Shown one piece after another: positions 1 through 64,000 of a stretch of DNA of 64,000 bases. A program made the translations under genes and the position numbers. The notes under the pieces were generated by a model. The model was not told the DNA's origin. It saw only the letters and a program-made list of their open reading frames with translations, and did not search any database. Position 1 is the stretch's first letter, and each line of letters starts with the position of its first letter. The DNA is from Megasphaera stantonii (GTDB lineage: Bacteria > Bacillota > Negativicutes > Veillonellales > Megasphaeraceae). Location: NCBI RefSeq assembly GCF_003367905.1, contig NZ_CP029462.1:1922001-1986000 (forward strand), written 5' to 3'.

Positions 1-1
1 A

Positions 2-250
2 GAGCTGGAAATGATGAAGAAGCTGGGATTAGGCAAGGGCGGCACCCTGGAAAACGTCGTCGTATACGACAAGGAGGAATGCCTGTCGGTACCTCGCGTC
101 GACGACGAGCTGGTACGCCATAAGGTGCTGGATATCATCGGAGACATGGCAATGATCGGGCGTCCCCTGAAGGGGCATATCATTGCCGTAAAATCAAGCC
201 ATAAATTGAACAGTCTTCTGACGAATAAAATTGCGGAAGAATTAGATTAA
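2..250 (+). CDS. lpxC: LpxC C-terminal end (UDP-3-O-acyl-GlcNAc deacetylase), cut by window edge
   Basis: Only the last 82 codons are present; the reading frame is open from base 2. The visible part matches the C-terminal half of LpxC, the zinc deacetylase that commits UDP-acyl-GlcNAc to lipid A. It includes the VRHKVLDIIGDMAMIGRPLKGH stretch, of which HKVLDIIGD and LKGHIIAVKSSHKLN are family hallmarks, with the H..D and GH metal or catalytic residues. It lies 12 bases before fabZ, the usual lpxC-fabZ order in lipid A operons. The identification rests on the C-terminal motifs only. Confidence 0.9.
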   Translation, partial: ELEMMKKLGLGKGGTLENVVVYDKEECLSVPRVDDELVRHKVLDIIGDMAMIGRPLKGHIIAVKSSHKLNSLLTNKIAEELD

Positions 251-262
251 GGAGGAATTCAT

Positions 263-709
263 ATGATTTTGGAAGTAACGGATATTATGGAAATTTTGCC
301 TCATCGCTATCCTATGCTGCTCGTAGACCGCATCATTGAGCTGGAACCGATGAAATACGCTATCGGCATTAAGAACGCGACGTTCAACGAACTGTTTTTC
401 CAGGGCCACTTCCCGGGCCAGCCGGTTATGCCGGGCGTGCTGCTGGCGGAAGCCATGGCCCAGGTCGGCGGCGTCACGCTGCTCTATCCGGAAGAAAACC
501 GCGGCCTGATTCCGTATTTTACGGGCATCGACAAGCTGCGCTTCCGTCACCCCGTCCATCCGGGCGATCAGGTCATCATGCGCGCCGATATTGAAAAGAT
601 CAAAGGCCGCATGGGCAAGGTAAAAGCGCAGTGCCACGTAGGCGACACCCTTTGCGCCGAAGGCGAATACTTATTCGCTCTCATGCCGGGTCAGAACAGC
701 AAGAAATAA
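263..709 (+). CDS. fabZ: 3-hydroxyacyl-ACP dehydratase FabZ
   Basis: This 148-residue hotdog-fold enzyme dehydrates 3-hydroxyacyl-ACP in fatty-acid elongation and competes with lipid A synthesis for 3-hydroxymyristoyl-ACP. The active-site region is visible: PHRYPMLLVDR near residue 12, then GHFPGQPVMPGVLLAEAMAQ near residue 50, with the catalytic His and the Glu of AEAMAQ. The length is typical. An AAGGAGG-type ribosome site precedes the ATG. It sits between lpxC and lpxA, as in many LPS-making bacteria, rather than in the fab operon further downstream in this window. Confidence 0.96.
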   Translation: MILEVTDIMEILPHRYPMLLVDRIIELEPMKYAIGIKNATFNELFFQGHFPGQPVMPGVLLAEAMAQVGGVTLLYPEENRGLIPYFTGIDKLRFRHPVHPGDQVIMRADIEKIKGRMGKVKAQCHVGDTLCAEGEYLFALMPGQNSKK

Positions 710-899
710 TTTTATTGCATTTTTGTCGGATGTAAGAGAAAAACGGCGAAAATGGGAGATAGGTAAATAAAATGTGCTGTTTTTAAAGTGAAAAAGAGGG
801 CATATTTTTCTTTTTGACATACGACTATATACCGTAGAGAGGGATTAATTTAAACAAGCTCCTGCTGTGGCGGCGGCAGGAACGCGAGGAGTGACTTGA
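710..899 (+). other. fabZ-lpxA intergenic spacer
   Basis: This 190-base, AT-rich gap contains a TTGACA at 814-819 but no -10 at a usable distance. It also holds a GC-rich hairpin, CCTGCTG..CGGCAGG, around 862-880, just before the lpxA ribosome site GAGGAGTGA. It may carry a promoter or a small leader structure; nothing more definite can be read. Confidence 0.3.
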
Positions 900-1712
900 A
901 TGACCGAGGAAAAAGAAACTATGCGGCAAAGCATAATACATCCAACGGCTGTTATAGATCCGGCGGCGCAGATCGGCGCCGGCGTAAAAATTGGCCCTTA
1001 TGCCGTGATTGGCCCGAACGTCGTCATCGGCGACGGCACGGAAATTATGGCTCATGTTACGATCGACGGTTGGACGAGAATCGGCAAGAACTGCCGGTTC
1101 TTCCCCAGCGCGTCCATCGGCTCGGAACCGCAGGATTTGAAATTTAAAGGCGAAAAAAGCTATGTCATCATCGGCGACCGCTCCGTATTCCGCGAATTCG
1201 TAACGGTCAGCCGCGCTACGGGCGAAGAAGAGGAAACGCGGATCGGCAACGACTGCCTGTTCCAGGCGTGCACCCATGTCGCCCATAACTGCATTATCGG
1301 CAATAACGTTATCATGAGCAACTGCGCCGGCTTGGCCGGCCACGTCGTCGTAGAAGACCGCGTCGTTATCGGCGGCATCGCCGGCGTGCATCAATTCGTC
1401 AAGATCGGCAGAAACAGCATGATCGGCGGCTTAGCCAAAGTCGTGCAGGATATTCCGCCCTTCGTCATCGCCGACGGCCAGCCGGCGCGCTGCATCGGCC
1501 TGAACAGCGTAGGCCTGTCGCGCGCGGGGATTCCTGAAAACGTGCGGCGCGAGCTGAAAAAGGCCTTCCGCCTGCTCTACCGTTCCGGCTTGAACTTAGG
1601 CCAGGCGATTGCCGAAATGGAACAGGAGCTGGACAGCTCGGAAGAAGTTGAACATTTTCTCCGGTTCCTCCGCAATGCTGATCGGGGCATTTGCCGGGGC
1701 ACGAAAGACTGA
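900..1712 (+). CDS. lpxA: UDP-N-acetylglucosamine O-acyltransferase LpxA
   Basis: LpxA transfers a 3-hydroxyacyl chain from ACP to UDP-GlcNAc, the first step of lipid A synthesis in the cytoplasm. The N-terminal two thirds are hexapeptide repeats (IHPTAVIDPAAQIGAGVKIG and onward) forming a left-handed beta helix. The catalytic His is in THVAHNC near residue 125. A helical C-terminal domain follows from about residue 195. Its 270 residues are close to the usual 255-265. The ATG at 900 has AGGAG eight bases upstream and is preferred over the internal Met at 921. A terminator follows at 1722. Confidence 0.96.
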   Translation: MTEEKETMRQSIIHPTAVIDPAAQIGAGVKIGPYAVIGPNVVIGDGTEIMAHVTIDGWTRIGKNCRFFPSASIGSEPQDLKFKGEKSYVIIGDRSVFREFVTVSRATGEEEETRIGNDCLFQACTHVAHNCIIGNNVIMSNCAGLAGHVVVEDRVVIGGIAGVHQFVKIGRNSMIGGLAKVVQDIPPFVIADGQPARCIGLNSVGLSRAGIPENVRRELKKAFRLLYRSGLNLGQAIAEMEQELDSSEEVEHFLRFLRNADRGICRGTKD

Positions 1713-1721
1713 CGGATACGA

Positions 1722-1757
1722 AAAAGGAGGGAGATGCGTTCTCGCCTCCTTTTTTTC
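1722..1757 (+). terminator. Rho-independent terminator after lpxA
   Basis: An AAAGGAGG/CCTCCTTT stem, extended by GAGA/TCTC, is followed by a run of T. It separates lpxA from the lpxI promoter. Confidence 0.8.
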
Positions 1758-1777
1758 TTGTAATATGTGCTGTATTA

Positions 1778-1806
1778 CTGACATACGGCGCATTTTTTTG
1801 TATAAT
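1778..1806 (+). promoter_or_regulatory. Sigma-A-type promoter of the lpxI-lptF operon
   Basis: CTGACA at 1778-1783, a 17-base spacer and a perfect TATAAT at 1801-1806. The predicted start lies about 35 bases upstream of lpxI. It is probably the main promoter for the long LPS gene run that follows. Confidence 0.75.
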
Positions 1807-1847
1807 ATAAAAATGGATATTTTATTCATTTGTAAGGGTGATACGCA

Positions 1848-2663
1848 ATGGAAAAAGTCGGATTGTTCGCTGGCGTAGGCCAGCTGCCTGTAGAATTTAT
1901 GCGCGCCGCCAAGATGCTGGGCCATGAAGTTGTAGTCATCGCCGTCGTCGACGGCGTAGCGCCGGAGTTGGAGCAAGAAGCCGACGCTTACTACGCCATC
2001 AACGTGGCCAAGCTGGATAAGGTCATTAAGACCATGAAAAAGGAAGGCGTGACCAAGGTCACGATGATCGGCAAGGTTACGAAGGAAATCCTGTTCAAGG
2101 GGCTGAAATTCCCTGACTTGCGGGCTATTAAGCTGCTGGCAAAGCTCCGCAACCGCAAGGATGATACGATTATGCTGGCGATTGTCGAAGAAATCGAAAA
2201 AGACGGCATTGAAGTCGTCGACCAGACGCTGTACCTCAAGCCGCTCATGCCGCCGACGGGCGTGCTGACGAAGCGCCGGCCCACTCCGGAAGAAGAGGAC
2301 GATATCCGCTTTGGCTTCGTCACGGCGAAAGCCATGGGCGGCATGGATATCGGCCAGACTGTCGTCGTAAAAAACAAGGCTGTCATGGCTGTCGAAGCCA
2401 TTGAAGGCACGGACGCCTGCATCCGCCGCGGCGGCGAGCTGGGACGGGGAAAATCGGTCGTCGTAAAGGTCGCCAAGCCGAATCAGGACGTGCGGTTCGA
2501 CGTGCCGGCCGTAGGCAAGCAGACCATTCAATCCATGCTGGACAGCGGCTGCACCGTCCTGGCGATGGAAGCGGAGCGGACCTTGTTTGTGGAACAGGAA
2601 GAGGTCTTGAAGCTGGCCAATGCCCACGATTTGTGCATCTGCGCCGTAGATAAGACGTTCTGA
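1848..2663 (+). CDS. lpxI: UDP-2,3-diacylglucosamine pyrophosphatase LpxI
   Basis: LpxI (DUF1009 family) hydrolyses UDP-2,3-diacylglucosamine to lipid X, replacing the unrelated LpxH of enterobacteria. The 271-residue protein starts with EKVGLFAGVGQLPVEF, the conserved N-terminal motif. It has the C-terminal core with EAIEGTDACIRRGG near residue 184, which carries the catalytic-region Asp, and VVKVAKPNQDVRFDVPAVG further on. It is the first gene after the promoter at 1778 and lies 13 bases before lpxB, the next enzyme of the pathway. Confidence 0.93.
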   Translation: MEKVGLFAGVGQLPVEFMRAAKMLGHEVVVIAVVDGVAPELEQEADAYYAINVAKLDKVIKTMKKEGVTKVTMIGKVTKEILFKGLKFPDLRAIKLLAKLRNRKDDTIMLAIVEEIEKDGIEVVDQTLYLKPLMPPTGVLTKRRPTPEEEDDIRFGFVTAKAMGGMDIGQTVVVKNKAVMAVEAIEGTDACIRRGGELGRGKSVVVKVAKPNQDVRFDVPAVGKQTIQSMLDSGCTVLAMEAERTLFVEQEEVLKLANAHDLCICAVDKTF

Positions 2664-2676
2664 CAGAGGAGTTTTC

Positions 2677-3831
2677 ATGAAAATCATGTTTTCCGCCGGC
2701 GAAGCGTCCGGCGATATGCACGGCGCCAACTTAGCGAAAGCCCTGCGGGAACTGGACCCCAGCGTAGAATTGCTGGGCATGGGCGGAGCCCGTATGGAAG
2801 AGGCCGGCGTAAACATCATATATGATATTAAAAATCTGGGATTTATCGGCGTAGGCGAAATTCTGCGCAAGATTCCCTTTTTCTTCCGTCTCCGCGATTT
2901 TCTCATCCGGAAGATGAAGGAAGAAAAACCGGATTTGCTGGTCTGCATCGATTATCCCGGCTTTAATATGCAGCTCATCAAGAAGGCCAAGGCTGCCGGC
3001 ATTACCGTCGTCTATTACATCTTGCCGACGATCTGGGCCTGGCACAAGAGCCGGGGTCATACGATTGCCAAGTATTCCGATTTGGCTATTTCCCTGTTTC
3101 CCTTTGAGGCGGACATGTATAAGGCCATGGGGACGAACGTCGTCTATGCGGGCCATCCCCTTCTCGACTCGGTCCATCCGTCTATGAGCCGCGGCGAAGC
3201 GGAGGCCTTTTTCGGCCTGGATGCCAGCAAGAAGACGATACTGCTCATGCCGGGCAGCCGGATGCAGGAAGTGCGGGGATTGCTGCCGGTCATGCTGGAA
3301 GGCGTACGGAAGATACAGGAAACGGTGCCCGATGTGCAGTGCCTCTTGCCGCGGGCTTCGACGATCGATACGTCGGTGCTGGAAGCAATCATAGGGGAGC
3401 ATGATGTTCCCGTCACGATCGGTGAGAATACCCATGTATACGATATGATGCAGGTCAGCACGGCGGCTATTGCCGCCTCGGGGACGGCGACGCTGGAAAC
3501 GGCCCTCATGAAGGTGCCTACCCTTTTGGTGTACCGCGTGGCGCCCCTTACGTACTGGCTGTCGAAAGTATTAGTTCACATAGAAAATATCGGCCTTCCC
3601 AATATCATCATGGGGCGGCGCATCATGCCGGAGCTGTGGCAGGACGACGTGACGCCTGAGGGCATCGCCAGTGTCGTCGCGCCGTTATTGCACGATGCCG
3701 GGCGCTGGGAACAGCTGCGGGACGCCATGGCCGACGTAGGCCGCACCATGGGCGAAGCCGGCTCCGTACGCCGCATCGCCCGGACGATATTACATTTTGC
3801 TAAGGAGAACCATCCGAATGAAGCAATATAA
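2677..3831 (+). CDS. lpxB: Lipid-A-disaccharide synthase LpxB
   Basis: This GT19 glycosyltransferase joins lipid X and UDP-diacylglucosamine into the lipid A disaccharide at the inner face of the membrane. The 384-residue product begins KIMFSAGEASGDMHGANL, the family signature, and shows VCIDYPGFNMQL, LPTIWAWHKSR, LLMPGSRMQEV and AASGTATLETALMKVPTLLVYR in the expected order. A GAGGAG ribosome site precedes the ATG. Its last 14 bases overlap the start of msbA, suggesting translational coupling. Confidence 0.96.
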   Translation: MKIMFSAGEASGDMHGANLAKALRELDPSVELLGMGGARMEEAGVNIIYDIKNLGFIGVGEILRKIPFFFRLRDFLIRKMKEEKPDLLVCIDYPGFNMQLIKKAKAAGITVVYYILPTIWAWHKSRGHTIAKYSDLAISLFPFEADMYKAMGTNVVYAGHPLLDSVHPSMSRGEAEAFFGLDASKKTILLMPGSRMQEVRGLLPVMLEGVRKIQETVPDVQCLLPRASTIDTSVLEAIIGEHDVPVTIGENTHVYDMMQVSTAAIAASGTATLETALMKVPTLLVYRVAPLTYWLSKVLVHIENIGLPNIIMGRRIMPELWQDDVTPEGIASVVAPLLHDAGRWEQLRDAMADVGRTMGEAGSVRRIARTILHFAKENHPNEAI

Positions 3832-5569
3832 CAGCTGGCAAAGCTATAAACGTTTGTTGAGGTTTATTACGCCGTATAAAAAACGCCTCGTCGTAGCCGT
3901 TATTTGTATGGCCTTTTCCGGCGCGAGCAACGTCGTCGTGCCGTGGCTGATTAAAGACGTTATCGATAAGGTATTGGCGAATAAGGATATTTATACGCTC
4001 AACCTCATCGTCATCAGTATTTTGGTATTGTTCCTCCTGCGCGGCTTTTTCTATTTCGGCGAACGCTACCTCATGAGCTTCGTCGGGCAGCGAATCGTAA
4101 ACGACATACGGGAGAAGCTGTACCGTCATCTGCAGATTTTATCGCTGTCGTATTTTGACCGCCGCAAGACCGGGAATATCATGAGCAACCTGACGAACGA
4201 TGTCACGGCGCTGCAGACGGCCATTGCCGGCAACCTGATATCCTTCGTGCAGGAATCGGTCATCCTCATCGGCTCCCTCGTTTCGATGCTGGTGCTGAAC
4301 TGGAAGCTGACCCTGCTGACCCTGGTCATCGTGCCCCTCGTCGTCGTGACAATCAACGTATTCGGCAAGCGATTGCGCCGGGCCGGCCACGAAGTGCAGG
4401 GCAAGATGGCCGATATTACGGCCCTTTTGGAAGAGGCCATTTCCGGCATCCGCATTATCCGTTCCTTTAACCGCGAGGCCTTTGAAATCAAACGGTTCGT
4501 CAAGCAGAACGACAACAACTTCTGGGCCCTCATGAAGACGACGCGGCTGACGGCTATGCTGACGCCGTTCATTCAGTTTTTTGCAGCCATCGCCATTACG
4601 GGGATTATCTGGTACGGCGGCATGAGCGTCATCGACGGCGATATGACGGCCGGCGAGCTCATCGCCTTCCTGATTTACGCCATCAACCTGGCCAATCCCG
4701 TGCGGCGCATCAGCGAAATATACGGCGATATCCAGCGGTCCCTGGCCGCTGCCGACCGGGTATTTGAGACCCTCGACACGGAACCGGACGTCAAAGAAAA
4801 GGAAGGCGCCGTCGAATTGCCGCCCGTACAGGGCCACATCGAATTCGACCACATTTCCTTTGCCTATGACGCGGAGCATCCGGCCCTTACGGATTTCAAC
4901 CTGTCCGTCAAGCCCGGCCAAATAGTAGCCCTCGTCGGGCCCAGCGGCGCCGGGAAATCGACGGTGGCCAACTTGCTGCCTCGTTTCTATGACGTGACGA
5001 GCGGCCGCCTGACCATCGACGGCGTCGACGTCCGCGACGTGACCTTTTCCTCACTGCGCCAGCAAATCGGCTTGGTGCCGCAGGAGACAATGCTGTTCAA
5101 CGCGACGGTCCGGGAAAATATCCTCTACGGCCGGCTGGACGCCAGCGACGACGAAATCGTAGCGGCTGCCAAGGCGGCCAACGCCCATGACTTCATCATG
5201 AGCCTGCCTCACGGCTATGAATCCATCGTCGGCGACCGGGGCAGCGCCTTGTCCGGCGGCCAGCGCCAGCGCATCGCCATTGCCCGGGCTATCTTGAAGA
5301 ATCCGCGGATTCTCATCCTCGACGAAGCGACGTCGGCCCTCGATACGGAAAGCGAAAAGATCGTGCAGGCCGCTCTGGACCGCCTAATGGAAGGCCGGAC
5401 GGCCGTCGTCATCGCCCATCGCCTGAGCACGGTGCGCGACGCCGACCATATCGTCGTCATCGACCACGGCCATATTGCCGAAGAAGGAACCCATGAAGAG
5501 CTGCTGGCTAAAAAGGGCTTGTATGCGAACTTGTATGCCGTGCAGTTTAAAGATAACGCAGAAGGATAA
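3818..5569 (+). CDS. msbA: Lipid A flippase MsbA (ABC exporter half-transporter)
   Basis: This 583-residue ABC exporter flips lipid A core across the inner membrane as a homodimer. Six membrane helices occupy roughly residues 1-320. The nucleotide-binding domain follows, with Walker A GPSGAGKST near residue 374, the LSGGQRQR signature near 477, Walker B ILILDEATSALD and an H-loop IAHRL. The ATG at 3818 has AAGGAG (3802-3807) at the right distance; an upstream in-frame start at 3797 has none. Between lpxB and waaA, the lipid A substrate is more likely than multidrug export. Confidence 0.9.
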   Translation: MKQYNSWQSYKRLLRFITPYKKRLVVAVICMAFSGASNVVVPWLIKDVIDKVLANKDIYTLNLIVISILVLFLLRGFFYFGERYLMSFVGQRIVNDIREKLYRHLQILSLSYFDRRKTGNIMSNLTNDVTALQTAIAGNLISFVQESVILIGSLVSMLVLNWKLTLLTLVIVPLVVVTINVFGKRLRRAGHEVQGKMADITALLEEAISGIRIIRSFNREAFEIKRFVKQNDNNFWALMKTTRLTAMLTPFIQFFAAIAITGIIWYGGMSVIDGDMTAGELIAFLIYAINLANPVRRISEIYGDIQRSLAAADRVFETLDTEPDVKEKEGAVELPPVQGHIEFDHISFAYDAEHPALTDFNLSVKPGQIVALVGPSGAGKSTVANLLPRFYDVTSGRLTIDGVDVRDVTFSSLRQQIGLVPQETMLFNATVRENILYGRLDASDDEIVAAAKAANAHDFIMSLPHGYESIVGDRGSALSGGQRQRIAIARAILKNPRILILDEATSALDTESEKIVQAALDRLMEGRTAVVIAHRLSTVRDADHIVVIDHGHIAEEGTHEELLAKKGLYANLYAVQFKDNAEG

Positions 5570-5574
5570 GATTC

Positions 5575-6930
5575 ATGAAGACAAATATGAGAGCCCAATC
5601 CATGTATTGGCTGTACAACGTACTGCTGCTGGTGTATTGGGCGACGCTGATTCCCATGCTCATTTACCGCCTGATTCGCGAAGAAGGCTTTTATCAGCGC
5701 ATCAAACAGAGCATCGGGTTTCTGCCGGATGATTTAAAAGAAAAAATATCGAACCGCCACGCCATCTGGGTGCACGCCGCGTCGGTCGGAGAAATCGTAG
5801 CGGCCAGCCCTATCGTGCGGGAAATGCGCAAGACCCATCCGAACGAGGTCATCATCGTGTCCGTCGTCACGGCGACGGGATTCCGCATGGCCCATCAGAT
5901 TATCAAGGGCGCCGACGGGATTTTATATTTCCCTCTGGACCTGCCGTACCTGACGGACCGCATTTTGACCATCGTCAAGCCGCGGGCCATCGTCCTTGTC
6001 GAGACGGAAATCTGGCCGAACTTCCTGCGCATCGCGGCCCGCAAGAATATTCCCGTCATGATGATGAACGGGCGCATCAGCCGCCGCAGCTCCAGCCGGT
6101 ACCGCATGATTACCTTCTTTACGCGCCGCGTCTTGTCGACGATTTACGTGTTCTGCATGCAGAGCCGCATCGACGCCCAATATATCATTGACATCGGCGC
6201 CGACCCCAATAAGGTCATCGTCACGGGCAATACGAAGTACGACCAGACCTACGGCATCGTGACGGATGAAGAAAAGAAGCGCTACCTCAAGGAGCTGGGA
6301 TTCGACGAAAACACCTATCCCATCATGATTGCCGGCAGCACCCATAAGGGGGAAAACGTGTCGGTATACAAGGCGTTCTGCAATATACGGAACCATTTCC
6401 CCGGAGCGAAGCTCATCATAGCGCCGCGCTACATTCATCAGGCCGACCTCATTTACGACGAAGGCGTCAAGCACGGCGTGACGATGGTCAAACGCAGCGA
6501 CATGGTAGCGGGAAAGCAAATTGCCGGCCCATACGACGGCGTCCTCCTCGATACGATCGGCGAGCTGGGCCGGGTGTACAGCCTGGGCGATTTGATCTTC
6601 GTCGGCGGCAGCCTGGCCCATATCGGCGGCCATAATATCCTGGAGCCGGCGGCGCACGGCAAGCCGATTGTCGTCGGGCCGAACATGTTTAATTTCGTAG
6701 AAATTTTCGATCTTCTCAGCAGCCGCGGCGCCTGCGTCATGGTGCGGAATGAAGAAGAGTTTATTGATACCTGTCTGGATATACTGATTCACCCTGAAAA
6801 GGCGGAAGAAATGAAGCGCCACTGCCTGGAAATCGTCGAAGAAAATCAAGGGGCGACCAAGAAGAACCTCGACGAGCTGCAGCGGCTGCTGGACGAAGTA
6901 TACGGACATTATGAAGTAGACAAGAAGTAA
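5575..6930 (+). CDS. waaA: KDO transferase WaaA
   Basis: WaaA (KdtA) transfers 3-deoxy-D-manno-octulosonic acid from CMP-KDO to lipid IVA. The 451-residue GT30 enzyme has an N-terminal membrane anchor (about residues 10-30), then WVHAASVGEIVAASPIVREM near residue 64 with the catalytic-region Glu. ETEIWPNFL and FVGGSLAHIGGHNILEPAAHGKP near residue 345 form the CMP-KDO site. The start has AGAAGGAT upstream and lies 5 bases after msbA. Whether it adds one or two KDO residues cannot be read from sequence. Confidence 0.94.
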   Translation: MKTNMRAQSMYWLYNVLLLVYWATLIPMLIYRLIREEGFYQRIKQSIGFLPDDLKEKISNRHAIWVHAASVGEIVAASPIVREMRKTHPNEVIIVSVVTATGFRMAHQIIKGADGILYFPLDLPYLTDRILTIVKPRAIVLVETEIWPNFLRIAARKNIPVMMMNGRISRRSSSRYRMITFFTRRVLSTIYVFCMQSRIDAQYIIDIGADPNKVIVTGNTKYDQTYGIVTDEEKKRYLKELGFDENTYPIMIAGSTHKGENVSVYKAFCNIRNHFPGAKLIIAPRYIHQADLIYDEGVKHGVTMVKRSDMVAGKQIAGPYDGVLLDTIGELGRVYSLGDLIFVGGSLAHIGGHNILEPAAHGKPIVVGPNMFNFVEIFDLLSSRGACVMVRNEEEFIDTCLDILIHPEKAEEMKRHCLEIVEENQGATKKNLDELQRLLDEVYGHYEVDKK

Positions 6931-6947
6931 GCATCGGAGATGAGCAT

Positions 6948-8084
6948 ATGGCATTGCGCACGAAACTTGCCGCGTACTTTCTCGATTTGATGAACGGCTC
7001 GTCCTCCCATTGCTGGGACGGGCTGGTGCTGGGCGCGCTGGAGCGTGCCGCCGTCCTGTACCGGAAGGGCGTCGAGAAAAAATACCGTTCCTATGCGGAC
7101 CATCCGGAACGGCAGGTCCGGCTGGACGCCGTCGTCATCAGCCTCGGCAACATTACCGTCGGCGGGACGGGAAAGACGCCGGCTGCCTGTATGCTGGCCC
7201 AGCGGCTGCAGCGGGAAGGATACCGCGTAGCCCTGCTCAACCGGGGATACCGCTCTCAGAAGGAACACGACGGGGCGGTCATGTCCGACGGACGGCAGGT
7301 GCTGCTGTCGGCGGCGGAAGGCGGCGACGAAGCGTGCCTCATGGCCCGCAGCCTGCCGGGGATTCCCGTCGTCATCGGACGGGAACGCCGACGGAGCGGA
7401 CAAATGGCTATCGAGCAGTTCGGCTCGCAGGTCTTGCTGCTGGACGACGGCTTTCAGCACTGGCAGCTGCATCGGGACTTGGATATCGTCCTCGTCGACG
7501 CAACCAATCCCTTCGGCAACGGCAAGGTATTGCCGCGGGGGATTCTGCGCGAGCCCATGGAGCACCTGAATCGGGCCGGCCTGTTTCTCATTACGAAATG
7601 CGACCAGGCGTCGCGGGAAGCCATCGACGCCGTGTACGGCGCGCTGCAGGCCTATAATCCCGACGCGCCCATTGCAGAATCGGTCCATCGGGCTAAGTGG
7701 TGCATATCCTTCAGCGACTGGAACGGCATGAAGGGGCGGGAAAACTGCCAGGCTCTTCCTAAGGGAACGAAGGCCGTCGCCGTATCGGCCCTGGGAAACC
7801 CGGCGTCCTTTGAGCAGACGATTCGCTCTTTTGGATATGACGTCGTTCAGGCCCTGCGTTACGACGACCACCATCACTATGGAACCGACGACATGGCGGC
7901 GATGAAAAAGGCGGCAGACGCCGCAGGCGCCGTGCTGATTACGACGGAAAAGGACGCCGTAAAGCTCAATCCGGAATGGATCAGACAATACGATCTGCCC
8001 CTGTACGTCCTGGGCATCGCGCTGGAAGTTACAAGGGGCGGAGAACAGATAGATAAGGTATTACGCCACGTAATAGGAGGTTAG
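6948..8084 (+). CDS. lpxK: Tetraacyldisaccharide 4'-kinase LpxK
   Basis: LpxK phosphorylates the 4' position of the lipid A disaccharide at the membrane. The 378-residue protein has the P-loop-like motif NITVGGTGKTP near residue 68, the LLNRGYRSQ segment and the LLLDDGFQHWQLHRDLDIV motif with catalytic Asp and His near residue 165. A short N-terminal hydrophobic stretch fits a membrane anchor. It lies 17 bases after waaA and 3 bases before kdsB. Confidence 0.94.
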   Translation: MALRTKLAAYFLDLMNGSSSHCWDGLVLGALERAAVLYRKGVEKKYRSYADHPERQVRLDAVVISLGNITVGGTGKTPAACMLAQRLQREGYRVALLNRGYRSQKEHDGAVMSDGRQVLLSAAEGGDEACLMARSLPGIPVVIGRERRRSGQMAIEQFGSQVLLLDDGFQHWQLHRDLDIVLVDATNPFGNGKVLPRGILREPMEHLNRAGLFLITKCDQASREAIDAVYGALQAYNPDAPIAESVHRAKWCISFSDWNGMKGRENCQALPKGTKAVAVSALGNPASFEQTIRSFGYDVVQALRYDDHHHYGTDDMAAMKKAADAAGAVLITTEKDAVKLNPEWIRQYDLPLYVLGIALEVTRGGEQIDKVLRHVIGG

Positions 8085-8087
8085 GTT

Positions 8088-8825
8088 ATGAAATTTGTAT
8101 GCATCATCCCATCCCGCTACGCCTCGACGCGCCTGCCGGGCAAGCCGCTGGCCGATATTGCCGGCAAGCCTATGGTGCAGCGCGTATATGAACAAGCGGC
8201 GAAGGCGGCGAAGCTGGAACAAGTCGTCGTCGCCGTCGATAATCCGAAAGTGTACGACACAGTCGTCTCCTTCGGCGGCCATGCCGTCATGACGCGGGAA
8301 GACCACGCCAACGGCACGGACCGCCTGGCCGAGGCGGTAGCTCATTTCCCTGACGCCGATGTCATCGTCAACGTCCAGGGCGACGAGCCTCTCATTGCGC
8401 CCGACGTCATCGACGCCTTGTGTGCCGTCTTTGAAGAAGACCCGTCCCTGTCCATGGCTACGGTCGCCTCGCCGCTGGCAGAAGAAGAGTACAATGAGCC
8501 GAGCGCCGTCAAGGTCGTCATGAATCAGAAAGACGAAGCCATGTACTTTTCCAGATCCCTGATTCCCTATCCGCGCAACGCCTTTGACGATACGATACGC
8601 CCGTATAAGCACATCGGCATTTACGCCTACCGCCGCGATTTCCTGCTGCAGTACGCCGCTATGGAACAGACGCCGGCGGAAAAAGTGGAATCGCTGGAAC
8701 AGTTGCGGGTTCTGGAAAATGGATATAAGATAAAGGTAATCAAGACAAACCATACGTTTATCGGCATCGATACGCCGGAAGATTTAGAACACATCCGCGC
8801 ATACTTCGCGCAAAAGGGAGAATAA
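8088..8825 (+). CDS. kdsB: CMP-KDO synthetase KdsB
   Basis: KdsB activates KDO with CTP for transfer by WaaA. The 245-residue nucleotidyltransferase begins CIIPSRYASTRLPGKPLADI with the R/K nucleotide-binding motif, then VNVQGDEPLIAPDVID near residue 98 (metal-binding Asp) and KHIGIYAYRRDFL near residue 183. The GC-rich codon use matches its neighbours. An AGGAGG site lies inside the end of lpxK upstream, giving a 3-base intergenic gap. Confidence 0.96.
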   Translation: MKFVCIIPSRYASTRLPGKPLADIAGKPMVQRVYEQAAKAAKLEQVVVAVDNPKVYDTVVSFGGHAVMTREDHANGTDRLAEAVAHFPDADVIVNVQGDEPLIAPDVIDALCAVFEEDPSLSMATVASPLAEEEYNEPSAVKVVMNQKDEAMYFSRSLIPYPRNAFDDTIRPYKHIGIYAYRRDFLLQYAAMEQTPAEKVESLEQLRVLENGYKIKVIKTNHTFIGIDTPEDLEHIRAYFAQKGE

Positions 8826-8830
8826 CGCAT

Positions 8831-9679
8831 ATGATGGAACAAGTAAAACGCGTAGCCGTAGGAAATCAGACTGTCGGCGGAGACGGAAAGCTCTTCGTCA
8901 TGGCCGGCCCCTGCGTGCTGGAAGAAACGGAACGGGTGCTGAATATCGGCCGGGAAATGAAGCGGATCTGCGAATCCCTGGGGGTCACGTATATCTTCAA
9001 GGCCTCCTTTGATAAGGCGAACCGCTCGTCCTACACGTCCTTCCGCGGCCCGGGACTGACGGAAGGGCTGCGCACCTTGAAGTATATTAAAGAAGAATTA
9101 GGCGTGCCCGTCGTCAGCGACGTCCACTCCATCGAGCAGGTAGAGCCAGCGGCAGAGGTGCTGGATATCCTGCAGATTCCCGCTTTCCTCTGCCGGCAGA
9201 CGGACCTTCTGGAAGCGGCGGCGAAGACGGGCAAGTGCGTCAACGTAAAAAAAGGCCAGTTCATGGCCCCGGAAGACATGAAAAACGTCGTCGACAAGAT
9301 CACCTATATGGGCAATGAAAATATCATGCTGACAGAACGGGGATTCTGCCTGGGATACCATAACCTCGTCGTCGACATGCGCAGTTTCCCCATTATGCGC
9401 AGCTTCGGCTATCCCGTCGTGTTCGACGCGACGCACAGCGTCCAGCTGCCCGGCGGCGCCGGCACGAAATCGGCAGGCCTTCGCCAGTACATCGGCAACC
9501 TGGCCAGAGCGGCGGCCGGTTCGGGCATCGACGGCGTATTCATGGAAGTGCACGATAATCCTGCCGAAGCTTTATGCGACGGCCCGAATATGTTATACTT
9601 GTCGCAAGTAGAAGGCGTGCTGCGCGATATGATCGCCATCAACGACATTACCCGCAGAAGCGTCAGTACGGCGAAATAA
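8831..9679 (+). CDS. kdsA: KDO-8-phosphate synthase KdsA
   Basis: KdsA condenses phosphoenolpyruvate with arabinose 5-phosphate to KDO 8-phosphate. The 282-residue TIM-barrel enzyme shows MAGPCVLEETE near residue 20, FKASFDKANRSSYTSFRGPG, VNVKKGQFMAPEDM and FDATHSVQLPGG, all DAHP/KDO8P synthase motifs. ASFDKANRSS is typical of KDO8P synthase. Two consecutive ATG codons occur at 8831 and 8834; either may be used. It is followed at 20 bases by the isomerase that makes its sugar substrate. Confidence 0.96.
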   Translation: MMEQVKRVAVGNQTVGGDGKLFVMAGPCVLEETERVLNIGREMKRICESLGVTYIFKASFDKANRSSYTSFRGPGLTEGLRTLKYIKEELGVPVVSDVHSIEQVEPAAEVLDILQIPAFLCRQTDLLEAAAKTGKCVNVKKGQFMAPEDMKNVVDKITYMGNENIMLTERGFCLGYHNLVVDMRSFPIMRSFGYPVVFDATHSVQLPGGAGTKSAGLRQYIGNLARAAAGSGIDGVFMEVHDNPAEALCDGPNMLYLSQVEGVLRDMIAINDITRRSVSTAK

Positions 9680-9699
9680 TATACAGAGGTGACATCACG

Positions 9700-10671
9700 A
9701 TGGATATATTAGCAGAAGCAAGAGACGTACTCCAGCAAGAAGCAAAAGGCATTGAAAATCTCATTCCTACGCTGGATCAAAACTTCGTCAATGCCGTGCA
9801 TATGATTATGGAATCGAAAGGCCGCACCATTGTAACCGGCATGGGAAAATCGGGCCATATCGCCCGCAAGGTATCGGCGACGCTGTCGAGCACGGGCACG
9901 CCGTCTATTTTCCTCCACCCGGCCGAAGGCATTCACGGCGACTTGGGCATGGTGACGGGAGACGACGTCGTCCTGGCCTTTTCCAACAGCGGCGAAACCG
10001 TGGAAATTTTGAATATCCTGCCGTCGCTGAAACGAATCGGCGCTAAAATCATCGCCGTCGTAGGCAATCACAACTCGACGCTGGCTAAAAATTCCGACGT
10101 CATCCTCGACGCATCCGTCGAAAAGGAAGCCTGCCCCCTGGGCTTGGCGCCGACGACGAGCACGACGGTGGCCTTAGCCCTCGGCGACGCCCTGGCTATC
10201 GTCCTGCTGTCGTGTCATCACTTTACGAAAAATCAGTTTGCCATTTATCATCCCGGCGGAGCTCTCGGCCGCAAGCTGCTCATGACCGTTGAAAACGTCA
10301 TGCACAAGGGCAATGACAATCCGGTCATTTCCGAAGACAGCATCGTGCAGGACGCCTTGTTCATGATGACGGAAAAGGGATTGGGCGCCGTGTCGGTCGT
10401 CGACGAAGAAGGCCGCCTTGTCGGTCTCGTTACAGACGGCGACGTTCGCCGCGGCCTGGAAACGGGATCTAACTTCCTCCAGTGGCCTGTCGACGCCATG
10501 ATGACTAAAAATCCCCGTCAGATTACGAGCGATAAGCTGGCTGCCGAAGCCCTTCATATCATGGAAAAGAACCAGCCTCGTCCGATTACGGTACTGCCCG
10601 TCGTCGACGGCGACGGCAAGGCCGTCGGCATGGTTCACCTGACGGATTTGCTGCGGCAGGGAGTCGTCTGA
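9700..10671 (+). CDS. kdsD: D-arabinose-5-phosphate isomerase KdsD
   Basis: KdsD converts ribulose 5-phosphate to arabinose 5-phosphate for KdsA. The 323-residue protein has an N-terminal SIS domain (GMGKSGHIARKVSATLSSTG near residue 47, FSNSGETVEIL near residue 93) and two C-terminal CBS domains from about residue 200. The ATG at 9700 follows AGAGGTGAC; the longer frame from 9574 would overlap kdsA and has no ribosome site. Its TGA overlaps the next ATG (TGATG), so kdsC is probably translated by coupling. Confidence 0.93.
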   Translation: MDILAEARDVLQQEAKGIENLIPTLDQNFVNAVHMIMESKGRTIVTGMGKSGHIARKVSATLSSTGTPSIFLHPAEGIHGDLGMVTGDDVVLAFSNSGETVEILNILPSLKRIGAKIIAVVGNHNSTLAKNSDVILDASVEKEACPLGLAPTTSTTVALALGDALAIVLLSCHHFTKNQFAIYHPGGALGRKLLMTVENVMHKGNDNPVISEDSIVQDALFMMTEKGLGAVSVVDEEGRLVGLVTDGDVRRGLETGSNFLQWPVDAMMTKNPRQITSDKLAAEALHIMEKNQPRPITVLPVVDGDGKAVGMVHLTDLLRQGVV

Positions 10672-11204
10672 TGGACGGCTGGAGGGAAATTAAATTGTTG
10701 GCCTTCGACGTAGACGGAGTGCTGACGGACGGTACGATTTATTACGGCCCCGGCGGCGACGCCATGAAGGGCTTTTCCGCCCGCGACGGCATGGGGATTT
10801 CCCTGGCCCGGGCGGCAGGTCTTAAAACGGCTATTATTACGGGACGCCGTTCGCCTATGGTCGAGCGGCGGGCCGAGGATTTGCATATCGACTACGTGAT
10901 GCAGAATACGTCGGACAAGCTGGCCGCTTTTTCCCAGCTTTGTCAGGACCTGGGCATATCGATGGGGGAAGCCGCCTATATGGGCGACGATTTGAACGAC
11001 CTGGCCGTCGTGGCGAAAGCCGGATGCGGCGCTTCGCCGGCCGACGGCTGCGCGGAGGTGCGCGAGGCGGCCTCCTTTGTATCGGCCTATGCCGGCGGCC
11101 ACGGCGCGCTGCGCGAGTGGGTCGAATATATTTTAAAACAGCAGCACCAGTGGGACAGTGTCCTCAGCCGCTATATGAGCGGCATGGCAGCAGTGATTCA
11201 ATAG
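10671..11204 (+). CDS. kdsC: KDO-8-phosphate phosphatase KdsC
   Basis: KdsC removes phosphate from KDO 8-phosphate. This 177-residue HAD-family protein of the small, cap-less C0 type has the nucleophile motif FDVDGVLTDG near residue 14, the Lys/Thr region IITGRRSPMVERRA and the metal-binding MGDDLNDLAVV near residue 103. The length fits tetrameric KdsC. It overlaps kdsD by one base (TGATG) and completes the KDO branch kdsB-A-D-C. Confidence 0.94.
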   Translation: MDGWREIKLLAFDVDGVLTDGTIYYGPGGDAMKGFSARDGMGISLARAAGLKTAIITGRRSPMVERRAEDLHIDYVMQNTSDKLAAFSQLCQDLGISMGEAAYMGDDLNDLAVVAKAGCGASPADGCAEVREAASFVSAYAGGHGALREWVEYILKQQHQWDSVLSRYMSGMAAVIQ

Positions 11205-11224
11205 TAGAAAGGAGCGTCTGTATT

Positions 11225-12166
11225 GTGTTTAAGGATTGGCAGTATCACGCTGCGCGGGGATTAGGCAAGTTGCTGTGCTGTCTTCCGTATCCAGCCGTTA
11301 TTTCTTTGGGGCGAACCTTGGGCCCGGTTATAGGAAAGCGATTGAAAAAACAGTACGAGCGCGGAATTTTCCACATCATGCGCGGCATGGAATGCGATAG
11401 GGGCGCGGCGGAACAGATCATGCACGGCCTGTTTCAGAATTTGGGCCAGTCGCTGATGGAAATTCTCTACACGCCGAAGCTGAATAAAGATAATATTTCC
11501 CAGTATGTTACGCTGGAGCATCCGGAACGGCTGGACGCGGCGCTGAAAGAAAACAAAGGCGTCATCGTGCTGACCGGCCACATCGGTAACTGGGAATGGA
11601 TGGGCGCGTCGCTGGCCCTGTACGGCTACCCGACGACGACTATCGTCAAAAAGCAGCCGAACGACCAGGTGACGCGGCTCCTCAATGAAAATCGCGAAAT
11701 GATGGGACTGGAAGTATTTGCCCGCGGCGGGAATGAAATGATCATCGCCGCGCGGGCCTTGAAGCGCAAAAAAATATTGGGATTTTTGGCCGATCAGGAC
11801 GGCGGATTTTACGGCGTTCCCCAGCCCTTTTTGGGGAAGATGTCGTCGACGCCGCGGGGACCGGCGCAGTTCGCCCGTAAATTCCGATCGCCTATCCTGC
11901 CGATTTTTGCGATTCACGACGAACACCACCGTCACCGCGTCGTCATCGGCGAGGTCATGTATTATGAAGATACGGGGAATAAGGACGAAGATATCGCCCG
12001 GCTGACCCGGAAGATGGCCGTGCTGACGGAACAGTTTATCAAAGATCACCCGACGGAATGGCTGTGGTTCCAGCACCGCTGGAGCACGGCGCCGGAAGAA
12101 ATTATAGCGTTGCACCAAGGAGCGGAGGCAGACGGCAGTGACGATAACACAACTCAAGCAGAATAA
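11225..12166 (+). CDS. lpxL: Lipid A lauroyl acyltransferase, LpxL/HtrB family
   Basis: This enzyme adds a secondary acyl chain to KDO-lipid A from acyl-ACP. The 313-residue protein has the HX4D/E-type catalytic motif in GHIGNWEWMGASLALYG near residue 119, the LADQD segment near residue 197 and TPRGPAQFARKF, all characteristic of the LpxL/LpxM family. The GTG at 11225 is chosen because AGGAG lies nine bases upstream; the frame is open further upstream inside kdsC but lacks a site. It is the only late acyltransferase in the window, so which chain it adds is unknown. Confidence 0.88.
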   Translation: MFKDWQYHAARGLGKLLCCLPYPAVISLGRTLGPVIGKRLKKQYERGIFHIMRGMECDRGAAEQIMHGLFQNLGQSLMEILYTPKLNKDNISQYVTLEHPERLDAALKENKGVIVLTGHIGNWEWMGASLALYGYPTTTIVKKQPNDQVTRLLNENREMMGLEVFARGGNEMIIAARALKRKKILGFLADQDGGFYGVPQPFLGKMSSTPRGPAQFARKFRSPILPIFAIHDEHHRHRVVIGEVMYYEDTGNKDEDIARLTRKMAVLTEQFIKDHPTEWLWFQHRWSTAPEEIIALHQGAEADGSDDNTTQAE

Positions 12167-12692
12167 AGGAAAACTTATCGGCGCGGCATGTGTCATCGCC
12201 TTTGCCGCCTTATTGTACTCGCTGATGGAAGAGCCCGTGGCGCAGCCTGAGGTGAAGACGGACAACCTCGTCGAATTCGAAGGCTCCGAGCTGGTGGAAA
12301 ATAAAAACGGCAAGCTCGTCTGGAAGCTGACAGCCGATAAGATTATGATCGATCCCCAGACGGAAATCATGTATTTTACAAATCCTAAAGCCCTGCTCGT
12401 CGATGAAGAAGACGGCACGGAAATGACGATTACATCGCCGAATGGCGTTGTAGACCGCAAGAAGCATACGATTGAAATCAAACCGCCGGTCAGTGCGGCG
12501 ACAAATCGGAATGATACATTGCAGACTGAAGGCAGTGTGTATTATAATATGAATACGCATATGGTAAAGGGCGGCAAGGTCGTCATGAACCGTCACGACA
12601 ACACGAGCCTCCGCGCCGATGCGTTTGAAACGACTACCAGTATGGATAAGGTAACGCTGACCGGCCATGCGCAGGTAACCAAGGGAGAATAA
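12138..12692 (+). CDS. lptC: LPS export protein LptC
   Basis: LptC is the single-helix periplasmic protein that passes LPS from LptBF(G) to LptA. The 184-residue product has one N-terminal membrane helix (about residues 12-28, IGAACVIAFAALLYSLM) and a beta-rich domain with VWKLTADKIMIDPQTEIMYF and TSPNGVVDRKKHTIEI. It starts with GTG and overlaps lpxL by 29 bases. The family is weakly conserved, so the name relies partly on its place before lptA and lptB. Confidence 0.83.
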   Translation: MTITQLKQNKGKLIGAACVIAFAALLYSLMEEPVAQPEVKTDNLVEFEGSELVENKNGKLVWKLTADKIMIDPQTEIMYFTNPKALLVDEEDGTEMTITSPNGVVDRKKHTIEIKPPVSAATNRNDTLQTEGSVYYNMNTHMVKGGKVVMNRHDNTSLRADAFETTTSMDKVTLTGHAQVTKGE

Positions 12693-12695
12693 GCT

Positions 12696-13427
12696 ATGAT
12701 GAAGAAATTACAGAAAAAAATGCTTGCTTTAGCCCTGTTGGGACTCATGAGCATCCCTGCTGCAGGTCTTTGGGCCGCGGACAATCCGTCCGTATCCGTG
12801 ACGGCTGACAAGCTGGAATACAACGGCAAGACCCAGGTGGCGACAGCGACGGGCAACGTCGTCATCGTGCGTGACAAGGCGACGATGAACGGCGACAAGG
12901 CCGTATACAACTTGAAGACGGCAGAAGCCGACTTGGAAGGGAACGTCGTCGTGCAGCAGCCGGACATGCATTTGACGGCAGACAAGCTGCATTCGACGAA
13001 CCGCAATTACGTCATTGCGACAGGAGACGTGCGCGGTATTTATCAGGATAAGAAAGTAAACGGCGATAAGGTCGAATACTATTTGGATAAAGATTACGGC
13101 ATCGTAACGGGCAACGGCTATCTGGAAGCCCAGGGCTCCCGGCTGTGGGCCGACCGCATCGACGCTTGGTTTAAAGAAATCAAGGCCGTAGGGCAGGGCG
13201 ACGTCCATATCGAATCGCCGGCAGACAATCTCGTAGCCGATGCGACGAAAGCCGTGTACACCCAGACGCCGGGCAAGAACGACGGCGTCGTCCATCTGAC
13301 GGGAGACGTCAACGCCGTACAGAACGGCAATTCGCTGACAGGCGACAACATCATGATCCGCTTGGCCGATAATTCCGCCCAGGCCATGAGCCGGTCGACC
13401 GTCGTCATCATACCGGGCAGCGAATAA
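12696..13427 (+). CDS. lptA: LPS transport periplasmic protein LptA/OstA family
   Basis: LptA forms the periplasmic bridge for LPS. The 243-residue protein has a signal peptide ([16 protein letters not shown].., cleavage expected after AGLWA near residue 28). It then has repeated OstA-type beta strands: [61 protein letters not shown] and GDKVEYYLD. It is longer than E. coli LptA (about 185 residues), as seen in several diderm Firmicutes, giving extra strands. It is adjacent to lptC and lptB. Confidence 0.85.
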
Positions 13428-13449
13428 GCGGCGGCGCAAGGAGCAATGT

Positions 13450-14169
13450 ATGCTGATTCAAACACATAATTTGGTAAAAATGTATAAGGAAAAGCGCGCT
13501 GTCGCCGGCGTCAGCATCCAGGTGAACCAAGGGGAAATCGTCGGCTTGCTGGGACCGAACGGCGCCGGCAAGACGACGACCTTTTACATGATTGTCGGCA
13601 TTGAGCATCCCGACGAAGGCTCGATCTGCATCGGCAATCAGGATATTACGGGTCTGCCCATCCATAAGCGGGCAGCCTACGGCATCGGCTATCTGCCCCA
13701 GGAAGCGTCGATTTTCCGCAAGCTCACTGTCGAAGACAACCTGCTGGCTATGCTGGAGACGACGAAGCTGAGCAAGCGGGAGCAGCGCCGGAAAGCGGAA
13801 GCGCTGATGGAGGAATTTTCTATCATCAAGCTGCGCAAGCGTTTGGGGATCCAGCTGTCCGGCGGCGAACGGCGCCGTGTGGAAATCGCCCGGTGCCTGG
13901 TCATGGACCCGGCCTTTATTTTGTTGGACGAACCCTTCGCCGGCATCGACCCCTTGGCGGTCAACGATATTCAGGGGATTATCAGCCACCTGAAAAATCG
14001 CGGCATGGGCGTCCTCATTACGGACCATAACGTCAGAGAAACGCTGAGCATCGTAGATAAAGCCTATATTTTAAGCGAAGGTCGCATTCTTTTGGAAGGC
14101 AATCCGGAAATGATTGCCAACGACCCGGTGGCAAGGAAGTTCTATTTAGGCGACGACTTCAGAATGTAA
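13450..14169 (+). CDS. lptB: LPS export ABC ATPase LptB
   Basis: This cytoplasmic ATPase powers LPS extraction from the inner membrane. The 239-residue protein has Walker [12 protein letters not shown] near residue 35, [15 protein letters not shown] near residue 135, Walker [14 protein letters not shown] near residue 156 and the [12 protein letters not shown]-loop. The Q-loop context [19 protein letters not shown] is typical of LptB. It lies between the LptA-like gene and the LptF-type permease gene. Confidence 0.95.
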
Positions 14170-14185
14170 CAGGCAGGGAGACAGA

Positions 14186-15274
14186 ATGCGAATATTAGAT
14201 AAGTATATATTAAAAGAATTTATCAGCCCGTTTTTGTTCGGCGTCTGTGCCTTTACGGCCGTGTTCATCGGGACGGGGACGCTGTACCGTATTGCCAACC
14301 TGATCAATACGTACGGCGCGTCGGCTTGGGCGGCTTTCCGCATTTTAGTGCTGGCTATGCCGTCGATCATCGTCGTGACCTTCCCCATGTCGGTCCTCCT
14401 GGGATCGCTGATGGCCTTTGGCCGGCTGTCGAGCTCCAGCGAGCTCATCGTCATGCGGTCGGGAGGCCAGAACTTCGCCCGCCTGGCTATGCCTATTTTC
14501 ATCGTTGCCTTTTTCATTTCCATCGGCACGACCATTTTCAACGAATACGTCGTGCCTCGGGCCAACAACGCCTACAACACGATTATCAACGAAGAAGTCA
14601 AGCATAACGTCGCGCCGGCGACGCAGGACCACATCGTCCTCAAAAACGTCAAAGGCGCCAACATTTCCAGCCTGATGTACGCCCGCCAGTATAATTCGGA
14701 AACGAAGATGCTGACGGACCTTACAGTGCAGGAATTTGAAAACGATACGCTCGTGCGGGTGGAAAAGGCCGAATGGGCCGATTGGAACGGCGCGAAATGG
14801 GTCATGCACGACGGCATCATTTACGACCTTTCCGGCGGAGACGGCGTAGAACGGACGATGACCTTCGATCATCAGGCCCTGCCTATCGTGCAGAAGCCGG
14901 ACCGTATCAACGCGTCTCAGAAAGACCCCGATGAAATGACGATACGCGAACTGAGAGAACAGATTCAGATTCTCGATGAAAACGCCGTCAATACCAATAA
15001 GATGAAGGTAGAAATGTACAACCGCTTCGCCCTGCCCCTGGCCAGCCTGGTATGCGCCATCGTCGGCGCGCCCCTGGGCATGCAGAAGCAGCGCGGCAGC
15101 TCGTCTATCGGCTTCGGCATCAGCGTCGTCGTCATCTTTATTTACTACACGATCATGACGCTGGGGAACGCCCTTGGCAACGGCGGACGGATACCGCCGT
15201 ATCTGGCCGCGTTCCTTCCCGATATCATCTGCGGCATTACCGGCGCGGTTCTCGTATACCGCAAGTCGAAATAA
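14186..15274 (+). CDS. lptF: LPS export permease, LptF/LptG family
   Basis: This 362-residue inner-membrane permease has six expected helices: about three in the first 110 residues, then a periplasmic beta domain (about residues 130-265), then three helices at the end. It begins RILDKYILKEFISPFLFG, a family hallmark, and has PLGMQKQRGSSSIGFGISVVVIF near residue 295. Only one such permease gene is present and a terminator follows directly. It may therefore act as a homodimer, or its partner may lie elsewhere. LptF versus LptG is not certain. Confidence 0.87.
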   Translation: MRILDKYILKEFISPFLFGVCAFTAVFIGTGTLYRIANLINTYGASAWAAFRILVLAMPSIIVVTFPMSVLLGSLMAFGRLSSSSELIVMRSGGQNFARLAMPIFIVAFFISIGTTIFNEYVVPRANNAYNTIINEEVKHNVAPATQDHIVLKNVKGANISSLMYARQYNSETKMLTDLTVQEFENDTLVRVEKAEWADWNGAKWVMHDGIIYDLSGGDGVERTMTFDHQALPIVQKPDRINASQKDPDEMTIRELREQIQILDENAVNTNKMKVEMYNRFALPLASLVCAIVGAPLGMQKQRGSSSIGFGISVVVIFIYYTIMTLGNALGNGGRIPPYLAAFLPDIICGITGAVLVYRKSK

Positions 15275-15276
15275 AC

Positions 15277-15326
15277 GGTTAGCAGCTCGGTCCTATTAGG
15301 CAGCCGCGCTGCTAACCCGTTTTTTA
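15277..15326 (+). terminator. Terminator of the LPS operon
   Basis: GGTTAGCAGC at 15277-15286 pairs perfectly with GCTGCTAACC at 15308-15317, followed by CGTTTTTT. It ends the lpxI-lptF run. Confidence 0.88.
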
Positions 15327-15353
15327 TATGGACATTTCTTATAAAAATAGGGA

Positions 15354-15382
15354 ATGACAGAATGCGTATTATGTTATATGAT
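15354..15382 (+). promoter_or_regulatory. Promoter upstream of the DUF3084 gene
   Basis: ATGACA at 15354-15359, a 17-base spacer and TATGAT at 15377-15382, followed by an AAGGAGGTG ribosome site and the start codon at 15406. Confidence 0.6.
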
Positions 15383-15405
15383 AATATTATACAAGGAGGT
15401 GCTGT

Positions 15406-16668
15406 ATGGAATACGGATGGATTATGCTGTTCGTGCTGGCTATTATGGGCGGTATTATCGCCTATTTAGGCGATAAGATCGGTTCGCGCGTCGGCAAGCG
15501 GAAAATTAAATTATTCGGCCTTCGGCCTAAATATACGTCTATCCTCGTCACGATCCTGACCGGCATCAGCATTGCCGCCGTTACGCTGGGCGTCATGTCC
15601 GTATTGTCAGAAAACGTGCGCATCGCCTTGTTTGGAATGCAGCAGCTCCGGATGCAGAACGAAGCGCTGGAAACACAGCGAAACCAGCTGCTGAAGCAGG
15701 CCGGCGATTTGGGAAAAGAGCTGGATGAAAAAAACCGCCTCATCGCCTCAAACGAAGAATTGCTGCAGCTGCAGCAGGAGCAGCTGGACGGGAAAAACGA
15801 GGAAATCCGGCTGACGCAGCTTGATTTGCAGCAGGCTCAGGCAGCTCGGGACGACAAGGCCCGTCAGCTGTCGGTCATACAGGTCGCCATGGATAAAGCC
15901 CTGCAGGATAAAGACAAGGCCGTAGCGGACCGGGATGCGGCGCAGCATGACCTGGCCGTACTGGAAGAAACGAAGGAACGCATGGTCAGCACTATCGAGG
16001 TGCTCGACAAGCGCATCCGTATCCTCAATGAAACGATGACTAATATCCGCGAGGGAACCGTCATGTTCCGCGTAGGGGAAGTCTTGTCCAGCGTCGTGCT
16101 CAGCAGCGGCCAGGACGGCAAGACGACGCGGGAAGAATTGAGCCGGGCCATGCAGCAGACCAACGCCATGATTTGCCGGTATTTGGGCATTACCGATGAA
16201 AACGCCGTTTTGGTATACATTGCGCCTGACGAATTCAACGCGGCCATCAGCGCCCTGCAGCAGGGGGGAGCCGGCGGCAAAAAGCTGATTCGCCTCATCG
16301 CGGCGGGCAATATCATGGTCGGCGAACCGGCGCTGGTTCATATTGATATGCACGACAACAACCTCATTTATCATAAAGGCGACGTCGTATATGAAACGGA
16401 GCTGAACGAAAGCGAAACGGCTCATAATCCGGAATTACAGGTTATGCGTTTTCTGCATGACGTAAACTTGCAGGCGAAGGCAAAGGGCGTGCTGCCCGAC
16501 CCGCTGAGCGGCAACGTCGGCGCATTGTCGGCGACGGAAATGTTCGATACCATTTCCCGCATTAAGGGGCTCAGCGGCGAACACATCGTCTTGCGGGCCG
16601 TCACGCTGAATGACACGTATACGGCAGGACCTCTGGGCATCGACATCATCGTTGAGCCGATTCAATAA
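15406..16668 (+). CDS. DUF3084 family membrane-anchored coiled-coil protein
   Basis: The 420-residue protein begins with a membrane helix (GWIMLFVLAIMGGIIAYLGD) and the conserved segment KRKIKLFGLRPKYTSILVTI. A second helix follows near residue 50. A long glutamine- and lysine-rich coiled coil (about residues 80-210) precedes a mixed alpha/beta C-terminal domain. This arrangement is that of DUF3084 proteins of Firmicutes and cyanobacteria. No function is established. It is cotranscribed with an RNase H-fold protein, which suggests envelope-linked or nucleic-acid-linked work, but that is only inference. Confidence 0.8.
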   Translation: MEYGWIMLFVLAIMGGIIAYLGDKIGSRVGKRKIKLFGLRPKYTSILVTILTGISIAAVTLGVMSVLSENVRIALFGMQQLRMQNEALETQRNQLLKQAGDLGKELDEKNRLIASNEELLQLQQEQLDGKNEEIRLTQLDLQQAQAARDDKARQLSVIQVAMDKALQDKDKAVADRDAAQHDLAVLEETKERMVSTIEVLDKRIRILNETMTNIREGTVMFRVGEVLSSVVLSSGQDGKTTREELSRAMQQTNAMICRYLGITDENAVLVYIAPDEFNAAISALQQGGAGGKKLIRLIAAGNIMVGEPALVHIDMHDNNLIYHKGDVVYETELNESETAHNPELQVMRFLHDVNLQAKAKGVLPDPLSGNVGALSATEMFDTISRIKGLSGEHIVLRAVTLNDTYTAGPLGIDIIVEPIQ

Positions 16669-16691
16669 GCAAGGAGTAAGAGGAGATTCGA

Positions 16692-17108
16692 ATGATAGCT
16701 GCAATTGATCCGGGCTCGGAAAAGACGGGCGTCGCCGTGCTGGGCGGCGACGGGAGCCTGGCGGAGAAAAAAATTATCCCGACGGGAGAACTGGAAGCCT
16801 ATCTGACTGGGGCTTATGCGCAGTATCGCTTTACCCATATCGTCATGGGCGACGGAACTAACCACAAGCGTCTGCAGCCCGTCGCCGAGGAGTGGATACG
16901 GCGGCAGGCTCCTGCCGTGACCTTTTCTCTCGTCGACGAGAAAAATACGACTGTCGAAGGCCGGGCTATGTATTTCAAGTATACGCCCCGCCGGGGATGG
17001 CGGCGCTTCGTGCCGCTGTCGCTGCAGTATCCGCCCGAGCCGGTCGACGATTTCGTGGCCTGGATTATCGGTCTCCGTTACATTCATAGGCAAGGGGGAA
17101 TAGAATGA
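16692..17108 (+). CDS. RNase H-fold (RuvX/YqgF-like) pre-16S nuclease or resolvase homologue
   Basis: The 138-residue protein starts IAAIDPGSEKTGVAVLGGDG, the first-strand Asp and Gly pattern of the YqgF/RuvC RNase H fold. A second acidic position lies in HIVMGDGTNHKR near residue 56 and a third, SLVDEKNTT, near residue 80. It is similar in size to YqgF but not obviously the housekeeping copy. It follows the DUF3084 gene by 23 bases with an AGGAG site. The exact substrate is unknown. Confidence 0.65.
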   Translation: MIAAIDPGSEKTGVAVLGGDGSLAEKKIIPTGELEAYLTGAYAQYRFTHIVMGDGTNHKRLQPVAEEWIRRQAPAVTFSLVDEKNTTVEGRAMYFKYTPRRGWRRFVPLSLQYPPEPVDDFVAWIIGLRYIHRQGGIE

Positions 17109-17109
17109 T

Positions 17110-17949
17110 ATGACAGGATATGCATTCCGCGCCGTTGGATTAGCCCTCGGCGCTTTTATATACACCGTCGGCCTGGATATTTTTCTGGTGCCCAACCACG
17201 TTATCGACGGCGGCGTCGTCGGCCTGGCCCTGATGGCTGCCGAGCTGACCGGCGTCAGCTTCAGCGTGTTTATCGTCGCGCTGAACATTCCCTTTTTTAT
17301 CATCGGCTATAAGAAAATCGGCGTCGTATTTACGATACAATCCTTATTTTCCGTACTCTGCCTGTCCGGGTGGAGCAAGTTCATTCACCATACGCCGGTG
17401 ACGACGGACCCCTTTCTGTCGACGATTTACGGCGGCATCATCATCGGCCTCGGCGTAGGCCTGATTATTCGCTGGGGCGGCTCCCTCGACGGTACGGAAA
17501 TACTGGCGATTATTGCCGATAAAAAAACGCCCTTTTCCGTAGGCGAAATCATCATGTTCTTCAATCTGTTCATCTTAGGAAGCTCGGGCTTCGTCTTTTC
17601 CTGGGACAGCGCCATGTACTCCCTGGTAGCCTATTTCATCGCTTATAAGATGATCGATATCGTGACGAACGGCCTCGACGAAATGAAGGGGCTGCTCATC
17701 GTGACGTCGCGGTACGACGAAATGGCCCGCTGTATGACCCAGGATATGGGCCGCGCCGTGACGCTGCTCAACGGCGAAGGGGCTTACAAGAGGGAAACGA
17801 CGAAGATATTGTACTGCGTCGTGTCGCGTCTGGAAATAACGAAGGTGAAGGACGCCGTCCGCAAGATCGACCCCAATTCCTTCGTATCTATTTTTGATAT
17901 CAGCGAAGCCCACGGCGGCCTGTTCAAACGGCGGACACCCCATCATTAA
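17110..17949 (+). CDS. YitT family membrane protein (DUF161/DUF2179)
   Basis: The 279-residue protein has about five hydrophobic helices in residues 5-180, including FLVPNHVIDGGVVGLALM, the DUF161 signature. A soluble DUF2179 domain follows (about residues 195-270, LLIVTSRYDEMARCM, INGEGAY-like LLNGEGAYKRETTKILYCVVSRLE). YitT proteins are widespread in Firmicutes; their transport role is unproven. It starts one base after the previous stop, with GGGGGA upstream, so it belongs to the same operon. Confidence 0.88.
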   Translation: MTGYAFRAVGLALGAFIYTVGLDIFLVPNHVIDGGVVGLALMAAELTGVSFSVFIVALNIPFFIIGYKKIGVVFTIQSLFSVLCLSGWSKFIHHTPVTTDPFLSTIYGGIIIGLGVGLIIRWGGSLDGTEILAIIADKKTPFSVGEIIMFFNLFILGSSGFVFSWDSAMYSLVAYFIAYKMIDIVTNGLDEMKGLLIVTSRYDEMARCMTQDMGRAVTLLNGEGAYKRETTKILYCVVSRLEITKVKDAVRKIDPNSFVSIFDISEAHGGLFKRRTPHH

Positions 17950-18037
17950 GGGCGGCGCCGGTATATCAATCTGACATAACAAAGAAATAGTTATGCAAAA
18001 CGATTGTGATATGGAATAACTCATTGTATACTAATAA

Positions 18038-18065
18038 TTGACAGATGCGTTAAATTTGCTATTAT
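18038..18065 (+). promoter_or_regulatory. Promoter of the PC4-like gene
   Basis: A perfect TTGACA at 18038-18043, a 16-base spacer and TATTAT at 18060-18065, about 70 bases before the start codon at 18138. The rest of the 17950-18137 gap shows no other feature. Confidence 0.7.
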
Positions 18066-18137
18066 AGTAGCTGATGTTTGTTTTTTGTAAACAAAAGTAA
18101 TCAGAGACATGAAGTTTTGTCTTTAGGAGGGTATACA

Positions 18138-18368
18138 ATGGCACAATTGAATTTTAACATTGAAGACGTATGCGGTACGTTGTCGGAAAATAAAGACGGC
18201 TGGCGCAAGGAGCTGACTTATATCAGCTGGAACAACCGCGCGCCGAAATTCGACCTTCGCTCGTGGGACCCGGACTACCAGGCCATGACGAAAGGCATTA
18301 CGCTGACGAAGGAAGAATTGGAAAAACTGCGCGACGTTTTGAACGAATTGGATTTTGATAAATACTAA
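18138..18368 (+). CDS. YdbC/PC4-like single-stranded nucleic-acid-binding protein
   Basis: This 76-residue protein has the PC4 (transcriptional coactivator p15) fold pattern of lactococcal YdbC: KELTYISWNNRAPKFDLRSW followed by MTKGITLTKEELEKLRDVLNEL. Family members bind single-stranded DNA as dimers; the role in bacteria is not settled. The ATG at 18138 follows TAGGAGGG at ideal distance, whereas the frame opens earlier at 18078 without a site. It has its own promoter and is followed by a terminator. Confidence 0.82.
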   Translation: MAQLNFNIEDVCGTLSENKDGWRKELTYISWNNRAPKFDLRSWDPDYQAMTKGITLTKEELEKLRDVLNELDFDKY

Positions 18369-18380
18369 AAAGGAGTGAAG

Positions 18381-18437
18381 AGTATGCTTTCGACAGTTCC
18401 ATTATATGAATGCTGAGAAAGCATACTTTTTGTTTTT
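18381..18437 (+). terminator. Terminator after the PC4-like gene
   Basis: AGTATGCTTTC (18381-18391) pairs with GAAAGCATACT (18417-18427), followed by TTTTTGTTTTT. A ten-codon reading frame with its own ribosome site is nested in it. Confidence 0.85.
18384..18416 (+). CDS. Possible ten-residue micro-ORF inside the terminator
   Basis: AAGGAG (18370-18375) lies eight bases before an ATG at 18384 that opens MLSTVPLYEC and stops at 18416, immediately before the 3' arm of the terminator stem. The start codon is within the 5' arm. The spacing is what a translated leader would show, but a chance arrangement cannot be excluded. No homologue is recognised. Confidence 0.3.
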   Translation: MLSTVPLYEC

Positions 18438-18439
18438 GC

Positions 18440-18468
18440 TTGCAAATCTTCAGGAAACATTATATAAT
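18440..18468 (+). promoter_or_regulatory. Promoter of the fapR-fab operon
   Basis: TTGCAA at 18440-18445, a 17-base spacer and a perfect TATAAT at 18463-18468. Transcription is predicted to start near 18475, just upstream of the FapR operator. Confidence 0.82.
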
Positions 18469-18486
18469 CTCTAGTTGTATGTACTA

Positions 18487-18503
18487 TTAGTACTTGGTCA
18501 TAA
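18487..18503 (+). promoter_or_regulatory. FapR operator
   Basis: The 17-base site TTAGTACTTGGTCATAA matches the FapR consensus (TTAGTACCTGGTACTAA type) at 14 of 17 positions. It sits about 12 bases after the predicted transcription start, directly before fapR. It would let FapR, released by malonyl-CoA, repress its own operon. Confidence 0.82.
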
Positions 18504-18522
18504 ATTGCTTAAAGGTGATGAA

Positions 18523-19065
18523 ATGGTTCGTATAGCAAGAGATAAGCGGCATGCCCTGCTGCGCAAGCGAATAGAAGAAGACCCCTTCGTGAACGACGAA
18601 GAACTGGCGGAGGAATTTTCCGTCAGCGTAGCTACTATCCGCTTGGACCGCATGGCGTTGGGGATTCCGGAAATGCGCATCCGCATCAAGCAGAAGGCGG
18701 AAGCGGCCCAGCCCCGGCAGAAGAATGCAGGCTTTGTAGGCGAACTCGTGGAATGCACCGTTGGACAGAGCGCGATTTCCATTATGACAGCGACGGAAGA
18801 TATGGTCGATGAAGCGCATATCGTGCGCTCCCAATGCTTGTATGCTCAGGCCAATTCGCTGGCCCAGGCCGTGTTGCACCTGCCTGTGGCCATTACGGCC
18901 GTAGCTAATATCAAATACAAACAGCCTGTTACTGTAGGCGACAAGCTCGTCGCCGTAGCAGAAGTGATTCGCCGCCGCGATCAGAAATACTATGTATGGG
19001 TGAAAATACGGAAAAATGCGAAGGAAGTATTTCGCACAAAGTTTATCATAGAATCTTTGGAATGA
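18523..19065 (+). CDS. fapR: Fatty-acid and phospholipid biosynthesis repressor FapR
   Basis: FapR represses fatty-acid genes and is released by malonyl-CoA. The 180-residue protein has an N-terminal DeoR-like helix-turn-helix (DPFVNDEELAEEFSVSVATIRLDR, residues about 20-45) and a C-terminal hotdog-fold effector domain (GELVECTVGQSAIS; HIVRSQCLYAQANSLA near residue 100). The ATG at 18523 follows AAAGGTGATG; the frame opening at 18475 is rejected because it begins at the transcription start. The operator upstream and plsX downstream match the Bacillus fapR-plsX order. Confidence 0.94.
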   Translation: MVRIARDKRHALLRKRIEEDPFVNDEELAEEFSVSVATIRLDRMALGIPEMRIRIKQKAEAAQPRQKNAGFVGELVECTVGQSAISIMTATEDMVDEAHIVRSQCLYAQANSLAQAVLHLPVAITAVANIKYKQPVTVGDKLVAVAEVIRRRDQKYYVWVKIRKNAKEVFRTKFIIESLE

Positions 19066-19077
19066 TGGAGCGTAAGT

Positions 19078-20103
19078 ATGAAAATAGCTGTAGACGCTAT
19101 GGGCGGCGATTATGCACCGGAAGAAGTGGTGCTGGGCGCGATTGAGGCTGTCAAATCGTATAGCCTGGACGTCGTCTTAGTAGGGGATACTAATAAAATA
19201 AAAGAAGTATTAAACCGGTACGGCGCGAAGGACAATTCGCATTTGTCCATCGTTCACGCCAGCCAGGTCATCGATATGGGAGAACATCCGGCTCAGGCAA
19301 TCCGCAAAAAGAAGGACGCGTCGATTGTCGTGGCGACACAGCTGGTAAAGGACGGCGCCTGCGACGCCGTCGTAGCTCCCGGCAGTACAGGAGCCGCCGT
19401 TACGGCAGCTCTCCTGGGATTGGGCCGCATTAAGGGCATTGAACGGCCCTGCATTGCGACGCCGATTCCTTCGAAGAAGGGCATTACCGTCCTTCTCGAT
19501 TCGGGCGCAAACGCCAACAGCAAGCCGAAGCACTTGGTGGAAGGAGCCATTATGGGCTCGCACTATGCGAAATACATTTTGGGCGTAGACAAGCCCACCG
19601 TCGGCCTGCTGAATATCGGCGAGGAAGCGTCGAAGGGGAACGAGTTGGCCCAGGCGACGTATCCGCTGCTGGAAAAACTGAAGACCATTTCCTTTTACGG
19701 CAACGTAGAAGGCCGTGATATTCCGAAAGGGACTGTCGATGTCGTCGTCTGCGACGGCTTCGTAGGCAACGTCATTTTGAAATTTGGCGAAGGCATGGCC
19801 ATGTTTATCATCCGCTTGGTGAAGGATACGATCAAGAGCAGCGGATTTATTGCTAAATTAGGAGCTCTGGCCGTATATCCGGCCCTCCGAACCTTAAAAA
19901 AACGTCTTGATTTCACAGAGTACGGCGGTGCGCCTCTTCTCGGCGTAGACGGAAGCTTTATTATCTGCCATGGAAGCTCTAAAGCCAAGGCGATCAAAAA
20001 CGCCATCCGCGTAGCGGGAGAATTGGCGCAGCAGGACGTAGTAGGCCATATTCGCAAAAGTATAGAGGAAGAAGAGGTAGAACAGTATGATAGTGAAAAC
20101 TAA
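19078..20103 (+). CDS. plsX: Phosphate acyltransferase PlsX
   Basis: PlsX makes acyl-phosphate from acyl-ACP for phospholipid synthesis and acts at the membrane surface. The 341-residue protein begins KIAVDAMGGDYAPEEVVLGA, the family signature, and shows SIVVATQLVKDGACDAVVAPGSTGA near residue 85, DSGANANSKPKHL near residue 141, and PLLGVDGSFIICHGSSKAKAI near the end. It lies 12 bases after fapR and overlaps fabH by 17 bases. Confidence 0.96.
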   Translation: MKIAVDAMGGDYAPEEVVLGAIEAVKSYSLDVVLVGDTNKIKEVLNRYGAKDNSHLSIVHASQVIDMGEHPAQAIRKKKDASIVVATQLVKDGACDAVVAPGSTGAAVTAALLGLGRIKGIERPCIATPIPSKKGITVLLDSGANANSKPKHLVEGAIMGSHYAKYILGVDKPTVGLLNIGEEASKGNELAQATYPLLEKLKTISFYGNVEGRDIPKGTVDVVVCDGFVGNVILKFGEGMAMFIIRLVKDTIKSSGFIAKLGALAVYPALRTLKKRLDFTEYGGAPLLGVDGSFIICHGSSKAKAIKNAIRVAGELAQQDVVGHIRKSIEEEEVEQYDSEN

Positions 20104-21088
20104 TCCGGCCGGCATATTGGGGACAGGCCATTACGTTCCCGATAGAGTCGTGACGAATGCCGATTTAGAAAAAATCGTAGACACGTCAGACGAATGGATT
20201 CGGGAGCGGACGGGCATCCGCGAACGGCACTTTGCGCCGGAAGGCGTCAACACGTCCGATATGTGTACTATCGCCGCCAGGCAGGCCATGGAAATGGCCG
20301 GCATCACGGCGGAACAGCTGGATATGATTATCGTTTGCACGCTGACGCCGGATATGACGATTCCGTCGACGGCCTGCATCGTGCAGAAGAACCTCGGCGC
20401 CGTCAACGCCGCCGTTTTCGACTTATACGCCGCCTGCTCGGGCTTTGCCTACGGAGCGATTACGGCGTCCCAGTACATTGAAAGCGGCATGTGCAAGTAC
20501 ATCCTGGTCATCGGCGCGGAAATCCTCAGCCGTTTTATGGATATGACGGACCGCAACACCTGCGTATTGTTCGGCGACGGAGCTGGTGCAGCCGTATTAG
20601 GGCCTGTAGAACAGGGCTACGGCATTTTAGGTGCCGACATGGGGGCCGACGGCAACGGCGGCCAGTACCTGAATATCCCGTCCAGCGGCGTCGCTATCCT
20701 GCCGACGGACGAAGCGCGGGAAAAGCACCTGACGTATATCAAGATGGACGGCAAGGAAGTGTACAAGTTTGCCGTCAAGGTCATGGGAAAGACGGCGGAA
20801 AAGGCCTTGGAACGGGCTGGCTTGTCTCATGAAGACATCGACCTTCTCGTGCCTCATCAGGCCAATATCCGCATTATTACGTCAGCGGCCAAACGGCTTC
20901 ACCTGCCGATGGAAAAGGTGTTTGTCAACATAGATAAATATGCCAATACGTCAGGAGCATCCATTCCCATCGCCCTTGACGAAGCGAACCGCCAGGGACT
21001 CATGAAACACGGCGACATCGTCGTGCTGGCAGGGTTCGGCGCCGGTCTTACGTGGGCCGGATTGGCAATGAAATGGTATGCGAAATAA
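20087..21088 (+). CDS. fabH: Beta-ketoacyl-ACP synthase III FabH
   Basis: FabH starts fatty-acid synthesis by condensing acetyl-CoA (or a branched primer) with malonyl-ACP. The 333-residue thiolase-fold enzyme has the catalytic Cys in DLYAACSGFAYG near residue 112, His in LVPHQANIRI near residue 255 and Asn in KYANTSGASIP near residue 285. ERTGIRERHFA near residue 40 is a typical CoA-binding segment. The ATG overlaps the end of plsX. The long companion reading frames in other phases are shadows of GC-rich coding sequence. Confidence 0.96.
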   Translation: MIVKTNPAGILGTGHYVPDRVVTNADLEKIVDTSDEWIRERTGIRERHFAPEGVNTSDMCTIAARQAMEMAGITAEQLDMIIVCTLTPDMTIPSTACIVQKNLGAVNAAVFDLYAACSGFAYGAITASQYIESGMCKYILVIGAEILSRFMDMTDRNTCVLFGDGAGAAVLGPVEQGYGILGADMGADGNGGQYLNIPSSGVAILPTDEAREKHLTYIKMDGKEVYKFAVKVMGKTAEKALERAGLSHEDIDLLVPHQANIRIITSAAKRLHLPMEKVFVNIDKYANTSGASIPIALDEANRQGLMKHGDIVVLAGFGAGLTWAGLAMKWYAK

Positions 21089-21106
21089 GGACGACGAGGT
21101 GATAGT

Positions 21107-22048
21107 ATGAAAAAAGCATTTGTATTCCCCGGACAGGGCGCGCAGAAAGTCGGCATGGTCAAGGATTTGTACGAATCGTACGCCGTCGTGCGGGAGCTTT
21201 TTGAAGAAGCCGACGACGCATTAGGATTTTCTTTGACGAAGCTGTGCTTTGAAGGCCCTGATGAAGAATTGATGAAGACTTATAATACACAGCCGGCGAT
21301 CCTGACGGCCAGCACTGCCTGCTGCCGCGTATTGGAACAGGAAGGCGTGACGCCGGACATCGCCGCAGGCCACAGCTTGGGCGAATATTCGGCTCTCGTA
21401 GCGGCCGGCGCCCTTTCCTTTGCCGACGCCGTGCGGACTGTACGGCTCCGCGGCCAGTTCATGCAGGAAGCCGTGCCCCTGGGAGAAGGAAGCATGGCGG
21501 CTATCATGGGCTTAGCTGAAGATAAGATTAAGGACATTTGCGCCCATATTTCCGAACAGGGCGGCGTAGTACAGGCCGTTAACTTCAACTGCCCCGGCCA
21601 GATCGTCATCGCCGGCAGCACGAAGGCCGTCGAAACGGCTGTAGACGAATTGAAAGCAGCCGGAGCGAAGCGGGCAGTCCTCCTCCACGTCAGTGCGCCT
21701 TTCCACAGCACGCTCATGGAGCCGGCGGCGAAACGTTTGGCAGAAGTGCTCGACACGATTACGATTTCCGACGCCAAGATTCCCGTCGTCGCCAACGTAA
21801 ACGGCCAGATCGAAACGGCTGCGGCCGATATTAAGGCTTCCCTGGTCAAGCAGGCGGCCAGCCCCGTGCTCTGGATCGACTGCACGAAGACCATGCAGGC
21901 CTTCGGCGCCGAAGCCTTCGTAGAAGTCGGCCCCGGCAAGACGCTCTGCGGCTTTAACCGCAAGATCGACCGGGCGATTCACAGCGAAAACGTAGAAGAT
22001 ATACCTTCCTTACAGAAAACACTTGAATTTTTCCAGGGGGTTAGATAA
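21107..22048 (+). CDS. fabD: Malonyl-CoA:ACP transacylase FabD
   Basis: FabD loads malonate onto acyl carrier protein. The 313-residue enzyme shows [13 protein letters not shown] at the start, the nucleophile elbow [15 protein letters not shown] near residue 90 with catalytic Ser, and FHSTLM near residue 201 with catalytic His. A GAGGTGATA ribosome site precedes the ATG. The next gene starts one base after its stop. Confidence 0.96.
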
Positions 22049-22049
22049 A

Positions 22050-22793
22050 ATGCTCTTAACAGATAAAACTGCCGTCGTTACGGGTGGTTCCCGCGGTATC
22101 GGCCGGGCTATTGCCGTCTCCCTCGCCGCCGAAGGCGCAAAGGTAGCCGTTATATACGCCGGCAATGCGGCAGCAGCTGAAGAAACGCTGTCCCTCATCA
22201 AAGAACAAGGCGGCGAAGCCGTCGCAATGCAGTGCGACGTCGCCGACGACGCGGCCGTTTCCGATATGATAAACGCCGTAAAGGAACAGTTCGGCTCCGT
22301 CGACATCTTGGTCAACAACGCCGGCATTACCCGCGACGGCCTCCTCATGCGCATGAAGGAAGGCGACTGGCAGGCCGTGCTGGATACGAACCTGACGGGC
22401 GTGTTCCATTGCACGAAGGCCGTAACGAAGCTGATGATGAAGCAGCGCAGCGGCGCAATCATCAATATTACGTCCGTCGTCGGACAGACGGGCAACGCCG
22501 GCCAGGCAAACTACGCAGCGGCGAAAGCCGGCATGATCGGCTTTACGAAATCCGTAGCCAAGGAACTGGCTTCGCGGGGCATCCGCGTCAACGCCGTAGC
22601 TCCGGGCTGCATCGATACGGACATGACGGCGGTATTGAGCGACGCCGTAAAAGAAGACATGCTCAAATCGATTCCCTTGGGCCGCGTCGCCCAGCCGGAA
22701 GAAGTGGCGAAGGCCGTCGTGTTCCTCGCCTCTGACAACGCAAGCTATATTACCGGCCAGGTCTTAAACGTAGACGGCGGCATGGTAATGTAA
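22050..22793 (+). CDS. fabG: 3-oxoacyl-ACP reductase FabG
   Basis: FabG reduces 3-ketoacyl-ACP with NADPH. This 247-residue short-chain dehydrogenase has the [12 protein letters not shown] cofactor motif near residue 12, NNAG near residue 87, and the catalytic Ser (ITSVVG), Tyr and Lys (YAAAKAG) around residues 139-156. It ends in [12 protein letters not shown]. The ATG at 22050 follows AGGGGGTTAG. The in-frame codons upstream lie inside fabD and are discounted. Confidence 0.96.
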
Positions 22794-22827
22794 GACATAT
22801 ATTCCACTGAAAGGGGGTGAATTGGAA

Positions 22828-23073
22828 ATGAGCGAAGAAGCTACTTTTGAAAAAGTAAAGAGCATCGTTGTTGAACAGCTCGGCGTTGACGAAAAAGAAG
22901 TCAAAATGGACGCTGCTTACATCGATGATTTGGGCGCTGATTCCTTGGATATCGTTGAATTGATCATGGCTTTCGAAGAAGAATTCAACATCGAAATCCC
23001 TGATGATGTTGCGGAAAAAATCAAAACTGTCAAAGATACAGTTGATTACATCGAAAAGGAAAAGAAAGCGTAA
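22828..23073 (+). CDS. acpP: Acyl carrier protein AcpP
   Basis: This 81-residue acidic four-helix protein carries growing acyl chains on phosphopantetheine. The attachment Ser lies in [19 protein letters not shown] near residue 40, and the sequence ends [21 protein letters not shown]. An AAAGGGGGTGA site lies eight bases before the ATG at 22828; a TTG at 22822 is in frame but badly placed. Its codon use (more GAA, GAT, GTT) differs slightly from its neighbours, as usual for a very highly expressed gene. Confidence 0.97.
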
Positions 23074-23092
23074 GTACGCAATAGGGCCGGAT

Positions 23093-23114
23093 GGGGAAGC
23101 CATGGCGCTTCCCC
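23093..23114 (+). promoter_or_regulatory. Hairpin between acpP and fabK
   Basis: GGGGAAGC (23093-23100) pairs with GCTTCCCC (23107-23114) with a short loop and no T-run. It is probably an mRNA processing or stability element separating the highly expressed acpP from fabK. Confidence 0.5.
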
Positions 23115-23143
23115 TGACGGTGTCTTGATTGGAGGAAAACAGA

Positions 23144-24100
23144 GTGAAGCTGCCAGAATTAAGAATAGGTAAGCTCGTAGCAAAGGTGCCAATCGTCCAG
23201 GGCGGCATGGCAATTCGATTGTCCACAGCCCGATTGGCCGCAGCAGTAGCCAACGAAGGCGGTATTGGCCTTATTGCGGCTTCTGGCATGCCCTTTGATG
23301 AATTAAGGTATGAAATACGCTTAGCCAGAAAACTGGCTCCAACTGGAATCATAGGCATAAACGTAATGGTCGCGGCCCGCGAATTCAAAGGGATCGTGAC
23401 CACTGCAATTGAAGAAGGAATAGACCTGGTTGTAGCAGGAGCAGGCTTTTCCCGGGATATGTTCGCCTGGGGAAAAGACAGCGGCACGCCTATTGTGCCC
23501 ATCGTATCTTCTGCTAAACTAGCTAAAATATCCCAAACCCTGGGTGCTGCTGCCGTCGTCGTAGAGGGGGCAGAAGCAGGCGGGCATCTGGGAACCAACC
23601 GCTCGAGCCGGCTCATCGTGCCGGAAGTGCGGAAAGCTGTCGACATTCCCGTCATCGGCGCAGGCGGCGTTCTTCACGGTGAAGACATTGCCGAAATGCT
23701 GCGTTTGGGCGCCGACGGCGTTCAGATGGGAAGCCGGTTTGCCGCCAGCGTGGAATCCAACGGCGCTGACGAATTGAAAAAGGTATATCTGCGGGCCAAT
23801 AGCCCTGAAGATTTTATATTGGTGCATAGTCCAGTCGGCCTTCCGGGGCAGGCAATCCGGACGCCCTTTTCCGAACGAATTCTTCTCGGTACGGCGCCGG
23901 CGCCGGATCACTGCGATCAGTGTCTGAAAAAATGCAGCCATAAGTACTGCATTATCCGCGCCCTCACGAGAGCGCAGCAGGGCGACGTCGAAACGGGCTT
24001 GGTGTTCTCCGGCAGGAGAATGCAGGAAATCCATGACATTCTGCCGGTAAAAGACATATTTGCATATCTTAAACGTGAAATGGATGAAATTCCCGATTGA
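23144..24100 (+). CDS. fabK: Enoyl-ACP reductase II FabK (FMN)
   Basis: FabK reduces enoyl-ACP and replaces FabI in many Firmicutes. The 318-residue TIM-barrel flavoprotein of the nitronate monooxygenase family shows VPIVQGGMAIRLSTARLAAA near residue 13, INVMVAAREF, VVAGAGFSRDMFAW, VVEGAEAGGHLGT near residue 143 and VIGAGGVLHGEDIAEMLRLGADGVQ with the phosphate-binding glycines. The GTG at 23144 follows TGGAGG by eight bases. A cysteine cluster near residue 260 (CDQCLKKCSHKYC) is worth noting and is not required by the fold. FabK makes the host likely insensitive to triclosan-type FabI inhibitors. Confidence 0.92.
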   Translation: MKLPELRIGKLVAKVPIVQGGMAIRLSTARLAAAVANEGGIGLIAASGMPFDELRYEIRLARKLAPTGIIGINVMVAAREFKGIVTTAIEEGIDLVVAGAGFSRDMFAWGKDSGTPIVPIVSSAKLAKISQTLGAAAVVVEGAEAGGHLGTNRSSRLIVPEVRKAVDIPVIGAGGVLHGEDIAEMLRLGADGVQMGSRFAASVESNGADELKKVYLRANSPEDFILVHSPVGLPGQAIRTPFSERILLGTAPAPDHCDQCLKKCSHKYCIIRALTRAQQGDVETGLVFSGRRMQEIHDILPVKDIFAYLKREMDEIPD

Positions 24101-24135
24101 TTCACGGTTTGATTTTTGATGATGAGGTGAAAATA

Positions 24136-25389
24136 TTGGAAAAACGTGTAGTGATTACAGGCGTCGGCGTCATTTCCCCCGTAGGCATGGGTAAGGATGA
24201 ATTTTGGAACGCGCTGCTCAGCGGCAAAAATGGAATCGGTCCTATCACTCATTTTGACGCGACTGAATACGGCGCGCGCATTGCCGGCGAAGTCAAAGAT
24301 TTTGATCCTGCTGCCTTCGGCATTGATAAGAAGGAAGCTCGCCACATGGACCCGTCTACGCAGTACGCCGTAGCGGCCGCCAAATTGGCTCTCGAAGATT
24401 CTAAGATGAATTTGGATGAAGAAGACCGCGACCGCATCGGTACGATCGTCGGCACGGGCATCGGCGGCATGGAAACTCTCCATAACCTGTATAAGGGCTT
24501 GTTTGCCAAGGGACCGTCCCGCGTCAATCCCTTTGTCGTACCGAAGATGATCGCCAACATGGCGTCCGGCCAGGTTTCCATTACCTTCGGCCTGAAGGGC
24601 CATTGCGCCAGCGTCGTAACGGCCTGCGCGACAGGCGCTAACTCCATCGGCGACGCCTTCCGCATGATTCAGCGCGGCGAACTGGACGCAGCCGTAGCCG
24701 GCGGTACGGAAGCTGCCGTATCTCCCGGCGCTGTAGCGGGCTTTGCCGCGATGAAGGCTCTGAGCACGCGCAACGACGATCCGGCTCATGCATCCCGTCC
24801 CTTTGACAAAGACCGCGACGGCTTCGTCATGGGCGAAGGCGCAGGCATTGTCGTACTGGAAGAATTAGAACACGCTAAGAAGCGCGGCGCCCACATTTAC
24901 TGCGAAATCAGCGGTTATGGCAGCAACGCCGACGCATATCACATTACGGCTCCCGGTCCGGACGGCATCCAGCAGTCCAAGTGCATAGAATTGGCTATTA
25001 AGGACGCCGGTCTCCTGCCGAACGACGTCGACTACGTCAACGCTCACGGCACGTCGACACATTTGAACGACTTGAACGAAACGAAAGCCGTTTCCCGCGT
25101 ATTCGGCGATCACGCCAAAGCCCTCCTCATGAGCTCGACGAAGTCCATGACGGGTCATCTCCTCGGCGCAGCCGGCGCCGTCGAAGCCATCGTCTGCGCT
25201 TTGACGATTGAAACGGGCAAGGTACATCCGACGATTAACTTGGCGGAAGTCGACGACGAACTGAAAGAATTCGGCTTGAATTACGTGCCGAACGAAGCCG
25301 TAGACGCCGACGTCAACGTAGCGATTTCCAACTCCTTCGGGTTCGGCGGCCACAACGCAACGCTGCTGTTTAGAAAATACGTCGACTAA
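24136..25389 (+). CDS. fabF: Beta-ketoacyl-ACP synthase II FabF
   Basis: FabF elongates acyl-ACP with malonyl-ACP. The 417-residue enzyme begins KRVVITGVGVISPVG and has the catalytic Cys in VVTACATGANSIGDAF near residue 165, the first His in NAHGTSTHLND near 305 and the second in STKSMTGHLLGAAGA near 342. The initiator is judged to be TTG at 24136, because GAGGTGA lies seven bases upstream; earlier in-frame starts would overlap fabK. Confidence 0.95.
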   Translation: MEKRVVITGVGVISPVGMGKDEFWNALLSGKNGIGPITHFDATEYGARIAGEVKDFDPAAFGIDKKEARHMDPSTQYAVAAAKLALEDSKMNLDEEDRDRIGTIVGTGIGGMETLHNLYKGLFAKGPSRVNPFVVPKMIANMASGQVSITFGLKGHCASVVTACATGANSIGDAFRMIQRGELDAAVAGGTEAAVSPGAVAGFAAMKALSTRNDDPAHASRPFDKDRDGFVMGEGAGIVVLEELEHAKKRGAHIYCEISGYGSNADAYHITAPGPDGIQQSKCIELAIKDAGLLPNDVDYVNAHGTSTHLNDLNETKAVSRVFGDHAKALLMSSTKSMTGHLLGAAGAVEAIVCALTIETGKVHPTINLAEVDDELKEFGLNYVPNEAVDADVNVAISNSFGFGGHNATLLFRKYVD

Positions 25390-25434
25390 GCGTTGGCAAG
25401 CGGAATACAAAATAGATTAGAGAAGATCATGTGA

Positions 25435-26145
25435 ATGGATACAGGTAGAAAAAAGCAGTTAGAAAAATTCATTGACGTTTTAGGACTTTCCTCTTTTCAT
25501 AATCTGTTGATTTTGGACCAGGCTCTGACACACTCATCCTATGCCAATGAAAATAAGGCAAAACACGGTTATTACAATGAACGGCTGGAATTTTTGGGAG
25601 ATGCGATTCTCGACTTGGTAGTCGGCGAATATCTTTTCCTGCAATATCCCCACATGCCGGAAGGCGAATTATCGAAAGCGCGGGCCAGCGTCGTCAGCGA
25701 AGCGCCGCTGGCTGCCGTATGCGCTACCTTCAACATGGGGGACTACATTCTTCTGGGAAAAGGAGAATTGGCGTCAGGCGGCCGCAAGCGGGCCAGCATA
25801 CTGGCAGACGCATTTGAAGCCGTCGTCGGCGCGATTTACATTGATTCGTCTTATGAAGAAGCGCGCAAATTTATTCTGCATCAGTTAAAAGATTATTTAT
25901 CCCTCGTTGCCAGCGGCGATTACGGAAAAGATTACAAGACGCTGTTCCAGGAATTCGTCCAGCGCGACGGCGAGCAGAAAATCACATACGCCCTGTGCCG
26001 GGAAGAAGGCCCCGACCACGACAAGACCTTTTACATGGAGGTCATCGTAGCCGGCAAGGTTCTCGGCGAAGGCTCCGGCAAGACCAAAAAGGATGCGGAA
26101 CAGCATGCCGCTCACGAAGCTCTGAAACGATTACATGCAATATAA
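25435..26145 (+). CDS. rnc: Ribonuclease III
   Basis: RNase III cuts double-stranded RNA in rRNA and mRNA processing. The 236-residue protein has the catalytic signature NERLEFLGDAILDLVVGEYLF near residue 45, a second acidic site in ADAFEAVVGAIYID near residue 123, and a C-terminal dsRNA-binding domain (KTLFQEFVQRDG...SGKTKKDAEQHAAHEAL). It ends the fab operon. Such a gene order is common in Firmicutes, where acpP is followed by rnc. Confidence 0.96.
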   Translation: MDTGRKKQLEKFIDVLGLSSFHNLLILDQALTHSSYANENKAKHGYYNERLEFLGDAILDLVVGEYLFLQYPHMPEGELSKARASVVSEAPLAAVCATFNMGDYILLGKGELASGGRKRASILADAFEAVVGAIYIDSSYEEARKFILHQLKDYLSLVASGDYGKDYKTLFQEFVQRDGEQKITYALCREEGPDHDKTFYMEVIVAGKVLGEGSGKTKKDAEQHAAHEALKRLHAI

Positions 26146-26175
26146 AAGGATGCGGCTCAGCCCATCCTTTTTTTA
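26146..26175 (+). terminator. Terminator of the fab-rnc operon
   Basis: AAGGATG (26146-26152) pairs with CATCCTT (26163-26169), followed by a run of T. Confidence 0.8.
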
Positions 26176-26186
26176 TTTGAGGTATT

Positions 26187-27245
26187 ATGGTGAAAACATC
26201 GATTATTCCTATTTTTATTCCTCATATCGGCTGTCCGTACCGCTGCGTATTCTGCAACCAGTGGCGCATTACAGGGCGGCGCGGCGTGCCCGACGGCAAT
26301 GCCGTGGCCCGGACGATCAAAGAATACGTGACAAGCGCGGCTGAAAAACGACATTGGGAGGTCGCCTTTTACGGCGGCAGCTTTACGGCTATTCCGATGG
26401 CCTTGCAGGAAGAGCTGCTGGCGCCGGCTTATGAAGCGCTGCAGCAGGGCCGTATACAGGCGATTCGCTGTTCGACGCGGCCCGACTGCATTGACGAAGA
26501 AATATTGAGCCGTTTAAAACGGTACGGTCTGTCGACTGTCGAATTAGGCGTTCAATCTATGGATGACGCCGTATTGGCCAGGGCCAAGCGGGGTCATACG
26601 GCTCAGGACGTCGTAACGGCGACGGCGCTGCTGCGGGAGCACGGATTTACTGTCGGCCATCAGCTCATGCCGGGCCTTCCCGGAGAAGATTGGAACAGCC
26701 TGCAGGACACGACGGCGGCGATTTGCCGCTTACAGCCCGATATAGCCCGCATCTATCCTGTCGTCGTCATTGCCGATACGGAGCTGGCCGATATGTACCG
26801 GCAGGGGGACTATACGCCCTTGTCCGTTCACGAAGGGGTTTTGCGGGCTGCTTATATGAAGCAGGCCTTTGTCGAAGCGGGCATCCAGTGCATCCGCACG
26901 GGCCTGCAGGCGACGGAAGACCTGGACGACCCGGCTCAGGTATTAGCCGGGGCCTATGCGCCGGCTATGGGTGAAATGGTCGATACGCGGCGGTATAGAA
27001 TATTGCTGTTTCGCCTGTTGGACGAGGCGGTCCGGCAGGATTCCGTTGTCGTTTCCTATAACCGTCGTGATACGTCCCGCGTGCGGGGGTACGGCGGCAG
27101 CACCGTAAAACAGGCAAAGATGTGCTATGCAGTGCCTATCCAGTGGAAAGAAGACGCAGCGTTGCCTGAAGGAACGATAGGCGTGACGTGCCGAAATGCC
27201 GCATGGCAGATAGACGTCAATACAGGAACTATATATACGAAATAA
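26187..27245 (+). CDS. Radical SAM protein (Elp3-like/COG1243 type)
   Basis: The 352-residue protein has the iron-sulfur motif CPYRCVFC near residue 14 (CxxxCxxC), followed by FYGGSFTAIP, RPDCIDEEILSRL, TVELGVQSMDDAVLARAKRGH and QLMPGLPGEDW. These are the SAM-binding and core motifs of Elp3/YhcC-type radical SAM enzymes. It lacks a recognisable acetyltransferase domain, unlike true Elp3. The substrate is unknown; a tRNA-modification role is one possibility. It sits between two terminators as a single-gene unit. Confidence 0.82.
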   Translation: MVKTSIIPIFIPHIGCPYRCVFCNQWRITGRRGVPDGNAVARTIKEYVTSAAEKRHWEVAFYGGSFTAIPMALQEELLAPAYEALQQGRIQAIRCSTRPDCIDEEILSRLKRYGLSTVELGVQSMDDAVLARAKRGHTAQDVVTATALLREHGFTVGHQLMPGLPGEDWNSLQDTTAAICRLQPDIARIYPVVVIADTELADMYRQGDYTPLSVHEGVLRAAYMKQAFVEAGIQCIRTGLQATEDLDDPAQVLAGAYAPAMGEMVDTRRYRILLFRLLDEAVRQDSVVVSYNRRDTSRVRGYGGSTVKQAKMCYAVPIQWKEDAALPEGTIGVTCRNAAWQIDVNTGTIYTK

Positions 27246-27247
27246 CG

Positions 27248-27286
27248 AAACAATCCGTCGCTGTATAAGGCGACGGATTGTTTTGT
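27248..27286 (+). terminator. Terminator after the radical SAM gene
   Basis: ACAATCCGTCGC and GCGACGGATTGT form a 12-base-pair stem followed by TTTTG. It is strong on the plus strand and may also stop the convergent pstS transcript. Confidence 0.82.
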
Positions 27287-27308
27287 CTGTGGAGAAGATA
27301 GAATATAT

Positions 27309-28136
27309 TTAGTTTTTAGGCATGGGAATGAGATTGACTTTTTGAATTAATGCCTGGCCTTCGGCGGAATATATGAAGTCAAAGAAGCTTTGTACCTCTG
27401 GCGACTGGTTGGCAATCGCGCCCTTCGTTGCCATGACCATGGCTTTGCTTAAGGGATAGGAGCCGTTTTGTATATTTTCCTTTGTCGGAGCTATGCCGTC
27501 GACGATGATATGGGTTACAGAATTGTCGGCCAGTGCCATAGAACAATATCCGACAGCTCCGTTCGTTTCGGCTACGCGGGCCAGAACGGGGCCGGAACCG
27601 GATAATTCATTAGAGTACCGGCAAATTCCTTCGAGCTTCAGCATTTCTTCAAAAGGCGCTCTCGTGCCGGAGCCGGCTTCTTGGCCGATAACGATGACCG
27701 GCATATCAGGGCCGCCGAGGTCTTTCCAGTTTGTAATTTCGCCGGTAAAGAGACTGCGTATTTGTTCGGACGTAAGGGCTGTGACGCCGGTTACGTTGCG
27801 ATTAATGATGATGTCGATGCCGTCTTTGGCGACGATATTTTCTACGATGCCCTGATTTTTTTCTTGCTGTGTCAGATTGCGCGACGACGTGCCGATGTCG
27901 GCGTTTCCGGCGAGAAGGGCTTCAATACCGGCAGTCGAGCCGACGTATTCGTTGGATACGGAGATGCCCTGTTCCTTTTCCATATACGATTCGGAAACAA
28001 GGGAGCAGAGCGGTTCCATCGAGGTGCTGCCTACGACTTGAATATGACCAGATAAGGTTTTTTCAGTGCCTCCGCAACCAGATAAGCTGAAGATGAGGAG
28101 AGCGCAGCAGAAGAGGGGAAGCAGTTTTCGTATCAT
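27309..28136 (-). CDS. pstS: Phosphate ABC transporter substrate-binding lipoprotein PstS
   Basis: This 275-residue lipoprotein captures phosphate for PstCAB. A signal peptide ends in the lipobox LSGC near residue 20. The mature domain has VVGSTSMEPLCSLV, EYVGSTAGIEALLAGNADIGTSSRNL, TNWKDLGGPD and QEAGSGTRAPFEEML with phosphate-binding Ser/Thr/Arg residues. It is transcribed away from pstCAB, 30 bases after the phosphonoacetate-hydrolase-like gene, so it is probably cotranscribed with that gene. Confidence 0.92.
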   Translation of the reverse strand: MIRKLLPLFCCALLIFSLSGCGGTEKTLSGHIQVVGSTSMEPLCSLVSESYMEKEQGISVSNEYVGSTAGIEALLAGNADIGTSSRNLTQQEKNQGIVENIVAKDGIDIIINRNVTGVTALTSEQIRSLFTGEITNWKDLGGPDMPVIVIGQEAGSGTRAPFEEMLKLEGICRYSNELSGSGPVLARVAETNGAVGYCSMALADNSVTHIIVDGIAPTKENIQNGSYPLSKAMVMATKGAIANQSPEVQSFFDFIYSAEGQALIQKVNLIPMPKN

Positions 28137-28166
28137 GATGAGATCCTTTCGTTGAATACAATGTAT

Positions 28167-29279
28167 TTATAAAGACGCCATAGCGATAGCGGCGATATCT
28201 TTGCTGTAAACGTATTGTTCCGGTGACGCTTCGGGGTGGATGGCGACGAGGGGGATGCTGCACTCGTACAGCGAGCCGTGGGTGCGCGATTTTGTCGTGT
28301 GAAGCCGTATGCCGTCGATTTCTCCAAAGGCGCAGTCCGGGGCGGCAAAGAGGACGTAGTCGCCGATGTCTTCGGCAGGAAGCTGATAGGTAGCTGCCGC
28401 GTCGCGGGCCGTCATGACCCTTTCGATTTCCGGCGTTTGTTCTGCCAGCGCGAGGAAGGCTTTGGTTTCTTCTTTGTCCTTTAAAAATACATAGACAATG
28501 CCGCCTTCTTGGTATATGTGATTTTCAATATAGCGATCTTTAAGGGGCGGCAGGCAGTACAGATGGAGGCCGGCGTCGTCGGCGAGGCGCTGGGCGTTGA
28601 GAATTGTTGTCTTTTGATTCATGCCGTGATCCGCCGTAACGTAAATTTGCCGGCCCGGTTCGAGTTCGTGAATACGGCGAATGTATTCGTCTACATAGGC
28701 AATCTGTTGCTTCGCTTCTTTTGTGTCGGGCGCGAAATGATGGAATATATAGTCGTTATTCGTACAATACATGAAATCAGGAGAATACGTTTGAATGCAG
28801 GACAAGGCGGCTTCTAAAATCCATTTCGTACTTTCGGCCGCATCGATGGGCGGGGGAGCGGTGAGGCCGAGGGCTTTCATCAAGCCAGCGTCAGGCGTCT
28901 GCGCGCTCAGTCCGTACGTTGCGCCGTCTCCGTATACGCCGAGAACTTTCCCTTTTACGGCAAATAAGGCCGTCGTCTTGCCGACGTCCCGGTAAGCCTG
29001 CAAGATGGTTTTCGCCTTCATAAAGCCTCGTTCTTCAATAAACCCTTCTTCCCCTATTTCGGGGCGATAGTAATAATTGCCTACGACGTGCGTATCGGCA
29101 GGCGTGCGCCCGGAAAGAATACAGGCGTGGTTGACGTTCGTCACCGAAGGCATTTGACTCTGCACGATTTTGACAAAGCCTGTTTCGGCAGCTAAGGCGT
29201 ACAGCGCCGGCGCTGTTTCAGGCGTCAAATACTCCGGTGCGCAGCCGTCGATTACGAGAATCATCATTTTGTGAGACAT
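28167..29279 (-). CDS. Alkaline-phosphatase-superfamily hydrolase, phosphonoacetate hydrolase-like
   Basis: The 370-residue protein carries the two-metal phosphatase core: VIDGCAPEYL near residue 7 (metal Asp), SVTNVNHACILSGRTP near residue 48 (nucleophile Thr/Asn), GNYYYRPE, NNDYIFHHFAPDT near residue 180 and VTADHGMNQKT near residue 225. The C-terminal part ends in SRTHGS. The order NVNHA..SGxxP..GNYYY, ADHGMNxK and xSHG resembles phosphonoacetate hydrolase (PhnA), which releases phosphate and acetate from phosphonoacetate. The ATG at 29279 follows GGAGTATA. The superfamily is certain and the substrate is inferred. Confidence 0.68.
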   Translation of the reverse strand: MSHKMMILVIDGCAPEYLTPETAPALYALAAETGFVKIVQSQMPSVTNVNHACILSGRTPADTHVVGNYYYRPEIGEEGFIEERGFMKAKTILQAYRDVGKTTALFAVKGKVLGVYGDGATYGLSAQTPDAGLMKALGLTAPPPIDAAESTKWILEAALSCIQTYSPDFMYCTNNDYIFHHFAPDTKEAKQQIAYVDEYIRRIHELEPGRQIYVTADHGMNQKTTILNAQRLADDAGLHLYCLPPLKDRYIENHIYQEGGIVYVFLKDKEETKAFLALAEQTPEIERVMTARDAAATYQLPAEDIGDYVLFAAPDCAFGEIDGIRLHTTKSRTHGSLYECSIPLVAIHPEASPEQYVYSKDIAAIAMASL

Positions 29280-29291
29280 AGGTATACTCCT

Positions 29292-29316
29292 TTGCAATGT
29301 CGTTGTCAAATTGCAA
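29292..29316. promoter_or_regulatory. LysR-type operator (T-N11-A palindrome)
   Basis: TTGCAAT (29292-29298) and ATTGCAA (29310-29316) form perfect 7-base arms around 11 bases, the classic LysR-family site. A third half-site, TTGCA, follows at 29326-29330. It lies between the divergent lysR and hydrolase genes, 13 bases upstream of the hydrolase start codon. Confidence 0.72.
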
Positions 29317-29358
29317 GACCGTTACTTGCAGTTCTAGCGTATCACAGACTGCGAGAAT

Positions 29359-29388
29359 TTGAAAATATGAAAAATATGATATTATAAT
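29359..29388 (+). promoter_or_regulatory. Promoter of the LysR regulator gene
   Basis: TTGAAA at 29359-29364, an 18-base spacer and TATAAT at 29383-29388, followed by AAAGGAG and the start at 29420. Confidence 0.65.
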
Positions 29389-29419
29389 AAGTAAATACTT
29401 ATCGTAAAGGAGATTTGCC

Positions 29420-30325
29420 ATGACGATTCGAAATTTGGAGATATTTGCTGCTGTATGCGAATATATGAGCATGAGCAAAGCCGCTGGAAGTCTGATGATT
29501 TCCCAATCTTCCGTCAGCCAGGCAGTAAGCGCTTTGGAAAAGGAATGCGGCGTCGTTTTATTTGAACGTTTGAATCATAAGCTGTACTTGACCGATGCCG
29601 GGCACATACTACTGTATCAGGCTCAGCAAGTGCTGCAGTGTATGGAACAGCTTGAAAAGGCTGTCGGTGACGGCGCGCTTTGCCATACGCTGCGATTAGG
29701 CGCGTCGACGACTATCGGAGATTGTTTGATATATCCGCTGACGCAGAAGTTCGCAGCCGAGCGAGACGTAGTTTTCGACGTAGAAATCAACAACAGCAAA
29801 GCCTTGGAGAAAAAGCTTCTTACTGCCAAGTTGGATGCGTCCATTCTCCAAGCCGCTACATTGTCGCCATATTTAGCGTATGTTCCGCTGCTTCGCGACG
29901 ACATGACGATTATTTGCCGGCCCGACCATGAAAAAGCGGGGACGACGTCCTCCCTTAGTGATTTGGCAGAAGAAAGTTTCGTCGTGCGGGAAAAAGGCAG
30001 CGGTACGGAAATCATATTGGAACAGACCTTTGCCGATTACAATCTCCATCTGAAAAAACGTTGGCGCTGCAATAATCCGGGGTCGGTCAAGCAAGCCGTC
30101 ATGCATGGCGTTGGAATCGCCTTGGTATCGAAGTATTTGGTGCAGTCGGAGCTAAGCCAAGGGATTCTTGGCGAAATTCATATGGCAGAACGCCTGTTTA
30201 CCCGTGATTTTGTCTTGGCATACCATCAGGATAAACGGCAAGATGCCTGCTTTGCCGCCTTTGTTGCCTTTTGCAAGAACTTGGGCCATGACGGCGTATC
30301 GCGTCTTATATTAAACAATATATAG
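29420..30325 (+). CDS. LysR-family transcriptional regulator
   Basis: The 301-residue protein has the N-terminal winged helix-turn-helix (MTIRNLEIFAAVCEYMSMSK, SVSQAVSALEKECGVVLFERLNHKLYLTDAG, residues 1-60). A LysR substrate-binding domain follows (LRLGASTTIGDCLIYPL near 93 and KQAVMHGVGIALVSKYLV near 220). The divergent phosphonoacetate-hydrolase-like gene and the T-N11-A palindrome between them point to control of that gene. In pseudomonads phosphonoacetate hydrolase is likewise controlled by a LysR protein (PhnR). The inducer is unknown. Confidence 0.88.
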   Translation: MTIRNLEIFAAVCEYMSMSKAAGSLMISQSSVSQAVSALEKECGVVLFERLNHKLYLTDAGHILLYQAQQVLQCMEQLEKAVGDGALCHTLRLGASTTIGDCLIYPLTQKFAAERDVVFDVEINNSKALEKKLLTAKLDASILQAATLSPYLAYVPLLRDDMTIICRPDHEKAGTTSSLSDLAEESFVVREKGSGTEIILEQTFADYNLHLKKRWRCNNPGSVKQAVMHGVGIALVSKYLVQSELSQGILGEIHMAERLFTRDFVLAYHQDKRQDACFAAFVAFCKNLGHDGVSRLILNNI

Positions 30326-30331
30326 CATATC

Positions 30332-30359
30332 TTTACAAAAAGATTACATAAATTGTACA
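30332..30359 (+). promoter_or_regulatory. Pho-box-like direct repeats upstream of pstC
   Basis: TTTACA at 30332, ATTACA at 30343 and TGTACA at 30354 recur at exactly 11-base intervals, the spacing of PhoP boxes in Firmicutes. A TATAGT -10 element lies at 30393-30398 with no good -35, as expected for an activator-dependent promoter. Confidence 0.65.
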
Positions 30360-30479
30360 GAAATGAGATAGACGGCAAGAAAACATTTCCTGTATAGTGA
30401 GGGACAGAATTTGTCGGGACGTGGTCCCAGAAGGCAATGCTTGAATATTTATTCAAAAATAGAAAAGGAGTGGTCCATT

Positions 30480-31403
30480 ATGGAAAGCCTGTCCCGCCCT
30501 GCCCAGGGCATTCCTGCGCGCCGAAATATTTCCGAACGGGCTGCAGCCTGTATCGTTACGGCCTGCGGATTTTTTGCTGTCTTAGTCGTCTGTTCCATAG
30601 CGGCTTACATGGTCGCGAGCGGCATACCGGCGCTGTACGATATTGGCATTGCAGACGTCTTGTTTGGTACGGCGTGGGAGCCGAAAGGACATCCGGCTCA
30701 ATTTGGTATTTTTTATGTTATTTTAACGTCCCTTATCGGGACCGGAGCGGCCGTTTTACTGGCCGTGCCTGTCGGCGTGCTGACGGCCGTATTCATCTCG
30801 GAAATGGCCTCTTCGCGGCTGGCGGAAGCGATACGCAACGCCGTCGGCGTGCTGGCGGCTATTCCATCAGTCATATTCGGCCTCATGGGACTGATGGTGC
30901 TCAACCCGCTGATGTACGAATTGGAACAATATATATTCCGTGGGCAGCCAGATCATCAGTTTACAGGCGGAGCCAATTTGCTGTCAGCCATACTGGTATT
31001 GGCTATCATGATTTTGCCGACGGTCATCAATATAAGCGAAGTATCCTTGCGCAGCGTGCCGCAGGACATACGCAACGTGTCGCGAGCTTTGGGGGCTACG
31101 GAAATCCAGACGATTTTTCATGTGCTGCTGCCGGCGGCTAAGTCGGGCATCATTACGGCCGTCGTTTTGGGTACCGGCCGGGCAATTGGCGAAGCCATGG
31201 CTATCAGCCTCGTGTCGGGCAGCGCTGTGCACGCGCCGTTGCCGTTTAATTCTGTCCGTTTCCTGACGACGGCTATTGTATCGGAAATGGGCTATGCATC
31301 GGGACTGCACCGCGAAGTCTTGTTTACGATCGGCTTGGTACTATTTATATTTATCATGACAATCAACGTCGTGCTGACTAAAGTGCTGAAAAGAGGGGAA
31401 TAA
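30480..31403 (+). CDS. pstC: Phosphate ABC transporter permease PstC
   Basis: This 307-residue inner-membrane permease has about six helices. Family motifs include the first helix near residue 25, WEPKGHPAQFGIFYVILTSLIGT near residue 70, and the EAA loop ALGATEIQTIFHVLLPAAKSGI near residue 205, which contacts PstB. The ATG at 30480 follows AAAGGAG; the open frame from 30411 has no site. It starts the pstC-A-B operon downstream of the Pho-box-like repeats. Confidence 0.94.
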   Translation: MESLSRPAQGIPARRNISERAAACIVTACGFFAVLVVCSIAAYMVASGIPALYDIGIADVLFGTAWEPKGHPAQFGIFYVILTSLIGTGAAVLLAVPVGVLTAVFISEMASSRLAEAIRNAVGVLAAIPSVIFGLMGLMVLNPLMYELEQYIFRGQPDHQFTGGANLLSAILVLAIMILPTVINISEVSLRSVPQDIRNVSRALGATEIQTIFHVLLPAAKSGIITAVVLGTGRAIGEAMAISLVSGSAVHAPLPFNSVRFLTTAIVSEMGYASGLHREVLFTIGLVLFIFIMTINVVLTKVLKRGE

Positions 31404-31404
31404 G

Positions 31405-32262
31405 ATGAACGGGAGCATATACGAACGCCGCCGTCCGGCGACGGAATATCTTTTAACGGGCTGTATTTATTTGTCGGCTCTCTTTTGTTTATGTCTTCTG
31501 GCCGGTATGGCGGCTTATATTTTTGCAAAGGGAAGCACGATGATTTCTTGGACCTTTTTGACGACGGCGACAAGCGCAGCTAAAGGTACGACGGGAATAC
31601 TGGGCAATATGATCAATACGGTCTACGTCATCATTTGTACCTTGCTGATCGCGATGCCGCTGGGTGTCGGCGCGGCAATATATATCAATGAATACGCGAA
31701 GCGGGGAAAGGTCGTAGAGATTATTGAGTTTACGACGGAAACGCTGGCCGGTATTCCCTCTATCATTTTCGGTATGTTTGGGCTCCTCTTTTTCGGCATG
31801 ACCTTGGGGCTTCGCTATTCAATTTTGACGGGTTCCCTGACCCTGACGCTCATGCTGCTGCCTCTCATTACGCGGACGACGCAGGAAGCGCTGAAAGCTG
31901 TGCCGGAGGCGTATCGCATGGGCGCGTTGGGTTTAGGCGCGTCTAAATGGTACATGATACGGACGATTATCCTGCCTAGCGCCATGCCGGGGATTGTCAC
32001 GGGCTTGGTACTAGCGCTGGGACGCATTGCCGGCGAGTCGGCGGCGCTGCTGTTTACAGCCGGAAGCGGGTATTTCCTGCCTAAGGATATAGTAGAAAAA
32101 ATTTTCCAGCCTGGCGGGACGCTGACCATACAAATGTATATTTTTATGCAAAATGCTGAATACGATAAAGCTTTCGGCATTGCCGTCGTCTTGCTAGTTT
32201 TAGTATTAGTGCTGAATTTGGCGGCGAACCGGATAATACGCCGATTCCGTCCGGAAGCGTAA
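31405..32262 (+). CDS. pstA: Phosphate ABC transporter permease PstA
   Basis: This 285-residue partner of PstC has about six helices, the first near residue 20. It shows GTTGILGNMINTVYVIICTLLIA-type sequence near residue 52 and the EAA loop ALGLGASKWYMIRTIILPSAMPGI near residue 172. It starts one base after the pstC stop, with GAGGGG upstream, and is followed at 13 bases by pstB. Confidence 0.94.
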   Translation: MNGSIYERRRPATEYLLTGCIYLSALFCLCLLAGMAAYIFAKGSTMISWTFLTTATSAAKGTTGILGNMINTVYVIICTLLIAMPLGVGAAIYINEYAKRGKVVEIIEFTTETLAGIPSIIFGMFGLLFFGMTLGLRYSILTGSLTLTLMLLPLITRTTQEALKAVPEAYRMGALGLGASKWYMIRTIILPSAMPGIVTGLVLALGRIAGESAALLFTAGSGYFLPKDIVEKIFQPGGTLTIQMYIFMQNAEYDKAFGIAVVLLVLVLVLNLAANRIIRRFRPEA

Positions 32263-32275
32263 GGAGGCGATGAAC

Positions 32276-33037
32276 ATGGAACGATGCCCGGCTATGCAGA
32301 CCGACTGTGTAAACTTATATTATGGACAAAAGCAAGCCCTGTTCGACGTGACGATGCCCGTCTATGCTCATGCGATTACGGCGCTGATTGGCCCGTCGGG
32401 ATGTGGTAAGTCGACGTTTTTGCGGACGCTGAACCGCATGAACGACTATATTAAAGGCGCGCGCGTCGAAGGCTCCGTTCGACTGGACGGAGAAGAGGTA
32501 TACGATTCTGCTGTCAGCCTGACGGCGTTGCGGAAAAAGGTCGGCATGGTTTTTCAGCAGCCCATTGCCTTATCCAAAAGCGTATACGATAATATCGCTT
32601 ACGGGCCAAGAATCCACGGCGTGCGGGATAAGACGGCACTGGATACTATCGTGCGGAACTGCTTGAAGCTGGCGGCCATGGGCGAGGAAGTCGGCAGTCG
32701 GCTACATACGGCTGGGCCGAGCTTGTCCGGCGGGCAGCGGCAGCGCCTGGCAATAGCCAGAGCCTTGGCCGTTGAGCCGGACGTGTTGCTTCTTGACGAA
32801 CCGACATCAGCGCTGGACCCGATTTCCACCATGAAAATTGAAAACGTGCTTCTTTCGCTAAAGAAACAGTACACTATCGTCATTGTGACGCACAATATGG
32901 AACAGGCCAAGCGTATTTCCGACTATACAGGCTTTTTCCTCAACGGCAGGCTCGTCGAATTTGATGAAACGGCGCGGCTTTTCGCCAATCCGACGCAAGA
33001 AGAAACGAAGCGGTATATTACGGGACAATTTGGCTGA
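32276..33037 (+). CDS. pstB: Phosphate ABC transporter ATPase PstB
   Basis: This 253-residue ATPase drives phosphate import. Walker A GPSGCGKSTFLRTLNRMND is near residue 37, the Q-loop MVFQQPIALSKSVYDN near 90, the signature LSGGQRQRLAIARAL near 148, and Walker B LLLDEPTSALDPIS near 168. The second ATG (32276) lies eight bases after AAGGAGG; the first (32270) is too close to it. No phoU gene follows in this window. Confidence 0.95.
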   Translation: MERCPAMQTDCVNLYYGQKQALFDVTMPVYAHAITALIGPSGCGKSTFLRTLNRMNDYIKGARVEGSVRLDGEEVYDSAVSLTALRKKVGMVFQQPIALSKSVYDNIAYGPRIHGVRDKTALDTIVRNCLKLAAMGEEVGSRLHTAGPSLSGGQRQRLAIARALAVEPDVLLLDEPTSALDPISTMKIENVLLSLKKQYTIVIVTHNMEQAKRISDYTGFFLNGRLVEFDETARLFANPTQEETKRYITGQFG

Positions 33038-33041
33038 CAGG

Positions 33042-33096
33042 CAGAAAAAAATAGGGCGGTGGCCGCTTGCGAGCGTGCCGCCGCCCTATTTGGGCT
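33042..33096. terminator. Hairpin terminator between pstB and the convergent flavodoxin gene
   Basis: AATAGGGCGGTGGC pairs with the GCCGCCGCCCTATT region. An A-run on its left gives a U-run for minus-strand transcripts, so it mainly terminates the 33119 gene. It may also stop pstB transcripts. Confidence 0.75.
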
Positions 33097-33118
33097 TGCG
33101 CAGTAGCAGTATATGATA

Positions 33119-33934
33119 TTAAATAAATGTTTCCGGCTCAGCACGGCGGGCGTACGTTTCTTCTAAATCTTTCTTATGGAACAAATACGTTTCGTCGTCG
33201 TAGTAGCGCGCGCCGACGGGGCAGGCCTTGACGCAGGCGCAGCATTTGACGCAGAACGTCGTGTACGTATGGCAGTCCGGCGCAATGGAACCGAGGGGAC
33301 AGACGCTGACGCAGACGCCGCAGTTGGTGCAGGCGTCGCTGACCTTCGGGAAGACCTTGGTAATGGTCTTATGGGAGCCGTCGGCCTTCTGCGGCACCAT
33401 ATACGGCCGATAGGGGACGTTGCCCTTGACCGGCACGGGCGTGCGGTATCTGTCGTTGGAAATCGTGCTGGCTACGACCTGGGCGAAGCTGCGGGCCTTG
33501 TTGAGGTCCTGGCTGTCGGGACGGCCCTGGCCGAGAGTGCGGGAGAAGGAATGCTCGCCGATGAACGCGCCGCCGGCGACGGTGTGAATGTGAGCTTTTT
33601 CCATGATATCGCGGAGCTCGATGAGGGCGTCGTCGTAGTTGCGGTTGCCGTATACGACGATGGGAAGGCCCATGGAGCCGTTTCCTTCTGTCTGCGCCAG
33701 GTATTTCAGCATGAAGTTGGGCACGCGGCCGGCGTAGACCGGCATGCCGAGGATGACCAATGAGCCTTCAGGAAATACAAGTGGTTCCGTTCGTTCGCCC
33801 GGTAAGGTGAAGCTGCGGCTTTCGTGGGGAATGCCCAGCGTGCGGCTCAGCTCCTGGGCAATGGTTTCGCAGACGGTTTTCGTCGTGTTCGTCGGGCTGA
33901 AATAGGCGGTAATAATACGTGCGCATGTTGTCAT
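33119..33934 (-). CDS. Flavodoxin-like protein with two 4Fe-4S ferredoxin motifs (EFR1 type)
   Basis: The 271-residue protein joins an N-terminal flavodoxin-like domain to a C-terminal dicluster ferredoxin. The flavodoxin part shows AYFSPTNTTKTV near residue 9 (flavin phosphate loop) and ILGMPVYAGRVPNF near residue 60. The ferredoxin part has CTNCGVCVSVCPLGSI near residue 197 and CVKCCACVKACPVGARY near residue 223. It probably passes electrons inside an anaerobic metabolism; the partner is unknown. The start has GAAAGGGG upstream. Confidence 0.85.
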   Translation of the reverse strand: MTTCARIITAYFSPTNTTKTVCETIAQELSRTLGIPHESRSFTLPGERTEPLVFPEGSLVILGMPVYAGRVPNFMLKYLAQTEGNGSMGLPIVVYGNRNYDDALIELRDIMEKAHIHTVAGGAFIGEHSFSRTLGQGRPDSQDLNKARSFAQVVASTISNDRYRTPVPVKGNVPYRPYMVPQKADGSHKTITKVFPKVSDACTNCGVCVSVCPLGSIAPDCHTYTTFCVKCCACVKACPVGARYYDDETYLFHKKDLEETYARRAEPETFI

Positions 33935-34118
33935 AATAAAACCCCTTTCGCTGTAAGTATGGATAATGGCAGTTGGAATAACACCCCTGTCGACGCCATG
34001 ATTGTATAGTATAAGTGTACCACATTATGAGAATAAATACAGCCGTATACTGGCAGGAGAATGACTTTTTTAGATTGCCGCCGAAGAAATTTTTCTGATT
34101 TTCTTGGTAAAATATGGT

Positions 34119-34124
34119 ATAATA
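34119..34124 (+). promoter_or_regulatory. Possible -10 element of the carboxyltransferase gene
   Basis: TATAAT at 34119-34124 lies about 98 bases before the start codon, with no convincing -35. A small GGCTTG/CAAGCC hairpin follows in the leader near 34170. Confidence 0.4.
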
Positions 34125-34221
34125 AAAAGTAATTGCAATTATAATTATATGCTAAACTGCATACGCACAGGCTTGAAACAAGCCGATAGTACATAGAGAT
34201 TACTAAACGGAGGATAGTGAT

Positions 34222-35598
34222 ATGGCTAGAGTAAAAATAACGGAAACGGTACTGCGGGACGGTCATCAGTCCATCGCGGCGACGCGCATGCGCCTGAGCC
34301 AGATGCAGCCCGTATTGGAAGCGATGGACGAAGTAGGGTACGGCGCCTTGGAATGCTGGGGCGGCGCGACCTTCGACACGTGCATGCGCTTTTTGGACGA
34401 AGACCCGTGGGAACGGCTGCGGACGATTAAAAAATACGTCAAAAAAACGCCCCTGCAAATGCTGCTCCGCGGCCAAAACATCTTAGGATACCGCCATTAC
34501 GCCGACGACGTCGTGTATGAATTCGTCAACAGAGCCGTAGACAACGGCATTGACATCATCCGCGTCTTCGACGCTCTCAACGATTCCCGCAACATGGAAT
34601 CGGCTATCCGTGCTGCGAAGGACACGAAGTCCGTCCACGTTCAGGGCGCTATCGTCTATACGATCAGCCCGATTCACACTATGGAATCCTTTACGAAGGG
34701 CGCTTTGGAGCTGCAGCGTATGGGCGTCGACTCCCTGTGTATCAAGGACATGTCGGGTCTGTTGTCCCCCTATGACGCGTACAATCTTGTGCGCATGCTG
34801 AAAAAGCACCTGTCCATACCGATTGAGCTGCACACGCACTGCACCTGCGGCTTCGGTGAAATGACCTATATGAAGGCTATCGAAGCCGGCGTAGATATTA
34901 TCGACACGGCCTTGTCGCCCTTTGGCGAAGTGACGAGCCAACCGCCGACAGAGTCGGTCGTCATGTCCCTGAAGAACACGATTTACGATACGGGCATCGA
35001 CGTCGAACGGCTCTGGCCTCTGACAGAGCACTTCAAGCAGGTCCGCAAGGAGCTGGCCGACGAATTCAACTTGACCATGCCCAGCCAGATCAATCCGGCT
35101 GTCCGCAAGTACCAGATTCCCGGCGGCATGCTGACGAACCTGTACAACCAGCTCAAAGGGCAGGGCGCGGAAGACCGCTTTGACGAAGTGCTGGCGGAAA
35201 TGCCGAACGTGCGCCGCGATTTGGGCTATCCGCCCCTCGTTACGCCGACGAGCCAGATTACCGGCTCGGCCGCCGCGCTCAACGTCCTGTACGGCCGCTA
35301 TAAAATCGTGACCAACGAAGTGCGGGACATCGTCCGCGGCAAGTATGGCCGCGTTCCCGGTGAAATCACGGAAGAATTCCGCAAGATGTGCATCGGCGAC
35401 GAACCGGTTATTACGCATCGTCCGGCTGACGATTTAGAACCAGAATTGGAAAAAGCCAAGCAGGCCCTGGCCGACGAAGGCTTCCCCGACGCCGCGCCGG
35501 AAGACGTCTTAGGCTACGCCATCTTCCCGGAAGTAGCCCTGCCGTTTTTCAAAAAACGCCGCGACATGCAGAAACGCAGTGCCGCGACGCAGGGATAA
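34222..35598 (+). CDS. Carboxyltransferase subunit (oxaloacetate decarboxylase alpha/transcarboxylase 5S type), no biotin domain
   Basis: The 458-residue TIM-barrel enzyme has TVLRDGHQSIAATRMR near residue 10 (metal Asp), LECWGGATFDTC near residue 44, the carboxylated-Lys region CIKDMSGLLSPYDA near residue 175 and ELHTHCTCGFGEM with the metal-binding HxH near residue 205. It ends without a biotinyl (MKM) domain, so it needs a separate biotin carrier. It resembles the 5S transcarboxylase or OadA/PycB catalytic subunit. The exact substrate is not determined by sequence; in a propionate- or caproate-type fermenter, C4 acid interconversion is plausible. Confidence 0.83.
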   Translation: MARVKITETVLRDGHQSIAATRMRLSQMQPVLEAMDEVGYGALECWGGATFDTCMRFLDEDPWERLRTIKKYVKKTPLQMLLRGQNILGYRHYADDVVYEFVNRAVDNGIDIIRVFDALNDSRNMESAIRAAKDTKSVHVQGAIVYTISPIHTMESFTKGALELQRMGVDSLCIKDMSGLLSPYDAYNLVRMLKKHLSIPIELHTHCTCGFGEMTYMKAIEAGVDIIDTALSPFGEVTSQPPTESVVMSLKNTIYDTGIDVERLWPLTEHFKQVRKELADEFNLTMPSQINPAVRKYQIPGGMLTNLYNQLKGQGAEDRFDEVLAEMPNVRRDLGYPPLVTPTSQITGSAAALNVLYGRYKIVTNEVRDIVRGKYGRVPGEITEEFRKMCIGDEPVITHRPADDLEPELEKAKQALADEGFPDAAPEDVLGYAIFPEVALPFFKKRRDMQKRSAATQG

Positions 35599-35900
35599 TT
35601 ACATATGCTATGGGAAACACCTGACGAGTCGATTGTCAGGTGTTTTTATCTTCTGCGCTGAAAAGCTTATTGTCCAGTATAATCTTCGGTACGTCTCTTT
35701 TCTCATGTACATGGAAGAGAAACAGTTTCTTTCCCTTTGTCCGACTCCGTTGTCCTTTTAGCATAGACGGCATTACATTTTCCTATATTTTTTTGCCGAA
35801 ATATATTGACATTATGCTCCGCTTCAATGGTATGATACGGTCATAGCAAAGAATGCAGTCATTACAGGTGTATACCATCTAGTTGTCAGGAAGAATTGAC
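35599..35900 (+). promoter_or_regulatory. Intergenic: terminator and promoter of the PLP enzyme gene
   Basis: This 302-base gap begins with the terminator at 35615-35648. Further on it holds TTGACA at 35806-35811 and TATGAT at 35831-35836, a 19-base spacer slightly longer than ideal. I see no riboswitch consensus in it. Confidence 0.5.
35615..35648 (+). terminator. Terminator after the carboxyltransferase gene
   Basis: AACACCTGAC (35615-35624) pairs perfectly with GTCAGGTGTT (35635-35644), followed by a run of T. Confidence 0.85.
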
Positions 35901-37085
35901 ATGGAACGAAACATGAACAGAGGCACGGAAATTATCATGCAGGGAGCGGAAGTAAAAGGGACGCTGAGCACGCCGGAAGTCCTGCCCATTTACTTGACGA
36001 CGGCTTTCCGCGGCGGAGCCGACTTGGACGAATTAAACGAATACTACGCTGTCAAAGGCTACACATATAACCGTATCAGGAATCCGAACCGCAATGCCTT
36101 GACCGAACTGGTCAGCTATCTGGAAGGCGGTGAAGCGTCCATGATCTGCAGTTCCGGCATGGGAGCGATTACGACGACGCTCCTGTCCCTAGCCGACGCC
36201 GGCGACCACATCCTGGCCAACAGCAATTTGTACGGCGAAACGCTGGAAATTCTGGACGTCATCAAGCGGTACGGCATCGAATCGACGTGCGTTGACTTTA
36301 CCGATATAGAAGCTGTACGGAAGGCCGTGCAGGCAAACACGAAGATCGTCTATACGGAAGTCATTTCCAATCCGACCATGGCCGTCGTAGACGTAGAGGC
36401 CGTGGCCCGCATCGCCCACGACTGCGGCGCTAAGCTCGTCGTAGACAATACGTTTACGACGTCGACGGTCATCAAGCCCATCGATTTCGGCGCAGACGTG
36501 ACGATCAACAGCCTGACCAAATTTATGAACGGTCACAGCGACATCGTCGGCGGCTCGGCTACGGCGTCGAAGGATATCGTCGACAAGGCCTGCAAGCTGC
36601 AGGCCCTCCTGGGATGCACTCTCGACCCGTTTTCGTCCTATTTATGCGAACGGAGCCTGCGGACCCTGGACCTGCGCATGGAACGGCAGCTGAAAAACGC
36701 CGAAGCCTTGGCGAAAGCCCTCGACGAGCATCCCTGCGTGCTGAAGGTCAACCATCCCAGCCTGCCGACCCATCCCCAGCATGATATTGCCAAGCGCTTG
36801 TTTGCCAAGGGATACGGCGCCATGCTCAGCTTTGAAATGCCCGAAGACCGGGAAAAAATCAACGCCTTCATGCGCCGCCTGCACATTGCCAAATACGCCA
36901 TGACCCTGGGCGGCTACGCGACGACCCTGTCCTACCCCATCTTGTCGTCCCATGCGTCCGTTCCCAGGGACATACGCTTGAAAATGGGTATTACAGACGG
37001 CTTGATGCGGGTGTCCGTCGGCCTGGAAGACGTCCAGGATTTGATTGCCGACTTTACGCAGGCGCTGAGCGTCTTTGAAAAATAA
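35901..37085 (+). CDS. Trans-sulfuration family PLP enzyme (methionine gamma-lyase/cystathionine gamma-synthase type)
   Basis: The 394-residue protein belongs to the Cys/Met-metabolism PLP family. Visible motifs are ICSSGMGAITTTLLSLADAGDHIL near residue 84, a Tyr of substrate binding (YTEVISNPTMAVVD), LVVDNTFTTSTVIKP near 190 and the PLP Lys in INSLTKFMNGHSDIVGGS near 208. The start at 35901 follows AGGAAG. The family includes MegL, MetB, MetC and O-acetylhomoserine sulfhydrylase; the sequence alone does not separate them. It lies 20 bases before an NhaC antiporter gene, a pairing seen in amino-acid degradation loci. Confidence 0.8.
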   Translation: MERNMNRGTEIIMQGAEVKGTLSTPEVLPIYLTTAFRGGADLDELNEYYAVKGYTYNRIRNPNRNALTELVSYLEGGEASMICSSGMGAITTTLLSLADAGDHILANSNLYGETLEILDVIKRYGIESTCVDFTDIEAVRKAVQANTKIVYTEVISNPTMAVVDVEAVARIAHDCGAKLVVDNTFTTSTVIKPIDFGADVTINSLTKFMNGHSDIVGGSATASKDIVDKACKLQALLGCTLDPFSSYLCERSLRTLDLRMERQLKNAEALAKALDEHPCVLKVNHPSLPTHPQHDIAKRLFAKGYGAMLSFEMPEDREKINAFMRRLHIAKYAMTLGGYATTLSYPILSSHASVPRDIRLKMGITDGLMRVSVGLEDVQDLIADFTQALSVFEK

Positions 37086-37105
37086 GGCGGCGAGGAGGAA
37101 TTACT

Positions 37106-38500
37106 ATGTCAACGTATCGAAATATGACTGTCGGCCTGGCCCTCATTCCCATCATTACGCTGATTATCAGCTTAGTCATCGCCCTGAATTTTCTGGGCGC
37201 AGGCCCCCATATCCCCCTGGTCTTTTCGACGGCCATTGCCTGTCTCGTAGCCTTAAAGGCTGGGTACAAATGGGACGATATTGAAAAATTTATGCTCGAA
37301 ACCATGTCCGACGGCCTGCAGGCTTTGGTCATCCTGCTCATCGTCGGGATCTTGATCGGTACCTGGATTATATCGGGCGTCGTGCCGACGATGATCTACT
37401 ACGGCCTGCTCATCATTTCGCCTACGGTATTTCTGGCTATGTCCTACGTCCTCACGTCTATCGTAGCCTTTGCCACGGGGAGCTCGTGGAGCACTGCCGG
37501 TACCGTCGGCATTGCCCTGGTCGGTATCGGTCAGGCCATGAATATCCCCTTGGAAATGGTCGCCGGGACCGTCGTCGCCGGAGCCTATTTCGGCGATAAG
37601 ATGTCGCCCCTGTCCGATACGACCAACCTCGGCGCGGCTATCAGCGGGGCCCAGCTCTTCGAGCACATCAAGCACGTCGTCTATCCCCTCGTGCCCAGCT
37701 TTATCATCACCTTGGTCCTCTATGCCGTCCTGGGCTTTCAATACGGCGGCGCAAGCATTGACAACGAAGGCATCGACGCAATTTTGAACGGATTATCCCG
37801 TATCTTCGTCATCAATCCCATCATGCTCATTCCGCCTCTCGTCGTCATCGTGTCGGTCATCAAGAAAATGCCGGCTATTCCCGGCCTGTTCATCAGCGCC
37901 TTTATTGCGGCCCTGCTGGCTATGGGCATACAAGGCGCCAGCCTGTCCGACGTCATCAGCGTGGCTTTTTCCGGCTACGAATCCCACTCCGGCTCGGAAG
38001 TCATCGACAGCCTGCTGAGCCGCGGCGGCATGGTCAGCATGGGCTCTATCATCGCCCTGGTCCTCGTAGCCATGGGCTTCGGCGGCATCATCCAGAAGTC
38101 GGGTATGCTGCCCCTGCTGCTGGATAAGGTTCTGACCATCGCCAAGGGCGTAGGCGGACTCATTTGCGCGACCGTGCTGACCGGCGTCATCGCCGAAATG
38201 CTTATGGGAAGTCAGTATCTGTCGGTCATCGTGACGGGCAGCATGTATAAGGATCGCTACGCCGAAAAGGGCCTAGCTCCGAAGAATCTGTCCCGCTGCG
38301 TCGTCAATTCCGGCTGCACCGTCAGCCCCCTCGTGCCGTGGAGTAACTGCGGCGCCTTCATGGCGGCTACGCTGGGCGTCGCGACCTTGTCCTATGCGCC
38401 CTTTGCCTTCTCGTGCTATTTGACGCCTATTATCTCCATTATTATCGGCTTCATCGGCTTTACGATCGAACGCATCCCGCCGGCGCAGCCTGAGACCTAG
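37106..38500 (+). CDS. NhaC-family Na+/H+ (or amino-acid) antiporter
   Basis: This 464-residue inner-membrane transporter has about eleven hydrophobic helices. Family motifs include ATGSSWSTAGTVGIALVGIG near residue 130, GAYFGDKMSPLSDTTNLGAA near residue 162 and VNSGCTVSPLVPWSNCGAFM near residue 400. Its neighbour is the trans-sulfuration enzyme, so it may exchange methionine or a product rather than Na+/H+. Family members next to amino-acid enzymes often do this; the inference is weak. Confidence 0.85.
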   Translation: MSTYRNMTVGLALIPIITLIISLVIALNFLGAGPHIPLVFSTAIACLVALKAGYKWDDIEKFMLETMSDGLQALVILLIVGILIGTWIISGVVPTMIYYGLLIISPTVFLAMSYVLTSIVAFATGSSWSTAGTVGIALVGIGQAMNIPLEMVAGTVVAGAYFGDKMSPLSDTTNLGAAISGAQLFEHIKHVVYPLVPSFIITLVLYAVLGFQYGGASIDNEGIDAILNGLSRIFVINPIMLIPPLVVIVSVIKKMPAIPGLFISAFIAALLAMGIQGASLSDVISVAFSGYESHSGSEVIDSLLSRGGMVSMGSIIALVLVAMGFGGIIQKSGMLPLLLDKVLTIAKGVGGLICATVLTGVIAEMLMGSQYLSVIVTGSMYKDRYAEKGLAPKNLSRCVVNSGCTVSPLVPWSNCGAFMAATLGVATLSYAPFAFSCYLTPIISIIIGFIGFTIERIPPAQPET

Positions 38501-38513
38501 TACTTATATTGAA

Positions 38514-38555
38514 CCAGCCCCGTCTACCTGACTATGCTGTCGGATAGGCGGGGCT
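38514..38555. terminator. Hairpin between nhaC-type gene and convergent merR
   Basis: CCAGCCCCG (from 38514) pairs with CGGGGCTGG around 38547-38555. There is no clear T-run, but its position between convergent genes suggests a shared transcription stop. Confidence 0.6.
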
Positions 38556-38561
38556 GGCTGC

Positions 38562-39371
38562 TTATGGCGCGATGCGCACCTGCACCTCGTAGGTACAATG
38601 CTGAATTTCATAAAAGTTGTCTTCATATTCGTCGGCGACGACCAGGTGGGAAGACGGGCTGCCTTCAAAATACGTTTTGAACCAAGTATTGCTGCAAGTT
38701 TCCGACAAAAGCTTTACGCGGAAGCAGAAATAGTCCCCGCCCGGTATTTCCCGGATATAGGGATGGGAAAAGGCCGGCTTTTCTTTGATGTACATGAAGT
38801 AATACAAGGCGGATATTTCGTTCTGCAGCAGCCGATGGAAGTCCAGAATGTAGCCGTTTTGGCGGAGCATGGGAAGCTGATTGAAGGGTGTCTTGCTCTG
38901 TGCCTCCGTCAGCCTGTAGCCCGCCGCGCCGTATATTGGCTCTCCCGGATAAATCGGCGCAGCGAGAACATAGCGAGTTTCAAAGGTCTTTTTGAAGGGA
39001 ATATCGGGAAAAGCATTTTCCTTCAGATAGTTGTAATACGATACGTACCAATCTATCGTATCGACCGTGTCCTGCAGCGCTTCGATTTTTCTTTGCAGAG
39101 CTTCTTTGTGTTGCGTTAGTAGCTTCGTCAGATGTTCCGTGCCTCCGCCGTCTAATGCTATGCGGATTTCCGTCAGGGGCAGGCCCAGCTTTTGCAGGTA
39201 CTTAATGCGCTCAATGTAATGAATTTGGTCGTACGTATACTGGCGATAGCCGTTTTGCTCGTTGACCTTCGCCAGCCGGCAAAGACCTATTTTGTCGTAA
39301 TACCGCAAGGTCTGCGTAGAAATATCGAGAAGAGACGACACCTCGCCGATGTAGTAGTATTTTTCTTTCAT
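38562..39371 (-). CDS. MerR-family regulator with effector-binding domain
   Basis: The 269-residue protein has a MerR helix-turn-helix at residues 1-70 (YYYIGEVSSLLDISTQTLRYYDKIGL, NGYRQYTYDQIHYIERIKYLQKLGLPLTEI), a coiled-coil linker (KLLTQHKEALQRKIEAL) and a C-terminal GyrI-like domain. It resembles BmrR-type multidrug sensors. No obvious target gene is adjacent: the next gene left is a transporter on the other strand, and right is the restriction island. Its end marks the left edge of that island. Confidence 0.85.
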   Translation of the reverse strand: MKEKYYYIGEVSSLLDISTQTLRYYDKIGLCRLAKVNEQNGYRQYTYDQIHYIERIKYLQKLGLPLTEIRIALDGGGTEHLTKLLTQHKEALQRKIEALQDTVDTIDWYVSYYNYLKENAFPDIPFKKTFETRYVLAAPIYPGEPIYGAAGYRLTEAQSKTPFNQLPMLRQNGYILDFHRLLQNEISALYYFMYIKEKPAFSHPYIREIPGGDYFCFRVKLLSETCSNTWFKTYFEGSPSSHLVVADEYEDNFYEIQHCTYEVQVRIAP

Positions 39372-39539
39372 AGATAGCTCCGTCCTTTACAATCGTTGAT
39401 TTTATTATAGAAAATGTAAGAATATTTGTATAGATATATGTGTTATGCGAGAAACTAATGCATTAAAAAGGAATAATGTGTATACTATAAGTATCATGGA
39501 TTACCAGAATGTATAATTTGAAATGAAAGAGGAATGACT

Positions 39540-41045
39540 ATGGCTAATAAAAATAGCGTAAATATTGGATTTGAAGAAAAAATTTGGAATGCAGCTTGTG
39601 TACTGCGCGGTAATATTGACGCGTCGGAATATAAATCTGTCGTATTAGGACTTATTTTTTTGAAATACATTTCTGATTGTTTTGAGAAAAAATATAATGA
39701 ATTGGTCGAAGAAGGTGCGGGATTCGAAGAAGACAGGGATGAATATATTTCGGAAAATATCTTCTTTGTTCCTGAAAACGCTCGTTGGAACGTCATTTCT
39801 GCGGCAGCCCACAAGGAAACAATCGGCGTCGTTATAGACGAAGCTATGAAAAGCATAGAAAAAGAGAATAAGAAGTTAAAAGGTATATTGCCTAAGAATT
39901 TTGCCCGTCCTGAATTGGATAAACGGCGTCTGGGCGATGTAGTAGATTTATTTTCCAATGTAAAAATGGTAGATTCTGGAAGTGAAAAAGATATTTTAGG
40001 CAGAACGTATGAATATTGCTTAGCAAAGTTTGCAGAGCAAGAAGGCAAATTGGCAGGGGAATTTTATACCCCCGCTTGCGTGGTAAAAACGTTGGTTGAA
40101 GTATTACAGCCGTTCAATGGACGCGTGTACGATCCTTGCTGTGGTTCGGGCGGCATGTTTGTCCAATCGGCAAAATTTATCGAAAACCATGGCGGGAATA
40201 TTAATAAAATATCTGTCTACGGACAGGATTCCAATCCGACGACATGGAAAATGGCGCAGATGAATTTAGCTATTCGCGGCATCGAAGCGGATTTAGGAAG
40301 ATTTAGTGCAGATACGTTTTTTAACGACTGCCACCCGCAGTTAAAAGCGGATTTTATAATGGCAAATCCTCCCTTTAATCTTTCCGATTGGGGCGTTGAT
40401 AAGTTGCGTGACGACGTTCGCTGGAAATACGGCGTGCCGCCGGCAGGAAACGCTAACTTTGCCTGGCTTCAGCACATGATTTGGCATTTAGCGCCTAACG
40501 GCCGTATCGGTATGGTATTGGCAAACGGCTCGTTATCCTCTCAATCTGGCGGCGAAGGAGAAATCCGGAAACGGATCATTGAAGACGACTTAGTAGATTG
40601 TATAGTCGCCATGCCGGGACAGCTGTTTTATACGACGCAGATTCCCGTATCTTTATGGTTTCTATCTAAAAACAAGAAACAAAAAGGAAAAACCCTGTTT
40701 ATCGATGCCAGAGATATGGGGAGCTTAGTTACAAGAAAACTTCGGGAATTGGATGATGCCAAGGATATCAAAAAGATTGCCAATACGTATCATGCCTTTG
40801 TCGACGGTACGTTGGAGGATGAAAAGGGATTTTGTGCTGTCGTAACGACGGAGGATATTGCGAAGCAAGATTATATTTTGACGCCTGGACGGTATGTAGG
40901 CATTAAAGAGCTGGAAGAAGATACAGAACCGTTTGAAGAAAAAATGGCGCGTCTTACGACAGAATTGTCTGGACTATTTAAAGAATCCCATAGATTAGAG
41001 GAAGAGATTAAGAAACAATTAGGAGCGATTGGATATGATATATGA
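39540..41045 (+). CDS. hsdM: Type I restriction-modification methyltransferase HsdM
   Basis: HsdM methylates adenine at the site chosen by HsdS. The 501-residue protein has an N-terminal HsdM_N helical domain (WNAACVLRGNIDASEYKSVVLGLIFLKYISD). It has the AdoMet motif DPCCGSGGMFVQSAKF near residue 200, the catalytic NPPF (MANPPFNLSDW) near residue 275 and a C-terminal coiled coil. The ATG at 39540 has GAAAGAGG seven bases upstream; the earlier ATG at 39534 is too close. Codon use is visibly AT-richer than the LPS and fab genes, suggesting transfer. Confidence 0.96.
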   Translation: MANKNSVNIGFEEKIWNAACVLRGNIDASEYKSVVLGLIFLKYISDCFEKKYNELVEEGAGFEEDRDEYISENIFFVPENARWNVISAAAHKETIGVVIDEAMKSIEKENKKLKGILPKNFARPELDKRRLGDVVDLFSNVKMVDSGSEKDILGRTYEYCLAKFAEQEGKLAGEFYTPACVVKTLVEVLQPFNGRVYDPCCGSGGMFVQSAKFIENHGGNINKISVYGQDSNPTTWKMAQMNLAIRGIEADLGRFSADTFFNDCHPQLKADFIMANPPFNLSDWGVDKLRDDVRWKYGVPPAGNANFAWLQHMIWHLAPNGRIGMVLANGSLSSQSGGEGEIRKRIIEDDLVDCIVAMPGQLFYTTQIPVSLWFLSKNKKQKGKTLFIDARDMGSLVTRKLRELDDAKDIKKIANTYHAFVDGTLEDEKGFCAVVTTEDIAKQDYILTPGRYVGIKELEEDTEPFEEKMARLTTELSGLFKESHRLEEEIKKQLGAIGYDI

Positions 41046-41089
41046 TTTTCATGAATAGACTGTAGTATAAAAAATAAGGAGATAATATT

Positions 41090-42280
41090 TTGCGATTAAA
41101 AGATGTTTGTGAAATAAATAAAAGAACATATTCTGTTAAGGAAAAGTGGTCAGTAATTTATTACCTTGATACTCAAAATATTAATAAAGGTCAAATTAAT
41201 GAAGTAAAGAGATATAATACGGAATGGGAAAAAATACCAAGTCGGGCAAAACGCAAAGTGAGTAAAAATGACATTCTGTATTCAATGGTAAGACCAAATC
41301 AACAACATTATGGAATCATTCAATCAGAAAAAGAAAATTTTCTGGTTTCAACAGGATTTGCTGTAATTACTGTGAATGAAAATATAGCTGATCCCTATTT
41401 TATTTATTATTTTCTTACACAAGCGCAAGTTATAGAGTATTTACAAAATATTGCAGAACAAAGTACTTCAACGTATCCTGCAATTAGACCTTCAGATATT
41501 GAAGAACTTGCAATAGATTTGCCTGATTTAGAAAAACAAAAGAGAATAGGTAAGTTTTTGAGATCTATTGATGAAACAATAAATGTAAAGAAAAACATAA
41601 ACGATAATTTACAGCAACAAGCACAGGCTCTATACAAGTCATGTTTTGTTGATTTTGATCCATATGATGGAATAATGCCTTCCGATTGGATTATTGGTAC
41701 CGTTGACGATCTTGCAAAAGAAATTGTATGTGGTAAAACGCCATCAACGAAGATCTCCGAGTATTATGGATCAGAAATTCCGTTTATTACGATTCCTGAT
41801 ATGCACGGAAAAATTTATGTCATGACAACAGAACGATACCTGTCAATGTATGGAGCAAATTCTCAACCCAAAAAGACTTTGCCTAAAAATTCCATTTGCG
41901 TTAGCTGTATTGGTACAGCAGGTCTTGTCTCGCTTGTGGCATCCGAAAGTCAGACAAACCAGCAGATAAACTCTATAATCCCCAAAGATGATTATTCCCC
42001 GTATTACATATATCTGTTGATGCGAACGCTTTCAGAAGTTATAAATAAATTGGGACAAGGCGGTAGCACTATTGTAAATCTTAATAAGGCACAGTTTGGA
42101 AAAATCCAGGTGATGATTCCAACGGTTGCTTCTATGAGAAAATTTGATAAAACAGTTTCTCCTTTATTTTCGGTGATTCTTGAAAATCAAAAGGAAAATA
42201 TTTATCTGTCATCACTGCGAGATACCCTTCTTCCTCGATTGATGTCCGGCGAGCTGGATGTCTCTGACATCCAGCTCTAA
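41090..42280 (+). CDS. hsdS: Type I specificity subunit HsdS (expressed copy)
   Basis: HsdS holds two target-recognition domains and directs HsdM and HsdR. The 396-residue protein starts at TTG 41090, eight bases after AAGGAG. TRD1 covers about residues 1-150, followed by a central coiled coil (IDETINVKKNINDNLQQQA), TRD2 (about 190-360) and the terminal coiled coil ending DVSDIQL. The 12-base recombination core AACGATAATTTA (41600) is in frame as NDNL in the central coil. A second core in opposite orientation follows the stop. TRD2 can therefore be swapped by inversion. Confidence 0.93.
   Translation: MRLKDVCEINKRTYSVKEKWSVIYYLDTQNINKGQINEVKRYNTEWEKIPSRAKRKVSKNDILYSMVRPNQQHYGIIQSEKENFLVSTGFAVITVNENIADPYFIYYFLTQAQVIEYLQNIAEQSTSTYPAIRPSDIEELAIDLPDLEKQKRIGKFLRSIDETINVKKNINDNLQQQAQALYKSCFVDFDPYDGIMPSDWIIGTVDDLAKEIVCGKTPSTKISEYYGSEIPFITIPDMHGKIYVMTTERYLSMYGANSQPKKTLPKNSICVSCIGTAGLVSLVASESQTNQQINSIIPKDDYSPYYIYLLMRTLSEVINKLGQGGSTIVNLNKAQFGKIQVMIPTVASMRKFDKTVSPLFSVILENQKENIYLSSLRDTLLPRLMSGELDVSDIQL
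41599..41622 (+). repeat. Inversion site A in hsdS central region
   Basis: This 24-base sequence starting AAACGATAATTTACAG matches the inverted copy at 44893-44916 with one mismatch. It holds the 12-base core AACGATAATTTA shared by all four sites. Confidence 0.85.
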
Positions 42281-42297
42281 GCCGCTAAATTATCGTT
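42269..42297 (-). repeat. Inversion site B after the hsdS stop
   Basis: This 29-base sequence beginning in the last codons of hsdS is a perfect inverted copy of 44224-44252. The 12-base core lies at 42286-42297 in minus orientation. Confidence 0.88.
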
Positions 42298-42326
42298 AAT
42301 CTTACGTGACATAAAAGGAGTTTGAA

Positions 42327-42593
42327 GTGAAATCAGAAAATAGTGAACTAGATCTTTCAAATGCCCATAAATATGCATTTCAAAATAAGCCGTATCTTTT
42401 ACATGACAGTATATGTGGCTGTTACCACTGTTTAAAAATTTTTTCTCCCATTGAAATTACTAGGTATGCAGATGATTATGGTATAGGTACAGCTATATGC
42501 CCTTATTACGGTGTGGATGCTGTTATTGGAGAAAGTTCTGGACTACCTATTACTAAAGAGTTTTTAGAAAAAATGCATAATAAGTGGTTTTGA
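42327..42593 (+). CDS. Small zinc-ribbon-like protein of unknown function
   Basis: This 88-residue protein starts at GTG 42327, seven bases after AAAGGAG. It belongs to a recognisable family of small cytoplasmic proteins with a CxxC pair early (GCYHCLKIF near residue 33) and a CPYCG pair later. Here the second pair reads CPYYG (near residue 55), so one of the four expected zinc ligands is Tyr. The conserved tail ITKEFLEKMHNKWF is intact. It lies within the invertible segment between hsdS and the recombinase. The function is unknown. Confidence 0.7.
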   Translation: MKSENSELDLSNAHKYAFQNKPYLLHDSICGCYHCLKIFSPIEITRYADDYGIGTAICPYYGVDAVIGESSGLPITKEFLEKMHNKWF

Positions 42594-42681
42594 TGTAAAA
42601 AATCTCTCAACAGCGGTGAGAGAATTAGTAAAAGAACTGCCGCTGCTCGTCGTTCTCTTATTACTGAAAGGAGAAATGGCG

Positions 42682-43665
42682 ATGAAAGAACAACTGATTT
42701 GCGAGATTCAGCAGAAGATGTTGCCCTATCTTAATAACGAACAATTACTTCAGCTAAAAATCGTATTGGATCAAGCATTTTACGGAGTAACCGTCAATAC
42801 AGAAGAAATAAGAGCGGCAGTAGACGAATGCAATACCGTAGAGTTATTTGTTTCCGCTAAACGTATTGAAGGATGTTCGGAAAAAACATTGACATATTAT
42901 AGTAAGACGATTGACGTTATGCTGGAAACTATCGGCAAAACGGCGCAGCAAATAACGACAGAAGATTTGCGGAACTATTTGATTACGTATCAAGTGGAGA
43001 GAGGCTCCAGCAAGGTTACGATTGACAATATTCGCCGTATTTTATCAAGCTTTTTTTCGTGGCTGGAAGACGAAGATTATATAATTAAAAGCCCTATCCG
43101 ACGGATTCATAAGGTGAAAACGGCAAAAATTGTCAAAGACACGTATAGCGATGAAGCGCTGGAGCTTATGCGTGATAACTGTACGAATCTACGGGATTTA
43201 GCTCTTGTCGATTTATTGGCATCGTCGGGAATGCGTGTAGGCGAGTTAGTGTTGCTGAATCGGGACGATATAGATTTTAATGAACGGGAATGTGTCGTTT
43301 GCGGAAAGGGAAATAAAGAACGGTTAGTATATTTTGACGCAAGGACGAAAATTCATTTGCAAAATTATTTGCAAAGTCGGACAGACACAAATCCTGCATT
43401 ATTTGTGTCTTTGAAAATACCTCATAATCGCCTTATGATCGGCGGTGTAGAAGCCTGCTTGAGACGATTAGGACAACGAATACGCCTTACAAAGGTGCAT
43501 CCTCATAAATTCCGGCGTACCTTTGCGACGACGGCTATTGATAAAGGGATGCCCATAGAGCAAGTACAACACTTGCTAGGACATCAGAAAATTGATACGA
43601 CGCTGCATTATGCTATGGTGAAACAACAGAATGTAAAGTTAGCACATAGAAAGTATATTGGGTAG
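42682..43665 (+). CDS. Tyrosine recombinase (XerC/D-like), likely hsdS invertase
   Basis: The 327-residue protein has an N-terminal SAM-like core-binding domain (KRIEGCSEKTLTYYSKTID, about residues 55-135). The catalytic domain shows Arg in SSGMRVGELVLLNRDDID near residue 181, Lys in CGKGNKERL, HKFRRTFAT near 273, LLGHQKIDTTLHYA with His and nucleophile Tyr near 309. The ATG at 42682 has AAAGGAG eight bases upstream; 42676 is too close. It sits between hsdS copies flanked by inverted repeats, as in other inverting type I systems, which argues against a phage integrase. Confidence 0.88.
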   Translation: MKEQLICEIQQKMLPYLNNEQLLQLKIVLDQAFYGVTVNTEEIRAAVDECNTVELFVSAKRIEGCSEKTLTYYSKTIDVMLETIGKTAQQITTEDLRNYLITYQVERGSSKVTIDNIRRILSSFFSWLEDEDYIIKSPIRRIHKVKTAKIVKDTYSDEALELMRDNCTNLRDLALVDLLASSGMRVGELVLLNRDDIDFNERECVVCGKGNKERLVYFDARTKIHLQNYLQSRTDTNPALFVSLKIPHNRLMIGGVEACLRRLGQRIRLTKVHPHKFRRTFATTAIDKGMPIEQVQHLLGHQKIDTTLHYAMVKQQNVKLAHRKYIG

Positions 43666-43680
43666 AAAGGGTAAAGAAAT

Positions 43681-44244
43681 ATGGAAAAGGCAAAGAGAAT
43701 TTTAAAGCCGTTAGGAGAAGTCACCGAATTTATGACAAAAGGAATTGCTCCTAAATATACTGAGAATGAGACAGAAAATACGATTAAGGTATTAAATCAA
43801 CGATGCAATCGTAATTTTCAAATATCATATAAAGAGGCGCGTTTACATGATAAATCTTTAAGGAAAGTTTCTGAAGAAAAACTATTGAAACCTGGAGACG
43901 TGCTTATTAACTCTACTGGTACTGGGACAGCTGGTCGTGTAGCTCAAGTTTGGCAAATTCCGGCTACTACTACGTTTGATGGTCATATGATTTTATTAAG
44001 GCCTACGAAAGAAATAGATCCGTTATACTATGGGTATGCTATTAAAGCACAACAAAAACAAATAGAGTCATTGGCAGAAGGGTCTACAGGACAAACAGAA
44101 ATTAATCGAAAAAGATTGCAGGAAGAAATTATAATTAATTTTCCAATAAATATAAGTAAACAACGAAAAGTTGGAATGATTTTATTTAATATTGATAAAA
44201 GAATTAAGATAAACGCTGCAATAAACGATAATTTAGCGGCTTAG
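43681..44244 (+). pseudogene. Alternative HsdS N-terminal half (TRD1'), truncated at recombination core
   Basis: This 187-residue reading frame with its own start codon encodes a first target-recognition domain (GEVTEFMTKGIAPKY.., GDVLINSTGTGTAGRVAQVW, GHMILLRPTK) and the central coil DKRIKINAAINDNL. It is then closed by AA-stop where a complete hsdS would continue QQQA. The 12-base core at 44224 is in frame at NDNL. Inversion of the neighbouring cassette (44241-44919) would restore a full-length protein of about 405 residues. It may be translated as a half subunit now. Confidence 0.82.
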
Positions 44245-44252
44245 AGCTGGAT
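44224..44252 (+). repeat. Inversion site C at the end of TRD1'
   Basis: Perfect 29-base inverted partner of site B (42269-42297). Core AACGATAATTTA at 44224-44235 in plus orientation; the arms also encode the shared hsdS 3' end on the minus strand. Confidence 0.88.
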
Positions 44253-44921
44253 AGCGGAGACATCAATTTTGCCTGACATTAACTTTGGAAGGAGCTCATC
44301 TCGAATAGATGCAAGCCTGTTGTTTTCTTCCTGATTCGAGACAATGGCAGCCGCCATGGGTGCAATGAGAGCATTAAAGCAATCCAAAGTCTCCTTATCA
44401 GGCAAAAGGAGTTCGAGCGCCTTTACGCGATCTCTGGGCAACTCTGTCTGACCAGTGCTTCCTATATGAAGCGATTCAATTTCTTTTTCATGTTGGGTTC
44501 CCCACAACCCAATATAGAAAATCATACTTTCTGTTGCTGGCCGGACAATCGTAACATGAGAATCAACAGTAAGATTATGCGGCTGAAACCAAACCTGCGC
44601 TGCTCTCCCCAAAGTGCCATTGCCAGTTGAGTTAATTAGCAAATCTCCAAATCGAAGCCACTTATCATTGATGACTTTCGGCCTATGGGCTCGCGCAAAA
44701 GAAAGATCAATCATGTGATTGCGAATGCACTTCTGATTAATTACAATTTGGTCGGTATCATCCGCATATTTTGGAGTTATACCTCGACTTAACAGTGATG
44801 TAATGTCTTCTAAAGTGACATTCTCCCATTTGTCCGGTGCAGTGCCCCCGAATGGAATATAATCAACAAACCATGATCTAAAAATCGCAACGGCTTGCTG
44901 CTGTAAATTATCGTTTTTCTC
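44241..44921 (-). pseudogene. Silent HsdS C-terminal half cassette (TRD2') in inverted orientation
   Basis: The minus strand is open from a stop at 44922-44924 through E-K-N-D-N-L-Q-Q-Q-A, then a complete second recognition domain (SLLSRGITPKY.., GDLLINSTGNGTLGRAAQVW, HVTIVRPATE, STGQTELPRDR) and the terminal coil ending DVSAIQL. There is no start codon upstream of the core, so it cannot be expressed in place. It becomes the C-terminal half of an HsdS only after inversion. Its recognition domain belongs to the same TRD type as TRD1' at 43681. Confidence 0.85.
44893..44916 (-). repeat. Inversion site D at the start of the silent cassette
   Basis: 24-base partner of site A in opposite orientation with one mismatch. 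The 12-base core is at 44904-44915, in frame with the silent cassette (NDNL). Confidence 0.85.
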
Positions 44922-45009
44922 TTATTTTAGTAGGATATTATGCATTTAGTATAGAAAACATATTTTATAGAGACTTTATTTTAACCTAAGAAATGCAGGA
45001 GTGAGGGCC

Positions 45010-48000
45010 ATGGCAGGATATTATACGGAATCGAACTATGAAAATGCAGTGCTGCAATTACTAAGCGGACAGCTAGGGTATACGTATGTCTATGGGCCAG
45101 AGGTAGAGCGGGAATACGAGTCTCCTTTTTATGAAGATAGCTTATGGCCTGCATTGCGGCGGATTAATCGTCACTTACCAGAGTGTGCTATACATGAGGC
45201 TGTTACTAAAGTTAGGAACATTGAAAATGGTACTTTACTGCAAAAGAATATTCTTTTTATGAATTATTTGCAAAATGGTGTTCCTGTGACATATTTTGCC
45301 GACGGAGAAGAAATATCTACGTTAGTTACTCTCCTTGATTTTGAACATCCTGCTAATAACGATTTTGTTGTTGCTAATCAATGGACTGTCGTAGAGTATT
45401 CTACAAAAAGAATCGACGTCATATTATTTATCAATGGATTGCCTTTGGTAGTCATTGAATTAAAATCCCCGACAAGGGAAGAAACCGACGCGTCGGCGGC
45501 ATATCGGCAGCTGCGCAATTATATGCATGAAATTCCGTCTTTATTTGTGTACAACGCTATCTGTGTCATGAGTGATATGACCGTATCAAAAGCGGGAACG
45601 ATTACGTCTGATGAAGAGCGTTTTATGGAATGGAAAACCATCGACGGTAATTATACGAATACGCAGTATGTGTCCTTTGAAGTATTCTTTGAAGGGATGT
45701 TTGAAAAAAATCGATTGCTGGATGTTATACAGAATTTTATTTGTTTTAATGAAGATGAAGAAGAAAAGAAAACGTTTAAAATTTTAGCGGGATATCATCA
45801 ATATTTTGCTGTAAAAAAAGCTATTGAATCTACTAAAAAAGCCGTGGCAACAGATGGGAAAGGCGGCGTATTTTGGCATACTCAGGGAAGCGGGAAATCG
45901 TTGTCTATGGTTTTTTATGCCCAGTATTTGCAGAACGCGTTGAATAGCCCGACGATTGTAGTTATTACTGACCGTAATGATCTTGACGATCAATTATATA
46001 GTCAATTTATTCGGTGCCGGCGTTTTCTGCGACAGACTCCTGCACAGGCAACAAGTAGAGATGACTTGAAAACTTTGCTCAAAGACAGGCAAGCTAACGG
46101 TATTATTTTTACGACTATGCAGAAATTTACAGAAAGCGGAAGCGCCCTTTCTGAGCGAAAAAATATCATTGTCATGGTAGACGAAGCTCATCGCGGACAG
46201 TATGGATTGAATGAAAAAGTGATTGCCCGTCAAGATGATACGGGAAAGATCATTGCCAAAACAATTATTGGAACCGCTAGAATTATTCGGGATAATTTAC
46301 CGAACGCTACATATATTGGCTTTACCGGTACACCGATATCGGCGAAAGATAGAAATACGCGCGAAGTTTTTGGCGATTATATCGATGTTTACGATATGAC
46401 CCAAGCCGTAGAAGATGGGGCGACCAGGCCTGTTTATTACGAAAGCCGCGTCATTCATCTAAATTTAGATGAGAAGATTTTAAAAATGATTGATGATGAA
46501 TACGATAGGGTAGCGGAAACGGCGTCCCCTTATGTAGTAGAAAGAAGTAAAAAAGAATTAAGTCAAATGGACGCTATATTAGGGGCTGATCAAACAATAC
46601 ATTCTCTGGTCAGCGATATGATTACCCATTATGAAGAGAATCGCGCACAGTTATTGACTGGGAAAGCGATGATAGTCGCTTATTCTCGACCTATTGCTAT
46701 GAAGATATACCGGCAAATATTAGCCATGAGGCCGGACTGGAAAGAAAAAGTGCATGTAGTCATGACACAAGGAAATAATGATCCTGAAGAGTGGCGGGAC
46801 GTTATTGGAAATAAATCGTATAGAGATGAGCTGGCAAAACGGTTTAAAGATGATGATTCTTCTATGAAAATTGCTATCGTCGTCGATATGTGGCTTACTG
46901 GATTTGATGTGCCGTCTTTAGCAACAATGTATATATACAAACCCATGAAAGGGCATAACCTTATGCAGGCGATTGCTCGTGTGAATCGAGTGTTCAAAGA
47001 TAAAGAAGGCGGCTTAATTGTTGATTACGTAGGGATTGCATCGGCCTTGAAACAGGCGATGAATGATTATACGGTACGAGATAGAAAAAATTACGGTAAT
47101 ACGGATATTAGCAAAGTAGCATATCCGCGATTTCTTGAAAAATTATCTGTATGCAGAGATTTCTTCCATGGCTTTAATTATTTAATGTTCATGACCGGCG
47201 ATGATTTGGAAAAAGCAAAAGCGATTACAGGCGGAGTGAATTTTATCTTAGGTAAAAGTCAAAAAGAGAGTGATGTACCAGAAAAAGAACGAGTGCAATA
47301 TGTTTATATAAAGGAAGCTTTATTATTAAAACAGGCATTGTCTTTGTGCAGTAGCCTTGTCGATAAGAAGATGCGCTTGGAAGCGGCATATTTTGAAGCC
47401 GTTCGTGTAATGCTTGTGCGTTTGGCCGCGAGAGGAACAGGGGAAAAGATTACTCTTCCTGAATTAAATAATAAAATAAATGCTTTGCTGAAAGAAAGTA
47501 TAAAAAGCGACGGCGTCATAAATCTTTTTTCAGATATAGATACGGAGTTTTCATTATTTGACCCTAAATTTTTGGAAGAAGTAGGAAAGATGAAAGAGAA
47601 AAATTTAGCGGTTGAATTATTGAAACGCTTGATTTCTGAACAAGTATCTGTATATCGTAAAACGAATGTGGTAAAATCAGAAAAATTTTCCGAGATTATT
47701 CAGGGTACGATGCGAAGATATTTAAACGGTATGCTGACTAATGAAGAAGTAATACAAGAGTTGTTAAATTTAGCTAGAAACATACAAAATGCGCAGAAGG
47801 AAGGGGAAGAATTACATTTAAATGCCGATGAAATGGCGTTTTATGATGCGTTGACTAAGCCGCAAGCGATAAAAGATTTTTATGAGCACGATCAATTAAT
47901 TGCTCTCACGAAAGAGCTGACAGAACTTTTACGGAAAAATCGAACCATTGATTGGCAGAAAAAAGAAAGCGCAAGAGCTAGCATGCGAAAGATGGTAAAA

Positions 48001-48102
48001 CGTCTCCTGAAAAAATATGGATATCCGCCGGAAGGCAGAGAAGATGCTGTGAAAACTGTTATGTTGCAGTGCGAGTTATGGACAGATAATACGGATTTTT
48101 AA
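45010..48102 (+). CDS. hsdR: Type I restriction endonuclease subunit HsdR
   Basis: HsdR translocates and cuts unmethylated DNA. The 1030-residue protein has an N-terminal PD-(D/E)xK nuclease domain, with Asp in STKRIDVILF near residue 135, IELKSPT near 149 and the QxxxY motif YRQLRNYM. SF2 helicase motifs follow: Walker A HTQGSGKSLSM near residue 290, VDEAHRGQYG near 392, GFTGTPI, and LMQAIARVNRVF near 655. An alpha-helical C-terminal region completes it. GGAG precedes the ATG at 45010. All motifs are intact. Confidence 0.95.
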   Translation: MAGYYTESNYENAVLQLLSGQLGYTYVYGPEVEREYESPFYEDSLWPALRRINRHLPECAIHEAVTKVRNIENGTLLQKNILFMNYLQNGVPVTYFADGEEISTLVTLLDFEHPANNDFVVANQWTVVEYSTKRIDVILFINGLPLVVIELKSPTREETDASAAYRQLRNYMHEIPSLFVYNAICVMSDMTVSKAGTITSDEERFMEWKTIDGNYTNTQYVSFEVFFEGMFEKNRLLDVIQNFICFNEDEEEKKTFKILAGYHQYFAVKKAIESTKKAVATDGKGGVFWHTQGSGKSLSMVFYAQYLQNALNSPTIVVITDRNDLDDQLYSQFIRCRRFLRQTPAQATSRDDLKTLLKDRQANGIIFTTMQKFTESGSALSERKNIIVMVDEAHRGQYGLNEKVIARQDDTGKIIAKTIIGTARIIRDNLPNATYIGFTGTPISAKDRNTREVFGDYIDVYDMTQAVEDGATRPVYYESRVIHLNLDEKILKMIDDEYDRVAETASPYVVERSKKELSQMDAILGADQTIHSLVSDMITHYEENRAQLLTGKAMIVAYSRPIAMKIYRQILAMRPDWKEKVHVVMTQGNNDPEEWRDVIGNKSYRDELAKRFKDDDSSMKIAIVVDMWLTGFDVPSLATMYIYKPMKGHNLMQAIARVNRVFKDKEGGLIVDYVGIASALKQAMNDYTVRDRKNYGNTDISKVAYPRFLEKLSVCRDFFHGFNYLMFMTGDDLEKAKAITGGVNFILGKSQKESDVPEKERVQYVYIKEALLLKQALSLCSSLVDKKMRLEAAYFEAVRVMLVRLAARGTGEKITLPELNNKINALLKESIKSDGVINLFSDIDTEFSLFDPKFLEEVGKMKEKNLAVELLKRLISEQVSVYRKTNVVKSEKFSEIIQGTMRRYLNGMLTNEEVIQELLNLARNIQNAQKEGEELHLNADEMAFYDALTKPQAIKDFYEHDQLIALTKELTELLRKNRTIDWQKKESARASMRKMVKRLLKKYGYPPEGREDAVKTVMLQCELWTDNTDF

Positions 48103-48130
48103 GTAAATACAGGTATGTGGAGTGAAACGT

Positions 48131-49060
48131 ATGGCAATACCGAAATATAATGAATTTATGCCGACTATCATAACGTGCTTGAGTGATGGAAATAGGCATA
48201 CGACAAAAGAATTAATAACATTTTGCGCCAATGCATTTCAACTTACTGAAGAGGAACGGCAACGCCGATTACCTACGGGGCGTCAGTCTGTATTGGCAAA
48301 TCGCGTAGGTTGGGCGAAAACATATTTGAAAAAAGCCGGGCTCATTGAGAATCCAGTAAGGTCAACATATTGCCTGACCCAGCGTGGAAAAGAGGCTTAT
48401 CAACAAGGCGTAGAGAATATTACAGTAGAATATTTACGGCGATTTGACTCATTTAATGCATTTATCAGTAACGATACAACGCAAAATATAGTAGTAAGTA
48501 ATGACAATACCAATGATGAAGAAATAACTAAGAGCCCGCAAGAAATATTGGAAAATGCAATTAAGCAAATAAATCACTCATTGGCGGATGAATTATTAAC
48601 GGAAATTATGAAGATTTCTTCATCAGATTTCGAGAGTTTAGTAGTTCGGCTATTAATTAAAATGGGGTATGGTTCCATGCAGCTAAATGCCAATGCCGTA
48701 ACTAAAAAATCTGGTGATGAAGGGATTGACGGTATCGTGACGGCAGACAAGTTTGGATTTGATTCTATCTATATTCAAGCTAAAAAATGGAATACAGATA
48801 CAGTTGTCAGTCGTCCGGAAATTCAAAAATTTTTAGGAGCTCTCGTTGGACAGGGCGCAACAAAAGGCGTATTTATTACGACGGCAAAATTTTCTTCTGG
48901 AGCTTATGAATATGCTAAAAAACAGCTTAATACAAAAATCGTACTCATCGACGGCGTTCGCTTGACTAATTTGATGATAGAGTATAACCTTGGTGTTTCT
49001 GTTATTGAGTCGTATGAAATAAAGCGAATAGATTACGATTTCTTTAATGAAGATATTTAA
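48131..49060 (+). CDS. mrr: Mrr-family restriction endonuclease
   Basis: The 309-residue protein has an N-terminal winged-helix Mrr_N domain (PTIITCLSDGNRHTTKELI.., TYCLTQRGKEAYQQG) and a C-terminal Mrr catalytic domain. The catalytic domain shows DFESLVVRLLIKMGYG near residue 160, the Asp in SGDEGIDGIV near 197 and IYIQAKKW near 214, the D-QxK motif. Mrr enzymes cut modified DNA, so its presence 28 bases after hsdR means self-methylation must be tolerated. It appears to be in the same operon as hsdR. Confidence 0.88.
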   Translation: MAIPKYNEFMPTIITCLSDGNRHTTKELITFCANAFQLTEEERQRRLPTGRQSVLANRVGWAKTYLKKAGLIENPVRSTYCLTQRGKEAYQQGVENITVEYLRRFDSFNAFISNDTTQNIVVSNDNTNDEEITKSPQEILENAIKQINHSLADELLTEIMKISSSDFESLVVRLLIKMGYGSMQLNANAVTKKSGDEGIDGIVTADKFGFDSIYIQAKKWNTDTVVSRPEIQKFLGALVGQGATKGVFITTAKFSSGAYEYAKKQLNTKIVLIDGVRLTNLMIEYNLGVSVIESYEIKRIDYDFFNEDI

Positions 49061-49072
49061 AAGGAGTTTCTC

Positions 49073-49636
49073 ATGAATTCAATTTGCCCATGGGCCTTAG
49101 GCGACCCGTTGCTGCGGGAGTATCACGATACGGAATGGGGCGTGCCTTGTCATGACGATACGATGTTGTTTGAGCTGCTGTGCCTCGAAGGGGCGCAGGC
49201 TGGATTGTCGTGGCTGACGATTTTGAAGCGGCGCGAGGGGTATCGTAAGGCGTTTCGGAATTTTTCTATACCGGCCTGCGCGGCGCTGACTGACGGCGAG
49301 CTGGAGGAGATTCGTCTTCATGGCGATGTGATTCGCAATCGCCTGAAAATTGCTTCGGTGCGGAAGAATGCCCGCGTCGTACAGGAGATTCAGCAGGAGT
49401 TCGATTCCTTCGATGCTTATGTCTGGCATTTTACGGAAGGGAAGCAGATTCGCAACGCTTGGAACGATCAGGGAGACATGCCGGCTCAGTCGGAATTGTC
49501 GGAGCGCATCAGCAAGGATTTAAAGAAGCGGGGCGCGTCCTTCGTCGGGCCGGTGATTATGTATTCCTTTTTGCAGGCCGCCGGCGTGCTGAACGACCAT
49601 ATTGCGTCTTGTCCTTGCGGCGATGGGGTGTATTAA
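49073..49636 (+). CDS. tag: DNA-3-methyladenine glycosylase I
   Basis: Tag removes 3-methyladenine from DNA. The 187-residue protein begins with a zinc-binding start (SICPWALGDPLLREYHDTEWGVPCHDD) and has the catalytic Glu in MLFELLCLEGAQAGLSWLTILKRREGYRKAF near residue 38. The terminal SYSFLQ-type MYSFLQAAGVLNDH and HIASCPC carry further zinc ligands. Codon use returns toward the GC-rich style of the chromosome. AAAGGAG precedes the ATG. Confidence 0.95.
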   Translation: MNSICPWALGDPLLREYHDTEWGVPCHDDTMLFELLCLEGAQAGLSWLTILKRREGYRKAFRNFSIPACAALTDGELEEIRLHGDVIRNRLKIASVRKNARVVQEIQQEFDSFDAYVWHFTEGKQIRNAWNDQGDMPAQSELSERISKDLKKRGASFVGPVIMYSFLQAAGVLNDHIASCPCGDGVY

Positions 49637-49654
49637 ATAAAGAAGGTGCAGCAT

Positions 49655-49930
49655 ATGAAGCTATTGATACTGATGGTAGTATGTTTATGCGTCTGGATTT
49701 GCGGCAGTGCGGTGTCACATGCGACCTATGAGGAATACGATGCAGGGTATGCGAAGGGCTATGAAGATGCCTGCATGGGCTTGTGGGACGAGTGGCCGGA
49801 TTACGGCTCAGAAGATTTTAAAATCGGCTATGCCGATGGGCAGGGAGAGCGGCGTGACGAATTGGATGCGGCTCATGACGATGGCTATTCTGTCGATGAA
49901 TACGATGACGGCGATAGTGATGAATGGTAA
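49655..49930 (+). CDS. Small exported acidic protein
   Basis: The 91-residue product has a signal peptide (KLLILMVVCLCVWICGSAVSHA) with cleavage expected after SHA near residue 24. The mature part repeats a YxxGYxxGYxD pattern (YDAGYAKGYEDACMG, FKIGYADGQGERRDE, AHDDGYSVDEYDDG) and is strongly acidic at its end. The GYxxGY pattern recalls short exported repeat proteins, but I recognise no family. The ATG at 49655 follows AAGGTG. The next transcription stop is split by an insertion sequence. Confidence 0.6.
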   Translation: MKLLILMVVCLCVWICGSAVSHATYEEYDAGYAKGYEDACMGLWDEWPDYGSEDFKIGYADGQGERRDELDAAHDDGYSVDEYDDGDSDEW

Positions 49931-49939
49931 ATAATATAC

Positions 49940-49952
49940 AAAAGCCTCGGAG
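49940..49952 (+). terminator. Left half of a terminator split by an IS element
   Basis: AAAAGCCTCGGAG here is the exact complement of CTCCGAGGCTTTT at 52995-53007. Before insertion the two formed a 13-base-pair terminator stem around a short CTTCATGAAGA loop. Confidence 0.85.
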
Positions 49953-50017
49953 CTTTGATGTGACCCCAAAAAGTTAGACTTTAGTAACGAGGTAGTTTTT
50001 GCTATCTCGTTACTTTT

Positions 50018-50070
50018 TTATGCTGCGGACAAGGAAAGCCTGTATTGGACAGGACTCTTCCAGCCTAGTT
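50018..50070 (-). pseudogene. Severed C-terminal end of the IS3 OrfB transposase
   Basis: The minus strand encodes QLGWKSPVQYRLSLSAA and a stop at 50018-50020, the standard end of an IS150-type OrfB. It directly continues the part broken at 51552, once the IS256 copy and one AACTAGGC duplicate are removed. Confidence 0.85.
50063..50070 (+). repeat. Target duplication, left copy, of the IS256-family element
   Basis: GCCTAGTT at 50063-50070 is repeated at 51552-51559, directly flanking the element. Eight bases is a normal duplication length for IS256-family transposition. Confidence 0.85.
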
Positions 50071-51551
50071 GAGCCTGTGAAAAAATCTCTGTAAACATAG
50101 ATCTTCTATGATACTCGGTAAGCTGAAAGCGAATTTGAGAACTTTCAGCTCATGGTTTATATATAACAACACATGCTGAACATGTCAAGTACAGACAGGA
50201 TTTTCGCCTGCTTTTGCCAGCTATGCGTTACTCTGGGAGTCGGCCTTCGTACATTATGCTCAGTTCCCCATACACCTGTCCCCAGTTTCGGATTGGCATG
50301 GTCCATTTTTTGGTGGCTTCAAACGTCGCCAGATACAGGGCTTTTAAAAGCGCTGTATCGCTTGGAAATACGCTTCTCTGACGGTTCAGCTTCCGGTAGG
50401 TGGAATTCAGGGATTCGATGGCATTGGTCGTGTAAATCACTTTTCTTACGTTCATGGAAAACTTGAAAATTGGGCAGATGGCATCCCAGTTTTGCTTCCA
50501 ACTTTTCATGGAATTCGGATATTTTACAGACCATGTTTTGGTTACCCTTTCCAGAGATTCCAAAGCCTGTTCTTCAGACGGAGCCTGATAAATAGTCTTT
50601 AAATCATTGGCAAAAGGCTTACGATCCTTGTCTGCTACATATTTCAGCGTGTTTCGTACCTGATGTACGATGCAGCGCTGGTATTCCGTGTTAGGATAGG
50701 CTGCGGCGATGGCTTCTTTGATCCCGCTCAGGCCATCGGCACAGAGAATCAGGATATCTTTTACCCCGCGATTTTTCAATTCATTCAGCACGGAAAGCCA
50801 ATATTTTGCGCTCTCATTGTCTCCGACCTGAATCGTCAGAACTTCTTTTTGTCCGTCTATGTTGATTCCCAGAATGACGTAGGCTGCCAGCTTCCGGATC
50901 ACTCCGTTATCCCGGACAGAATAATGAATGGCATCAATATAGAGGACAGGATACACTTCCGACAGCGGGCGTTTCTGCCAGTCTTCAATTTGAGGCAGGA
51001 TTTTATCGGTTACATCGGAAATGAAGCCTTCGGAAGCCTCAAATCCATAGATATCCTCTAACGTTTCTGAAATTTGCCGGGTCGTCATTCCCTTGGCATA
51101 CATGGAGATAATTTTCTGGTCGATAGAAGAGATATCTTTTTGCCGTTTACGGACCACCTGCGGTTCGAACGTGGAGTTGCGGTCCTGCGGTACCTGGATA
51201 TCTACGGTACCATACCGGCTGTTGACCCGCTTTCTCTTATACCCATTGCGGTAATCCTCGCTGTCAGACCGCTGGGATTTCTGATAGCCAAGGTGTTCGT
51301 CCATCTCGGTTTCCATCATTTCTTTGATGGTACCGCCCAGCAGGTCTTTCAGTGCTTCCTGAATATCTTCTGCGGATTGAATGTCATATTCTTGAAACAG
51401 TTGTTGAATAATGCTGCGTTTTCCTTCGGTCATAATGACCTTATGTACCGGTTTCTTTTCTCTTGCCATGATACTAAGCCTCCTATGATTTAGATTGTAT
51501 CATAGAAGACCTATACCTGGCAGTTATTTACAGAAAAAGCTTCACATAGTC
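50071..51551 (-). mobile_element. IS256-family insertion sequence inside the IS3 element
   Basis: This 1481-base element lies between 8-base duplications GCCTAGTT. Its ends are imperfect inverted repeats, GAGCCTGTGAA..TCTGTAAA on the left and GACTATGTGAAG..TCTGTAAA on the right. Further subterminal copies of TCTTCTATGATAC occur near both ends. It contains one intact transposase gene on the minus strand. Confidence 0.87.
50228..51469 (-). CDS. IS256-family (mutator) transposase
   Basis: The 413-residue DDE transposase is full length. The N-terminal region has EMMETEMDEHLGYQKSQRSD, typical of the family. The first Asp is in PVLYIDAIHYSVRD near residue 175, the second in ILCADGLSGIKEAI near residue 244, and the Glu lies in TNAIESLNSTYRKLNRQRS near residue 355. 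The RCIVHQVRNTLKYV segment near residue 265 is diagnostic. Nothing indicates inactivation, so the element may be active. Confidence 0.95.
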   Translation of the reverse strand: MAREKKPVHKVIMTEGKRSIIQQLFQEYDIQSAEDIQEALKDLLGGTIKEMMETEMDEHLGYQKSQRSDSEDYRNGYKRKRVNSRYGTVDIQVPQDRNSTFEPQVVRKRQKDISSIDQKIISMYAKGMTTRQISETLEDIYGFEASEGFISDVTDKILPQIEDWQKRPLSEVYPVLYIDAIHYSVRDNGVIRKLAAYVILGINIDGQKEVLTIQVGDNESAKYWLSVLNELKNRGVKDILILCADGLSGIKEAIAAAYPNTEYQRCIVHQVRNTLKYVADKDRKPFANDLKTIYQAPSEEQALESLERVTKTWSVKYPNSMKSWKQNWDAICPIFKFSMNVRKVIYTTNAIESLNSTYRKLNRQRSVFPSDTALLKALYLATFEATKKWTMPIRNWGQVYGELSIMYEGRLPE

Positions 51552-52325
51552 GCCTAGTTTTTCTTTGATTCTTTGTTCGTTATAGTATTTGATATACTGT
51601 TCGATGGCTGATTTCAATTCTTCGTAACTATAGTACACGACACCATAGTACATTTCCTGTTTCAGTAGGCCGAAGAAGTTCTCCATCACGGCATTATCCA
51701 GACAGTTGCCTTTCCGGGACATGCTTTGAAAAATCCGCTCTTGCTTGAGCTTACGGACGTACGCCTTCATTTGGTATGCCCAACCCTGGTCGGAATGGAA
51801 GGTTCGGCGATAGGGGCAATCCGCCGTGATGCGGATCGCTTCCGCCTGTGCTTCTAATATATTTTCGGCCGAAGGACGGTTCCCTATTCTATAGCTGATG
51901 ATTTCTCCATTGAACATATCCATAAAGGGATCCAGATACAGCTTATGCTGCGTCAGATGCCCTTGGGCATCCACTTCATAGTATTTAAATTCTGTCGTAT
52001 CTGTTGTGATTTTCTGATGGGGAACCGTCGTGTGGAAGCGACGGCGTATTCTATTGGGAGCGATGGTTCCCACCTTACCTTTGTAAGAGCTGTATCTGCG
52101 ACTCTTTCGCGTAAAACAAGTGACCTGAAGGCTTAGCTTTTGCATGATGCGCTGCACCTTCTTCTTATTCACGCACCATCCCTGATTGGTAAGCTCACCC
52201 GTGATTCGCCGATAGCCATAGGTGGTATGCTGTTTGCAAAGTTCCTGTATGGTATCTTCTAATTCTTTGTCCGGATTTTCGCGGCCAACGCGTTTCTGCC
52301 AGTACATGTAGGTTGACTTTGCCAT
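51552..52325 (-). pseudogene. IS3-family OrfB transposase, truncated by the IS256 insertion
   Basis: This is the integrase-like OrfB. The HTH_21-like region (TYGYRRITGELTNQGWCVNKKKVQRIM) and DDE residues are present: TTDTTEFKYY, LDPFMDMFNGEIISYRI, HSDQGWAYQ and NCLDNAVMENFFGLLKQE. After RIKEKLG the frame runs into IS256 sequence, adding DYVKLFL and a stop at 51528. The normal end (WKSPVQYRLSLSAA) is stranded at 50018. All catalytic residues remain, so residual activity is possible but the element cannot move normally. Confidence 0.85.
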
Positions 52326-52348
52326 GCCGGTGTAGGAGAGGAGATCTT

Positions 52349-52927
52349 TTAGTTTGAATTGTCCTCGGAGACTGAAGATGACGTTCGCAACCCTCTCCGT
52401 TTTGCTTCGTCCTCTAACCGCAGTCTCCTCAGTTCTTTTAAAACTGCATTCTCTATACGGAGCTTGAGAAGTTCATCCTCTAATTCCTTGACGTGCTCTG
52501 CGCGGGTGTCAACCTCCGTATGCTGAACTTGTGCTTCTGTTTCTCTTGATTGCGATGTACTCAATGTCTTCTTCCTGCCTTTCCTATGCGGTCTTAACGC
52601 ATCCGGCCCAGCTATTTTAAAGTCATTTACCCATCTGACAAGTAGCGACGGATTGTTGATTCCCATTTGAAGAGCCAGTTCCTGATACGAGAGTTCGCTT
52701 GTTAAGTAAGACTCTACCACAGAAAGCTTTTCTTCGAAAGAGTATTCTTTCCGGGATCGAGATCGTTTTAAACCGGTATCCCCCAATTTTTTGTAAGCAG
52801 CAACCCATTTTCTTAACTGGTAACTGTCCGGCATGCCATGTTTTTGTGAAATGGAAGCATAGCTTCCCTGATTGTCCAGGTATTCTAATACCAGTTGCTT
52901 CTTAAATTCGTAACTGTGTTTCGCCAT
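52349..52927 (-). CDS. IS3-family OrfA (helix-turn-helix)
   Basis: The 192-residue protein begins AKHSYEFKKQLVLEYLDNQG and contains two helix-turn-helix units (SISQKHGMPDSYQLRKWVAAYKKLG and SYQELALQMGINNPSLLVRWVNDF) with a leucine-zipper-like end (EHVKELEDELLKLRIENAVLKEL). OrfB begins in a different frame just downstream, so a programmed frameshift probably makes the fused transposase. The start at 52927 is chosen as the family-typical Met-Ala-Lys. Confidence 0.85.
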   Translation of the reverse strand: MAKHSYEFKKQLVLEYLDNQGSYASISQKHGMPDSYQLRKWVAAYKKLGDTGLKRSRSRKEYSFEEKLSVVESYLTSELSYQELALQMGINNPSLLVRWVNDFKIAGPDALRPHRKGRKKTLSTSQSRETEAQVQHTEVDTRAEHVKELEDELLKLRIENAVLKELRRLRLEDEAKRRGLRTSSSVSEDNSN

Positions 52928-52994
52928 AAAAAAACTGACCTCCAATCGTTAGATTTTTGGTCTAACATTTGGGGGTCAGTTCACTTCATGAAGA

Positions 52995-53007
52995 CTCCGA
53001 GGCTTTT
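52995..53007 (+). terminator. Right half of the split terminator
   Basis: CTCCGAGGCTTTT followed by T and A completes the 13-base-pair stem begun at 49940. Confidence 0.85.
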
Positions 53008-53130
53008 TAATAAGAAATAGGTTATGTTATTTTACTGTAATTTTACATTTGAAAATTGCATAATTCTTCTTTTTTGGTATTTTCTTATGGTACAATGTGT
53101 AATATACAGGAGATGAAAGGGATATTCAAG

Positions 53131-53175
53131 ATGTGCTGTACCATGCCGGTATAACGCAATTTGTTATTTTTTTTT
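53131..53175 (+). promoter_or_regulatory. Possible leader peptide and attenuator before the Asp-rich gene
   Basis: AAAGGGA lies about eight bases before ATG 53131, which opens MCCTMPV and stops at 53152-53154. The stop overlaps the stem ATAAC (53151-53155)/GTTAT (53163-53167), followed by eight or more T. A TACAAT -10-like element lies at 53091-53096. The layout resembles a transcription attenuator, but the stem is short. Confidence 0.35.
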
Positions 53176-53195
53176 CGACAGAGAGGTGAAGAAAT

Positions 53196-53444
53196 ATGAA
53201 GGGCTGGTTAGTTATAATGATGTGCGCCGTATGCTTTCTGATGGGCAATCTTTCCTTTGCCATGACGTCTCCTTTGGGGATGGGGCCATCGCCCGCTTGG
53301 GGGAGCGGTATGCCGGCGTTAGAGTCCTTTGACGACGATGACTGGGACGACGACCGCTGGGAAGACGACGATGACTACTGGGATGACGATCGTTGGGAAG
53401 ATGACGATGACGACGATTGGGACGACGACCGCTGGGAGGATTAA
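53196..53444 (+). CDS. Small exported Asp/Trp-rich repeat protein
   Basis: The 82-residue protein has a signal peptide (KGWLVIMMCAVCFLMGNLSFA, cleavage after SFA near residue 22), a short linker (SPLGMGPSPAWGSG), and then three copies of a DDDxWDDDRWED unit making up the last 40 residues. The mature protein is extremely acidic. No family is recognised; a metal-binding or mineral-surface role is only a guess. The start has GAGAGGTG upstream. Together with the exported acidic protein at 49655 it frames the IS elements. Confidence 0.6.
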   Translation: MKGWLVIMMCAVCFLMGNLSFAMTSPLGMGPSPAWGSGMPALESFDDDDWDDDRWEDDDDYWDDDRWEDDDDDDWDDDRWED

Positions 53445-53493
53445 GACCTGAGCTTCTTGCAGCGTATATCTTTGCGTTAGATAGTAAACTATA

Positions 53494-53523
53494 TTGACAT
53501 GACATCATATGTTCGTATATGAT
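53494..53523 (+). promoter_or_regulatory. Promoter of the small hydrophobic peptide mRNA
   Basis: Perfect TTGACA at 53494-53499, an 18-base spacer and TATGAT at 53518-53523, giving a predicted 5' leader of about 70 bases. Confidence 0.72.
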
Positions 53524-53562
53524 GTTGCCGTAGGCATTGCACACGCAACGGCAGGCGGTTAT

Positions 53563-53597
53563 ATCGCCCCTATCCATTTCGAATGAATGGGGGTGAT
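53563..53597 (+). promoter_or_regulatory. Hairpin sequestering the ribosome site of the small peptide
   Basis: ATCGCCCC (53563-53570) pairs with GGGGGTGAT (53589-53597), and the stem continues inward through AT/AT and CATT/AATG to a TCG loop with one mismatch. The whole Shine-Dalgarno GGGGG (53589-53593) is buried. Confidence 0.75.
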
Positions 53598-53601
53598 GCC
53601 C

Positions 53602-53667
53602 ATGAACGAGACAAACGTAACACTATTACTTTTGATTCTCTTAGTGGTACTTTTACAAAAGAAATAA
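53602..53667 (+). CDS. 21-residue hydrophobic peptide, putative type I toxin
   Basis: The peptide begins MNETN, continues with an uninterrupted run of Val/Leu/Ile (about 12 residues) and ends LLQKK: one short membrane helix with a basic tail, like many type I toxins. GGGGG lies eight bases upstream but is locked in a hairpin. The 5' leader carries GGCGGTTAT (53554-53562), an exact complement of ATAACCGCC (53664-53672) just at the stop codon, which could close the mRNA end to end. A convergent antisense RNA is predicted. No known family is recognised by name. Confidence 0.6.
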   Translation: MNETNVTLLLLILLVVLLQKK

Positions 53668-53758
53668 CCGCCCATAGCGTCCAAACTTTAGGCGGTTAAA
53701 TCTTGCTTAATGTAGGGGCTATAACCGTTTGTCGGTGTAATGCCTCGTTTTTTATTTC
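53650..53758 (-). ncRNA. Predicted antisense RNA (antitoxin) to the small hydrophobic peptide
   Basis: A strong minus-strand promoter (TTGACG, 17 bases, TATAAT) would start an RNA of about 110 bases that runs into the 3' end of the peptide gene and stops at the shared hairpin. It is fully complementary to the toxin mRNA 3' end. Its 5' part also contains CGGTTATAGCCCCTA, nearly identical to the anti-ribosome-site segment of the toxin leader, so it could also bind the ribosome site in trans. Confidence 0.55.
53664..53699. terminator. Shared bidirectional terminator hairpin of toxin mRNA and antisense RNA
   Basis: TAACCGCC (53665-53672) pairs with GGCGGTTA (53691-53698). On the plus strand it is followed by AATCTT and on the minus strand by TTTCTTTT, so it can stop both convergent transcripts. 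Confidence 0.65.
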
Positions 53759-53764
53759 ACCTTC

Positions 53765-53793
53765 ATTATACTGAGTATTGAAAGAGCCGTCAA
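53765..53793 (-). promoter_or_regulatory. Antisense RNA promoter
   Basis: Read on the minus strand: TTGACG (53793-53788), a 17-base spacer and TATAAT (53770-53765). Confidence 0.78.
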
Positions 53794-53799
53794 GAAAAA

Positions 53800-54043
53800 A
53801 AACGAAGACTGCTGATACATGCGGAAATGTTTATGTATGACAGCGTAAAATAATTGTGGGAAAACTTTAGTGTACAAAAGTTGAAGAATATATAACGTAA
53901 CGGGAATGCTAGTTCAGCACGTTGCTGTATGCTGTCTATAACGTAACTATAGTAGTAATATTAACAGGTTAAGAGAACCATCAAAAATGGCCTGTCAAAA
54001 AAATTCCCACAACAACTTTACACTATCTTATGTATTCAATTAC
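53800..54043. repeat. Non-coding stretch with repeats upstream of tRNA-Pro
   Basis: No gene is seen. TATAACGTAAC occurs twice (53891-53901 and 53937-53947) around a CAGCA/TGCTG hairpin. TTGTGGGAA (53854-53862) and TTCCCACAA (54004-54012) form an outer inverted pair, each followed by an AACTTTA motif. The role is unknown. Confidence 0.4.
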
Positions 54044-54072
54044 TTGACAAGTCCTATGGAATCGGGTACAAT
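54044..54072 (+). promoter_or_regulatory. tRNA-Pro promoter
   Basis: TTGACA at 54044-54049, a 17-base spacer and TACAAT at 54067-54072, 12 bases before the tRNA. Confidence 0.82.
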
Positions 54073-54084
54073 AATGTCTGTTAA

Positions 54085-54161
54085 CGGGACGTGGCGCAGC
54101 TTGGTAGCGCGCTTCCTTGGGGTGGAAGAGGTCGCGAGTTCAAATCTCGCCGTTCCGACCA
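54085..54161 (+). tRNA. tRNA-Pro (anticodon GGG)
   Basis: The cloverleaf is complete: acceptor stem CGGGACG with CGTTCCG, D-arm GCGC..GCGC, anticodon stem CTTCC/GGAAG with loop TTGGGGT, T-arm GCGAG TTCAAAT CTCGC, discriminator A and an encoded CCA. The anticodon GGG at 54119-54121 reads proline codons CCC and CCU. Confidence 0.96.
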
Positions 54162-54165
54162 GCAT

Positions 54166-54211
54166 AAAAGCCTTTGTTCAGAGCGTTGGACGAAGGCTTT
54201 TCTTGTTTTTG
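54166..54211 (+). terminator. Terminator after tRNA-Pro
   Basis: AAAAGCCTTTGTTC pairs with GACGAAGGCTTTT, followed by CTTGTTTTT. Confidence 0.8.
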
Positions 54212-54245
54212 CAATACGCATCGTTTGGCGAAAGGGGAAACGGTC

Positions 54246-54959
54246 ATGCAGGTAAAACGCGTATTAGCTGCCGTATGCTGCTGTTGTTGCCTGGCTGGCG
54301 GAGCAGTTCAGGCCAGCGAGGAATTTCATGATGTGAAGACTCCCGTCGTAGGAGCGGAATTTCCTGTCGAAGAGCCCGCAGTAAAACCGAATATTCAAGA
54401 ACGGACGAAGGCTATATTAGATGAGTATAACGACCCGAAACGGCCGAAAACCCATCATGGCGTCGAACTGGGCCACGTGTATATTCCTAAGGGTACGCCG
54501 CTCATGCTGGCGCTGCAAGAGCCGATCAGCTCGAAGACCAGCAAGGAGGGCAAGGCCTTTAAGCTGAAGAACCTGGAAGACGTAGTCGTCAATGACGTCG
54601 TCGTCATTCCGGCCGGTACGACCTGTGTCGGCAAGGTGCTGAAGGGCAGGGGAAACCGCGGCTTCGGTATGGGCGGCAAGCTGGAGCTGTCCATTGCGGC
54701 GATTAAAACGCTGAACGGCGTGACGGTTCCCTTGAACGGCTATATCAAGGGCCGGGGAAAGAAAAGCTCGACGTGGTTTGCTCCGTGGTGGATTTCGGCA
54801 TTTTTGAAAGGGAAAGAGCTGAACTATAAGGAAGGGCAGCTGTTCCGCGTGACTGTGAGCCGCAATACGGACCTGAAGGTGACGGGCGACGAGCTGGGCG
54901 ATGCCATGGGCTACCCTGCCGACGGCAAACCGTCTATCTACGTCAAACCGATGGAATAA
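54246..54959 (+). CDS. Exported protein of unknown function
   Basis: The 237-residue protein has a signal peptide with an unusual run of five Cys (KRVLAAVCCCCCLAGGAVQA), which could be a lipobox region (CCLAGG) or simply the hydrophobic core. The mature part has the beta-rich pattern YIPKGTPLMLALQEPISSKT, VVNDVVVIPAGTTCVGKVLKGRG and GKLELSIAAIKTLNGVTVPLNGYIKGRG. This recalls the IPAGT..GxV beta domains of VirB10/TrbI and related envelope proteins, but no clear family is recognised. The ATG at 54246 is preferred over 54174, which lies in the tRNA terminator. Confidence 0.6.
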   Translation: MQVKRVLAAVCCCCCLAGGAVQASEEFHDVKTPVVGAEFPVEEPAVKPNIQERTKAILDEYNDPKRPKTHHGVELGHVYIPKGTPLMLALQEPISSKTSKEGKAFKLKNLEDVVVNDVVVIPAGTTCVGKVLKGRGNRGFGMGGKLELSIAAIKTLNGVTVPLNGYIKGRGKKSSTWFAPWWISAFLKGKELNYKEGQLFRVTVSRNTDLKVTGDELGDAMGYPADGKPSIYVKPME

Positions 54960-54984
54960 ATACAGGGGATAGAAAGGGGATTGT

Positions 54985-55479
54985 ATGGATATAGTAATTC
55001 GGCCTGCGGCGCCGACAGATTTAAAGGCCGTGACGGCCATTGAAGCGGCATGCTTTCCTGCGGCAGAAGCTGCGACGGAAGAGAGCTTCCGCCAGCGGTT
55101 GGCAGCCTTTACCTATTCCTTTCTCATTGCGGAAAAGGATGGAAGGCCTATTGGATTTATCAACGGCTGCGTGACGAATAAGGACGAGCTGACCGACGAT
55201 TTGTATGAATCGACGGCGCTGCACGACGACGACGCGCCGAACGTCATGGTGTTCGGTCTGGACGTGATTCCCCAGGAGCAGCATCAGGGCTTTGCCGCGG
55301 CGCTGATGAAGGCCTATATCGAAAAGGCGGAGTCGCGCCGTAAAAAGCAGATTATCCTGACCTGCAAGGAACGGCTTATCCCGTTTTACGAGCAGTTCGG
55401 CTATGAATGCCATGGGAAATCCCAGTCTACGCACGGCGGCGCCGTGTGGTACGATATGGTATTGCCCTTGCCCCGGTGA
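54985..55479 (+). CDS. GNAT-family N-acetyltransferase
   Basis: The 164-residue protein shows the GNAT fold: VIRPAAPTDLKAVTAIEAACFP at the start, motif A VFGLDVIPQEQHQGFAAALMKAYIEKA near residue 88 (acetyl-CoA binding, here a degenerate Q/RxxGxA as EQHQGFAAAL) and the KERLIPFYEQFGYECHG end. The overall pattern resembles small-molecule or amine acetyltransferases. AGAAAGGGG precedes the ATG. The substrate is unknown. Confidence 0.85.
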   Translation: MDIVIRPAAPTDLKAVTAIEAACFPAAEAATEESFRQRLAAFTYSFLIAEKDGRPIGFINGCVTNKDELTDDLYESTALHDDDAPNVMVFGLDVIPQEQHQGFAAALMKAYIEKAESRRKKQIILTCKERLIPFYEQFGYECHGKSQSTHGGAVWYDMVLPLPR

Positions 55480-55519
55480 GCGGGACGTCCTATGAAACCT
55501 TAGCGATATTTCACCCTAT

Positions 55520-55575
55520 CTCCTGTCGCATAGCGCAGATCCTATTTCTGCTGCTCATGCGGCAGGAGTTTTTTT
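55520..55575 (+). terminator. Terminator after the GNAT gene
   Basis: CTCCTGTCGCAT (55520-55531) pairs with ATGCGGCAGGAG (55557-55568) with one mismatch, followed by seven T. Confidence 0.75.
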
Positions 55576-55674
55576 GCGCTTGTGTTCCGTCCGGCTTATG
55601 CTGCTGGGGCAGGTATGCTATAATAAAAGATACGCAGCATTGCAGTATGTAACTTATCGATAAGGAGCGTTGTC

Positions 55675-58600
55675 ATGAGGCCATTTGTCCATTTGCATGT
55701 CCATACGCAGTACAGCTTGTTCGACGGGCTGTGCCGCATTCCCGACATGGTTCAGAAGGCAAAAGAATTGAATATGCCCGCCGTGGCGATTACGGATCAC
55801 GGCAATATGTACGGCGTCATCTATTTGTATAAAGAAGCGGTAAAGCAGGGCGTCAAGCCGATTTTAGGCTGCGAGGTCTATATGACCAAGGGCAGCCGCT
55901 TCGAGAAGAAGACGAAGGAACGGTTATGCCATCTGATCCTGCTGGCGAAGGATTTGAAGGGCTATCATAATCTGGTCAAAATCGTGTCGAAGGGCTTTGT
56001 CGACGGGGAAAACAATTACCACAAGCCCCGCGTCGACTACGACCTGCTGGAGCAGTACCATGAGGGGCTTATCGCCATGAGCGCCTGCATCGAGGGCCAT
56101 ATCCAGCAGAATATCCTCAACCGCGACGAAGAAGGGGCCCGGCAGACGCTGGAGCGGCTGGTGCGCATTTTCGGCAAGGACGATTTCTATCTGGAAGTGC
56201 AGAATCACGGGTTGGCGGAGGAAAAGATCGTCCGCGAGGTATTTAAGCGCTGGTCGAAGGAATATGGATTGAAGGTCGTGGCGACGAACGATTTCCATTA
56301 CATTGAAAAGTCAGATGCCGGGGCGCAGGAAGTCAAATTATGCATTTCGACAGGCAGTACCCTCGAAGACCCGGACCATTTCCGCTTTGCCAACGACGAG
56401 TTTTACATGAAGAGCGGCGACGAAATGGCCGAGCTGTTTCCCGATATGCCGGAAGCGCTGGATACGACGCTGGAAATCGCCGATAAGTGCAATGTGGAGA
56501 TATCCTTTGACGAACGCCATTTGCCGAAATTCCCTGTTCCCGAAGGGGAGACGGACGAGTCGTACCTGCGCAAGCTCTGCGAAGATGCCTTGCCGACGCG
56601 GTACGACCCGGTGACGCCGGAAGTGCGGGATCGCATGAATTACGAGCTGGACGTCATCAACAAGATGGGCTTTCCGTCGTACTTCCTCATCGTATGGGAC
56701 TATGTCAAGTTTGCCCGCGACCACGATATACCCGTCGGCCCGGGCCGCGGCTCGGCGGCGGGCTCCGTCGTAGCGTATCTGTTAGGGATTACGGGGCTGG
56801 ACCCGCTGAAATACGACCTCCTCTTTGAACGGTTCCTCAACCCGGAACGAGTGACGATGCCCGATATCGACATGGATTTCTGCTATGAAAACCGCGGCCG
56901 CATCATCGACTACGTAACGCGCAAGTACGGCAAGGAGCACGTGGCGCTGATCATCACCTTCGGAACCTTGGCCGCCCGGGCAGTCATGCGCGACGTCAGC
57001 CGGGCCCTGGCGATTCCCCTCGGCGAAGTCAACCGCTTTATGAAGCTCGTGCCGACGGAATTGGGCCTGACCATCGACAGGGCCCTGCAGATCAGCAAGG
57101 AATTCCGCCAGGAATACGAGACGAACAGTACGATTCATCATATGGTCGAAGTGAGCCGCGCCCTCGAAGGAATGGTACGCCACTCGTCGACCCATGCGGC
57201 GGGCGTCGTGATTTCCGCCGCGCCCGTAGACGATTACGTGCCTATGCAGTATTCAAAGGAAGGATATTTGACGACCCAGTACGACAAGGATCTGGTCGAA
57301 GAGCTGGGCCTGCTTAAGATGGACTTCCTGGGCCTGCGGACGCTGACCGTCATTGGCGACGCCGTCAAGCTCATCCGGCAGCAGCACGGCGTCGACATCG
57401 ATATCGACGCCATTCCCCTGGACGATCAGGAGACGTGCAAACTCCTGACGGAGGGCGATACGGCCGGCGTGTTCCAGATGGAATCGTCGGGCATTACGAC
57501 GCTGGTCAAGGAACTGGCGCCGAAGCATTTCGAAGACATGATTCCCCTCGTCGCCCTGTACCGTCCGGGCCCCTTGGGCAGCGGCATGGTAGAGGATTTC
57601 ATTAAGGGCAGTCACGGCGAAAAGGAAATCACCTATCTTCATCCCTTGCTGGAGCCGATTTTGAAGGACACGTACGGCGTTATCCTGTATCAGGAACAGG
57701 TCATGCAGATCGCTTCCGTCATGGGCGGCTTCTCGTTGGGACAGGCAGATTTGCTGCGTCGGGCCATGGGCAAGAAGAAGGAATCGATCCTGAAAGCCCA
57801 ACGGGAGAGCTTTTTGGCCGGGACGCAGAAAAATGGCATTTCCGACGACATTGCCAACAAGGTCTTTGATCTCATGGTATACTTCGCCGGCTACGGCTTC
57901 AATAAATCCCACTCGGCGGCCTACGCCTACATCGCCTGGCAGACGGCGTATTTGAAGACGCACTACCGGGCGGAATTCATGGCGGCGACGATGACCAGCT
58001 TTATCAACGATATCCGCAAGATCAGCTATTACATTTCGGAATGCCGCCGTCACGGCGTCGAGGTGCTGGCACCGGACGTCAACGCCAGTGTATCCATGTT
58101 TTCCGTCGAAAACGGCGCCATACGCTTCGGCCTTTCGGCAGTCAAAAGCATCAGCGACGTCGTCATCGAGGCTATCGTCACGAGCCGGGAAAAAGACGGG
58201 CCCTTTACGTCGCTCAGCGATTTCTGCAGCCGCGTCGATTACCATATTCTAAACCGCAAGATGCTGGAAAGCCTTATCAAAGGCGGATCTATGGATTCCT
58301 TCGGCCGGCCGCGGTCGCAGCTCATCGCCGTACTGGAAGAGGCCATGAGCGTCGGGGCGCAGAAGCAAAAGGACGATGCATCGGGGCAGATGGGCTTGTT
58401 CGACGACGGAAACGACACTGCGGCGATGGAATTGGCCTATCCCAATGCTCCCGAATATCCCATGGACATGCTGCTGGCTATGGAAAAGGAATACGACGGC
58501 TTCTATTTCAGCGGGCATCCCCTGGAAAAATACGAAGACGTGCTGAAGTCCATGACGCCTCTTTCGGTCCTCTTCGGCGAGGATAACCGGCAGTATGACG

Positions 58601-59151
58601 GAAAAATGCTGTGCATCGGCGGCCTGGTGACGGGACGGCGGCAGGTGACGACGAAGCGGAACGAGCAGATGGTTATCCTGACGATTGAAGATTACACCGG
58701 CTCTATCCCCGTCGTCGTCTTTCCCAAGGCTTTCAGCCAGTATATGAATTTTTGCGTCGTCGATATGGCTGTTTCCGTTCAAGGCCGGGCCGATATTAAC
58801 GACGACGATATCCAACTCATTGCCGAAATGTTAGCACCCTTAGGAGACCAGCCGGCAGAGGGGCACGCCGTGAGCATGGCCGCAGCCGCCCGCCGGGCCG
58901 GCGCACTCTGGCAGCCGGGAAAGGGGACGAAGCTGTTTATCAAGATACCGGCCCATCTGGAACGAAGCGACTTGAGCACGCGCCTGGGCGGCGTATTGGA
59001 AAAGCATCACGGCGAAGTCAAGGTATACTTTCACCTCATGGGCAGCCGCCGCACGATTTTGACCGACCCGCGGTATTGGGTAGAAACGGAGGATTCCCTG
59101 CGGCAGGAGCTGGAAGCCATGCTGGAGCCGGGCTCCGTCGTGCTGAAGTGA
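55675..59151 (+). CDS. dnaE: DNA polymerase III alpha subunit DnaE
   Basis: This replicative polymerase subunit has 1158 residues. The N-terminal PHP domain (HLHVHTQYSLFDGL near residue 5) comes first. The catalytic palm has GPGRGSAAGS near residue 355 and PDIDMDF near 396, with another Asp further on. FAGYGFNKSHSAAYAYIAWQTAYLK lies near 740, a helix-hairpin-helix region follows, and a C-terminal OB-fold (GGLVTGRRQVTTKRNEQMVILTIEDYTGSI) near residue 985 completes it. The domain order is DnaE type rather than PolC. AAGGAG precedes the ATG and a TATAAT lies at 55619-55624. Confidence 0.97.
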   Translation: MRPFVHLHVHTQYSLFDGLCRIPDMVQKAKELNMPAVAITDHGNMYGVIYLYKEAVKQGVKPILGCEVYMTKGSRFEKKTKERLCHLILLAKDLKGYHNLVKIVSKGFVDGENNYHKPRVDYDLLEQYHEGLIAMSACIEGHIQQNILNRDEEGARQTLERLVRIFGKDDFYLEVQNHGLAEEKIVREVFKRWSKEYGLKVVATNDFHYIEKSDAGAQEVKLCISTGSTLEDPDHFRFANDEFYMKSGDEMAELFPDMPEALDTTLEIADKCNVEISFDERHLPKFPVPEGETDESYLRKLCEDALPTRYDPVTPEVRDRMNYELDVINKMGFPSYFLIVWDYVKFARDHDIPVGPGRGSAAGSVVAYLLGITGLDPLKYDLLFERFLNPERVTMPDIDMDFCYENRGRIIDYVTRKYGKEHVALIITFGTLAARAVMRDVSRALAIPLGEVNRFMKLVPTELGLTIDRALQISKEFRQEYETNSTIHHMVEVSRALEGMVRHSSTHAAGVVISAAPVDDYVPMQYSKEGYLTTQYDKDLVEELGLLKMDFLGLRTLTVIGDAVKLIRQQHGVDIDIDAIPLDDQETCKLLTEGDTAGVFQMESSGITTLVKELAPKHFEDMIPLVALYRPGPLGSGMVEDFIKGSHGEKEITYLHPLLEPILKDTYGVILYQEQVMQIASVMGGFSLGQADLLRRAMGKKKESILKAQRESFLAGTQKNGISDDIANKVFDLMVYFAGYGFNKSHSAAYAYIAWQTAYLKTHYRAEFMAATMTSFINDIRKISYYISECRRHGVEVLAPDVNASVSMFSVENGAIRFGLSAVKSISDVVIEAIVTSREKDGPFTSLSDFCSRVDYHILNRKMLESLIKGGSMDSFGRPRSQLIAVLEEAMSVGAQKQKDDASGQMGLFDDGNDTAAMELAYPNAPEYPMDMLLAMEKEYDGFYFSGHPLEKYEDVLKSMTPLSVLFGEDNRQYDGKMLCIGGLVTGRRQVTTKRNEQMVILTIEDYTGSIPVVVFPKAFSQYMNFCVVDMAVSVQGRADINDDDIQLIAEMLAPLGDQPAEGHAVSMAAAARRAGALWQPGKGTKLFIKIPAHLERSDLSTRLGGVLEKHHGEVKVYFHLMGSRRTILTDPRYWVETEDSLRQELEAMLEPGSVVLK

Positions 59152-59271
59152 GGCTATGCAGAATTGATATAAATAATATAAAATATTTACAGATAATTAT
59201 TTTAAATTAAGAAAAAATATGATATACTGTAACCATAGCCTTAGCTTATAAACATAAAAGGAGGGTCTCCC

Positions 59272-59427
59272 ATGACAATAGAACGGTTGAAACAAGTAAA
59301 AAACGTGATTTCCGACGTGTACCAAGGCTTTGCCGGATGTTCGACCGGCGGTTGCTGCGGCGTCTCTCTCCCGAAAGAGGACCAGGATAAGCTGAAACAA
59401 TGGAAGCAGGATATGCAGCAAAAATAA
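59272..59427 (+). CDS. 51-residue Cys-rich small protein
   Basis: A strong AAAGGAGG lies at 59257-59264 upstream of the ATG. The product opens TIERLKQVKNVISDVYQGFA, has a central CSTGGCCG cluster (residues 23-30) and ends in a charged helix (KEDQDKLKQWKQDMQQK). A TATACT -10 lies at 59223-59228 and a perfect terminator follows, so it is a self-contained single-gene unit. The three Cys could bind a metal or form a disulfide. I do not recognise a named family. Confidence 0.65.
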   Translation: MTIERLKQVKNVISDVYQGFAGCSTGGCCGVSLPKEDQDKLKQWKQDMQQK

Positions 59428-59440
59428 AATAGAGAAGGGC

Positions 59441-59487
59441 AAAGCCCGTATGACAGAGTATAGTATCTGTCATACGGGCTTTTTTTT
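59441..59487 (+). terminator. Terminator after the Cys-rich small gene
   Basis: AAAGCCCGTATGACAG pairs perfectly with CTGTCATACGGGCTTT, a 16-base-pair stem, followed by more T. Confidence 0.92.
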
Positions 59488-59503
59488 GCGCAAGAGATAA
59501 CAT

Positions 59504-59534
59504 ATGCCGGCAGGCGTATCATTCCTGCCGGCAT
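59504..59534 (-). terminator. Hairpin after the activase-like gene
   Basis: ATGCCGGCAGG (59504-59514) pairs with CCTGCCGGCAT (59524-59534). It lies just beyond the stop of the minus-strand gene. The following minus-strand bases are not a clean U-run, so it may be a weak terminator or stability element. Confidence 0.5.
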
Positions 59535-59546
59535 GAAATTCAGATA

Positions 59547-62500
59547 TCATTTTTCTGCGTTCAGCGTGCTGTTAATGCGGACGCCGTTTAAGAAGGGGAT
59601 TACCGGTTTGGCCGTCGTGCTGACCGTTTCGCGGATGCCTTCGAAGGTCGTCGTCAGCATGAGTTTCAGGCGGTTTGTCTGATTGACCGAGCTGGCGCTG
59701 GGGTCGTAGTCGATGGCGACGATATTCGTGTCGGGGAAGGCCGCTTTCAGGGCTTTGATCATGCCCTTGCCCGTTACGTGGTTCGGCAGGCAGGCCCAGG
59801 GCTGGAGGCAGACGATGTTCTTCGCGCCCCGCTTGATGAGGTCGATCATATCGCCGGTCAGGAACCAGCCTTCGCCGGCGACGTGGCCGAGGGATAAGTA
59901 TTCCTTCGCCTCGTCGGCAATGTCGTAAATCGACGTGACCGGGTCGAAATGGCGGCTCTTGGCGACGGCTTCGCAATAGGGCTTGCGGTACCATTCGAGG
60001 AGCTTCACCATGGATTTGCTGGCCAGGGCCGACATCCAGCTTCCCGACAGGTATTTCTGGCGGAACTGGGTGTCGAGGAGGCCGTACAGGAAGAAATCCG
60101 TCAGGCCGGAGACGATGATTTCCCCGCCTTCTTCTTCGATCATGCGCACGATGTGGTTGTTGGCGATGGGATGGAACTTGACGTAGATTTCGCCGACCAG
60201 GCCGATGCGCGGCTTCATCTCTTCGCTCATGTCGATGTTGTCGAATTCGTCGATCATGGATCGGATGTTTTTCTTGAAGGTCTTGACGTCGGCTTTTATC
60301 AGGTCGACTTTGCATTTTTCCTGCCATTTTTTGAACAGGCTTTCGGCCGTGCCCTTTACCTTTTCATAGGGCCGCGTGCGGTATAATACCTGCTGCAGCG
60401 CGTCGCCGTATACCATGGCCATGACCAGGCGGTGCCAGAAGCCGATATGAGGCTTGAAGCCCGGCTGAGGATTCAGTCCCTTGGTATTCAGGGAAATGAT
60501 GGCTACGTCGCTCATGTTGGCGTCGGCCAGGGCTTTGCGGATCATGCCGATGTAGTTCGTCGCCCGGCAGCAGCCGCCCGTCTGGGAAATGATGACCGAC
60601 GTGTGCTTCAGATCGTATTTTCCCGATTTCAGGGCCGTAATGATTTGCCCCAGGGACATGATGGCCGGATAGCAGGCGTCGTTGTGGATATAGGCCAGGC
60701 CCGTGTCGATGGCTTCCTGGCCCTGATGGGGCAGGAGCTCGATGTGGTAGCCTTCGTGGGCGAAGGCCGCTTCGAACATGGGGAAGTGAATCGGCGTCAT
60801 AGACGGAGCCAAAATGACGTTCGTCTTCTTGTCGGCCTCCGTGAACAAGGCCTTGTGGTACAAATAGGGTTCCGTCGCTTCCGTGCTCGGTTTCCGGTGA
60901 TTCATGACGAACAAGAGGGAGCGCAGGCGGATGCGGATGGCGCCGAGGTTGGACCCTTCGTCGATTTTCAGCAATGTATGGATTTTATGGCCCTGAGCCA
61001 GGATTTCCTGTACCTGGTCGGCGACGATGGCGTCGAGGCCGCAGCCGAAGGAGTTGAGTTCGACCAATTCCAGATTGGGCTGCGTGACGATGTACTGCGC
61101 TGCCCGATACAGGCGGGAATGGTAGGACCACTGGTCGACGACGCGCAGTTCCTCCGGCAGGTGTCCCAGGGGAGCGACGCCGTCTTCCGTCAGGACGGCC
61201 AGGCCCAGGCTGTTGATGAGCTCAGGGATGCCGTGATTGATTTCCGGGTCGATGTGATAGGGACGGCCGCAGAGGACGATGGCCCTGTCGCCGTCTTTTG
61301 CCAGCCGTTCCAGCGTGGCCTTGGTCAGGTCGCGGTATTTCTGTTTATACGCTTCTTCCTCATCCCAGGCGGCTAGGGCGGCTTCCTTGATTTCCTTCTT
61401 GCCGATATTCCATACGCGCAGCTCTTCCTGCAGGCGCGGTACGATGCGTTTTTTATCGTGAAGCGGCAGGAAGGGGCACAGATAGAGGGTGTTCGTGTCG
61501 GACAGGCGTTCCACCATATTGTGGCGGATGACTTCGGGATAGCTCATGACCATGGGGCAGTTGAAGCTGTTGTCCCGGCTGCCTTCCTGGGGGCCGTTTT
61601 GGATGCAGGGATAGAAAATGCGGTCTACGCCCTTTTCCAGCAGGTTTTCGATGTGGCCGTGGACGAGCTTGGCCGGATAGCAGGCCGAATCGGAGGGGAC
61701 CGTGTCCATGGCCTTTTCAAACAGTTCCTTGGAGGATGGGTCGGACAAGACGACGGTGTAGCCCAGCTTGGTGAAGAAAGTAAACCAGAAGGGATAGTCT
61801 TCGTACATGTTCAGCACGCGGGGAATGCCGACGGTGCCGCGGGGGCCCTGCTCCAGCGGTTTGTACTGGTTGAACAGCAAATTGTACTTGACCTTGTACA
61901 TGTTGGGCAGCGCTTTCTTGCGGGCTGTCGTCGAGCCGGCGGCGCCCCGTTCGCAGCGGTTGCCCGTAATGAAGGAACGGCCGTCGTTGAAGGTGTTGAC
62001 CGTCAGCAGGCAGTTATTCGTGCACAGGCCGCAGTGGCGGATCGACGTGGCGACGGATAGGCCGGCCAGATCCTGCCGGCTGAGCAGCGTCGTCTTGGCG
62101 TGGTCGCTATGGTAGGACGAGCGGCAGATAAGCCCCATGCCGAAGGCTCCCATGAGGCCGGCGATGGCCGGCCGGATGACCTGGCGGCCCAGGAGCTTTT
62201 CAAAAGCCCGCAGCACGGCGTCGTTGTAGAAGGTGCCGCCCTGGACGACGATGTATTTGCCCAGCTTTTCCGGGTCTTTTACTTTTATTACTTTATATAA
62301 GGCGTTCTTGATGACCGAGTAGGACAGGCCGGCGGAAATATCCGCGAGGGTCGCTCCTTCCTTCTGGGCCTGCTTGACCTTGGAATTCATGAAAACGGTG
62401 CAGCGCGAGCCCAGGTCGATAGGGCTTTTGGCCATCAGGGCTGCCTTGGAAAACTCTTCGATAGACAGGTTCAGCGACTTGGCGAAGGTGTCGAGGAATG

Positions 62501-63851
62501 AGCCGCAGCCTGACGAGCAGGCTTCGTTGAGGAGGATGTCCTCGATGTGGCCGTCCTTTAAGCGGCTGCATTTCATGTCCTGCCCGCCGATGTCGAGGAT
62601 GAAATCGACGTCAGGGCAGAAATGGGCTGCCGCCTGATAGTGGGCGATGGTTTCGACTTCGCCGATATCGAGGTGCAGCGCTTCTTTCAGCAGGGCTTCG
62701 CCGTAGCCCGTAATGCCGGTCTTGGCGATAAACGCGCCGTCGGGCAGGCGGCTGTACACTTCTTCGATGATCTTTTTGGCGGCCATGAGCGGGCTGCCTT
62801 CGTTATTCTGATAGTGCGTATAGAGGATTTTCAGGTCTTCGCTCAGCAGGACGGCCTTGATCGTCGTCGAGCCGGCGTCGAGGCCCAGGTAGCACGGCCC
62901 GCTGTAGGCGGCCAGGTCGCCGTAGGGGACGGTATGCTGCGAGTGGCGCTGCTGAAATTCGCGCAGCTCTTCTTCGCTGTCGAAGAGGGGATCGATGCGG
63001 TCCGATTTTGCCAGAGACGATTCGTCGACGTTTTTCAGCTGTCCCATGAGGTTCATGAAGGATACAGGCGTTTCGTCGAAGCTGCCCAGAGCCGCGCCGA
63101 TGGCTACGTATACCTGGGCGTTTTCCGGCGCGACGACGTGGTCGTCGTCTAAATGAAGGGTCTTGGCGAACTGACGGCGCAGCTGCGGCAAATAGGTCAG
63201 CGGGCCGCCGAGGAAGCAGACCGTGCCCTTGATGGGACGGCCGCAGGCCAGGCCTGTAATCGTCTGGAAGACGATGGACTGGAAGACCGACGCGGCGACG
63301 TTTTCCTTGCTGGCCCCTTCGTTGAGGAGGGCCTGGATATCCGTTTTGGCGAATACGCCGCAGCGGGCGGCGATGGGATACAGGGTATCCGATTTTTCGG
63401 CCAGAGCGTTTAAGCCGCTGGCGTCGGTGTGGAGCAGCGTGGCCATCTGGTCGATGAACGCGCCCGTGCCGCCGGCGCAGTTGCCGTTCATGCGGTGTTC
63501 GTTGCCGCCGGTCAGATAGGTAATCTTCGCGTCTTCGCCGCCCAGCTCGATAATGACGTCCGACTGGGGGTAATAGGTGCGGACGGCCTTCGTGCCGGCG
63601 ATGACTTCCTGAACGAAGGCGATGCCCAGGTAGTCTGCCAGGGCGATGCCGCCGGAGCCTGTAATGGCAATGGTGATTTGTTGGTCACCGAAAATCTCAT
63701 AGGCATTTTGCAGCAAATCCCACACCTTTTGGCGAATGTCCGTGTAGTGGCGGACATAGCACGCGTGCAGGCATTGCTTGGCGTCGTTGAGGACGGCGAT
63801 CTTTACTGTCGTCGAACCAATGTCAATGCCTATATGTAATATGTTTTTCAT
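59547..63851 (-). CDS. Giant 2-hydroxyacyl-CoA dehydratase activase-like protein (double ASKHA ATPase fused to DUF2229 and dehydratase-like domains)
   Basis: This 1434-residue protein has two BadF/BcrA-type ATPase domains, with HIGIDIGSTTVKIAVL near residue 6 and YLGLDAGSTTIKAVLL near residue 319. The second includes the CSSGCGSFLDTFAKSL cluster cysteines. A CxxCxxxC motif (HCGLCTNNC) near residue 604 follows. Then comes a DUF2229-like part (RVLNMYEDYPFWFTFF near 675, DSACYPAKLVHGHI) and a dehydratase D-component-like region with further cysteines. Activases open the electron path to 2-hydroxyacyl-CoA dehydratases; this fused form is common in anaerobic Firmicutes but its substrate is unknown. 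ATG 63851 follows AAGGTG. Confidence 0.85.
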   Translation of the reverse strand: MKNILHIGIDIGSTTVKIAVLNDAKQCLHACYVRHYTDIRQKVWDLLQNAYEIFGDQQITIAITGSGGIALADYLGIAFVQEVIAGTKAVRTYYPQSDVIIELGGEDAKITYLTGGNEHRMNGNCAGGTGAFIDQMATLLHTDASGLNALAEKSDTLYPIAARCGVFAKTDIQALLNEGASKENVAASVFQSIVFQTITGLACGRPIKGTVCFLGGPLTYLPQLRRQFAKTLHLDDDHVVAPENAQVYVAIGAALGSFDETPVSFMNLMGQLKNVDESSLAKSDRIDPLFDSEEELREFQQRHSQHTVPYGDLAAYSGPCYLGLDAGSTTIKAVLLSEDLKILYTHYQNNEGSPLMAAKKIIEEVYSRLPDGAFIAKTGITGYGEALLKEALHLDIGEVETIAHYQAAAHFCPDVDFILDIGGQDMKCSRLKDGHIEDILLNEACSSGCGSFLDTFAKSLNLSIEEFSKAALMAKSPIDLGSRCTVFMNSKVKQAQKEGATLADISAGLSYSVIKNALYKVIKVKDPEKLGKYIVVQGGTFYNDAVLRAFEKLLGRQVIRPAIAGLMGAFGMGLICRSSYHSDHAKTTLLSRQDLAGLSVATSIRHCGLCTNNCLLTVNTFNDGRSFITGNRCERGAAGSTTARKKALPNMYKVKYNLLFNQYKPLEQGPRGTVGIPRVLNMYEDYPFWFTFFTKLGYTVVLSDPSSKELFEKAMDTVPSDSACYPAKLVHGHIENLLEKGVDRIFYPCIQNGPQEGSRDNSFNCPMVMSYPEVIRHNMVERLSDTNTLYLCPFLPLHDKKRIVPRLQEELRVWNIGKKEIKEAALAAWDEEEAYKQKYRDLTKATLERLAKDGDRAIVLCGRPYHIDPEINHGIPELINSLGLAVLTEDGVAPLGHLPEELRVVDQWSYHSRLYRAAQYIVTQPNLELVELNSFGCGLDAIVADQVQEILAQGHKIHTLLKIDEGSNLGAIRIRLRSLLFVMNHRKPSTEATEPYLYHKALFTEADKKTNVILAPSMTPIHFPMFEAAFAHEGYHIELLPHQGQEAIDTGLAYIHNDACYPAIMSLGQIITALKSGKYDLKHTSVIISQTGGCCRATNYIGMIRKALADANMSDVAIISLNTKGLNPQPGFKPHIGFWHRLVMAMVYGDALQQVLYRTRPYEKVKGTAESLFKKWQEKCKVDLIKADVKTFKKNIRSMIDEFDNIDMSEEMKPRIGLVGEIYVKFHPIANNHIVRMIEEEGGEIIVSGLTDFFLYGLLDTQFRQKYLSGSWMSALASKSMVKLLEWYRKPYCEAVAKSRHFDPVTSIYDIADEAKEYLSLGHVAGEGWFLTGDMIDLIKRGAKNIVCLQPWACLPNHVTGKGMIKALKAAFPDTNIVAIDYDPSASSVNQTNRLKLMLTTTFEGIRETVSTTAKPVIPFLNGVRINSTLNAEK

Positions 63852-63929
63852 GTGAGTCACCTTATCGGCTGCAAAGCCGATCTTTCTGATAATCTATAGA
63901 TGCAGGCGCCGCGTTTAAAGGAATACGGC

Positions 63930-63980
63930 GCATATAAGTCTACTCTATATTGTACCATATGGAGTCAAAACTGTAAGGTG
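63930..63980 (-). promoter_or_regulatory. Possible promoter of the activase-like gene
   Basis: On the minus strand, TTACAG, 16 bases and TACAAT lie around 63976-63949, about 100 bases before the start codon. The -35 is imperfect. The rest of the window end shows nothing else. Confidence 0.45.
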
Positions 63981-64000
63981 CCGGAATGAGAATTCATATG

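Follow-up and report, generated by a model that had tools for sequence, protein, structure and literature searches.

A two-acceptor, two-cassette type I restriction-modification locus of Megasphaera stantonii, very probably shuffled by its own recombinase among four HsdS subunits

The closest known system to the locus described here is SsuCC20p of Streptococcus suis and S. agalactiae (PMC10790761). In S. suis, switching at the 14-bp repeats of SsuCC20p, TAAATCATCATTTA, is proven to depend on xerD, both acceptors are transcribed and methylating, and only conformations with a single complete hsdS were seen in assemblies, long reads, and PCR (PMC10790761). Two pneumococcal systems are organized differently. 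The SpnIII/ivr/cod locus of S. pneumoniae (PsrA/CreX) carries repeats in three pairs of unequal length (15, 85, and about 298-333 bp) and has six alleles, and the hsdM-proximal hsdS alone is active (PMC4948785, PMC7096588). The SpnIV/tvr locus (TvrR) has direct repeats and keeps all its modules on one strand, its circular intermediates have been shown, and it has TvrA/T regulators (PMC6265443). A search of REBASE for inverting hsdS loci demanded repeats of at least 20 bp, and its main text names no Megasphaera or similar locus (PMC7394358).

The window analyzed here is a 64,000-nucleotide stretch of the Megasphaera stantonii genome (contig NZ_CP029462.1, positions 1,922,001 to 1,986,000), and the coordinates of its features are positions within it. 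A first-pass annotation had proposed a phase-variable type I specificity locus with an Xer-like recombinase. That core idea is borne out by the anatomy of the locus, by about 75 four-site relatives, and by SsuCC20p, but the switching by single inversions that came with it is not. We consider it very likely that this is a two-acceptor, two-cassette locus shuffled by its recombinase among four HsdS, through a coordinated double exchange or excision and re-insertion rather than through one inversion. The anatomy was established directly and comprises the following features:

39534 to 41045, plus strand: hsdM, type I DNA methyltransferase subunit, 503 aa (Pfam N6_Mtase 6e-108, HsdM_N 3e-28)
41090 to 42280, plus strand: hsdS as sequenced, TRD1a (fixed N-terminal half, acceptor 1) joined to TRD2a, 396 aa, TTG start
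41598 to 41611, plus strand: site A, TAAACGATAATTTA, at the TRD1a/TRD2a joint; its 12-mer starts at 41600
41612 to 42285, plus strand: cassette TRD2a, forward orientation
42286 to 42299, minus strand: site B, non-coding, left arm TTAA, not TAAA, just past the hsdS stop at 42278-42280
42327 to 42593, plus strand: small CxxC-containing ORF, 88 aa, between site B and the recombinase
42676 to 43665, plus strand: XerA-like tyrosine recombinase, start ATG at 42676 or 42682, R/K/HxxR/H/Y motifs intact
43681 to 44244, plus strand: TRD1b, second N-terminal half-hsdS (acceptor 2), 187 aa (Methylase_S 6e-11)
44222 to 44235, plus strand: site C, TAAACGATAATTTA; its 12-mer starts at 44224
44233 to 44244, plus strand: L-A-A-stop tail of the TRD1b half, a candidate ssrA-like degron coded on the back of the cassette 3' end
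44241 to 44903, minus strand: cassette TRD2d, reversed (family HMM 157 bits)
44904 to 44917, minus strand: site D, left arm AAAA, not TAAA
45001 to 48102, plus strand: hsdR, type I restriction subunit, 1033 aa (NCBIfam hsdR 599 bits)

By Pfam and NCBIfam, hsdM and hsdR stand together with the hsdS modules in a complete type I restriction-modification operon, with the gene order hsdM, hsdS, 88-aa ORF, XerA-like recombinase, half hsdS, reversed hsdS half, hsdR, and mrr. The operon lies in a low-GC stretch (0.32-0.45) compared with 0.50-0.57 on both flanks, and the same low-GC island holds a gene for an Mrr-type restriction endonuclease at 48122-49060, directly 3' of hsdR. The sequenced hsdS encodes two Methylase_S domains with site A between them and matches the PDB HsdS structure 1yf2 (1e-39). 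TRD1b has its own ATG with a purine-rich stretch upstream, a possible ribosome site, and is truncated in the sequenced state. TRD2d lacks its own start and is coding only once joined to an N-terminal half; a Pfam search with TRD2d alone gave no match, and TRD1b and TRD2d are 44% identical across 137 aa. The sequenced assembly thus contains two N-terminal TRD acceptors, two C-terminal TRD cassettes, and exactly one complete hsdS. The recombinase, which the first-pass annotation had located inside the locus, lies between sites B and C, has its full set of catalytic motifs, and scores 6e-32 against Pfam Phage_integrase and 238 bits against NCBIfam XerA (cut-off 220). The 88-aa ORF has no match in Pfam or NCBIfam, weakly resembles Priestia plasmid genes annotated as 'cytoplasmic protein', and has no counterpart in any of the other loci of the recombinase family examined. 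Just 5' of the recombinase, a hairpin followed by a T run lies on the minus strand at 42600-42625, although the overall terminator scan is at chance level; the attenuator of the pneumococcal tvr locus sits at a comparable place. Promoter and terminator scans of the locus gave no more than chance level, and Rfam gave no match near the recombinase.

The four recombination sites share a 12-mer, AACGATAATTTA, whose positions and strands agree with those already annotated: 41600 (plus), 42286 (minus), 44224 (plus), and 44904 (minus). The order of the copies is therefore +,-,+,-, alternating with two per strand. A genome-wide count found exactly four exact copies in all 2,652,760 bases, every one at the hsdS locus. 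With one mismatch permitted, the matches in the window are still four, compared with a mean of 0.48 in shuffled sequence, and none of 100 shuffles reached four; moreover, AACGATAATTTA is the sole 12-mer in the window that occurs at least twice on each strand. A chance origin of the repeats is ruled out by the shuffles together with the whole-genome uniqueness. The general form of the site is TAAA-N6-TTTA, with the spacer CGATAA at this locus. Alignment reproduced the arm lengths previously reported: B and C share 29 identical bases starting at AACG, the longest perfect match at the locus, and A and D share 24 bases (41599-41622) with one mismatch. The reading frame N-D-N-L, also given in the first-pass annotation, holds at sites A, C, and D; site B is non-coding and directly follows the hsdS stop.

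In-silico rearrangement of the real locus sequence yields four complete HsdS proteins, all in frame: TRD1a-TRD2a, as sequenced, with 396 aa, TRD1a-TRD2d with 394, TRD1b-TRD2a with 407, and TRD1b-TRD2d with 405. The products of single inversions are less uniform. Inversion between A and D was expected to give a 394-residue HsdS with a new second half and inversion between A and B to truncate the protein, and both expectations match the computed, in-frame products, the latter being a TRD1a half of 176 aa that ends in NDNLAA. Inversion between A and B alone leaves no complete HsdS at all, inversion between C and D alone gives two, and inversion between A and D alone or B and C alone reverses the recombinase. 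One complete hsdS and the direction of the recombinase are both preserved by two routes, namely paired inversions, or an A x C excision with subsequent insertion at B x D. The first-pass annotation had also treated one hsdS as the expressed one. This view does not fit TRD1b, which has a start and possible ribosome site of its own, nor S. suis, where the second acceptor is transcribed and methylates (PMC10790761). TRD1b is probably a second, expressed acceptor, so that four HsdS are predicted and not two.

Relatives of the recombinase were found in 490 encoding stretches of GTDB genomes, of which the best 80 were analyzed; a further 23 occur in viral contigs, and within the window's own class 30 of 380 genomes carry one. 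The analyzed relatives sit nearly all in the gene order hsdM-S-xer-S-hsdR, and a four-site layout is common to about 75 related loci, with the +-+- order and the same arms recognized by pattern in 72. No other genome among 14 congeneric ones carries the recombinase, and in a plasmid search no related locus matched over most of the length of the query. Conservation of the sites was observed in a spacer test in which sites were picked by their arms and right flank only, ignoring the spacer. Within all 48 testable loci the spacer is identical among copies, two flagged loci being the same site read in reverse, whereas between different loci the spacers match 28% of the time. The variants CGATAA, CAATAA, TGATAA, CAAGAA, and CGAGAA alter the encoded residue, and the non-coding copies change along with the others. 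Because non-coding copies match too and the encoded residue varies, HsdS coding cannot account for spacer identity. From the biology of tyrosine recombinases, such a match within each locus is expected of a crossover region that needs identity. Six relatives (L115, L118, L122, L160, L168, and L173) have only direct-repeat sites (TAAATCAAAATTTG or CAAATCACAATTTG) with all hsdS parts on one strand, a tvr-like layout. Another, L034, carries cassettes at both acceptors in opposite orientation (3516-4135 and 9497-10116) that are 99.8% identical, and switching there would therefore leave the C-terminal TRD unchanged. The N-terminal TRD half at acceptor 2 of one locus can also match acceptor 1 of another at 95% identity (L056, 9006-9537, and L062, 6226-6757), and N-terminal halves therefore move between acceptors as well. 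The M. stantonii genome itself has a second type I region (C1:2528000-2540500) with two opposed HsdS genes, identified by Methylase_S matches, and inverted repeats of 75 nt (88%) and 69 nt (80%); this is possibly another rearranging hsdS locus.

The arrangement of the cassettes is strongly biased across the family. One cassette is forward and one reversed in 72 of 77 scored loci, with acceptor 1 joined to the forward cassette in 42 and acceptor 2 in 30, and the exceptions have both forward (three) or both reversed (two). The bias is significant over the 77 loci (Fisher p=1e-15) and persists after thinning at 85% recombinase identity (32 of 34 loci, p=1e-6). The recombinase points the same way as hsdM in 71 of the 74 loci with hsdM. 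These two biases indicate coordinated or direct-site exchange, with single-inversion products being rare, and together with the single-complete-hsdS forms of S. suis they speak against single inversions as the usual outcome. Loci L038 and L039 are more than 99.8% identical outside their cassettes, and one cassette is forward at acceptor 1 in one of them and reversed at acceptor 2 in the other; by its sequence, the pair is a natural recent rearrangement in which the direction of the recombinase was kept. Among 20 near-identical cassette pairs between loci, orientation is kept in 13 and changed in 7, but the exchange pathway is unreadable from these pairs because most come from different species.

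In the proposed mechanism, TRD1a behind hsdM and TRD1b behind the recombinase would serve as acceptors for the interchangeable C-terminal cassettes TRD2a and TRD2d. Each cassette would be bounded by TAAA-N6-TTTA sites, and the locus-encoded tyrosine recombinase would exchange strands within the spacer CGATAA. The normal state would hold exactly one complete hsdS beside a single truncated half, with the direction of the recombinase retained, and would be reached either by coordinated double exchange or by excision at the direct sites A/C followed by re-insertion at B/D. The resulting arrangement would decide which of the four complete HsdS the cell makes, and every form would confer a different methylation and restriction specificity. 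Activity in M. stantonii, the exchange pathway, and the actual specificities are what we infer from this design, and a single culture should then show up to four DNA-methylation patterns.

Simple independent inversions, with A/D producing TRD1a-TRD2d, A/B truncating the protein, and only the hsdM-proximal hsdS counting, fit the longer matching arms of A/D and B/C, and their products are in frame. PsrA of S. pneumoniae carries out inversions (PMC7096588), and relatives occur with no complete hsdS (L062, L099), with two (L049, L089, L097), or with a reversed recombinase (3 of 74 scored). Free inversion predicts all orientation combinations in about equal numbers, however, which is far from the 72 of 77 and 71 of 74 observed, and in S. 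suis such forms are missing from reads and PCR and the second acceptor is expressed (PMC10790761). We regard this explanation as unlikely. Still less probable is a frozen remnant, in which sites and halves persist although the recombinase has ceased to act at the locus. The genome is known in a single arrangement, no other genome among the 14 congeneric ones has the recombinase, and the imperfect left arm of site B and the AAAA of site D count against activity. On the other hand, the recombinase retains its catalytic motifs, every reading frame is intact, and B and C still match perfectly over 29 bp.

The choice between the two routes of the preferred reading, shuffling among four HsdS, is more evenly balanced. 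If the main route were excision of a 2.6-kb circle at the direct sites A/C and re-insertion at B/D, as in tvr, cassettes would switch acceptor unturned, without loss of the single complete hsdS or of the direction of the recombinase. Both states are frequent in relatives (42 versus 30), the same recombinase family includes loci with direct-repeat sites only, TvrR of pneumococcus uses this route (PMC6265443), and S. suis alleles A and E differ in exactly this way (PMC10790761). Cassette orientation has nevertheless changed between L038 and L039 and in other pairs, and S. suis allele H likewise needs a change of orientation (PMC10790761). Excision as the main route is thus a serious candidate to which we would give slightly less than an even chance. 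The S. suis authors noted that the mechanism of exchange is unsolved (PMC10790761), and the family-wide bias toward one complete hsdS makes it testable.

The truncated half may carry a signal of its own. TRD1b in the sequenced state ends in I-N-D-N-L-A-A-stop, and the tmRNA tag of the M. stantonii genome is AKEQNFALAA. Active ssrA-type tails are known to include LAA and LVA. The family provides 90 candidate truncated halves, of which 55 end in LAA and 10 in LVA, and 78 have a terminal Ala, compared with 9% terminal Ala and 1.1% AA for the other long ORFs in the same loci. Four loci (L046, L065, L074, and L091) are not taken as evidence for a degron, as their cassette stop falls 19 bases inside the stop of the half and overlapping reverse coding explains the terminal Ala; L116 is doubtful in the same way as L046. 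In 68 of 83 classified loci, both Ala codons lie outside the coding sequence of the cassette. The terminal -AA stays where the stop is displaced from the core (SAA in L028, QAA in L062, CAA in L170, TAA in L085) and where the cassette stop is about 200 bases off (L075, L084); judged from these tails, it goes with the stop codon of the half itself. Ala-Ala is encoded at flank positions 16, 18, and 19, and these positions are conserved, although the other flank type has different bases there. Such a tail is almost never found on the half-length HsdS of direct-repeat relatives. Some half tails end in Asp, Val, or Thr, not Ala. The tail might instead be conserved at the DNA level, as a recombination flank with shared stops. 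The third positions of the Ala codons vary little, being as conserved as other positions, which fits that explanation and makes the codon-level evidence weak. Among the papers of the literature library searched, none links HsdS halves to an ssrA-like tag. We propose only tentatively, and with rather more doubt than belief, that the -LAA/-LVA coded on the back of the cassette 3' end is a working ssrA-like degron that marks unpaired halves for ClpXP. If true, each cassette reversal would truncate a half and mark it for ClpXP at once, unpaired halves would be unable to poison HsdM or build a half-specificity enzyme, and the tail would represent a novel mechanism by which a DNA rearrangement clears its own by-products.

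Compared with the known systems, the locus shares with the inverting hsdS loci catalogued in REBASE (PMC7394358) and with hCom2 inverton group 145 (PMC11892184) type I hsdS genes, inverted repeats, and a wide distribution in gut Firmicutes. It has in common with SpnIII/ivr/cod a tyrosine recombinase in a type I locus, a short repeat (15 bp in SpnIII) at the TRD joint, and, as predicted here, inversions that change HsdS (PMC4948785, PMC7096588), but where SpnIII has several unequal repeat pairs, some of them long and homologous, it has one 12-14 bp site present four times. With SpnIV/tvr it would share recombinase-driven TRD shuffling and exchange at direct site copies (PMC6265443), but TRD2d lies on the opposite strand, unlike the one-strand modules with direct repeats only, and no TvrA/T-like regulators were found at the locus. 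Given the unequal repeat pairs of SpnIII and the direct repeats of SpnIV, neither is nearest in design. SsuCC20p, in contrast, likewise combines hsdM, hsdR, four TRDs, and an Xer-type recombinase between two hsdS regions, with two cassettes flanked by 14-bp TAAA-N6-TTTA repeats and a single complete hsdS, although here the left arms of B and D are imperfect. The spacers differ (CGATAA here, TCATCA in SsuCC20p), as do the TRDs, and the M. stantonii locus is chromosomal, in a low-GC island beside an Mrr gene, whereas SsuCC20p lies in a prophage region. The SsuCC20p repeat TAAATCATCATTTA is also the site found in relatives L109 and L112, and the M. stantonii recombinase is about 65% identical to that of L109. 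The four-site design, with crossover spacers specific to each locus, is found across gut Firmicutes and Negativicutes. The design is thus already known from SsuCC20p of S. suis, and the M. stantonii locus adds a member in an unrelated bacterium, which would extend a proven streptococcal epigenetic switch to an unrelated gut-type organism.
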